A stretch of DNA of 29,427 bases from a virus. The notes beneath the pieces are model-generated. The model was not told the DNA's origin. It did no database searches and saw nothing but the letters and a program-made list of their open reading frames with translations. Positions 1 to 29,427 of the stretch are shown in pieces. Each line of letters starts with the position of its first letter. The first letter of the stretch is position 1. The translations under genes were made by a program, and so were the position numbers. The stretch is taken from the IMG/VR virus record IMGVR_UViG_3300020152_000051, positions 1 through 29,427 of that record; one strand, 5' to 3'.

Positions 1-84
1 CGGCCGTGTAGACCGCTTGGCAGGTTCGTTAGCTTTTTCCCGAGTTTTGGCGGGGTATGTGGTTCGCAACTAGCGTGATGTGCC

Positions 85-561
85 ATGGGTGAGCGTGGGC
101 CTGCTGCAACTCCGACCGAGATTCTCGCCCAGCGCGGCAGCAAGCATGCCAAGGCACGCGTGCAGGCCGGCGAGCCGGTGGACCCCGTCGCGGCCCCCGA
201 GTGCCCGGCGTGGCTCAAGGGCGAGGCGCGGCAGGAGTGGTTCCGGGTTGTCCCGATCCTGCTCGCCCGACGCACGCTGTGCGAGGCGGACATGGGGCAC
301 CTGGCAGGGATGTGTGACTGGTGGGGGCAATACGTCAGCGCGCGCCGCAGGGTGCGCAAGATCACCAGCGCCAGCCCCTATCACGGGCATCTGATCGACC
401 ACCCGCGCGTGGTGATGTCCCAGGCATGGAAGGCGTATGCGGATGCTGCAAGGCAGTTCGGCCTGAGCCCGGCAAGCAAGACGCGAGTGAGAGCGGATGG
501 CAAGCCTGAATCAAACCCCAAGAGCCGATTCTTCAGCGGGCCTCGCCTTGCCTCTGGATGA
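85..561 (+). CDS. terS: Terminase small subunit, P27-like family
   Basis: A 158-aa protein that would recognise the packaging site on phage DNA and hand it to the large terminase. The N-terminus (GERGPAATPTEILAQRGSKH) has the basic, Pro-rich opening of P27-type small terminases. The middle is helical (a W-rhythm around WLKGEARQEWFRVVP) and the end carries the family-typical FGLSPASKTRV signature near residue 130. It sits directly upstream of terL and overlaps it by 65 nt, the standard gene order. No strong Shine-Dalgarno is visible before ATG 85, so the exact start is less certain than the identity. Function is inferred from family pattern and neighbour. Confidence 0.85.
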   Translation: MGERGPAATPTEILAQRGSKHAKARVQAGEPVDPVAAPECPAWLKGEARQEWFRVVPILLARRTLCEADMGHLAGMCDWWGQYVSARRRVRKITSASPYHGHLIDHPRVVMSQAWKAYADAARQFGLSPASKTRVRADGKPESNPKSRFFSGPRLASG

Positions 562-2236
562 GATCATCCGCCTGCTGCCTGGGTACGACCCGTACGCGCA
601 GGCCGGCGACTGCATATTCGATGGCGATGCAGCGCAGTTCGCGATCGACTTCATCGAGGAGTGCTGCAAGCTCGCCAAGGGGTCGGCGGCGCGCGAGGCC
701 GGCACGCCGTTTCTGCTGGAGCCCTGGCAGAAGGCCATCGTCGCCAACCTGTTCGGCTGGAAGCGACCGGACGGCACGCGGCGCTACCGCGAGTGCCTGA
801 TCTATGTAGCAAAGAAGAACGGCAAAACCGCACTGATTGCCGCGGTGATGCTGTACGTGATGTGCTGCGACCATGAGTACGGCGCGGAGTTGTACAGCGC
901 GGCCAGTTGCCGCGATCAAGCCGCGCTGCTGTTCTCGCACGCCGTGGGCATGGTGCGTCAGGAACCGTTTCTGGCCGATCTACTGACCGTCTACGGGGCC
1001 AAGGGTGGAAGCCAGCAGAAAGCCATTATCTGCGAGAAGTGGATGGCGGCCTACAAGTGCCTGTGCGCCGACGCCGACACCGGCGACGGCGTGAACCCGC
1101 ACTTCGCAGCGATTGATGAATTGCACCGCCATGCTAGTTCCGAACTGGCCGAGGTCTTACAGAAGTCCACCGCAGCCCGCAAGCAGCCGCTGGTGATCTA
1201 CACGACCACGGCCGACTACAATCGGCCCAGCCTGTGCAACACGATGGTCAAGCGTGCGAGGCAGGTGCGGGACAACAAGGGCGACCATGCTCAGCCAGGA
1301 TACGATCCGGCCTTTCTCCCGGCCGTGTACGAGGCCGACGCGAAGGACGACTGGAAAGCTCCGGCCACATGGCGCAAGGCCAACCCCAATCTTGGCGTGA
1401 CGGTCACGGAGGAGTTCCTGAGCCGCGAGTGCCTAAAGGCTCAGGAAATGCCAACAGAACTGAACAACTTCAAGCGCCTACACCTGAACATCGTGACGGA
1501 TGCCGATGAGGCGTGGATGCCTGCCGATCTGTGGAACCGATGCTCTGGCCTGTGCGACGGCGAGAAGCCGGAGCAGTGGCGGGCGCGGATGCTGGATAAA
1601 TTGAAGGGTCGGCCCTGCTATCTCGGTGGCGACCTGTCGGCCAAGATAGACCTGACCGCACTGGTGCAGATTTTCCCGCCGCTGGAAGAGCGGGGCAAGT
1701 GGATCATCATGCCCTGGTTCTGGATTCCCGAGGAGACCGCGAAGCGCAGGGAGGAGATCGACCGCGTGCCCTACCGCACCTGGGCGCGGCTGGGGTTTAT
1801 CGAGTTGTCCGAGGGCAACGAGGTGGACCAGCAGGCGATCCGCGAGAAGGTCAAGAGCCTCGATGCCGTGTACCCGATGAAGGAAATGGGGTACGACGAG
1901 TGGAACGCACTGAAGCTCAGCCAGGAACTGCGGTCGATTGACGGCTACGAGGACCGGATGGTGGTGGTGCGGCAGGGATCGCGAACCCTATCGGACCCGA
2001 TGAAGGAAGTGGAAGCGATGGTGGCCGGGAGCCGCATCGAGCACGGGGCCAACCCGGTGATGGACTGGATGATGGGCAACGTGATGGCGAAGCGAGATGC
2101 GAACGGGAACATCCAGCCAGACAAAGACAAGAGCGTCAACAAGATCGACGGTCCCGTGGCGCTGTTCACCGGCATGGCGCGGGCGCTGGTCGGCAACCAG
2201 ACCGACTCCGGCGACATCTACTTCAAGGCGATCTGA
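497..2236 (+). CDS. terL: Terminase large subunit (ATPase and nuclease)
   Basis: A 579-aa packaging motor that would pump DNA into the prohead and cut it. The ATPase half has an adenine-binding-type entry (LEPWQKAIV), a Walker A-like loop at residues 104-111 (VAKKNGKT) and a Walker B plus catalytic acid at 206-209 (IDEL, D207/E208). The nuclease half begins near LGGDLSAKIDLTAL, with D379 a likely metal ligand, and ends with an acidic IDGPVALFTGMARAL segment typical of Terminase_1/YmfN-like large subunits. Length is normal. The start overlaps terS; a later start would remove only the variable N-terminus. Third codon positions look less strictly G/C than in the portal and capsid genes, fitting a mosaic head module. 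Confidence 0.95.
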   Translation: MASLNQTPRADSSAGLALPLDEIIRLLPGYDPYAQAGDCIFDGDAAQFAIDFIEECCKLAKGSAAREAGTPFLLEPWQKAIVANLFGWKRPDGTRRYRECLIYVAKKNGKTALIAAVMLYVMCCDHEYGAELYSAASCRDQAALLFSHAVGMVRQEPFLADLLTVYGAKGGSQQKAIICEKWMAAYKCLCADADTGDGVNPHFAAIDELHRHASSELAEVLQKSTAARKQPLVIYTTTADYNRPSLCNTMVKRARQVRDNKGDHAQPGYDPAFLPAVYEADAKDDWKAPATWRKANPNLGVTVTEEFLSRECLKAQEMPTELNNFKRLHLNIVTDADEAWMPADLWNRCSGLCDGEKPEQWRARMLDKLKGRPCYLGGDLSAKIDLTALVQIFPPLEERGKWIIMPWFWIPEETAKRREEIDRVPYRTWARLGFIELSEGNEVDQQAIREKVKSLDAVYPMKEMGYDEWNALKLSQELRSIDGYEDRMVVVRQGSRTLSDPMKEVEAMVAGSRIEHGANPVMDWMMGNVMAKRDANGNIQPDKDKSVNKIDGPVALFTGMARALVGNQTDSGDIYFKAI

Positions 2237-2238
2237 CA

Positions 2239-3591
2239 ATGGGATTCCTCGCAAACCTCCTCCCCTGGCGGAAGCAGGCCGGCACGCCGAGCGCCTACCA
2301 CGGGGCGTCCTACGTCGCCGGCTACGGCAACGGGGCCAAGCCCCGCCCCTTCAACTACGACGCCGCCCTGCGGCAGTTCCGCCACTGGGCCTACGCCGCG
2401 GCGATGCTCAACGCCTCGGCGGTCGCCAACGTGCCCCTGCGGCTCTACGCCCGCAACCGCTCGACCACCCGCAAGCTCTACGCGACGCGGGCGCTGAAAA
2501 AGCACGAGGTCGCCCGCCTGCACGGCGCGGCGGGGGAGATGCCCAGCCTCGGGGCCTACCGCAAGGCCATCGAGTTCGGCGGCGACATCGTCGAGGTGGT
2601 CGAGCCGCACCCGGCGCTGGAGGTGCTGCGGAAGGTCAACCCCTGGCAGAACGGCTACGAGCTGACGCTGCTTCGGCTCTTTGACCTCCAGATCACCGGC
2701 AACTCCTACCTGCACGCGGTCTATGGCGGCCCGGTGCCCACCGAGGCGTGGCGGATGCCGCCGCAGCACGTCAGGATCATCCCCGACAAGACGCGGTTCA
2801 TCGCCGGCTACAGCTACGGGGCGAACACCGAGCTCGAGCGGACGTTCGCCGCCGATGAGGTGGACCACTTCCGCATCCCCAACCCCAGAGACCTCTACTA
2901 CGGGATGGGCTGGTTCGAGGCGGCATGGACGGCGATTGGTCTGCACGACTCGAAGCGGACGATGGATCTGGCGAAGTTCGACAACATGGCGAGGCCGGAC
3001 TACGTGGTCTCCGTCAAGCCCGGCGCGAACGTGAACAAACAGGCGCTCGATACGCTGGAAGAGAAGATCAACCAGCAGATCAAGGGCACCCGCAACAGCG
3101 GCAAGTTCCTCATGGTCGGTGCCGAGATCGACCTCAAGCAGCTCAACGAGAAGGTCGAGGAGATCGGCACCCCCAACCGCATCATCGAGGAGATCAGCGC
3201 CGTCTCGGGCGTGCCCGTGGCGATGCTGCTCAGCAACGACCCGAACCGGGCCAACTCCGTCACCGCCCGCGTGGGCTGGTACCGCTCGACGATCAAGCCC
3301 TACTGCAAGCTCGACGAAGAGAAGCTCAACGAGCGCTGGGTGCCGCGCTTTGAGGGCTCGGAGGACTACTTCCTCGCCTACGACCTCGTGAGCTTCGAGG
3401 ACCGCGAGGCGCTGGCCAAGCAGCTGGTCGGCTACGTCGCCGGCGGCATCCTGACCCCCAACGAGGCCCGCGCCGAAATCGACTACGCCCCGCGCGAGGG
3501 CGGCGACATGCTCTACCCGCCCTCGGGCACGACCGGCGGCGCGGCGGCGGTGGCAGGGGATCTTTCGCCAGACCAGAACACGGGAAGCTAA
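2239..3591 (+). CDS. Portal protein, HK97 family
   Basis: A 450-aa protein expected to form the dodecameric ring at the unique capsid vertex through which DNA passes. Family features seen: the early hydrophobic AAAMLNASAVANVPLRLYAR segment, the central LFDLQITGNSYLHAVYG block, the IPNPRDLYYGMGWFEAAW block, and the late SAVSGVPVAMLLSND motif followed by a C-terminal wing (GGILTPNEARAEIDYAP). It starts 2 nt after the terL stop. The last 27 residues (from LYPPSGTTGG) are repeated in diverged form downstream at 3827-3907, a sign of recombination at the gene's 3' end. Confidence 0.95.
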   Translation: MGFLANLLPWRKQAGTPSAYHGASYVAGYGNGAKPRPFNYDAALRQFRHWAYAAAMLNASAVANVPLRLYARNRSTTRKLYATRALKKHEVARLHGAAGEMPSLGAYRKAIEFGGDIVEVVEPHPALEVLRKVNPWQNGYELTLLRLFDLQITGNSYLHAVYGGPVPTEAWRMPPQHVRIIPDKTRFIAGYSYGANTELERTFAADEVDHFRIPNPRDLYYGMGWFEAAWTAIGLHDSKRTMDLAKFDNMARPDYVVSVKPGANVNKQALDTLEEKINQQIKGTRNSGKFLMVGAEIDLKQLNEKVEEIGTPNRIIEEISAVSGVPVAMLLSNDPNRANSVTARVGWYRSTIKPYCKLDEEKLNERWVPRFEGSEDYFLAYDLVSFEDREALAKQLVGYVAGGILTPNEARAEIDYAPREGGDMLYPPSGTTGGAAAVAGDLSPDQNTGS

Positions 3592-3594
3592 CAG

Positions 3595-3753
3595 ATGACC
3601 AAGAGACAGCGCGAGCAAAGCAAGGCCATACGGGAGCGATTCGGCATCGCGATCAAGTCATACGTCGTCATCCGCGTAGAGATCGACCGCCTGATTCGCA
3701 GGGAGCGGGCGAGAATGAACAAGCTGATTGCCGACGTGCAGAAGACCGCCTAG
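3595..3753 (+). CDS. Small basic protein between portal and protease
   Basis: A 52-aa ORF starting 3 nt after the portal stop. It is strongly basic and helical, with Arg/Lys clusters at both ends (TKRQREQSK and RRERARMNK) around YVVIRVEID. I recognise no family. It occupies the same position relative to the portal end as the unrelated 67-aa ORF at 3912 does to the duplicated portal end, so it may be one of two interchangeable accessory ORFs. Coding is supported only by position, compact spacing and an uninterrupted frame. Confidence 0.5.
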   Translation: MTKRQREQSKAIRERFGIAIKSYVVIRVEIDRLIRRERARMNKLIADVQKTA

Positions 3754-3773
3754 TAACGAAGGAACCACCCACC

Positions 3774-3848
3774 ATGCTCATCACCAAACGCTTCCCCATC
3801 GACCTGACCGTGAACGAAGGCGAGCGCTCTACCCGCCCAGCGGCGTGA
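3774..3848 (+). pseudogene. Truncated prohead protease start (24 codons)
   Basis: ATG 3774 is preceded by AAGGAA and encodes MLITKRFPIDLTVNEGER, clearly homologous to the true protease start at 4148 (MLTKRFSADIEVVDGER). After the ER codons the reading frame runs into a copy of the portal 3' end in the wrong frame and stops at 3848. The fragment uses C-ending codons more than the intact protease, so it looks like the remnant of a different protease allele rather than a recent copy. The RBS survives, so a 24-aa peptide could still be made. Confidence 0.75.
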
Positions 3849-3911
3849 CCGGCGGCGGCTCGGCGGTGGCAGGCGACCTCGCGGTGAACCAGAACCAGGG
3901 AGAGTGAGCAG
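3827..3911 (+). repeat. Diverged duplicate of the portal gene 3' end
   Basis: In the frame beginning at 3827 the DNA encodes LYPPSGVTGGGSAVAGDL and ends at TGA 3905-3907. The portal C-terminus has LYPPSGTTGGAAAVAGDL followed by its own stop at 3589-3591. Both copies end in a similar context (a stop, then CAG, then an ATG). The copy has no start and is fused behind the truncated protease at a GCTCTACCCGCC junction, so it is a scar, not a gene. Confidence 0.8.
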
Positions 3912-4115
3912 ATGGAATGGAAACCCGACACGCGGTTGCGTCCCGAACCCCTGGCCAGCCAGCAGGCGAGGCTCGGCCGCCACGAGGGGCTGGCGCAGTG
4001 GTGCTGCGACTGGCTCGGCTGGTGCGTTGACCGCTGCCTCTGGCGGCACTGGAAAGCCGTGAGCGGCGACGGCTGCACCTACTTCGCCCGCACGCTCGCG
4101 TGGCGCAAGCCGTGA
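3912..4115 (+). CDS. Small Trp/Cys-rich protein, unknown
   Basis: A 67-aa ORF that begins just after the duplicated portal end. Composition is unusual: seven Trp and five Cys, concentrated in the stretch LAQWCCDWLGWCVDRCLW, with a basic C-terminus. The aromatic segment could be a short amphipathic membrane- or protein-binding helix; no family is recognised. Its position mirrors the 52-aa ORF at 3595. GAGAG precedes ATG 3912 closely. Real expression is plausible but unproven. Confidence 0.45.
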   Translation: MEWKPDTRLRPEPLASQQARLGRHEGLAQWCCDWLGWCVDRCLWRHWKAVSGDGCTYFARTLAWRKP

Positions 4116-4147
4116 ACAGGAACACCGGAAACCAAGGACACCTCCCC

Positions 4148-4909
4148 ATGCTCACCAAGCGATTCTCCGCAGACATCGAAGTCGTTGACGGCGAGCGCGC
4201 CGTTGTCGCCCGCATCAGCACCGCCTCCCTTGACCGGGACAAGGAAGTGTTGCTGCCCTCAGGCATGGACGCGAAGGACTTCGAGAAGAACCCGACCGTG
4301 TTCTTCCAGCACGACTACTACCGCCTGCCGGTCGGCAAGTGCGTAGCACTGAAGCGTGATGGCGATGCCATCGTTGCAAAGACGGTCTTCGCTGAACGCC
4401 CGGCAACCCATCCGTCCAATCTGGAGTGGCTCCCCGACACCCTGCTCTCGCTCTACCAGCAGAAGGTGATGAACGCGTTTAGCGTCGGCTTCGAGCCGCG
4501 AGAGGTGCGGCAACCGACCAAGCGGGACATGGAGGCATTCGGCGAGGATTGCCAGCGCGTCTACTCGAAGTGGTCTATGTACGAATACAGCGCGGTAACT
4601 CTGCCAGCGAATCAGGACGCCGTGGCGATGGCGGTGAGCAAGAGCTTCAAGCAGTACGCCGAGTCGCTGGGCGTGACGCCGGAGCAGGCCCCGGAGCCCG
4701 AGCCGCAACCGGCGAAGGAGCAGGAGTCCGCCCCCGAGCCGCAGCAGAAGGCGGCCGAGCCCCAGCCCGAACCCGCCCCGGTCCTCGCCCCGCGCAAGGT
4801 GCTGTACGTGGTCGAAGCCGAGGCCAGCACCATCACCAGCGCCGACGCGGTCAAGGGCGAGGTGGCGGCGCAGGTCGCCAAGCGGTGCGGGCGCATCTAT
4901 GTGATCTAG
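4148..4909 (+). CDS. Prohead maturation protease, HK97 family (peptidase S78)
   Basis: A 253-aa serine protease that would cleave the capsid delta domain and itself during prohead maturation. The likely catalytic His is H55 in FFQHDY followed by PVGK, and the likely Ser is S112 in NAFSVGFEP, both in the expected family contexts. The catalytic domain covers about residues 1-170. It is followed by a Pro/Glu/Gln-rich linker (about 178-220) and a short ordered-looking tail (RKVLYVVEAEAST onward). ATG 4148 is chosen over the in-frame ATG at 4100 because the truncated homologue at 3774 begins at the equivalent Met. Codon choice differs somewhat from portal and capsid, consistent with allele replacement. 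Confidence 0.9.
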   Translation: MLTKRFSADIEVVDGERAVVARISTASLDRDKEVLLPSGMDAKDFEKNPTVFFQHDYYRLPVGKCVALKRDGDAIVAKTVFAERPATHPSNLEWLPDTLLSLYQQKVMNAFSVGFEPREVRQPTKRDMEAFGEDCQRVYSKWSMYEYSAVTLPANQDAVAMAVSKSFKQYAESLGVTPEQAPEPEPQPAKEQESAPEPQQKAAEPQPEPAPVLAPRKVLYVVEAEASTITSADAVKGEVAAQVAKRCGRIYVI

Positions 4910-4941
4910 GACAACCGCTCGGGACCGCCACACTCCATCGC

Positions 4942-4966
4942 GCCCCAACCGGCGCGGTGGGGCTTT
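4942..4966 (+). terminator. Hairpin in the protease-capsid gap
   Basis: GCCCCAACC and GGTGGGGC form an 8-bp stem with one bulged A and a GGCGC loop, followed by TTT. It lies in the 228-nt gap between protease and capsid genes. It could be a weak intrinsic terminator or an mRNA-stability hairpin. The rest of the gap shows no ORF; the capsid ribosome site (GAGG at 5126-5129) ends it. Confidence 0.45.
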
Positions 4967-5137
4967 GGCCAAGGGCGGCGAGTGCCGCTCGGCCACATCA
5001 TCAGCGTCAGGCACGTCACCCAAGACAGCCAGCGCCGCGAGCACGGGCAGCGCCCGCAACGGGCAGCAGTTCGCCGGCAGGCATAAGCGACCCCCAGCCA
5101 GAGACGCGGCACCCCATACCCATCCGAGGTATACGCT

Positions 5138-6544
5138 ATGAAGCTGACGAAGAACGAGTTCGAGCTGATGCTCAACCATGCCAAGAGCCTCTCGGGCGAC
5201 GCCCGCAAGGCGATGATCGACTCCCTCCGCGCCGCGCAGGTGGTCGAGGTGGACGCCAATGGCGTCGAGACCCCCATCGAGATCCAGATCGCCGTCGTGG
5301 ACGGTGACGCCCAGAAGGCCGCCAGGCACGAGAACCTGACCGCCGAGCAGGTCAAGGCGATGGTGGACGAGGCGCTGGCCAAGAGCGGCCAGAATCAGCC
5401 CGCCCCCATCGGCCAGGTGCCCGAGAAGTTCCTCCTGCCCAAGCACGTCCGCCGGGTCGGCTCGCTCAAGGCGTTCGCCGGCAAGAGCGCCGACGGCACC
5501 GATCCCGAGGTCCGCGCGTACCGCTTCTACAAGTGGGCGATGGCCTGCCTCGGCAACGAGAGCGCGAAGGCGTTCTGCAACGAGCACGGGATCGGCCTGA
5601 AGGTCGCCAGCGAAGGGAGCAACTCGGCCGGCGGCTACCTCGTGCCCGAGGAGTTCGGCGGCGACCTGATTCAGCTGATGGAGAAGTACGGCGTCGCCCG
5701 CCAGCTCTTCAAGATCCGTCAGATGTCCAGCGATGTCCGCACCGACCCGCGGCGCGTCTCCGGCCTGACGGCCTACTTCACGGCCGAGAACGTGGCGGGC
5801 ACCGAGAGCCAGAAGGTCTGGGACACCGTGACCCTGACGGCGAAGAAGCTCACCGTCCTGTCGCGGATGAGCTCCGAGTTGAGCGAGGATGCCGCCATCA
5901 GCGTCGGCGACGACCTGATGATGGAGATCGCCCAGGCGTTCGCGCTCAAGGAAGACCAGTGCGGCTTTGCCGGCGACGGCAGCGCGACCTACGGCAGCAT
6001 CACCGGCCTTGGCCACAAGCTCATCGCCGTCAACGGCGTGGACGACGGCGGCGGGCTGGTGCTGGCGACCGGCAACGCCTTCGAGGAGTTCACGCTCCCG
6101 GACTTCAACAAGGTCGTCTCCCGCCTGCCGCAGTACGCCGACAACGGCAACACGAAGTGGGTCGCTCACCGCACCTTCTACTACGGCACGATGCAGCGGC
6201 TGGAACTGGCCGCCGGCGGCGTGACGGCGTTCGAGGTCCGCGAGGGCAACCGCACCCCGATGTTCCTGGGCTACGGCGTGGCGATCAGCCAGGTCATGCC
6301 CTCGGCCGACGCCAACAGCCAGGTCGCCTGCACGCTGGGCGACCACTCGGCCGCGGCGAGCTTCGGCGACCGTCGCCAGCCCACCATCGCCTTCAGCGCC
6401 GACGCCACCGTGGGTGGCGAGAGCGTGTTCGAGCGCGATCAGGTGGCCGTCCGCGGCACCGAGCGGATCGACATCAACGTCCACGACGTCGGCACGGCGA
6501 CCGCCGCCGGTCCCGTGGTGGGCCTGATCTCCAAGGCGTCCTAA
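5138..6544 (+). CDS. Major capsid protein, HK97 fold, with N-terminal delta domain
   Basis: A 468-aa capsid subunit. Residues 1 to about 140 form a charged, helical scaffold-like delta domain that the S78 protease would remove. The mature domain starts around EGSNSAGGYLVPEEFGG (about 159-173), the usual N-arm signature. Further family blocks are AYFTAENVAGTES, LTVLSRMSSELSED, MMEIAQAFALKEDQCGFAGDG and the C-terminal ADATVGGESVFERDQVAVR. It is isolated by hairpins on both sides, which may let it be expressed at a different level from its neighbours. Confidence 0.96.
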   Translation: MKLTKNEFELMLNHAKSLSGDARKAMIDSLRAAQVVEVDANGVETPIEIQIAVVDGDAQKAARHENLTAEQVKAMVDEALAKSGQNQPAPIGQVPEKFLLPKHVRRVGSLKAFAGKSADGTDPEVRAYRFYKWAMACLGNESAKAFCNEHGIGLKVASEGSNSAGGYLVPEEFGGDLIQLMEKYGVARQLFKIRQMSSDVRTDPRRVSGLTAYFTAENVAGTESQKVWDTVTLTAKKLTVLSRMSSELSEDAAISVGDDLMMEIAQAFALKEDQCGFAGDGSATYGSITGLGHKLIAVNGVDDGGGLVLATGNAFEEFTLPDFNKVVSRLPQYADNGNTKWVAHRTFYYGTMQRLELAAGGVTAFEVREGNRTPMFLGYGVAISQVMPSADANSQVACTLGDHSAAASFGDRRQPTIAFSADATVGGESVFERDQVAVRGTERIDINVHDVGTATAAGPVVGLISKAS

Positions 6545-6607
6545 GCGGGCCACTGCCCCACCCTCCCCTAGCCGCCCGGTTCGATTCCGGGCCGGGCGGC
6601 CCGCCTT
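6545..6607 (+). terminator. GC-rich nested hairpins after the capsid gene, with a T-arm-like loop
   Basis: GCCGCCCGG (6571-6579) and CCGGGCGGC (6592-6600) form a perfect 9-bp stem. An outer pairing is possible between GCGGGCC (6545-6551), right after the capsid stop, and GGCCCGC (6598-6604), followed by CTT. An alternative inner fold, CCCGG-TTCGATT-CCGGG (6575-6591), has exactly the shape and loop sequence of a tRNA T-arm. No complete tRNA can be built around it. Most likely a terminator or 3'-end stabilising structure for the capsid mRNA. Confidence 0.6.
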
Positions 6608-6631
6608 GACCATAACCAACGAGGTACATCC

Positions 6632-7066
6632 ATGATCCATGCCCAGAACACCAAGAGCACGCTGCTGATTGCCCCGCAGGCCAAGACCAACTCGGCAACC
6701 GCCAGCGCGACCTACGACACCCTCGGCTGCGACTACGCGACCATCGTGGTCAATCTCGCCTCCGAGATCAACACCAACGCGGTCGGCCCGACGCTCTCGC
6801 TGTCGGAAGCCGAGACCAGTAACGCCACGAACTTCGCAACCGTGACCGCGAACCGCACCGCCGAGGACATCACCGCCGCCAAGCAGGTGATCTATCAGGT
6901 GGACTGCCGCTCGCGGAAGCGCTACCTGAAGCTCGCCGTGACGACCGAGACGACCACGAACGACAACATCACCGTGTCCGCCAGCGCCATCGCCAGCCGG
7001 TTGGAGCAGTCCCCTGCCTCCACCAGCGATCAGGTGGCCAGCGGCAGCGTGGTCGTGGTGGTCTAA
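6632..7066 (+). CDS. Probable head decoration or minor head protein
   Basis: A 144-aa acidic-neutral protein, rich in Ser, Thr, Ala and Asn, with alternating beta-strand patterns (YATIVVNLASEI, RKRYLKLAVTTETTT) and a hydrophobic C-terminal strand (GSVVVVV). I recognise no named family. Its place immediately after the capsid gene, enclosed between two sets of hairpins and thus probably highly expressed, is where capsid decoration proteins usually lie. A GAGG sequence precedes ATG 6632. Confidence 0.55.
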   Translation: MIHAQNTKSTLLIAPQAKTNSATASATYDTLGCDYATIVVNLASEINTNAVGPTLSLSEAETSNATNFATVTANRTAEDITAAKQVIYQVDCRSRKRYLKLAVTTETTTNDNITVSASAIASRLEQSPASTSDQVASGSVVVVV

Positions 7067-7079
7067 GCCCCGCACCGCC

Positions 7080-7151
7080 GGGAGACAGGCATGCATGCAT
7101 CTGTCTCCCTCCTCCCCGGCAGGCGGCGGTTAACGCTGCCGCCTGCTGTTT
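7080..7151 (+). terminator. Two tandem perfect 9-bp hairpins
   Basis: The first stem pairs GGGAGACAG (7080-7088) with CTGTCTCCC (7101-7109) around a GCATGCATGCAT loop. The second pairs GCAGGCGGC (7119-7127) with GCCGCCTGC (7138-7146) and is followed by TGTTT, an intrinsic-terminator shape. They lie between the presumed decoration gene and the first MT-GT fusion gene and would lower read-through from the highly expressed head genes. The longer ORF reading through here in frame from 7091 is not used as the gene start. Confidence 0.65.
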
Positions 7152-7204
7152 GCCCGACGCCGCATGGGAGTGCGGGGTGGGCTTGCGACTGCAAAGGAGA
7201 CAGA

Positions 7205-8449
7205 ATGCTGAGACTGAACCTTGGCGCGGGAGGTTCCCCGCTGGATGGATACGTCAACGTTGACCGGAACTACGAGGAGCGCAGTGGGTCCAACAGCGAT
7301 GGCGTGAACCGGAAGGGCGAAGCGTACCCGCTCGGATACCACGCCGATTGCGCTGACGAAGTCCGCGCCTCGCATGTGCTGGAACACTTCTCGCATCGGG
7401 ACACCGCGAAGGTGATCGCCGAGTGGGTCCGCGTCCTGAAGCCCGGCGGCATCCTCAAGCTCGCCGTGCCCGACCTGAACAAGGTGCTGGCGCTGGCGGC
7501 GCAGGAGCCCGGCAGGTACCCCATCGAGGGCTACATCATGGGCGGGCATGTGGACGAGAACGACCGCCACGGCGCGGTGTTCACCGAGGCGAAGCTGCGG
7601 AAGCTGATGGAGGAGGCGGGGCTGGTGGACATCGGGCCGTGGACCAGCGAGACCAACGACTGCGCCGCCCTGCCGATCAGCCTGAACCTGATGGGGCGCA
7701 AGCCGGACGCCAAGCCCGAGCCCAAGCTGATGCCGGAGGGAACGCCGCTGGATGCCACGAAGACCGTGGCGACAACGCAGAACCTCAAGGTCGCCGCCAT
7801 CCTGAGTCGCCCGCGCTTCGGCCTCAACGACTTCTGGGACTGCGCGACCACCGCCCTGCGGCCCTTCAACATCCCGCTGCGGTCGTTCCGCGGCGTATTC
7901 TGGGGCCAGTGCATGCAGCGCGCTTTCAACGAGTGCTGCGAACAAGGCATCGACTGGATTCTCACGCTTGACTACGACAGCCTCTTCACCGCCCAGCACA
8001 TCTCGACGCTCTTCGACTGGCTAGGCAAACGGCCCGACATCGACGCCCTCGCCGCCCTGCAATGCCGCCGGGGGCAGCCGCACCCGCTGATGACGCAGGG
8101 GGCGAACACGCGGGTGGAACTCGACGGACAGCCGATCCTCGCCACCACCGCCCACTTCGGCCTGACCGTGCTGCGGGTGGAGGCGCTGAAGAAGTGCAAG
8201 AAGCCCTGGTTCTTCGGCCAGCCCGACAAGGATGGCGAGTGGGGCGACGAACGCCTCGATGACGACATCTGGTTCTGGCACCAGTGGCGTCTGGCGGGCA
8301 ACACCATCTACGTCGCCCCGGACTGCTCGATTGGGCACATGGAGGAGATGGTCGCGGAGTTCGACCCGGTGACGATGGAGGCCCGGCACGTCTACGTCCG
8401 CGAGTGGCGGGAGCGGCACGGGATGGACGCGAAGAAGGGAGGCAAGTGA
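7205..8449 (+). CDS. SAM methyltransferase-glycosyltransferase fusion, copy 1
   Basis: A 414-aa two-domain enzyme. Residues 1 to about 165 are a class I methyltransferase of the Methyltransf_11/COG4627 type: SAM-binding LNLGAGG (4-10), VNVD with the ribose-type acid D20, ASHVLEHF (55-62) and EWVRVLKPGGILKLAVPD (73-90). After a charged linker, residues about 195-400 look like a GT-A glycosyltransferase: ILTLDYDS with D256-x-D258, a late DDDIWFW block at 352-358, and H378 in a GH motif as in metal-dependent family members. ATG 7205 is chosen for the AAGGAGACAGA site just upstream. The substrate is unknown. It lies among head-connector genes and has a paralogue at 9550, so virion protein or DNA decoration is plausible. 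Confidence 0.8.
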   Translation: MLRLNLGAGGSPLDGYVNVDRNYEERSGSNSDGVNRKGEAYPLGYHADCADEVRASHVLEHFSHRDTAKVIAEWVRVLKPGGILKLAVPDLNKVLALAAQEPGRYPIEGYIMGGHVDENDRHGAVFTEAKLRKLMEEAGLVDIGPWTSETNDCAALPISLNLMGRKPDAKPEPKLMPEGTPLDATKTVATTQNLKVAAILSRPRFGLNDFWDCATTALRPFNIPLRSFRGVFWGQCMQRAFNECCEQGIDWILTLDYDSLFTAQHISTLFDWLGKRPDIDALAALQCRRGQPHPLMTQGANTRVELDGQPILATTAHFGLTVLRVEALKKCKKPWFFGQPDKDGEWGDERLDDDIWFWHQWRLAGNTIYVAPDCSIGHMEEMVAEFDPVTMEARHVYVREWRERHGMDAKKGGK

Positions 8450-8754
8450 TGGGGAGCAAGCAACCATCCCCTCGGCCGCCGAGGATGCCGCAGTGGTCGT
8501 TCTCGTCCCCGCGACCACCGAAGCCCGGAGAGACAGCGGATGATTACTGCCGTGCGTGCGATTGCGTTCGCGTCGGCGATTCCGTTTATCCGCGCAGGTA
8601 TCTGGAGTCGGCGCGCAAACAGGCGGCCAAGCGGCAACCGCCACTGCCAACTCCGAACGAGATCATCAAGCGTGGCGGGGCGACATGGTATGAGTTTGCG
8701 ATGGCACTACTTGTCATCGCGCTGCTGTTCGCCGTCTACGCTGTTGCACAGTGA
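8449..8754 (+). CDS. Small protein with C-terminal membrane helix
   Basis: A 101-aa protein whose ATG overlaps the stop of the MT-GT gene, with GGGAGG upstream. The first 60 residues are Pro/Arg-rich and contain a CRACDCVR cluster. The last 20 residues (YEFAMALLVIALLFAVYAVA) form one clear transmembrane helix. Tight translational coupling suggests it works with the fusion enzyme or simply travels with it; the membrane anchor is unusual in a head-connector cassette. No family recognised. Confidence 0.6.
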   Translation: MGSKQPSPRPPRMPQWSFSSPRPPKPGETADDYCRACDCVRVGDSVYPRRYLESARKQAAKRQPPLPTPNEIIKRGGATWYEFAMALLVIALLFAVYAVAQ

Positions 8755-8765
8755 GGAGACAACCG

Positions 8766-8933
8766 ATGCGACTAGAACTACTCAAGCCCTACGGCATGAG
8801 CGCCAAGGGCGACGTGCTGCCGGACGTGCCCAAGAGCGTGGCCGATGAGCTGATCAAGCGCGGGATCGCCAAGGCGATGGACCCCGCACAGGTCAGCACC
8901 AAGCCGTTCGCGAAGCGCCTTCGCCGCAAGTAG
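8766..8933 (+). CDS. Small conserved-type phage protein (RLELLKPYG)
   Basis: A 55-aa protein. MRLELLKPYGMSAKGDVLPD followed by VPKSVADELIKRGIAK has the layout of small phage head-region proteins: a short beta segment with KPYG, a GD(V/I)L turn, then an Ala/Leu helix ending in KRGIAK. These are commonly found next to head-tail connector genes. ATG 8766 is favoured over an in-frame GTG at 8751 because GAGGAG lies 5-10 nt upstream of it. Exact function unknown. Confidence 0.65.
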   Translation: MRLELLKPYGMSAKGDVLPDVPKSVADELIKRGIAKAMDPAQVSTKPFAKRLRRK

Positions 8934-8946
8934 CAGGTGACACCCC

Positions 8947-9513
8947 ATGCCCATCACCGTCCTCACCCCTCCCGCCGCCGAACCCGTCGCGCTGGCCCTC
9001 GCGAAGCAGCATTTGCGGGTGGACCACGACGACGATGACGCCATGATCGCCGCCATCATCGCGGCGGCCCGAGCGTACTGCGAGCGGTTCTGCCGCCGCA
9101 CCTTCCCGACCGCCACGCTGCGGCTGACGCTGGACCGCTTCCCGGCGGGAGGCGGCGCGATCCGCCTGCCCTACCCGCCGCTGGTGAGCGTGTCGAGCCT
9201 CACCTACGTGGACGGCTCGGGGGTGACGCAGACCCTGGCCGCCTCCGCGTACAGCGTGGATGCCGCCAGCGCGCCGGGGCGGGTCGTGCCCGCCTACGGG
9301 ACCGTGTGGCCCGCCACGCGCGGGCACGTCAACGATGTCGCGGTCACCTACGTGGCCGGGTCGGCCGCCACGCCCCCGGCGGTGGTGCAGGCGATGCTGC
9401 TCTTGATCGGCCACTGGTACGAGCACCGCGAGGGGGTCGTGACCGGGACGATCAGCACAACGCTGGACCTGGCGGTGGACAGCCTGCTCTGGTCCGAGCG
9501 CAGCGAGGTGTAG
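8947..9513 (+). CDS. Head-tail connector, gp6-like/phiE125 gp8 family
   Basis: A 188-aa adaptor expected to bind the portal ring and extend the neck. Family signs: the helical opening LALAKQHLRVDHDDDDAMIAA, the AARAYCERFCRR segment, a middle beta domain (LPYPPLVSVSSLTYVDGSG) and the closing helix VVQAMLLLIGHWYEHREGV. Length is typical for the phiE125 gp8 branch. It lies between the two MT-GT fusion genes, so the second fusion gene separates it from the head-closure gene it would normally abut. Confidence 0.88.
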   Translation: MPITVLTPPAAEPVALALAKQHLRVDHDDDDAMIAAIIAAARAYCERFCRRTFPTATLRLTLDRFPAGGGAIRLPYPPLVSVSSLTYVDGSGVTQTLAASAYSVDAASAPGRVVPAYGTVWPATRGHVNDVAVTYVAGSAATPPAVVQAMLLLIGHWYEHREGVVTGTISTTLDLAVDSLLWSERSEV

Positions 9514-9549
9514 GGAGCACGCCGGAACAACGTGGAGCAACAGGAGCGC

Positions 9550-10710
9550 ATGGAGCAGATCAAGTTGAACCTCGGCGGCGGCGCAACGCCTCTGCCTGGA
9601 TACGTGAATGTGGACCGCCAGAGCGGCGGCGAGGCGTACCCGCTGGCCTACCCGGACAACCACGCCGACGAGCTCTACGCGAGCCACATCCTGGAGCACT
9701 TCGGCCACCGCGAAACGCTGGCGGTGCTCCAGGAGTGGGTGCGGGTGCTCAAGCCCGGCGGGGTGCTCAAGGTTGCGGTCCCCAACTTCGCGGCCATCGT
9801 GGACGGCTACCGCGCCGGGGCCGACCTCCCGGTGCAGCAGTACCTGATGGGCGGGCACGTTGGCGAAAACGACCGCCACGGCAGCGTGTTCGATGAGTCG
9901 TTGCTGCGGGCGTTGCTGACCCACGCGGGGCTGATCGAGGTCGAGCCGTGGGAGAGCGGCAACGGCGACTGCGCCGCCCTGCCGATCAGCCTGAACCTGC
10001 AAGGGCGCAAGCCGGTGGCGAGGAAGCTCCGCGTGGCCTGCGCCATGAGCGTGCCGCGGCTGGGGTTTCAGGACAACTTCTTCACCTGGGCCGAAGCCCT
10101 GACGCCGCTGGGGATCGTTCCCACCGCCTACGCCGGGGCGTTCTGGGGCCAGTGCCTGGAACGGGTACTCGCCGAGCAGGTTGCCAGCGGCCAATACGAC
10201 TACATCCTGACGGTGGACTACGACACCTTTTTTACGCGGCAGACCGTCGCGCAGCTGCTGGCGAGCGTGGCGACCCACCCGGAGATTGACGCGCTGGCCC
10301 CCATCCAACTCAAGCGAGGCGATCACGTGCCGATGCTCAGCCTGCATGATGCGCAGGGCCGCCCGCAGACGGAGGTGGACCGCTCGGCGATGGCCAGGGC
10401 GCTGCTGAAGGTGGACAGCGCCCACTTCGGCTGCACGCTGCTGAAGGTGGACGCCCTGCGGGATCTGCCGCACCCCTGGTTCAAGGGCGTTCCTGCCGAC
10501 GATGGCACCTGGGGCCAAGGACACATTGACGACGACATCTGGTTCTGGCGGCAGTGGGCCAAGGCGGGCAACACGCTCTACAGCGCCAACCGCGTCGTGG
10601 TCGGCCACGGCGAGTACGTGGTGACCTGGCCGGACCGCCAGTGCGGCACCCTCTACCAGGGCACCAGCGAGTTCCGCCGGCGCGGCCTGCCCGCCGGAGT
10701 CTGGGAGTAG
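9550..10710 (+). CDS. SAM methyltransferase-glycosyltransferase fusion, copy 2
   Basis: A 386-aa paralogue of the gene at 7205 with the same domain order. The methyltransferase part has KLNLGGGATPLPGYVNVD (5-22), ASHILEHF (44-51) and EWVRVLKPGGVLKVAVPN (62-79). The glycosyltransferase part has ILTVDYDT (D223-x-D225), a late DDDIWFW block and a GHGEY motif. The inter-domain linker is about 25 residues shorter than in copy 1. Both copies share the blocks YLMGGHV-ENDRHG and DCAALPISLNL, so they arose by duplication, but they are well diverged. ATG 9550 matches the N-terminus of copy 1 (AGGAG 9542-9546, short spacing); GTG 9532 is an alternative. Confidence 0.8.
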   Translation: MEQIKLNLGGGATPLPGYVNVDRQSGGEAYPLAYPDNHADELYASHILEHFGHRETLAVLQEWVRVLKPGGVLKVAVPNFAAIVDGYRAGADLPVQQYLMGGHVGENDRHGSVFDESLLRALLTHAGLIEVEPWESGNGDCAALPISLNLQGRKPVARKLRVACAMSVPRLGFQDNFFTWAEALTPLGIVPTAYAGAFWGQCLERVLAEQVASGQYDYILTVDYDTFFTRQTVAQLLASVATHPEIDALAPIQLKRGDHVPMLSLHDAQGRPQTEVDRSAMARALLKVDSAHFGCTLLKVDALRDLPHPWFKGVPADDGTWGQGHIDDDIWFWRQWAKAGNTLYSANRVVVGHGEYVVTWPDRQCGTLYQGTSEFRRRGLPAGVWE

Positions 10711-10716
10711 CACCCC

Positions 10717-11034
10717 ATGCAGATCGGAAAACTGCGGCACCGCATCGAGATCGAGCGCTGTACCGAAACGCCGGACGCCACCGGGCACCCGGTGAAGGCG
10801 TGGGCGAACTTCGCCAGCGTCTGGGCCGAGGTGCTGCCGCTGGCCGGGCGGGAACTGACCAGCGCCAAGCAGATCGACGCACAGGCGACCCATCAGGTGA
10901 ACATCCGCCACTGCGCCGGGGTCACGCAGGCCATGCGGGTCAAGCACGGCACGCGGTACTTCTCCATCAACCATGTCTCCGACGTGGAGGGGCGCGGCCG
11001 CGAGATGCAACTGCTCTGCACGGAGGCGCTGTAA
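10717..11034 (+). CDS. Head closure / head-tail adaptor protein (PF05521-like)
   Basis: A 105-aa protein. It opens with MQIGKLRHRIEIER and continues with WAEVLPLAGRELTSAKQ and VKHGTRYFSINHVSD, matching the compact beta-barrel head-tail adaptors related to SPP1 gp16, which plug the connector after packaging. It starts 6 nt after the second fusion gene and is followed 3 nt later by the gp10-like gene. Confidence 0.88.
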   Translation: MQIGKLRHRIEIERCTETPDATGHPVKAWANFASVWAEVLPLAGRELTSAKQIDAQATHQVNIRHCAGVTQAMRVKHGTRYFSINHVSDVEGRGREMQLLCTEAL

Positions 11035-11037
11035 GCC

Positions 11038-11661
11038 GTGGCCGACGTGACCGTCAGCGTGGCCCTGGAAGGTGCCGCCGCCCTGCGGGAGATGCTGGGG
11101 CGGCTGGACGCCAAGGTCGCCAAGCAGATCCTCCGCACCGCCCAGCGCGAGGCGGCAGCACTGGTCCGCGATCAGGCGCAGAAGAACTCTCCGGTTCGCA
11201 CCGGCAAGCTGCGCCGCGAGATCAAGGTCCGCGTGGCCAGCCGCATGCGCAAGGGCGAGGTGGGCTTTGTGGTCACCAGCGGCTCCGGCAAGACCGACTT
11301 CAGCGGCGAGGCGTACTACGGGGCGTTTCAGGAATGGGGCTGGAGGACTGGCGCGCGGAAGAAGACATCGAAAGCCGTGCAGAACCGCATCTTCCGCCAG
11401 TTGATGCGCGAGGCCAGGGCGGCCCGCGCGCAAGGGGAGGGGCGCGGATTGGCCAAGCGCGGCACCGAGTTCCGCCAGCGCCAGGAGCAGTTTTTCCGCC
11501 AGGAAGCGGTGCGGCGCGCCTCGAACCTGCCGCAGCAGAAACGCCGCCAGGTTCCCGCCCGCCCCTTCATGCGCCCGGCCTTCGACGCCAAGGTCGGCGA
11601 GGCGGTGGACCTGATCGCCCGGCGCATCCGCGAAGGCGTGGACGCAGTCACCCTACGGTAA
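11038..11661 (+). CDS. HK97 gp10-like tail completion protein with internal insertion
   Basis: A 207-aa protein starting at GTG 11038. The N-terminal helix (AAALREMLGRLDAKVAKQIL), SPVRTGKLRREI and YYGAFQEWG, together with the C-terminal ARPFMRPAFDAKVGEAVDLI, are the classic gp10 family blocks. Between about residues 107 and 170 there is an extra basic, Arg/Gln-rich segment (RQRQEQFFRQEAVRRAS), making it longer than usual members. The family acts at the head-tail joining stage. Confidence 0.85.
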   Translation: MADVTVSVALEGAAALREMLGRLDAKVAKQILRTAQREAAALVRDQAQKNSPVRTGKLRREIKVRVASRMRKGEVGFVVTSGSGKTDFSGEAYYGAFQEWGWRTGARKKTSKAVQNRIFRQLMREARAARAQGEGRGLAKRGTEFRQRQEQFFRQEAVRRASNLPQQKRRQVPARPFMRPAFDAKVGEAVDLIARRIREGVDAVTLR

Positions 11662-11667
11662 AAACCC

Positions 11668-12105
11668 ATGGCCCAGATCCGCGATTGCCTGCGGCAGCAC
11701 CTCTTGAGCAGTCCCACCATCGCCGGGCTGGTCGGCCAGCGCGCCTACCCCGACGTGGCGGTCGGGGACGCCCTGCCGCTGCTGGTGCTGACCCTGATCA
11801 GCGACACCAGCACCGACAGCGCAGATGGGGCCACCGGGTTGCAGACCGCCCGCGTCGAGGTGCTGGCCAAGGCGAGCAGCCCGGCGGGCCGCGATGCGCT
11901 GGCCGAGGCGATCCGCAACCGCGCCTCGGGCTACCGCGGGAACATGGGAAGCGCGTCCACCGGAACCCTGTTCGTGCAGAACTGCGAATGGGACAACCGC
12001 GCCGACGACGTGGAAGAGTCACCAGAGCTGGAGCCGCGGCAGCGCTACCTCGCGGCGATTGACCTGATCCTCAGCTATGAGGCCGGTGCCCCCACCGGGA
12101 ACTAG
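11668..12105 (+). CDS. Tail completion/terminator protein, DUF3168-like
   Basis: A 145-aa protein with the DUF3168 layout: an N-terminal helix IRDCLRQHLLSSPTIAGLVG, RAYPDVAVGDALPLLVLTLI, a middle strand ARVEVLAKASSPAGRDALAE (a helix follows) and a late strand YLAAIDLILSYE. Members cap the tail tube and allow it to join the head. Its position between gp10 and the tail tube gene supports the call. Confidence 0.82.
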   Translation: MAQIRDCLRQHLLSSPTIAGLVGQRAYPDVAVGDALPLLVLTLISDTSTDSADGATGLQTARVEVLAKASSPAGRDALAEAIRNRASGYRGNMGSASTGTLFVQNCEWDNRADDVEESPELEPRQRYLAAIDLILSYEAGAPTGN

Positions 12106-12123
12106 TTTGCAAGGAGAACTGCT

Positions 12124-12558
12124 ATGGCCGAGACCACTGGCTACAAGGGCAAGGGCGTGACGCTGGGCTACGCGGTCGGCACCGCCACCTCGTACACCAC
12201 CATCGCGCAGATCCGCGACGTGCGCGGCCCGAACATCGACGTGACCGACATCAACATCAGCAACGCCGACAGCCCCGGCGACTGGATGGAGTACCTGCCG
12301 GGCATGAAGGACGGCGGCGAGATCACCTTCGACGTGGTCTACAAGCCCGCCACCGGCACGACCATCCACGGCCTGGTGGCGCAGACCGGCAACACCTGGC
12401 AGGTCACCCTGCCCGACAACGGCACGGCCACCGGCAGCACGATCCGCTGCGGCGGCTACCTCAAGAGCCTGGGCAATGACGTGCCCTACAACGACGCGAT
12501 CACAAACAGCGCCACGATCAAGGTCAGCGGCGGGGTGACGTTCACCGCGCACGCCTGA
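12124..12558 (+). CDS. Major tail tube protein
   Basis: A 144-aa protein expected to form the stacked hexameric rings of the tail tube. It shows GKGVTLGYAVGTATSYTTIA, the IRDVRGPNIDVTDINISNAD block, MKDGGEITFDVVYKP and a C-terminal strand pair, the pattern of lambda V/TTP-like tube proteins. AAGGAGAACTGCT gives a strong ribosome site. Its single-domain length indicates no Ig-like C-terminal extension. Confidence 0.88.
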   Translation: MAETTGYKGKGVTLGYAVGTATSYTTIAQIRDVRGPNIDVTDINISNADSPGDWMEYLPGMKDGGEITFDVVYKPATGTTIHGLVAQTGNTWQVTLPDNGTATGSTIRCGGYLKSLGNDVPYNDAITNSATIKVSGGVTFTAHA

Positions 12559-12586
12559 TCGGAGCGATGAAAGGAGCGGATGCATC

Positions 12587-12934
12587 ATGGCCGAGTTGAC
12601 CCGTGAACAGTTCCTGGCCGCCGCCGGCTGCCCCAAGGTCCACCCCGTCACCGTGCCCGGCATGGGCGAAGTGTTCCTTCGCGCCATGTCGGGCACGGAG
12701 CGGGATGCCTACGAGCAGAGCATGTTCGGCGAGGACAAGCCCAACCTGATCGGGGCCCGCGCCCGTCTGCTGGTCCGCTGCCTCTGCGACAAGCAGGGCA
12801 AGCGCTGGTTCGGCGACGAGCAGGAGCACGAGGTGGGGAACCTCGACTCGACGGCGCTGGAGCCGCTGTTTGTCGAGGCGCAGCGGCTGAACAAGCTGAC
12901 CGCCAAGGACTTGCAGGAGCTGCTGGGAAACTGA
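12587..12934 (+). CDS. Tail assembly chaperone, short (gpG-like) form
   Basis: A 115-aa protein read in the 0 frame to TGA 12932-12934. It would coat the tape measure during tail assembly. Sequence is acidic-helical, beginning AELTREQFLAAAGC and ending LTAKDLQELLGN. The last codons form a slippery heptamer, GGGAAAC, so a fraction of ribosomes shift to make the longer protein. Location between tube and tape measure is diagnostic. Confidence 0.88.
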   Translation: MAELTREQFLAAAGCPKVHPVTVPGMGEVFLRAMSGTERDAYEQSMFGEDKPNLIGARARLLVRCLCDKQGKRWFGDEQEHEVGNLDSTALEPLFVEAQRLNKLTAKDLQELLGN

Positions 12935-12956
12935 GGAACCGGCCCCAGCGCCGGTT
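12925..12956 (+). promoter_or_regulatory. -1 programmed ribosomal frameshift signal
   Basis: The heptamer G-GGA-AAC (12925-12931) is in the X-XXY-YYZ register relative to the 0-frame codons CTG GGA AAC, directly before TGA 12932. Five nucleotides downstream a stem pairs AACCGGC (12937-12943) with GCCGGTT (12950-12956) around a 6-nt loop. The -1 frame is open from here into the downstream ORF. This is the standard architecture of tail chaperone frameshifting. Confidence 0.9.
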
Positions 12957-13215
12957 TTACTTCCGCCTCGCCCTGTCGCTGGGGATGACGGTCCGGCAAC
13001 TGCTGGCCGCATCCGACTCGGACGAGCTTTCCGAGTGGTACGCCTACCACCTGCTGGAGCCGTTCGGCCCCCTGGTGGAGGACATGCGCCACGCCGTCCG
13101 CTGCGGCATCGCCGCCAAGGCGGACCCCGCCGAGTTCGCCTACCGTCCGCCCGCCCCCGAGCCCGGCCCGGAGGAACTGGCGGCGAAGATCAAGCGCGCT
13201 TTCGGGATCACCTAA
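12931..13215 (+). CDS. Frameshifted C-terminal (gpT-like) part of the tail chaperone
   Basis: Expressed as part of a 209-aa fusion, join(12587..12931, 12931..13215). The extension has RRFYFRLALSLGMTVRQLL followed by SEWYAYHLLEPFGPL, the characteristic gpT/DUF4035-like block found in GT chaperones. The codon after the slip is CTG at 12931. An internal ATG at 12985 could in principle start a separate 76-aa protein, but the uninterrupted -1 frame back to the slippery site makes the fusion far more likely. The tape measure starts one base after its stop. Confidence 0.87.
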   Translation: MRNRPQRRFYFRLALSLGMTVRQLLAASDSDELSEWYAYHLLEPFGPLVEDMRHAVRCGIAAKADPAEFAYRPPAPEPGPEELAAKIKRAFGIT

Positions 13216-14892
13216 ATGGCCACCGTCGCCCAACTCCGCATCCTGCTGGTCACCAACACCCAGCCGTTCACCGCCGGTCTGAAGAAGGCGGCGAACGACG
13301 TGACCACGTTCAACCAGCAGATCGCCAACAAGCAGCGCTCCTTCCGCGCCTACTACCAGACGCAGGCCCGCCTGGCCAACCGCTCCTTCGAGGAGCAGGC
13401 CACCCGCGACCAGATGGCGGCGAAGATCAAGGAGATGCGGCGGGCTACCATGCAGCAGAAGGTGGACGCCGAGGTGCAGCGTCGGCTCTTCGGCGACTCC
13501 CCCGCCGGCGTGGCGGCCGTGGTGGCCGCGGGCCAGAAGCTCGGCGAGGCCGGCGGCAAGGCCCAGGCCAAGGGCTGGTACGCGGCGTTCCTCGATGACA
13601 CCAAGTCGCGGCTGGGCAAACGCTCGGCGTTTGGCGAGACGATGGACCTGCTCAAGGGCGGCGGTGTGATCGCCGGCTTCACCATCGCCGCCAACGAAGT
13701 CCGCAAGATGACCGACGCCATGGTCGAGCTGTCCAACGGCACCAAGACCTGGCGCGATGTGGTGCTGTCGGTTCCGATCATCGGGCAGGGCTGGGCAATC
13801 GGGCAGAACCTCCGCGAGATGGTCACCCACGAGGAGCGGATGACCAGCGAGCTGCTGGCCTCGGCCGATGCCGCCCGGCAGTTCGCCGACGCCATCGGCG
13901 ATGCCTACCGCACCGTGCGGGAGCTGCGCGCCGACACCCTGCAACTCAACCGCGAGGCCCTGGTGGCGGGCATGCAGGGGCTGGTGCCGGACGCGGCCAT
14001 CGAGCGCCTGCGCACCGAGCAGCAGCGCAGGGGCGAGCTGGAGTCGCTGCGGGAGTGGTACAAGACCCGCCGCGCGGCGGTGCAGGCGAACACGCAAGCC
14101 CCCATCGACCGCTACACGCGGAACATGCGCCGCTTTGCCTCCTCGATGGGCGGTGGACTCGGTCTGCTCGGGGGGATGTTGGATGTGGGCGGCAAGATCG
14201 CCGGCGCTCCGCGTTCGCGCGGTCTCTCGGACCGGATGGTGGAGCAGGAGCGGCAGAACGTCTCCACGCTGATGCAGATGGGAAGCAACTTGCTGGTCTT
14301 CCGGCAGCGGCAGTACGACGCGCTGCGGCGACTGGACGAGGAGTACGCAAACAAGGTCTCCGCGGTGAACCGCCAAGCCAACGCCAAGCTCGGCAACAGC
14401 GCGGTGATGCAGGGCGTCGAGCAGTTCAAGGAGATTGGCCGCGGCTTCGCGCTGCTGTGGGGGAACTTCTCCGAGGCGTGGGACCAGCGCAAGCAGGGGT
14501 TCGCCGACGTGGCCGAGTACATCGAGGGGATGCGGCGCGACATCTACGCGATGGTCGACCCGTTTGCGGAGGTCGCCAGGACGATGCGGGCGATGGGCGC
14601 GGATTCGGGGCAGATCGCCGAGGCCCGCAAGCTCTTCGACATCCAGCAGAAACTGCGGCAGCCGCTCGGTGCTGGGGTCGCCGAGGATCTGCGCTGGATG
14701 GACCGCATGGGCGACCCGGTGCGGGCGATGGAGAGCCGCAGCGGCCAGGCGGTCGGGCGGCACGCCGGCAACGACAAGCTCGCCGCCGACTCCCTCAAGC
14801 TCCAGAAGAAGAGCGTGGACATCGAGCAGAAGCAGCTCGACACGCTCAAGCAGTACCTGCCCCGCGAACTCCAGGCCTACGCGATCAACTAG
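13216..14892 (+). CDS. Tape measure protein
   Basis: A 558-aa, strongly helical protein following the frameshifted chaperones, the canonical tape measure position. It contains long charged coiled-coil-like stretches (NQQIANKQRSFRAYYQTQAR, EQQRRGELESLREWYKTRR, VDIEQKQLDTLKQYL) and two Gly-rich hydrophobic segments (GGGVIAGFTIAA near 150 and GGGLGLLGGMLDVGGKIAG near 310) that could insert into membrane. At about 0.15 nm per residue the tail would be roughly 85 nm, rather short. No peptidase or lysozyme motif is visible. Confidence 0.82.
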   Translation: MATVAQLRILLVTNTQPFTAGLKKAANDVTTFNQQIANKQRSFRAYYQTQARLANRSFEEQATRDQMAAKIKEMRRATMQQKVDAEVQRRLFGDSPAGVAAVVAAGQKLGEAGGKAQAKGWYAAFLDDTKSRLGKRSAFGETMDLLKGGGVIAGFTIAANEVRKMTDAMVELSNGTKTWRDVVLSVPIIGQGWAIGQNLREMVTHEERMTSELLASADAARQFADAIGDAYRTVRELRADTLQLNREALVAGMQGLVPDAAIERLRTEQQRRGELESLREWYKTRRAAVQANTQAPIDRYTRNMRRFASSMGGGLGLLGGMLDVGGKIAGAPRSRGLSDRMVEQERQNVSTLMQMGSNLLVFRQRQYDALRRLDEEYANKVSAVNRQANAKLGNSAVMQGVEQFKEIGRGFALLWGNFSEAWDQRKQGFADVAEYIEGMRRDIYAMVDPFAEVARTMRAMGADSGQIAEARKLFDIQQKLRQPLGAGVAEDLRWMDRMGDPVRAMESRSGQAVGRHAGNDKLAADSLKLQKKSVDIEQKQLDTLKQYLPRELQAYAIN

Positions 14893-14904
14893 GGATTCCC
14901 ACAC

Positions 14905-15732
14905 ATGGCATACCAGCGCCACGTCAAGCTGCGGACGCGGAAGAACCAGATTTCCGCGACCGAGCAGCGCAAGCTCGACACCTACAAGGTCATCTGCGAA
15001 AGCGGGGACGCCCCGGAGGTCGCCGTCACCGGGCTGGGGATCTCACTGGGCAGCGCCGACGGCTCCTACCTCGCGGTGGACATCGACGCCAACGAGGTCG
15101 AGGACAGCTGCGGCGTGTTCGAGGTGGTCGTCACCTACTCCACGGTGTGGCCCGTGGCCGGCGGTCCTGCGGGCAGCGTGGCCAACCCGCTGGCGCGGCC
15201 GGTGATCAAGACCGCCGATTTCGTCGTGTCCATGGTGGACGTGACAGAGGATGCGGACGGCAACCCGATCCAGAACTCCGCGGGCGACTCCATCGAGGGC
15301 GTGCAGGACGAGCGCTACGACCTCGTGATCACCTACCAGAGGAACGTCGCCAGCTTCAACTGGAACCTCGCGGCCGACATGATCGGGGCGCTGAATGCCG
15401 AGGAGTGGAACGGCTACCCCGCCCGCAGCGCCCGCGTCACGAAGTTCTCGGCGCAGGAGCAGTGGGAAAACAACGTCAGCTACTCTGCGGTGACGCTGGA
15501 GATCACTATCCGCAACGACGCCAACGGCGTGAACTGGGGTCACAACCTCCGCGACCAGGGGTTCTACGACGGGTCGGGCAACCGCGACTACGACGCCAAC
15601 GGCGACCCCAAGGTGGAGATGACGGACCTCGACGGCAACGGGGACTTTCTCGTTGCCGGCTCCCCGGTGTTCCTGCTCACGCACACGATCAAGACCAGAA
15701 ATTTCGGGGCGCTGGCCCCCTACACGACCTAA
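14905..15732 (+). CDS. Tail protein, unknown family (after tape measure)
   Basis: A 275-aa acidic, beta-rich protein in the distal tail position. It begins with a basic helical stretch (HVKLRTRKNQISATEQRKLD), then alternating strands, and has an Asp/Gly-rich region DANGDPKVEMTDLDGNGDFL near residue 230 that resembles calcium-binding loops. Several patterns (YDLVITYQRNVASFNWNLAA) suggest a jelly-roll-like or tube-like fold. I do not recognise a named family; the place would suit a distal tail or tail-associated structural protein. Confidence 0.6.
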   Translation: MAYQRHVKLRTRKNQISATEQRKLDTYKVICESGDAPEVAVTGLGISLGSADGSYLAVDIDANEVEDSCGVFEVVVTYSTVWPVAGGPAGSVANPLARPVIKTADFVVSMVDVTEDADGNPIQNSAGDSIEGVQDERYDLVITYQRNVASFNWNLAADMIGALNAEEWNGYPARSARVTKFSAQEQWENNVSYSAVTLEITIRNDANGVNWGHNLRDQGFYDGSGNRDYDANGDPKVEMTDLDGNGDFLVAGSPVFLLTHTIKTRNFGALAPYTT

Positions 15733-15744
15733 CGAGGATACCCG

Positions 15745-16116
15745 ATGGCCAACGAGATCACCGTCCACGTGGGGCTGACCCGCAACGGGCTCGGGGTGAA
15801 CCACGCACCCGAGCAGTACAACGTCACGCAGGCGACCAAGGCGCGCTCCGGCGGAACCTACGCCGTAGGGACCGCCACGCACACCGCCATCACGCTCAAC
15901 GCCGACGTGGTGACCGCTGGGTTTGCAATGGTCTGGAACGTGTCCACCGAAACGGCGTCGGTGCTCCAGCTTGGCCTGGACAACTCCGGCACGTTCCTGC
16001 CGTTTCTTTCCCTGAAGTACAACGAGCGATACCCGGTGCGGTTCGCCACCACCGGAATCTACGCCAAGGCGACCGGCGCGGCGGGCCGCCTGGCGGCCGA
16101 CATCCTTGCGGAGTGA
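15745..16116 (+). CDS. Small beta-rich tail-region protein
   Basis: A 123-aa protein starting ANEITVHVGLTRNGLGVNHA, with later strands (HTAITLNADVVTAGFAMVWN) and PVRFATTGIYAKATGAAG near the end, all suggesting a compact beta sandwich. A GAGGATACCCG ribosome site precedes it, and it lies 12 nt after the 275-aa gene. No family recognised; probable virion component from context. Confidence 0.55.
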   Translation: MANEITVHVGLTRNGLGVNHAPEQYNVTQATKARSGGTYAVGTATHTAITLNADVVTAGFAMVWNVSTETASVLQLGLDNSGTFLPFLSLKYNERYPVRFATTGIYAKATGAAGRLAADILAE

Positions 16117-16120
16117 ACGC

Positions 16121-16570
16121 ATGGCCGGAAGCTACGGATTCTCCAAGCGGGATGCCGCCCGCATCGCCGACGCGGTGAAGAGCTACGAGCGCGATCCGTT
16201 GCCGCGCCGCCCGCGCGAGAAGGAACTGCGCTTTGGCTCTGGCACCACTTCCGAGCGGGTCGCCATCGTCATCAGCTCTGCCCAGGATGGCTCCAACCTC
16301 CGCTGGGTCTACACGATGCAGTGGGCGGCCAACGGCGGGACCGGCTACGGGATGTGGACCGGGTCGGGCGACACCTTCACGGCCTACAACCTCGCGGAGG
16401 CGATCAACGGCACGACCGGGAAACTCGGCAACGGCCTGACGGTGGAGAAGATCCCCGCCGGCTTCGCCCTGCAGCCGGCCCCGACGAACTCCCCGCACGC
16501 CATGGTCTACCACAGCGGCAAGTGGTGGTTTGAGTATGAGAACGGAATCGACGGGGAGTGCGAGGCGTAA
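16121..16570 (+). CDS. Tail-region protein, unknown
   Basis: A 149-aa protein starting AGSYGFSKRDAARIADAVKS, a Lys/Arg/Asp helical head, followed by a Gly/Thr/Tyr-rich beta part (GGTGYGMWTGSGDTFTAYNL) and an aromatic C-terminus (SGKWWFEYENGIDGECEA). ATG 16121 is used rather than an in-frame TTG 16106 that lies inside the preceding gene. It is part of a run of small orphan genes at the tail-tip position; a role there is inference. Confidence 0.55.
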   Translation: MAGSYGFSKRDAARIADAVKSYERDPLPRRPREKELRFGSGTTSERVAIVISSAQDGSNLRWVYTMQWAANGGTGYGMWTGSGDTFTAYNLAEAINGTTGKLGNGLTVEKIPAGFALQPAPTNSPHAMVYHSGKWWFEYENGIDGECEA

Positions 16571-16573
16571 CCC

Positions 16574-17572
16574 ATGGCCGCGATTCCCACCTGCTGCTGC
16601 CCGCCCCCCGGCTGCGATGTCGTGCAGTGCGGCGTCTGGAGCGTCAAGCTCGCCCTCTACACCCCGTGGTTCAACCGCCACGTCTGGCAGCTGCGCGGGG
16701 CCTTCGACTGCCTGCGCCTCTCCGGCGGCCACTACCTGCCGCAGCAGGCGGGGGCGGCCCGCCCCAGCGTCGCCCGCAGCTGGGGCAAGGCCATGGGCAC
16801 CGTCCGCCGCTGCGAGGGCGGGTCGTACCTGATCTACGACGACGCCTCGGCGGTGGTGGGCTGCACCGGCTGCTCGGGGACGGACTGGGTGACCAGTGCT
16901 GCCTGGAGCGGCGTGGGCCTGCGCAAGAGCGCCAGCAGCGGGTTGTGGGAGTTTCTCTACCAGCGCTCGCCCGACGGGCTGACGGTGGCGTTCCCGCCCG
17001 GCACCGGCAACTACGAGATCCTTGACCAGGAGCGCTGCACCTGGGTCGCCCGCTGCGTCTCAACCGATCCCCAGGACCGCTACCTCTGCGCCCCCTGGTG
17101 GTCGCAGTGGGTCGTTTCCAGCAGCCTCACCCTCCTAGAGACCTGCCCGGCGACGGAAGCGGAGTGGAACGCGGCCCTGGAGGCCAACGCCCCCTTGGAC
17201 ACGAGCGTCCCCGCCGTGGTCGCGGAGCACCGCATCCGCGGGCCGATGACGACCCCGGACTGCGCCTGCGGCAACCCCCCGGCACCGCCCCCGCCGCCCG
17301 ACCCGCCGGAAGATCCGACCAGCTACTGCTACCTGCTCTGGCAGGCGCAGTGCGTGGGGCCGGACATGTGGGCGACCTACCCCGCCGCCCGCTGGTGCTG
17401 GACGAACGCCGAGTACATCGCTGGCGGCGAGCCGCAGCTGGGGCTGTGGTTCCAGCCCGACCCCACCGGGCAGCCGCTGGTGTGGCAGGTCTACGTCAAG
17501 CAGGGCGTCTGCGCGGGCGGCTGCATGGAACTGCCGCCGTCAAGCTACCACCCCAGCGTGAGTTGCCCATGA
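16574..17572 (+). CDS. Cysteine-rich tail-region protein (21 Cys)
   Basis: A 332-aa protein with 21 cysteines, starting AAIPTCCCPPPGCDVVQCG and ending GVCAGGCMELPPSSYHPSVS. Trp/Tyr-rich blocks (WQLRGAFDCLRLSGGHYLPQ, APWWSQWVVSSS) alternate with Gly-rich turns. A poly-proline hinge (PPAPPPPPDPPEDP, about 235-248) separates a larger N-terminal domain from a C-terminal domain that again carries paired Cys. No signal peptide. Disulfides or bound metal may stabilise it. The position, after the tape measure and as the largest distal gene, would suit a tail-tip or receptor-binding protein; no family recognised. Confidence 0.6.
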   Translation: MAAIPTCCCPPPGCDVVQCGVWSVKLALYTPWFNRHVWQLRGAFDCLRLSGGHYLPQQAGAARPSVARSWGKAMGTVRRCEGGSYLIYDDASAVVGCTGCSGTDWVTSAAWSGVGLRKSASSGLWEFLYQRSPDGLTVAFPPGTGNYEILDQERCTWVARCVSTDPQDRYLCAPWWSQWVVSSSLTLLETCPATEAEWNAALEANAPLDTSVPAVVAEHRIRGPMTTPDCACGNPPAPPPPPDPPEDPTSYCYLLWQAQCVGPDMWATYPAARWCWTNAEYIAGGEPQLGLWFQPDPTGQPLVWQVYVKQGVCAGGCMELPPSSYHPSVSCP

Positions 17573-18021
17573 GTGCATTTGCCCACCTCAACGCCACCGA
17601 TCAGGCCCACTGGCAGGCATTGCGCCAGCGCTACCCGCAACTGGCCGAGCCGATCCCGCCCGCCCATCTCAGCAATGGACAGGTCGCGGCTATGCCGCGG
17701 AGGGGGCAGCCGCGAATCAGCGCCGAATGGCAGGCACTGCTGGACGCGCGGTTGCCCCTCTGCAAGGCGTGCCCGGAGTACAACGGCAGCAACGGCGCGC
17801 TCGGGGTGAAGTGCAAGCTTGTCGGCGGCAGCGGGTGCCGGTGCGTGTCGCTGATCACCGGCAAGTGCCCGGCCAGCCCAAGCCGATGGCCGGAGCCTGA
17901 CAAATCGCTGCAACGTCCTACCCTGACGACAGCGGCCTCCACGCGGATGGTAACAGTGGCTCCGGCTGGTTTTCCGGCAACGAAGGCGGCCGATCCGTCC
18001 GATGCTCCAGATGGAGCTTAG
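17569..18021 (+). CDS. Cys-cluster (zinc-ribbon-like) protein at the end of the tail operon
   Basis: A 150-aa protein whose ATG overlaps the stop of the Cys-rich gene (ATGA). After an N-terminal helical part (DQAHWQALRQRYPQLAEPIP) comes a compact cluster LCKACPEY, VKCKLVGGSGCRCVSL and GKCPASPSRW (about residues 64-106), a C-x2-C ... C ... C-x-C ... C spacing suggestive of zinc or disulfide knuckles. The C-terminus is Ala/Thr/Pro-rich and probably disordered. Similar CP-x-x-W-type clusters occur in orphan phage genes, but I cannot name the family. Confidence 0.6.
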   Translation: MSAFAHLNATDQAHWQALRQRYPQLAEPIPPAHLSNGQVAAMPRRGQPRISAEWQALLDARLPLCKACPEYNGSNGALGVKCKLVGGSGCRCVSLITGKCPASPSRWPEPDKSLQRPTLTTAASTRMVTVAPAGFPATKAADPSDAPDGA

Positions 18022-18092
18022 GATCAGCCAAATGCTTGCCATAGAGGTGGAGGCATAAAGGGGCTGGTGCGCCAGCAGCGACACGGTGGCAC

Positions 18093-18124
18093 AAAAAGAG
18101 CCCGGCACTGCAACTGCCAGGCTC
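18093..18124 (-). terminator. Intrinsic terminator of the - strand gene
   Basis: On the - strand, GAGCCTGGCA pairs with TGCCGGGCTC across a 7-nt loop with one mismatch and is followed by TTTTT. It lies about 30 nt past the stop of the 18154-18564 gene and faces the end of the tail operon, so it probably ends the - strand transcript. Confidence 0.8.
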
Positions 18125-18153
18125 CGGGGTGATGCAATAAGGGCCGCGTGCCG

Positions 18154-18564
18154 CTAGTGCGCCGTCGCCTTGGTGACGCGCCAGACGGTGTTGTCCTGCT
18201 CGTAGACCTCGGCGTACCAGACGATGGGCTTGGCGTTGCCGTTGGGCACCGTCCACGTCGCCACGCGCACGCCGTCACGCCGCGAGAACCGGGGCGACAC
18301 ATGCACCGCTTTCTTCGCCTCCAGCAGCGTCATGCCGTTGATGATGCGGTGCTCGGCGATGGCCTGCTCGATCTGGGCCGGGGTGGGGTACGCCGGGCCG
18401 TCCTGGCCCTCCTGCTGGCCGCCCTGCTTGTCGGTCTGCGCGTCCTTATCCTTGTCCACGCGCTCGCGGGTGCCATCGGGCCCCTTCCGCCATACCGTAG
18501 GGGCCGCCGTCGCCTCGCCGGACAGGATCACGCACGCCAACACCGCCACGAGTAGCCTTTTCAT
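18154..18564 (-). CDS. Secreted small protein with BamE-like tail region (possible moron)
   Basis: A 136-aa protein. Residues 1-20 (MKRLLVAVLACVILSGEATA) are a signal peptide with a likely signal peptidase I site after ATA or AAP; no lipobox Cys is evident. A Lys/Asp/Gln-rich linker follows. The last 70 residues (IINGMTLLEAKKAVHVSPRF, then VRVATWTVP and WYAEVYEQDNTVWRV) recall the helix-then-strands pattern of BamE/SmpA-like envelope domains. Start 18564 is favoured: GAGGAG at 18571-18576 is 6 nt upstream, and TATAGT at 18584-18589 could be the -10. It is opposite to all structural genes and has its own terminator, so it looks like a moron that modifies the host envelope. Confidence 0.7.
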   Translation of the reverse strand: MKRLLVAVLACVILSGEATAAPTVWRKGPDGTRERVDKDKDAQTDKQGGQQEGQDGPAYPTPAQIEQAIAEHRIINGMTLLEAKKAVHVSPRFSRRDGVRVATWTVPNGNAKPIVWYAEVYEQDNTVWRVTKATAH

Positions 18565-18634
18565 CGTCATCTCCTCTATCATTACTATACCACACCCACG
18601 CCGCAGACTGCTATAAATGCGGACTGCTGCTATA

Positions 18635-18660
18635 CCCGCCCGTCGGCGGGTTCTGTCGTT
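18635..18660 (+). terminator. Small hairpin upstream of the + strand promoter
   Basis: CCCGCC (18635-18640) pairs with GGCGGG (18645-18650) around CGTC and is followed by TTCTGTCGTTTTT. It lies in the divergent gap between the - strand secreted-protein gene and the + strand promoter at 18667. It could block read-through into that promoter, but no + strand gene is obvious immediately upstream. Confidence 0.4.
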
Positions 18661-18666
18661 TTTGGC

Positions 18667-18695
18667 TTGACGTTGCCTCGCCAGCGTGTGATAGT
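18667..18695 (+). promoter_or_regulatory. Sigma70-type promoter TTGACG-17-GATAGT
   Basis: TTGACG at 18667-18672 and GATAGT at 18690-18695 are separated by 17 nt. Expected start of transcription is about 18702. It points toward the replication-like gene, but a terminator-shaped hairpin lies only about 50 nt downstream. Confidence 0.65.
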
Positions 18696-18701
18696 GTGGC
18701 C

Positions 18702-18780
18702 CATCATCCCTTCGGCAGCACGCCGAGTGCGGAACCAAATAGTCAGTAGCGCCCAGCCTAACCGCTGGGCGTTGCTGTTT
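18702..18780 (+). ncRNA. Candidate ~80-nt small RNA or attenuated leader
   Basis: The segment runs from the expected start of the 18667 promoter to a terminator-like hairpin. It holds a first hairpin (TCGGC-AGCAC-GCCGA, 18712-18726) and a second perfect 8-bp stem (CGCCCAGC 18750-18757 with GCTGGGCG 18764-18771) followed by TTGCTGTTT. No ORF of note lies inside. It may be a regulatory RNA or a transcription attenuator for the gene at 18891. Inferred from structure only. Confidence 0.45.
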
Positions 18781-18837
18781 CTGGAACCGCATCACATAGG
18801 TGCTATTCCGCAAGCTTCAGTGCTATCTAATCTGTGG

Positions 18838-18865
18838 TGGACCCAGTAGTGGCGGGCTGTACAAT
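18838..18865 (+). promoter_or_regulatory. Possible promoter of the 18891 gene
   Basis: TGGACC (18838-18843), a 16-nt spacer and TACAAT (18860-18865) would start RNA near 18872, just before GGAG (18879-18882) and ATG 18891. The -10 is good, the -35 weak. It supports ATG 18891 over the upstream GTG 18834. Confidence 0.4.
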
Positions 18866-18890
18866 TGCGGCACTATTTGGAGTTCCGCGC

Positions 18891-19742
18891 ATGATGCAAC
18901 ACACTGAGCGTTCACAGCAATTTTCTGGTACGGACTTTACACATGATACGCAGATACGCAGGGATACCCATGAGATGCATCGAAACCCACCGCCGGGGGC
19001 GGGTGGGCTGAAGCCTGACTTTCGGAGCGTGTTCCTAACAGAGCTTCAGTCAGGGCGTCCATCAACCCTGCCGATCCAGCTTTACGTTATCGGCGCTTAT
19101 GAGCATTGGCTGAAGTGCGAGACGCCATTCAAGCGCGAAACGCTTTGGGACTTCGTGCGGTGCATGACTGGCCACAAGGAGTTGATGGACGGCACGGCGA
19201 TGGCGGCCTGGAAGCGGGTTGATGCTGAGGTGAGGAAGTGGCGGTCTGCCTCCGCAATTAGGACGATGGGGGTATCCATGCAAACATTCGATGACTGGGG
19301 CTACTGGTTCGGCATTGATCGCGTTGCCGCGCAGGCATACTTCCTCAAGGCATGGGAGTCAGTGAGGTACCGCCCAGGCCACTCGCCTCTGGACAACGCC
19401 GTGGCTCATGCGAAGAAGTGCGGCGTGACCCTGTCCGACAGCGTTCGCGCGAAGCGCCCGGAGGAGTATGCGACCTTCATCGCCATCGCCGCGTGGTTGC
19501 AAGTGGCGATGGGAGACACGACGATCCTGCTCCCCTGCCAGAAGGTTGGAGACCTGATGGGCATGACCAAGATGACCATCTCCATCTATCGGCGCTGGGC
19601 GGTGGATGACGGCTACCTCGTCATCACCAAGGCCCACAACCGCGGCGCTGGCGAGTCGACGGAGTTCCGCTTCAACCTGAGCCGGTTCAAGGGCATCGAA
19701 GAGAAGTCGCAGCAGGCAACGCAACTGCGAGAGACTGCGTAG
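18891..19742 (+). CDS. Winged-helix-like protein, possible replication protein or regulator
   Basis: A 283-aa protein. After a disordered, polar N-terminus (to about residue 40) comes a helical middle with Trp/Tyr clusters (FDDWGYWFGIDRVAAQAYFL). The C-terminal 80 residues have LPCQKVGDLMGMTKMTISIY, then RRWAVDDGYLVITKAH and a polar strand (ESTEFRFNL). That is a recognition helix followed by a beta wing, as in phage replication initiators and DnaD/primase-associated wHTH domains. No helicase, primase or polymerase motif is present. It is the largest gene at the head of the early-type region, hence the replication guess; a transcription regulator is equally possible. Confidence 0.55.
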   Translation: MMQHTERSQQFSGTDFTHDTQIRRDTHEMHRNPPPGAGGLKPDFRSVFLTELQSGRPSTLPIQLYVIGAYEHWLKCETPFKRETLWDFVRCMTGHKELMDGTAMAAWKRVDAEVRKWRSASAIRTMGVSMQTFDDWGYWFGIDRVAAQAYFLKAWESVRYRPGHSPLDNAVAHAKKCGVTLSDSVRAKRPEEYATFIAIAAWLQVAMGDTTILLPCQKVGDLMGMTKMTISIYRRWAVDDGYLVITKAHNRGAGESTEFRFNLSRFKGIEEKSQQATQLRETA

Positions 19743-19838
19743 CAAGCCCATTCCTCCTCCGCTTCCTCCCCAACCCTCGCCTCGGCCGGGGGTTACGCGC
19801 GGCGGGAAACCGGGGAGGGAAATCCGCGGGGATTGGCG

Positions 19839-19867
19839 TTGACTGTACGTACGGGATACCGTACAGT
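19839..19867 (+). promoter_or_regulatory. Promoter TTGACT-17-TACAGT overlapped by palindromic operator
   Basis: TTGACT (19839-19844) and TACAGT (19862-19867) are spaced by 17 nt. A perfect 8-bp inverted repeat, ACTGTACG (19842-19849) and CGTACAGT (19860-19867), spans both boxes, and a second overlapping repeat, GTACGG-GATA-CCGTAC, lies inside. A dimeric repressor bound there would block RNA polymerase. It drives the operon starting at 19889. Confidence 0.8.
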
Positions 19868-19888
19868 ATGGGCATAAGGAGATGGATC

Positions 19889-20122
19889 ATGGCGATCAAC
19901 GTTGGACGGCGGATGACGGACGAGGATACCCGGAAGCTGACTGAGGCGGCAGAGCGGTTCATCGCGCGGCATGCCATCAAGGACGTGGACGGCAGCCCGC
20001 TGGAGATCGTGGGCTGTGCGACCTCGGACGATCCGAGGCTGGCGCGGCTCTGGCGGCGCATCCATACCCGCATCACCGGGTATCCCGACCATGGCTACGG
20101 GTACGTCGGGCGCGCCGAGTAG
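19889..20122 (+). CDS. Small protein, first gene of the early-type operon
   Basis: A 77-aa protein starting AINVGRRMTDEDTRKLTEAA, with a helical middle (AERFIARHAIKD) and a basic C-terminal helix (RLARLWRRIHTRI) ending in Gly/Tyr-rich HGYGYVGRAE. ATG 19889 follows AAGGAG by 7 nt and is preferred to ATG 19868, which sits at the -10 box. Unrecognised. Confidence 0.6.
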   Translation: MAINVGRRMTDEDTRKLTEAAERFIARHAIKDVDGSPLEIVGCATSDDPRLARLWRRIHTRITGYPDHGYGYVGRAE

Positions 20123-20139
20123 CCAGCGACCCGGACACA

Positions 20140-20159
20140 CCCCATCTCGCGAGGTGGGG
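20140..20159 (+). terminator. Near-perfect 20-nt palindromic hairpin
   Basis: CCCCATCTCG and CGAGGTGGGG pair completely apart from one T-G wobble, flanked by short CACA/TGTG pairing. There is no T tract, so it may be a stability element, an attenuator or an operator between the genes at 19889 and 20202. Confidence 0.4.
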
Positions 20160-20201
20160 CTGTGCCCGCGCCGCCGCGACGGTGCGGAGAGGAGATGGAT
20201 C

Positions 20202-20447
20202 ATGGACATGGAAACGGTATTGACCGAACAGCGGGCGCGTGACCTGTGCGGATACCTCCGCGACAGGTTCCCGCATTGCTGTTTTGCGGTACATCACGAA
20301 TACCCCGAGAGCAAGGAAGGGTGGGCTGTGAAGTGGTTCTCGCCAACCAAGGAAGAGCGAACCCGGATCGCCGACTTTCTCGACGGCTGGGAATCCGGCC
20401 GGCGTGCGTTGAAGCGGGAAGATGCTCATCAGCAGGAGACCCGCTGA
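20202..20447 (+). CDS. Small unknown protein
   Basis: An 81-aa protein starting DMETVLTEQRARDLCGYLRD, followed by a short Cys/His strand (PHCCFAVHHEYPESKEGWAV) and a helical Lys/Arg/Glu C-terminus. GAGGAGATGGATC upstream repeats the leader seen at 19877. Its stop overlaps the next ATG by one base (TGATG). A small alpha/beta fold is likely; no family recognised. Confidence 0.6.
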   Translation: MDMETVLTEQRARDLCGYLRDRFPHCCFAVHHEYPESKEGWAVKWFSPTKEERTRIADFLDGWESGRRALKREDAHQQETR

Positions 20448-20656
20448 TGCAGGACTACCGCGAGGTCGTGCGGGCCGCGCTGTCCCGCCGCGGCTGGAGC
20501 ATCCGCAGGCTCGCGCGTGAGAGCGGCGTGCCGCATGCTACCATTGCCGACTGGCTGCGGGTGCCGCCCGAGAGCGACATGCACACGGCGACCCTCGCCC
20601 GCCTCGCCCACGCGCTGGGCCTGGAGCTGCGGCCGGGGGAGCGGGCGGGGAGGTAG
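20447..20656 (+). CDS. XRE/Cro-like helix-turn-helix regulator
   Basis: A 69-aa single-domain DNA-binding protein. WSIRRLARESGVPHATIADW is a typical HTH (LAxxSGVxxxTIxxW), followed by TATLARLAHALGLEL, the usual fourth and fifth helices. Its start overlaps the upstream stop. A palindrome and promoter follow immediately (20671-20720), the natural target for autoregulation or control of the next operon part. Too small to include a dimerisation or cleavage domain of CI type. Confidence 0.85.
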   Translation: MQDYREVVRAALSRRGWSIRRLARESGVPHATIADWLRVPPESDMHTATLARLAHALGLELRPGERAGR

Positions 20657-20670
20657 CCCAATCGCGTTAC

Positions 20671-20720
20671 ACAAACCGCACGGTTTTGTAGTGGCAGAAC
20701 CCAAGCGGATGGGATACAGT
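20671..20720 (+). promoter_or_regulatory. Promoter with upstream inverted repeat
   Basis: ACAAACCG (20671-20678) and CGGTTTTGT (20681-20689) form an imperfect inverted repeat just upstream of a promoter-like pair, TGGCAG (20692-20697), 17 nt, TACAGT (20715-20720). The downstream leader, GCATAAGGAGATGGAT (20725-20740), is identical to that at 19872-19887. The XRE-type protein just upstream is the likely binder (inference). Confidence 0.55.
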
Positions 20721-20740
20721 GTGAGCATAAGGAGATGGAT

Positions 20741-21070
20741 ATGGCAACCGCTACCGTACGCACCACCGGGTTCGTCGCGACCCTGACCACCGAGCACCCC
20801 GCCAGCAATGCCGGGCTTCCGGTGCTGGTCTGGGATGGCCACGCCTACAAGGCCGCCGACTTGCTGCCCAGCCCGTGGCCCGCCGGGCCGCGCCTGGTCT
20901 CCGCTGCGGATATCGTGCAGCGTGCGACGGTGGTCTGCGCCCCCGTGGCCAGGTCGCTGGGGAAGCAGGAGGACATCTTCGGACGCCGGTACGATGCCGT
21001 GGACGATGGCATCGCGGAGGCCCAGCGGCAGGCGGACGCGCTGGTGGGCGGGTTCCTGCGCAACTTCTAG
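20741..21070 (+). CDS. Small unknown protein
   Basis: A 109-aa protein starting ATATVRTTGFVATLTTEHPA. A beta-rich N-terminus (LPVLVWDGHAYKAADLLP) leads to a helical C-terminus (DGIAEAQRQADALVGGFLRN). ATG 20741 is used because GGAG lies 6 nt upstream; ATG 20735 is too close to it. No family recognised. Confidence 0.6.
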   Translation: MATATVRTTGFVATLTTEHPASNAGLPVLVWDGHAYKAADLLPSPWPAGPRLVSAADIVQRATVVCAPVARSLGKQEDIFGRRYDAVDDGIAEAQRQADALVGGFLRNF

Positions 21071-21080
21071 GAGGATGGCC

Positions 21081-21452
21081 ATGCTGGTGGCATTGGCGCT
21101 GGAGGCGATTGGCGACAACAACCGCGCGCTGGAGCGCGACCACATGGCCCTGATGGGCGGCTACCTCACCCCGCGCCCGTGGGTCTGCCGCCTGCACGAG
21201 TACGTCGGCAACGGCCACTTCCGCCGCGAATTCGTGCAGGGCAGGAAGGACTACTCCCGCGCGAACTCGGTGGGCTCCCGCGGCGTCTATTACCACTACG
21301 CCCTGGAGCCGGGCGTCTACGAAGTGCAGGCGCTGCAGTCGTGGCGGTCGCGGCGGAAATACTTCGCCCTCTGCGACGGGCAGTGCCTGCACGAGGTGAG
21401 CACAGAGGAGGCGATTGATGTCCTCATCGCTGAAAAAGAGTCTCGGCATTGA
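21081..21452 (+). CDS. Small protein upstream of the IbrA-like gene
   Basis: A 123-aa protein starting LVALALEAIGDNNRALERDH. It has conserved-looking aromatic blocks (PRPWVCRLHEYVGNGHFRRE and RGVYYHYALEPGVYEVQALQ) and an SWRSRRKYFALCDG segment. AGGAGG is 6 nt before ATG 21081. It overlaps the start of the next gene by 35 nt, indicating translational coupling with the IbrA-like protein. Function unknown. Confidence 0.65.
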   Translation: MLVALALEAIGDNNRALERDHMALMGGYLTPRPWVCRLHEYVGNGHFRREFVQGRKDYSRANSVGSRGVYYHYALEPGVYEVQALQSWRSRRKYFALCDGQCLHEVSTEEAIDVLIAEKESRH

Positions 21453-22635
21453 CGTGCTGACCGCCGCCCGGCAGCGGGTGGCGTGGGTGTTCGACACCTT
21501 CCCGCGCCTCTATGTCAGCTTCTCGGGCGGCAAGGATTCCACGGTGCTGCTGCATCTGGTGATGGAGGAGGCGATCCGGCGGCAGCGGCGGGTGGGCGTG
21601 CTGTTCGTGGACTGGGAGTGCCAGTTCACGCTGACCATCCGGCATGTGCGGGCGATGTACGATCTCTACCGCGAGCACGTTGAGCCCTACTGGGTCGCCC
21701 TGCCGATGCGGACATGGAACGGGTGCAGCCAGCACGAGCCGGAGTGGATCGCATGGGACTCCGCCAGGCGGCCCCTGTGGGTGCGGCAGCCGGACCCGAT
21801 GAGCATCACCGATCCCGCCGCCCTGCCCTGCTACCGGCCGAACATGATGTTCGAGGAGTTCATGCCGGCGTTCGGGCAGTGGTACAGCCGGGGCCAGCTC
21901 ACCGCCAGCCTCGTGGGCATCCGCACGCAGGAGAGCCTCAACCGCTTCCGCTCCGCGGCGGTGATGGACAAGACGACCTTTGCGGGTCGGCGCTGGACGA
22001 CGTGGCTGGGCGGCTCGGCGTGGAGCGTCTACCCCATCTACGACTGGACCGCCGAGGATGACTGGACCTACAGCGGCCGGTTCGGCAAGCCCTACAACCC
22101 GCTCTACGACCGGATGCACCAGGCGGGGTTGACGGTGAACCAGATGCGGATCGACGAGCCGTTCGGCGACACCCAGCGCAGGGGGCTCTGGCTCTACCAG
22201 ATCATCGAGCCGGAGATGTGGGCGAAGATGGTGGCGCGGGTGGCCGGGTGCAACACCGGAGCCCTGTACGCCGAGGAGAAGGGCAACGTGCTGGGCAACG
22301 GCGAGATCACGCTGCCGCCGGGGCACAGCTGGCAGAGCTTCGCCAACCTGCTTTTGCACACCATGCCGCCCACGACCGCCGACCACTACCGCAACAAGCT
22401 CGCGGTCTACCTGCGCTGGTACGCGGTGCGCGGCTACGGCGCGGGAATCCCTGATTGCCTCGATGGCGACCTGGGGGCAAAGGACATGCCAAGCTGGCGG
22501 CGGATCTGCAAGGTGCTATTACGCAATGATTACTGGTGCAAGGGGCTGTGTTTCAGCCCAACCAAGTCGCATGCCTACGAAAAGTACAAACAGGTGATGA
22601 AGAATCGCCGCAAGCGCTGGGGGATCTACGCATGA
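21418..22635 (+). CDS. PAPS-reductase-fold protein, DUF3440/IbrA-like
   Basis: A 405-aa protein of the adenine nucleotide alpha hydrolase fold. The PP-loop SGGKDST is at residues 36-42, followed by LFVDWECQFTLTIRHV and the LVGIRTQESLNRFRSA block, as in IbrA/DUF3440. The C-terminal region has ADHYRNKLAVYLRWYAVRGY and the Cys-bearing WCKGLCFSPTKS. Members bind ATP or an adenylylated sulfur donor by fold, but their real reaction is unsettled; they almost always pair with an IbrB ParB-fold protein, as here with a 4-nt overlap. ATG 21418 has GAGGAG upstream. Nucleic-acid modification or regulation is the usual hypothesis. Confidence 0.88.
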   Translation: MSSSLKKSLGIDVLTAARQRVAWVFDTFPRLYVSFSGGKDSTVLLHLVMEEAIRRQRRVGVLFVDWECQFTLTIRHVRAMYDLYREHVEPYWVALPMRTWNGCSQHEPEWIAWDSARRPLWVRQPDPMSITDPAALPCYRPNMMFEEFMPAFGQWYSRGQLTASLVGIRTQESLNRFRSAAVMDKTTFAGRRWTTWLGGSAWSVYPIYDWTAEDDWTYSGRFGKPYNPLYDRMHQAGLTVNQMRIDEPFGDTQRRGLWLYQIIEPEMWAKMVARVAGCNTGALYAEEKGNVLGNGEITLPPGHSWQSFANLLLHTMPPTTADHYRNKLAVYLRWYAVRGYGAGIPDCLDGDLGAKDMPSWRRICKVLLRNDYWCKGLCFSPTKSHAYEKYKQVMKNRRKRWGIYA

Positions 22636-23288
22636 GCAATCTGTTTCGCAATGGTATTGTGGAGAGGATCGTGGCGGCCATCGCCGAATTGGAGCACCTG
22701 CCCGAGTCGGATCGCGTCGAGGCCATCAACACCATCAAACAGGCCCTCCATGCGGTGAGCCCGATGCGGAGCGAGCCGGTGGACTGCGTGCTCTGGGTGC
22801 CGGCCGAAGAGGTGCATGCCAACGACTACAACCCCAACAGCGTGGCCCCGCCGGAGATGAAGCTGTTGCAGATCAGCATCGCCGAGGACGGCTACACCCA
22901 GCCCATCGTGACGATGCTCGACGGGGAGGGCCGCGAGGTGGTGGACGGATTCCACCGCAACCGCGTCGGCAAGGAGTGCCAGGACGTGAGGCAGCGGGTC
23001 AGGGGGCTCCTGCCGGTGGTGACGATCAACGCCGGCCGCACCGACAAGGCCGACCGCATCGCCGCGACGATCCGGCACAATCGGGCGCGGGGCAAGCACA
23101 CGGTGTCGGCGATGAGCGAGATCGTGGTGGAACTGAAGCGGCGGAACTGGTCGGACGCGAAGATCGGCCGCGAACTGGGCATGGAGCCCGACGAGGTGCT
23201 GCGGCTCTCGCAGATCAGCGGCCTGGCGGAGATGTTCGCCGACCGGGAGTTTTCACAGGCGTGGGAGGCGGACGATGGCAACCAGTGA
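22632..23288 (+). CDS. ParB/sulfiredoxin-fold protein, IbrB-like
   Basis: A 218-aa protein overlapping the IbrA-like gene (ATGA). The ParB-like domain covers about residues 50-150: WVPAEEVHANDYNPNSVAPP, SIAEDGYTQPIV, EVVDGFHRNRVG (the ParB GxHR-like box) and ATIRHNRARGKH. An HTH-like helix pair follows (WSDAKIGRELGMEPDEVLRL). A short helical N-terminus precedes the domain. By analogy with IbrAB the two form a functional pair, possibly with DNA-binding targeting by this subunit; this is inference. Confidence 0.85.
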   Translation: MSNLFRNGIVERIVAAIAELEHLPESDRVEAINTIKQALHAVSPMRSEPVDCVLWVPAEEVHANDYNPNSVAPPEMKLLQISIAEDGYTQPIVTMLDGEGREVVDGFHRNRVGKECQDVRQRVRGLLPVVTINAGRTDKADRIAATIRHNRARGKHTVSAMSEIVVELKRRNWSDAKIGRELGMEPDEVLRLSQISGLAEMFADREFSQAWEADDGNQ

Positions 23289-23415
23289 CAAGGCTCTCTC
23301 CGCCGCCGCGGCCGCGCTGGGCCGCAGGGGCGGGCAGTCCACCAGCGCGGCCAAGGCGCGGGCGGCGCGGCTCAACGGAAAGAAGGGCGGGCGGCCGAGG
23401 AAGCCAAAGCCGTAG
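23275..23415 (+). CDS. Tiny basic AT-hook-like protein
   Basis: A 46-aa protein overlapping the IbrB-like gene by 14 nt. An Ala-rich N-terminal helix is followed by GRRGGQSTSAAKARAARLNG and ends GKKGGRPRKPKP, where GRPRK is an AT-hook core. Similar KGGRPRK tails occur on small phage proteins. It likely binds DNA (minor groove) and probably acts with the IbrAB-like pair, since it is the last gene before the terminator. Confidence 0.7.
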   Translation: MATSDKALSAAAAALGRRGGQSTSAAKARAARLNGKKGGRPRKPKP

Positions 23416-23435
23416 GCAAGATGCCCCCCCCCATC

Positions 23436-23462
23436 AGCCCCGGTGACGAGCCGGGGCTTTTT
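23436..23462 (+). terminator. Strong intrinsic terminator of the IbrAB operon
   Basis: AGCCCCGG (23436-23443) and CCGGGGCT (23451-23458) form a perfect 8-bp stem over a 7-nt loop, with five T (23458-23462). It separates the + strand operon from the convergent RHH gene whose stop is at 23462-23464. A run of nine C (23424-23432) just upstream is a notable homopolymer. Confidence 0.92.
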
Positions 23463-23722
23463 CATGCGCGGCGGCCGGGCGGGAGGTGCCAGAGCCAGGG
23501 GCGGACCAGGCGGCCGTCGGGGTGGTGCATGGCGTAGAACTCGATGAGATCGTCCAGCATGTCCGAGCGGTTGCGCCCCGTCTCGCGGGCGATGGTGTCC
23601 AGTTCCCGCAGCAGCCGGGCGTTGACGGTGGCGCTGATCTGGCGGCGGTCGCGCTCGGGGGCCTTGGCGGCATCGGGAGTGCGGGCGGGCTTGGGAGTCT
23701 GGGCGGATTGTCGTTGGGCCAT
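23462..23722 (-). CDS. Ribbon-helix-helix regulator A
   Basis: An 86-aa protein. After a polar N-terminus (AQRQSAQTPKPARTPD), QISATVNARLLRELDTIARE and TGRNRSDMLDDLIEFYA form the beta strand, helix, loop, helix of CopG/Arc-type (RHH) DNA-binding proteins. A Trp/Pro-rich tail follows. No Shine-Dalgarno precedes the ATG. Upstream lie a TAGCGCTA palindrome (23731-23738) and a CGTGA/TCACG inverted repeat (23742-23757), possible own operator. The start MAQR- matches regulator B, so the two may be paralogues. Confidence 0.75.
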   Translation of the reverse strand: MAQRQSAQTPKPARTPDAAKAPERDRRQISATVNARLLRELDTIARETGRNRSDMLDDLIEFYAMHHPDGRLVRPWLWHLPPGRRA

Positions 23723-24065
23723 ACACCCATTAGCGCTATCCCGTGATAATCCTCACGCAAATAGTAGCGGGAGGGCCATCGGTAGGGTATAGGTGAATGC
23801 TGTACGGGAGATGGGCGGGTCGGGTGACCGGAACCGAACTGTGTACTTCGCCAAGAACACAGATGGGATCTCAACAAAATCGAAAGATGGACCGAGGTGC
23901 CACTGTCGGTACGTTGTCACACCCCATTGCTACGATCGGCGCAAATGCCGGTTCCCACGACTATGTAGGTTGCCGGGATTACCAAATCGAAGGCCAATCG
24001 CGACTTTTGCTAGGTTAGTGTGTCAATGTCTTGTAGCGTGTACTGCGGGAAACAGGAGTTGGACC
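23723..24065 (+). other. 343-nt gene-poor region
   Basis: No ORF here is convincing. It contains the TAGCGCTA palindrome and the CGTGA/TCACG inverted repeat near the RHH A start; otherwise only short ORFs with no ribosome site. GC content is lower than in the structural genes. No tRNA or clear promoter was found for the gene at 24066. Confidence 0.5.
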
Positions 24066-24329
24066 ATGACGGGCGAATCGGGACGTGCGGGAACGTTGCT
24101 GGGGGTGACCTGCGTGATGGGCTACCCGTATCAGATCATCGAGGCCGATCCATGGGAGTACATGCCGGTGGATGCCATCGTGCTCCACCGCAGCCACACT
24201 ATTACGGTGCGCTTTGGTCTCGACTATCATTCCCTTGGGCTTGCGGTGGCTGAGGCGAAGAGGTTGATTCACCGGGATTTGGTGGCGGCAGGATATCCCG
24301 CACGACAGCCCGGGGCCTGGGTCGCGTAA
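24066..24329 (+). CDS. Small unknown protein
   Basis: An 87-aa protein starting TGESGRAGTLLGVTCVMGYP. CAGGAGTTGGACC provides the ribosome site. The body (YQIIEADPWEYMPVDAIVLH and the helix LGLAVAEAKRLIHRDLVAAG) looks like an alpha/beta domain. Its last 128 nt overlap the opposite-strand RHH B gene, which is unusual; one of the two ends may be over-called. No family recognised. Confidence 0.6.
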   Translation: MTGESGRAGTLLGVTCVMGYPYQIIEADPWEYMPVDAIVLHRSHTITVRFGLDYHSLGLAVAEAKRLIHRDLVAAGYPARQPGAWVA

Positions 24330-24600
24330 TCCTGGCCATGGTGCCATTGCACGCCGCCTCCTTCATGGACGCGAGCAGTCTGGCGAACAGCACATCTCGG
24401 TCGGTTTCGTTGACCAGCCCCAGTAGGACTTGTTGCAGGTCCTCGCCGAATAGTTCCATAGCGTTGGCTACACAGACGACGATGTGGGTCTGTGACACTC
24501 CCCACCGGTCGGCCATCCCGGACAGCTTACGCACCGTCTCCGGCGGTGTGTTCACCGAGGACCGCTGTGCTGACGTTTTTCCCGATGATCGTTGGGCCAT
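24202..24600 (-). CDS. Ribbon-helix-helix-like regulator B
   Basis: A 132-aa protein. SVNTPPETVRKLSGMADRWG and VSQTHIVVCVANAMELFGED fit the strand-helix-helix of RHH proteins. A helical extension follows (DLQQVLLGLVNETDRDVLFA) and then a disordered Pro/Arg/Ser-rich tail. It starts MAQRSSG, like regulator A. No Shine-Dalgarno before ATG 24600. It is divergent from regulator C across the operator-rich 24601-24725 interval and probably acts there. The disordered tail overlaps the + strand gene at 24066. Confidence 0.65.
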   Translation of the reverse strand: MAQRSSGKTSAQRSSVNTPPETVRKLSGMADRWGVSQTHIVVCVANAMELFGEDLQQVLLGLVNETDRDVLFARLLASMKEAACNGTMARITRPRPRAVVRDILPPPNPGESTSSPQPPQAQGNDSRDQSAP

Positions 24601-24655
24601 GCGCACAGCGTATGTAACCGCATGCACGCATGCAACCCCAAATCCTGCAAAGGGT

Positions 24656-24719
24656 TACATGCACTTGCACATAATATGCATGTACGTGTATTGACAATGC
24701 ATGTAAGTGCATGTACAGT
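24656..24719 (+). promoter_or_regulatory. Phased TGCATGTA operator array overlapping a near-consensus promoter
   Basis: TGCATGTA occurs four times: 24656-24663 (inverted, as TACATGCA), 24677-24684, 24698-24705 and 24708-24715. Starts are spaced 21, 21 and 10 bp, about two, two and one helical turns. The promoter is TTGACA (24691-24696), 17 nt, TACAGT (24714-24719). The last two sites lie on the spacer and -10 box, so binding there would repress. It faces the regulator C gene; related GCATGC motifs extend to 24620 toward regulator B. Confidence 0.8.
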
Positions 24720-24725
24720 ATTGGC

Positions 24726-25157
24726 ATGGCTGAACGAGCATCAATTAGCGTTTCCTCTGACACCCTTATCGAGTTCAACGCCATCCGCCGCGAATGGAAC
24801 CAGAGCCAGGATGACATGACCAATGTGCTCATGCGTGCGTGGCGGCAGATGCCCCACGACGAGCAGGGCAAGGCCATCACTGGCAAGATGACACCGCCAG
24901 CCCCGGAGCCGTTTGTTGCCGGCAACCCGGAAACCATCCAGAGCGACAGCCTGCAACTCACCGCCTCGATGCTCTGCCTCTCGCAGTTGATCGAGCGGAG
25001 CATGCGAGACGGGAAGCTGGACAGCAAGGAGCTGGCGCAACTCATGTCCAAGGCGCTGAAGACCGACAAGGACTTCCGCCGCCTGATCGCGGATTGCCAG
25101 GAACTCGCCAAGAGTGCCGCAGCGAAGTCGAGCCAGGCCGCCGACTCCGCCCACTAG
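24726..25157 (+). CDS. Ribbon-helix-helix-like regulator C, probably leaderless mRNA
   Basis: A 143-aa protein. ASISVSSDTLIEFNAIRREW and NQSQDDMTNVLMRAWRQMPH fit an N-terminal RHH fold. A Pro-rich linker and a helical C-terminal domain (LQLTASMLCLSQLIERSM, then KLDSKELAQLMSKALKTD) follow, probably for oligomerisation. ATG 24726 is 6 nt after the -10 box, so transcription should start at or next to the A of ATG: no leader and no Shine-Dalgarno. An upstream ATG at 24711 lies in the promoter and is rejected. Confidence 0.75.
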   Translation: MAERASISVSSDTLIEFNAIRREWNQSQDDMTNVLMRAWRQMPHDEQGKAITGKMTPPAPEPFVAGNPETIQSDSLQLTASMLCLSQLIERSMRDGKLDSKELAQLMSKALKTDKDFRRLIADCQELAKSAAAKSSQAADSAH

Positions 25158-25212
25158 GAGTACGCCATCGCAGTGTGCTCCCCCTCCCCCACCCGCTAAC
25201 CCCGAGGACGAC

Positions 25213-25503
25213 ATGAGCGAGACAGTGAAACATATTCCTGGACCGTGGGCCTGGGTCGAGAACGCGAATGGGCAGAAGTGCCTGGAGACGCTCTCGCCGC
25301 GATTCACCAACGCACGAATCCTTCGCTGCGCGAAGGGTGCCGGGCCGTTCACCCCTGACCGCGACCTGATCGCCGCAGCGCCAAAGCTGCTCGAAGTGTG
25401 CATGCGGGTCATGCAGGACTGGCATGAATCGCGCGGCGAGGTGTTCGGCGAGACGATCAACGAGGTTGCCACCGCCATCAAGCTCGCCACCGAAGGCAAG
25501 TAG
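25213..25503 (+). CDS. Small phage accessory protein (GPW...LIAAAPKLLE type)
   Basis: A 96-aa protein starting SETVKHIPGPWAWVENANGQ with the recurring phage pattern: GPW near the N-terminus, a short beta region and DRDLIAAAPKLLEVCMRVMQ near the centre-C-terminus. Such proteins are common in phage accessory regions but without assigned function. ATG 25213 is preceded by CGAGGACGAC. Confidence 0.7.
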   Translation: MSETVKHIPGPWAWVENANGQKCLETLSPRFTNARILRCAKGAGPFTPDRDLIAAAPKLLEVCMRVMQDWHESRGEVFGETINEVATAIKLATEGK

Positions 25504-25513
25504 GAGGATCATC

Positions 25514-25726
25514 ATGTTCGAGTCAGCGCAACAACAACCCGCCTTCACCCATTTCCGCCTGGCTGGCGTCAAGTACCTCGCCATCCCCCACTCCTACGGC
25601 GTGTTCATCCTCGATGACCAGGGCAACAACCACGGCACTTGGATGAGCATCAAGTCGTTCAAGTCCGCGAAGTGCGAGGGGCTTGGCACCGTGTGCGGCA
25701 AGGCGGCGCTGATGCCGCGAACCTAG
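25514..25726 (+). CDS. Small unknown protein
   Basis: A 70-aa beta-rich protein (HFRLAGVKYLAIPHSYGVFI, then DDQGNNHGTWMSIKSFKSAK). AGGAGGATCATC is a strong ribosome site, and the gene starts 10 nt after the previous stop. No family recognised. Confidence 0.6.
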   Translation: MFESAQQQPAFTHFRLAGVKYLAIPHSYGVFILDDQGNNHGTWMSIKSFKSAKCEGLGTVCGKAALMPRT

Positions 25727-25741
25727 TAACGGAGAACCCCC

Positions 25742-26014
25742 ATGTTCACCGCAACAACCCAAATCCCATCCCCCGCGACCCCGCCCGTGACCGAGCACAC
25801 CAGCCCGCGCTGGTCGCACGCCCTGGCGTACATCGCGATGCGCGGCTGGCGGTTGCAGGCATCCACGCTGTTCGACGATGCCGCCGAACCCGCCTACTCG
25901 CTGCTGACCCCGGACGGCCGCGTGCTGGTCTGGTCCGGCGCGATGGACTCGGACGGCAACCCGCCGTGCTGCGATGCGGTGCTGGCGGCGGTGGATGAGG
26001 CGCGGTGGCACTGA
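25742..26014 (+). CDS. Small unknown protein
   Basis: A 90-aa protein: a Pro/Thr-rich N-terminus, then RWSHALAYIAMRGWRLQAST, a beta hairpin (AYSLLTPDGRVLVWSG) and a short helix ending ARWH. Its last 15 nt are part of a 20-nt direct repeat that recurs after the next gene. No family recognised. Confidence 0.55.
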   Translation: MFTATTQIPSPATPPVTEHTSPRWSHALAYIAMRGWRLQASTLFDDAAEPAYSLLTPDGRVLVWSGAMDSDGNPPCCDAVLAAVDEARWH

Positions 26015-26269
26015 CTGGAGAACCACTATGAGCAGCAATGGAAACATCCGAGCGAAGAAGTCCGTCAACCGCGCGCTGCGCGACGGCACATTCAACCCGA
26101 CCCGCATCGGGCGGGCGTTCCCGCGAGTCAACGCGCCGCCGTTCTTCGGACCGATGGTGATGAACTCCGCGACGATGGCCCGGCGCGAGAGGCTTGCCGC
26201 CGTGGCCGCGCTGATCGGGATGGCTGGCCTGTACGGCGAACGCCGGTAAGCGCGGTGGCACTGACTGGA
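26000..26269 (+). repeat. 20-bp direct repeat flanking a one-gene cassette
   Basis: GCGCGGTGGCACTGACTGGA occurs at 26000-26019 and again at 26250-26269, exactly 250 bp apart. The first copy spans the ARWH-stop end of the 90-aa gene; the second follows the stop of the gene between the repeats. The repeats flank the 26028-26249 gene, the arrangement left by a duplication or by insertion of a cassette that could be lost by recombination. Confidence 0.85.
26028..26249 (+). CDS. Small basic protein in repeat-flanked cassette
   Basis: A 73-aa protein starting SSNGNIRAKKSVNRALRDGT, strongly basic at the N-terminus, with MARRERLAAVAALIGMAGLY near the C-terminus, a single hydrophobic helix that might be membrane-associated. 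CTGGAGAACCACT supplies a modest ribosome site, contributed partly by the direct repeat. No family recognised. Confidence 0.55.
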   Translation: MSSNGNIRAKKSVNRALRDGTFNPTRIGRAFPRVNAPPFFGPMVMNSATMARRERLAAVAALIGMAGLYGERR

Positions 26270-26272
26270 ACA

Positions 26273-26307
26273 GCCCCGCCGGGCCCACCCCTTCCGCTCG
26301 GCGGGGC
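26273..26307 (+). terminator. GC-rich 9-bp hairpin
   Basis: GCCCCGCCG (26273-26281) and CGGCGGGGC (26299-26307) pair perfectly over a 17-nt loop. ACACTTT follows, only a weak U tract. It lies right after the second direct repeat and probably ends or attenuates the accessory operon before the 26367 gene. Confidence 0.6.
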
Positions 26308-26366
26308 ACACTTTCGCCCGCGTGACCGGGGTTATACGGCTGAGCTGCGATTTATAGGAGAGAGCG

Positions 26367-27017
26367 ATGAGCGACGAACTGAACCTTGACGAGTTGGAGC
26401 GGTTGGAGCAGGCGGCAACGCCGGGTGAATGGTCCGTTGAAGGTCCGTTCCCGAGCGTAGCGATCTGCGTGCGAAACGGCGAGGATGACCCTGATGTCGG
26501 CCATATCGGACTTGATCCGATTTGCCAGATGTCAACGAGCATCTTGGGCGTTCGCGGCGTCAATCAGGTATCAGTGGTCAACCATCCCGATGCCAGGTTC
26601 ATCGCCGCCATCCGCAACGCCGCCCCCGCCCTCATCGCCAAGGCCCGCGAGGCAGAGCAGATGCAGGCGAGGCTCTCGACGTTCACCGCGCGGTGGCATA
26701 AGCCACACATCCGCATCAATGTACCGCGCGGCGACGATCCGTGGAACAGCGAGGAGTGCCGCATCGTTGACGTGTCGCTCTCGGAGGCAGGGTTCGTCAT
26801 TGACTGCGAGGCCATAACCGAGATGTATGGCCAGCGGGATGACTTGCTCGCGGCATGCAAGGCTCGCGTTGAGGATTTGGGCGAGAACCCCAGCGGCAAG
26901 CGGTTCGCGGTCAAGGTGGAGAACGAGATCAAGTCGTTCCACTACACCGAGGGCGAGGCGCACATGCAGATCACGGCGATGCGGGAGAGGGCCATCCGCC
27001 GCGCGGACGCAACGTAA
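26367..27017 (+). CDS. Ead/Ea22-like N-terminus with unknown C-terminal domain
   Basis: A 216-aa protein. The start (NLDELERLEQAATPGEWSVE) and the later NHPDARFIAAIRNAAPALIA block follow the pattern of Ead/Ea22-like phage accessory proteins: a leading helix, TPG-W, then D-x-FIAA and NA-P-A-I. From about residue 115 a second region (HKPHIRINVPRGDDPW onward) is unfamiliar. TAGGAGAGAGCG upstream is a good ribosome site. Family function is unknown; it lies in lambda-type accessory regions. Confidence 0.65.
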   Translation: MSDELNLDELERLEQAATPGEWSVEGPFPSVAICVRNGEDDPDVGHIGLDPICQMSTSILGVRGVNQVSVVNHPDARFIAAIRNAAPALIAKAREAEQMQARLSTFTARWHKPHIRINVPRGDDPWNSEECRIVDVSLSEAGFVIDCEAITEMYGQRDDLLAACKARVEDLGENPSGKRFAVKVENEIKSFHYTEGEAHMQITAMRERAIRRADAT

Positions 27018-27120
27018 CCCTCAACCCCGCCCCGGTGGTCGCGGTGCCCTCCTCCGTGACCAACCCTACCGGCGGCGGGTTTCCCTGCCCGGCTGCCTAA
27101 CGGTGGCCGGGTGGAGTCGG

Positions 27121-27133
27121 GCTCTTTGACAAC
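27121..27133 (+). promoter_or_regulatory. boxA-like element 1
   Basis: GCTCTTTGACAAC, one substitution away from the bacterial rRNA-leader boxA core GCTCTTTAACAA that NusB-S10 binds. Hairpins lie on both sides (27088-27111 and the CTCAC/GTGAG stem at 27154-27176). It also contains TTGACA, so a promoter -35 reading is possible, but no -10 follows at 16-18 nt. Confidence 0.5.
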
Positions 27134-27256
27134 TAGCGGCGTATCAGCATCCCCTCACGGCCAGCCCGAAAGTGAGCCATGGGGGCACGCGTATGCGGGG
27201 TATGGATGAGGCACAACGCCGGGGCTGCATGACTGGCCGGGTGCTACGAACCATTC

Positions 27257-27322
27257 GGACGCCGCCGTAAAGCGTCCCCGTTCCGTCAGGAACCGACCAC
27301 GCCTTCGGGCCGTTGAAAGGCC
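27257..27322 (+). ncRNA. Run of consecutive small hairpins (structured RNA candidate)
   Basis: Back-to-back stems: GGACGC/GCGTCC (27257-27277), GTTCC-GTCA-GGAAC (27280-27293), GCC-TTCG-GGC (27301-27310, a stable UUCG tetraloop) and GGCC-GTTGAAA-GGCC (27308-27322, partly exclusive with the former). Such density with no ORF suggests a folded RNA. I do not recognise a class. Confidence 0.45.
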
Positions 27323-27373
27323 GACAACACGCGGCGGGACGCAGGCGAAATCTCCGGTTGCTGGTACGCCGTA

Positions 27374-27386
27374 GCTCTTTGACAAC
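27374..27386 (+). promoter_or_regulatory. boxA-like element 2
   Basis: A second exact GCTCTTTGACAAC. The bases after it (CTAGCAGCGT) resemble those after copy 1 (TAGCGGCGT), so the repeat extends weakly to about 25 nt. A perfect 8-bp hairpin follows at 27403-27427. Confidence 0.5.
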
Positions 27387-27745
27387 CTAGCAGCGTGTGC
27401 CCAGCCCGGCGGCCTGATAGCCGGGCTCGGGGCGTTGTTGCCTTGCGGAGTCATGTCCGCATGTGGCCCACGTTTATGTGATGCGATGGCATCGCTGCGG
27501 CCAACGACGCAGCTAACGAGGAGGACGCCCCATGACGAGGTGCTACGCCCGGACACGGCGAGTAACGCTGGCGGGAGGCACCGAGTGTACGCAACACCAG
27601 CGGCGCGCATCGGAAACGGTGCCAGCCGCCTTACTGGACACGGGCCGGCGCGTGCCGGTCCCTCGCGCGGCCGCCATGCACCCGGACGCGCGAAAAGAGC
27701 GGTCTGCGGCTTTGCGGTCGCACGCCGCTTTACACGGAGGTTCTC

Positions 27746-27856
27746 ATGTGGACGTGGATCATCATTGCGTTGCTGGCCTGGATGAACTGCGGTGGCCGCC
27801 ATGCCCTGGGCATGCGGGTTCCGCCGCCGGTCAGGCCGGTGCTGCTGTCGGAGTGA
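27746..27856 (+). CDS. 36-aa membrane microprotein
   Basis: ATG 27746 lies 6 nt after GGAGG and encodes a 36-aa peptide with an N-terminal hydrophobic helix, MWTWIIIALLAWMN, then a basic, Pro-rich tail (RVPPPVRPVLLSE). It would be a single-pass membrane peptide. The strong ribosome site and ideal spacing support it; composition makes chance unlikely, but there is no homologue that I recognise. Confidence 0.5.
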   Translation: MWTWIIIALLAWMNCGGRHALGMRVPPPVRPVLLSE

Positions 27857-28043
27857 CCCAACCAGACGTGCGAGAGGAGGTGTATCGGGGAGAGCGAGCG
27901 AGGTATCGGTGCCGATGACCACCGAAGGAAAGACAGGTTCGATTCTTGTGCATGCTGCCGCTCATCTACTTCCTATGCAGCCAACCCTGCGAGCGGCACA
28001 CAGCGACGGACGGCAGGTAATGCCCGCCGTCGCCCTGACCGAA

Positions 28044-28056
28044 GCTCTTTGACAAC
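28044..28056 (+). promoter_or_regulatory. boxA-like element 3
   Basis: A third exact GCTCTTTGACAAC, 12 nt after a hairpin ending at 28031 and 12 nt before a 9-bp hairpin (28069-28096, one G-T). It is followed about 115 nt later by the gene at 28171, for which it could be part of the leader. Confidence 0.5.
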
Positions 28057-28170
28057 ACACGACGTAACGGCTCGCGACCAGATGTGATCGCGGGCCGGAG
28101 TTTGGGACACGAATAGGACTAGCTCATGCGAGACTAGCGACGACCTGGGTACGACCCAGAGGGGGTAATG

Positions 28171-28497
28171 ATGCAGACGCAGACGCACGAACAGTACATC
28201 GAGTCGGTGGTCCGGCAGATCGCCAAGCTGACCCCGATGCGGCACGCGGAGGTGCAGTTGTGCATGGCGATGCAGGTTCGCGATGCCATGGCCGAGAGTG
28301 GCATCAACGAGACCACGGCGTTTTCCATCGTGGACGTGGCGAACCAGGCGATTGCCCACTGGATGCGGATTCGGGCACACGCCGAGCCGTTCATCCCGCG
28401 CGACGAGGAAGAGGCCGAGCCGGTGTCCATGGCGGCGCGCGATGCGGGCGAGCCCGAGATGCCGCCGGTGCATGTGGGGCAGGCGACGAGCAACTAA
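28171..28497 (+). CDS. Small acidic protein, unknown
   Basis: A 108-aa protein starting MQTQTHEQYIESVVRQIAKL. It is helical with many Met/Ala residues (LCMAMQVRDAMAESGINETT, VDVANQAIAHWMRIRAHA) and an acidic tail (PRDEEEAEPVSMAARDAGEP). The GGGGG site favours ATG 28171 over ATG 28168. A short hairpin just upstream could modulate translation. No family recognised. Confidence 0.6.
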   Translation: MQTQTHEQYIESVVRQIAKLTPMRHAEVQLCMAMQVRDAMAESGINETTAFSIVDVANQAIAHWMRIRAHAEPFIPRDEEEAEPVSMAARDAGEPEMPPVHVGQATSN

Positions 28498-28525
28498 CAA
28501 CGGCCGGGAGGCCAAAGGAGATCGA

Positions 28526-28708
28526 ATGAAAGTGTTCAACTCATTTCAGGCCGTAGTGCTTTTCGCCCTGTGGCCGTTCATCGTGCAGTGGCTGCGTGGG
28601 GCTGAGTTTGCCGGCCACACCGCGGCCTTCTGGGCTGCGATTGCCGCCTACATTGCAGGGTTCGTGGCGATGGTCGTGGCGGTTCGCGTGGCAATCGACT
28701 CCGACTGA
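28526..28708 (+). CDS. Small two-helix membrane protein
   Basis: A 60-aa protein with two transmembrane helices: FQAVVLFALWPFIVQWL (about 7-23) and AAFWAAIAAYIAGFVAMVVA (about 33-52), a short polar loop between and a DSD end. AAAGGAG is 5 nt upstream of the ATG. Size and topology would fit a class II-type holin, but no endolysin is adjacent, so this is only a possibility. Confidence 0.65.
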   Translation: MKVFNSFQAVVLFALWPFIVQWLRGAEFAGHTAAFWAAIAAYIAGFVAMVVAVRVAIDSD

Positions 28709-28914
28709 CCCTTACCGACCGTGTCGCCCGTGAGCGGACCATCGCGGGCAGGGGTGTGCCCCGCACCGGACGAAGCCTTCCTCCGGTGTGACGACCGTGG
28801 CGGCCGTGTGAATCAGCACGACCGCCGCCTTGGGGCTGGCGACGGTGCCAGCGATGCGCGAGCGGCCCGCTGCTGATGGCAAAGTGGCGGCGGGTCTTAG
28901 GAAAGGAGCGAACG
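28709..28914 (+). other. Hairpin-rich leader before the repeat-protein gene
   Basis: No ORF is supported. CACCGGA/TCCGGTG (from about 28772) and a GGCGG-C-CGTG stem with CACG-A-CCGCC (about 28809-28835) are clear hairpins. The segment ends in AAAGGAGCGAACG before ATG 28915. It may be a long structured leader. Confidence 0.4.
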
Positions 28915-29427
28915 ATGGCGAGCAAGCGTCAGACGGTACTGGTGTTGCGGACATGCAGTCAGGACATGACCAGCCGCAACAACTTTCGGTGGCCGAAGCG
29001 CGGCAGAGTCGAGGCGACGGACTGGCGCGATGACTACCGCTGCGGTGGCGGTCTGCACGGGCTGCTCTGGGGCGTCGGCGACGGCGAGTATCTCGACTGG
29101 TCCGCCGATGCGAAGTGGCTGGTAGTGGCGGTTGACCAGCGCGATCTGCGCACCGGGCAGGGCGAGCTGACGGACAAGTGCAAGTTCTGCTGCGGCACGG
29201 TGGTGTACTGCGGGGATCGCATTGGCGCAACGAGCTACCTGCTGAGGCACGGCGCGGCAGGTATGGCGGTGGTCGGGTGCATTTCTGCGGCAGGCGACTT
29301 TGGCACCGCCACCGCAGGCGACCGGGGCACCGCCACCGCAGGCCACGGGGGCACCGCCACCGCAGGCCACTGGGGCACCGCCACCGCAGGCGACGGGGGC
29401 ACCGCCACCGCAGGCCACTGGGGCACC
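28915..29427 (+). CDS. Phage protein with WP/CG-GLHG N-domain and octapeptide repeats (partial)
   Basis: At least 171 aa, running off the window. The N-terminal domain (about 1-125) shows NNFRWPKRGRVEATDW, CGGGLHGLLWGVGDGEYLDW, KWLVVAVDQ and GTVVYCGDRIGATSYLLRHG, a layout I associate with widespread small phage proteins of unknown role. From about residue 127 it becomes a tandem repeat of G-(D/H)-x-G-TATA, like repetitive beta-solenoid or ice-nucleation-type repeats. AAAGGAG precedes the ATG. It may be a large surface or DNA-mimic-like solenoid; function unknown. Confidence 0.75.
   Translation, partial: MASKRQTVLVLRTCSQDMTSRNNFRWPKRGRVEATDWRDDYRCGGGLHGLLWGVGDGEYLDWSADAKWLVVAVDQRDLRTGQGELTDKCKFCCGTVVYCGDRIGATSYLLRHGAAGMAVVGCISAAGDFGTATAGDRGTATAGHGGTATAGHWGTATAGDGGTATAGHWGT
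29293..29427 (+). repeat. 24-bp tandem repeat encoding 8-residue units
   Basis: Five full units begin at 29293, 29317, 29341, 29365 and 29389, and a sixth is cut by the window end. The consensus is GG(C)(G/C)AC-N3-GGCACCGCCACCGCA, with variation only in the codons giving D/H and F/R/G/W. It encodes G-D/H-x-G-T-A-T-A. Copy number could vary by replication slippage. Confidence 0.95.

Follow-up and report, generated by a model that had tools for sequence, protein, structure and literature searches.

The window analysed here, the whole 29,427-nt stretch of IMG/VR virus record IMGVR_UViG_3300020152_000051, contains two genes, P1 and P2, each encoding a methyltransferase fused to a glycosyltransferase (GT). 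Both sit among head and connector genes, a location proposed in a preliminary description of this DNA and borne out by Pfam and PHROGs searches (Table 1). Ribosome sites resembling AAGGAG or AGGAG precede the ATG codons at 7205 and 9550.

Table 1. Features of the P1/P2 region (window coordinates)
Feature	Position	Strand	Basis or remark
HK97-type major capsid protein	5138..6544	+	Phage_capsid 1.2e-33
Probable head-decoration protein, ~145 aa, phrog_5707-like, candidate acceptor	6632..7066	+	PHROG of unknown function
P1 methyltransferase-glycosyltransferase fusion	7205..8449	+	414 aa
P1 SAM-methyltransferase domain, Methyltransf_11 type	7205..7705	+	residues 1-167; Pfam above cut-off, Foldseek 3e23
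Probable gene-conversion tract, P1 half	7559..7705	+	stops at domain boundary
P1 GT-A domain	7787..8446	+	residues 195-414; invariant columns, Foldseek, GT clade A
P1 GT motifs	DxD 7970-7978, DDD 8258-8266, GH 8333-8338	+	
Orphan small ORF, putative, one C-terminal hydrophobic segment	8449..8754	+	hydropathy 2.4, GC3 0.69
DUF7210-like small protein, conserved downstream neighbour of GT slot	8751..8933	+	Pfam 0.0056, below cut-off
Head-tail connector (Ad1-like)	8947..9513	+	Phage_connect_1 9.2e-11; phrog_442/40
P2 methyltransferase-glycosyltransferase fusion	9550..10710	+	386 aa
P2 SAM-methyltransferase domain	9550..10014	+	residues 1-155; Pfam above cut-off, Foldseek 1vlm + 3e23
Probable gene-conversion tract, P2 half	9868..10014	+	
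P2 GT-A domain	10024..10707	+	Foldseek STIV A197 (2c0n); GT clade B
P2 GT motifs	DxD 10216-10224, DDD 10528-10536, GH 10603-10608	+	
Head closure Hc1	10717..11034	+	phrog_25 1.8e-26

P1 and P2 are homologous over their full length (45% identity in 391 columns, E=2e-112, BLASTP), and the two-domain design attributed to them earlier was recovered in both. Their N-terminal halves scored 29.7 (P1) and 29.2 bits (P2) against Methyltransf_11 (PF08241), above the Pfam cut-off of 21.2. The GT halves remained under all curated GT cut-offs tried; in the Pfam scan, Glyco_trans_2_3 (PF13632) reached 12.8 and 15.9 bits, against a gathering score of 27. A sequence search of the PDB returned zero relatives for P1 and chance-level matches only for P2. 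The DxD, DDD and C-terminal GH blocks pointed out previously are real, as they correspond to invariant alignment columns: D256, D258, D352, D354, G377 and H378 of P1 are invariant in 44 rows, and their P2 counterparts in 39. The hallmarks of GT-A enzymes, namely the DxD, an xED-like acid and a C-terminal His, are thereby present (D256, D258, D352, D354 and H378).

AlphaFold models were obtained for P2 (pLDDT 93.6, pTM 0.88) and for P1 (pLDDT 89.9, pTM 0.62), the latter with a low-confidence linker at residues 181-191. Using Foldseek, the best solved match of the P2 model was STIV A197 (2c0n; E=3.8e-9, target TM 0.73), and many SAM-methyltransferases, including 1vlm and 3e23, were also matched. 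The P1 model matched the collagen galactosyltransferase COLGALT1 (9evj; E=4.9e-8) and STIV A197 (E=7e-8), and its methyltransferase half matched SAM-bound 3e23 (E=1.6e-6). GT-A enzymes and SAM-methyltransferases were thus recovered for P1 and P2 alike.

P1 had also been described as coupled to a small membrane-anchored protein. The small ORF does overlap the P1 stop codon, and its predicted product has a C-terminal hydrophobic segment. A conserved partnership did not hold up: no relatives of the ORF were found, which rules it out as a conserved part of the cassette, and its third-codon G+C is 0.69 compared with 0.83-0.96 in its neighbours. For both reasons we regard it as only a putative coding sequence.

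We then considered the location of the genes in related viruses. Modifying enzymes had been thought not to be standard in this part of the head cassette, which is incorrect for the P1/P2 lineage and has a precedent in cluster O mycobacteriophages (PMC4351075). In IMG/VR relatives, the GT gene lies after the gene for a probable decoration protein of ~145 aa and before that for the head-tail connector. Among the 152 family GT ORFs with a labelled gene upstream, the nearest such gene is decoration-like for 145, and DUF7210 or the connector comes next downstream in 153 of 160. The DUF7210-like protein of the window has relatives in 103 loci. A scan seeded with the capsid, and hence independent of the GT, found the GT again in 12 of 16 loci; in L252 and L254, which have the decoration-like gene, no GT was detected by HMM, indicating that the GT is not obligatory in the slot. 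The fused family is present in hundreds of environmental contigs. Searching phage records with P1 and P2 gave only weak matches to the methyltransferase alone or the GT alone, and the family is essentially absent, or nearly so, from cultured phages.

The enzymes joined to the GT vary among loci. The 180 GT ORFs comprised 150 Methyltransf_11-GT, 13 Methyltransf_9-GT, 3 FkbM-Methyltransf_11-GT and 2 FkbM-GT fusions as well as 12 GTs alone, counts that are biased because the loci were gathered by similarity to P1 and P2 and that include many near-duplicate contigs. Stand-alone FkbM-like methyltransferase genes were found in 59 loci, sulfotransferase genes in three (L009, L251 and L259), and a gene resembling heptose-1-P adenylyltransferase, a sugar nucleotidyltransferase, in L247. 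The decoration-connector slot is a tailoring island, in which one GT family occurs either alone or joined to a methyltransferase of one of three types.

The two copies have unlike histories. Their GT halves fall into two old clades, P1 in clade A and P2 in clade B, and grouping them as sisters was rejected (AU p=6e-87). This rules out a simple duplication of P1 into P2 for the GT halves. The methyltransferase halves look like sisters, with support of 99/74 only, and placement of the P1 methyltransferase half with clade A was not rejected (p=0.18). Taken over the full length, neither copy has the other as its nearest relative. The pair had been called paralogous: full-length homology stands, whereas an origin by local duplication fails for the GT halves, and simple local duplication does not describe the pair. 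Within a 49-codon tract of the methyltransferase halves, P1 and P2 use the same codon at 31 of 32 conserved residues, where 18 would be expected, and DNA identity in this region is 77% across 175 nt. Such near-identical codon choice suggests gene conversion, and the P1 methyltransferase half was probably copied from that of P2 or homogenised with it. The origin of the GT halves in two old clades suggests that P1 and P2 probably differ in donor or acceptor.

We consider it fairly likely that P1 and P2 belong to a virion-glycosylation cassette as bifunctional cytoplasmic enzymes, which add a sugar to a virion protein and cap it by O-methylation. The fold, the conserved motifs, the conserved locus, the domain swapping and the distinct ancestry of the GT halves are directly supported; catalysis, sugar O-methylation, the identity of the acceptor and the advantage to the phage are what we infer. 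The GT-A half, with a divalent metal held at the DxD, would transfer a sugar from a host NDP-sugar to a protein on the virion surface, most likely the decoration-like product of the gene just upstream and failing that the capsid. The methyltransferase half would then O-methylate that sugar to give a capped sugar, and the phage might gain masking of its particle or altered adsorption. A Ser/Thr-rich C-terminus was considered as an acceptor mark of the decoration-like protein and rejected (19% Ser/Thr in the last 20 residues versus 21% overall); for capsid C-termini the values were 20% versus 14%, a hint only. The structure models, the conserved position and the interchangeable tailoring enzymes support the initial suggestion that a virion protein receives a linked O-methylated sugar modification. 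Likewise, the occurrence of same-slot genes with interchangeable add-on enzymes in hundreds of uncultured viruses suggests a particle coat of capped sugars.

The enzymes might instead act during infection on the host envelope or on a secreted glycan, so as to mask receptors or exclude superinfecting phages. It is known that phage GTs alter host surface glycans (PMC12619734). In most relatives, however, the genes sit inside the head cassette and adjoin the decoration-like gene. Sulfotransferase, FkbM and heptose nucleotidyltransferase types, all seen in the present loci, do occur in cell-surface glycan loci. Nevertheless, neither the sequences nor the models of P1 and P2 show evidence of a membrane segment or signal peptide, whereas Gtr-type systems are membrane-bound, and modification of the host rather than the virion seems unlikely. 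The same fusion anatomy would also suit two halves acting independently on one structural protein, with the methyltransferase half methylating a side chain or terminus of the acceptor directly, and Methyltransf_11 members act on many substrates. As replacement by FkbM-like or Methyltransf_9 domains and the co-occurring sulfotransferases are better suited to glycan capping, we find direct protein methylation quite improbable. Glycosylation and methylation of hypermodified phage DNA is very unlikely, even though DNA-modifying viral glycosyltransferases exist according to Pyle et al. 2024, as cited in PMC12619734. P1 and P2 are located in a late structural cassette, their folds are closest to those of protein or glycan transferases, and no product of a DNA-hypermodification gene was recognised among the proteins scanned, a subset of the ORFs of this 29-kb genome fragment.

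In a genome host test, GT matches were confined to two Phycisphaerae MAGs (2/397 genomes of the class; 1/343 in a sample of the phylum). Two short contigs of those MAGs bear phage head modules, which is a binning hint for the host rather than proof; the P1/P2 lineage possibly infects planctomycetes. More broadly, we tentatively propose that a large, uncultured phage lineage, which may be planctomycete-infecting, maintains the fixed decoration-connector slot as an exchangeable glycan-tailoring island. One GT-A family with swappable methyl-, sulfo- and sugar-activating enzymes might diversify the virion sugar coat, and domain conversion between resident copies might reshuffle it. To our knowledge, virion glycosylation in tailed phages is experimentally documented mainly in mycobacteriophages. 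The P1/P2 family would represent a similar logic in fused form, with three methyltransferase types on the same GT. If so, glycan capping of virions would be a common phage trait, compact two-step enzymes would be available for glycoengineering, and the question of environmental selection for variable virion sugars would be raised.

Several known systems resemble P1 and P2 in part. STIV A197, a GT that is essential to its virus and is believed to glycosylate the capsid protein (PMC10551542), is likewise a virus-encoded GT-A enzyme. It is the top solved match for P2 and one of the top matches for P1, but it comes from an archaeal virus, acts as a GT without a methyltransferase, and has 12-13% identity. 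The 'has synthase' of podovirus MW202524 is a GT homologous by profile to the P1/P2 family (hhalign 97%, E=2e-11), with methyltransferase genes on both sides, one of them a weak match; in contrast to P1 and P2, these are three separate genes in an unrelated type of phage, and the similarity is remote (26-28% identity). PHROG 1574, of unknown function, matches the GT half (P2 7.7e-5, L108 6.7e-10) and, unlike the fusions, covers the GT part only. A comparable arrangement is that of cluster O mycobacteriophages, which encode an O-methyltransferase and three GTs among their head genes (PMC4351075) and for which reports mention virion glycosylation (PMC12363180, PMC11600133). The window has this cluster O type of organization, with both enzyme types, methyltransferase and GT, encoded inside the head cassette, and by gene arrangement P1 and P2 can be likened to the O-methyltransferase gp35 and GTs gp36-gp38 of Corndog (cluster O). 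The Corndog genes are separate and lie between portal and protease, whereas those of the P1/P2 family are fused and lie between the decoration-like protein and the connector.

The window is an IMG/VR virus record of 29,427 bases, whose first 13 kb make up an HK97-type head-tail module according to Pfam and PHROGs matches, and this module contains P1 and P2, two genes that each code for a methyltransferase fused to a glycosyltransferase (GT). A ParB-like partition/nuclease protein is encoded downstream of the tail genes at 22536-23288 (phrog_2159, 2.1e-70). An open-ended ORF at 28876-29427 matches phrog_18079 (function unknown; 2.8e-47) and contains a 24-nt tandem repeat of about six copies (GGCACCGCCACCGCAGGC...) at 29274-29417.

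Gene layout of the head-tail module
Feature	Coordinates	Position
Terminase	497-2236	
Portal	2239-3591	
Protease	4100-4909	
Capsid	5138-6544	
~145-aa phrog_5707-like protein	6632-7066	
P1	7205-8449	between phrog_5707-like protein and connector
Connector	8947-9513	
P2	9550-10710	between connector and head closure
Head closure	10717-11034	
Neck	11038-11661	
Tail terminator	11668-12105	
Major tail protein	12124-12558	

Both domains are real in P1 and P2, in agreement with the preliminary description. Methyltransf_11 was above the Pfam cut-off in the two proteins, and Glyco_trans_2_3 was only hinted at. AlphaFold models built from family alignments are of good quality and have a GT-A fold (P2, pLDDT 93.6 and pTM 0.88; P1, pLDDT 89.9 and pTM 0.62, with a loose linker). 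The viral enzyme STIV A197, of the GT-A type, was the top PDB structural match of P2 (E=3.8e-9, target TM 0.73), followed by many SAM-methyltransferases, and the top matches of P1 were human collagen galactosyltransferase COLGALT1 (4.9e-8), A197 (7e-8) and SAM-bound 3e23 (1.6e-6). Residues D256, D258, D352, D354, G377 and H378 (P1 numbering) are invariant in an alignment of 44 sequences, and their P2 counterparts in one of 39, as would be expected of a metal-dependent GT-A enzyme.

The family is large and belongs to uncultured phages: IMG/VR scans yielded 138 encoding stretches for P1 and 363 for P2, two sets that overlap, and 50,697 phage records gave remote, partial matches only. Modifying enzymes had been considered unusual among head genes, but this GT has a regular place there: a phrog_5707-like protein, a probable decoration protein, was the nearest labelled upstream gene for 145 of the 152 GT ORFs with one, and DUF7210 or the connector the nearest labelled downstream gene for 153/160, with unlabelled genes possibly between and many contigs being near-duplicates. 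The GT was present in 12 of 16 loci from a capsid-seeded scan, whose seed is independent of it. A connector-seeded scan reached more distant phages, mostly devoid of both GT and phrog_5707-like gene. Among the pooled loci with capsid and connector, 10 had both genes, 6 the phrog_5707-like gene only, 41 neither and none the GT alone, an association confounded by common descent. In two loci without GT, another gene precedes the connector (L209:4985-5809 and L257:3547-4308, the latter weakly MptE-like). A targeted search of a collection of open-access papers found no description of this slot between phrog_5707-like gene and connector.

The slot is a tailoring island, whose enzyme types are those of glycan synthesis and capping. 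The 180 GT ORFs comprise 150 Methyltransf_11-GT, 13 Methyltransf_9-GT, 3 FkbM-Methyltransf_11-GT and 2 FkbM-GT proteins and 12 GTs alone (with Pfam support). FkbM-like proteins are encoded separately in 59 loci, with Pfam support weak for many (6/30 mixed neighbour ORFs scanned), and Methyltransf_9 in 7; in L139 and L140, one protein with two methyltransferase domains precedes a separate GT. The GT and its position stay constant as its methyltransferase partner changes, which points to the GT product as the probable substrate of the methyltransferase. Sulfotransferases occupy the slot in L009 (6414-7055), L251 (7655-8395) and L259 (6866-7555), and virion glycans may be sulfated in some relatives. 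A cytidylyltransferase-like gene in the slot of L247 (7929-9092), similar to one in L104, matches heptose-1-phosphate adenylyltransferase, which suggests that the phage makes its own activated sugar.

P1 and P2 had been described as paralogues, and they are indeed homologous (45% identity across almost their entire length), but their GT halves belong to separate clades, A for P1 (26 rows) and B for P2 (split support 100/100), and a sister grouping was rejected (topology test, p=6e-87). The tree of the methyltransferases places P1 and P2 as sisters (99/74) within a group including the copy of locus L083 (99/95), although placing the P1 methyltransferase with those of clade A was not rejected (p=0.18). 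Over P1 residues 119-167, the two genes use the same codon at 31 of 32 shared residues, where codon usage would predict 18 (p 0.0002-0.002 for the best window), and this tract stops at the domain border. In L010, the nearest relative, the GT at the P1 place is 83% identical and lacks a methyltransferase, and the P2 place, also in use in L259, holds a full fusion; a further scan, with the L010 GT as its seed, brought up no other close relative. Most simply, a clade A GT would have acquired its methyltransferase half from the clade B gene already resident there, or would have had that half homogenised with it.

The small membrane protein regarded as a partner coupled to P1 (8449-8754) did not hold up in that role. 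It has a tail-anchor-like helix, a search for relatives found none, and its third-codon G+C is 0.69 versus 0.83-0.96 in its neighbours; the ORF may have arisen recently, or may not be a true gene.

In the species-genome collection scanned, GT matches came from two Phycisphaerae MAGs only, where the short contigs concerned bear phage head modules, and a planctomycete host is plausible for this lineage.

With paralogy, location and the small ORF corrected, a linked sugar and methyl modification of a virion protein is still the best available reading, and the locus is predicted to work like a virion-glycosylation cassette. While particles assemble in the cytoplasm, a sugar from a host NDP-sugar would be moved onto a virion protein and then O-methylated. 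On gene neighbourhood only, the phrog_5707-like protein encoded upstream is the preferred candidate acceptor; its C terminus is not rich in Ser/Thr. Published parallels are STIV A197, the GT of a virus with a glycosylated capsid protein (PMC10551542), and the cluster O mycobacteriophages, with O-methyltransferase gp35 and GTs gp36-38 among their head genes (PMC4351075); glycosylation of their virions and a weaker antibody response are reported, as summarised in PMC11600133 and PMC12363180. In podovirus MW202524, parts of this kind are spread over three separate genes.
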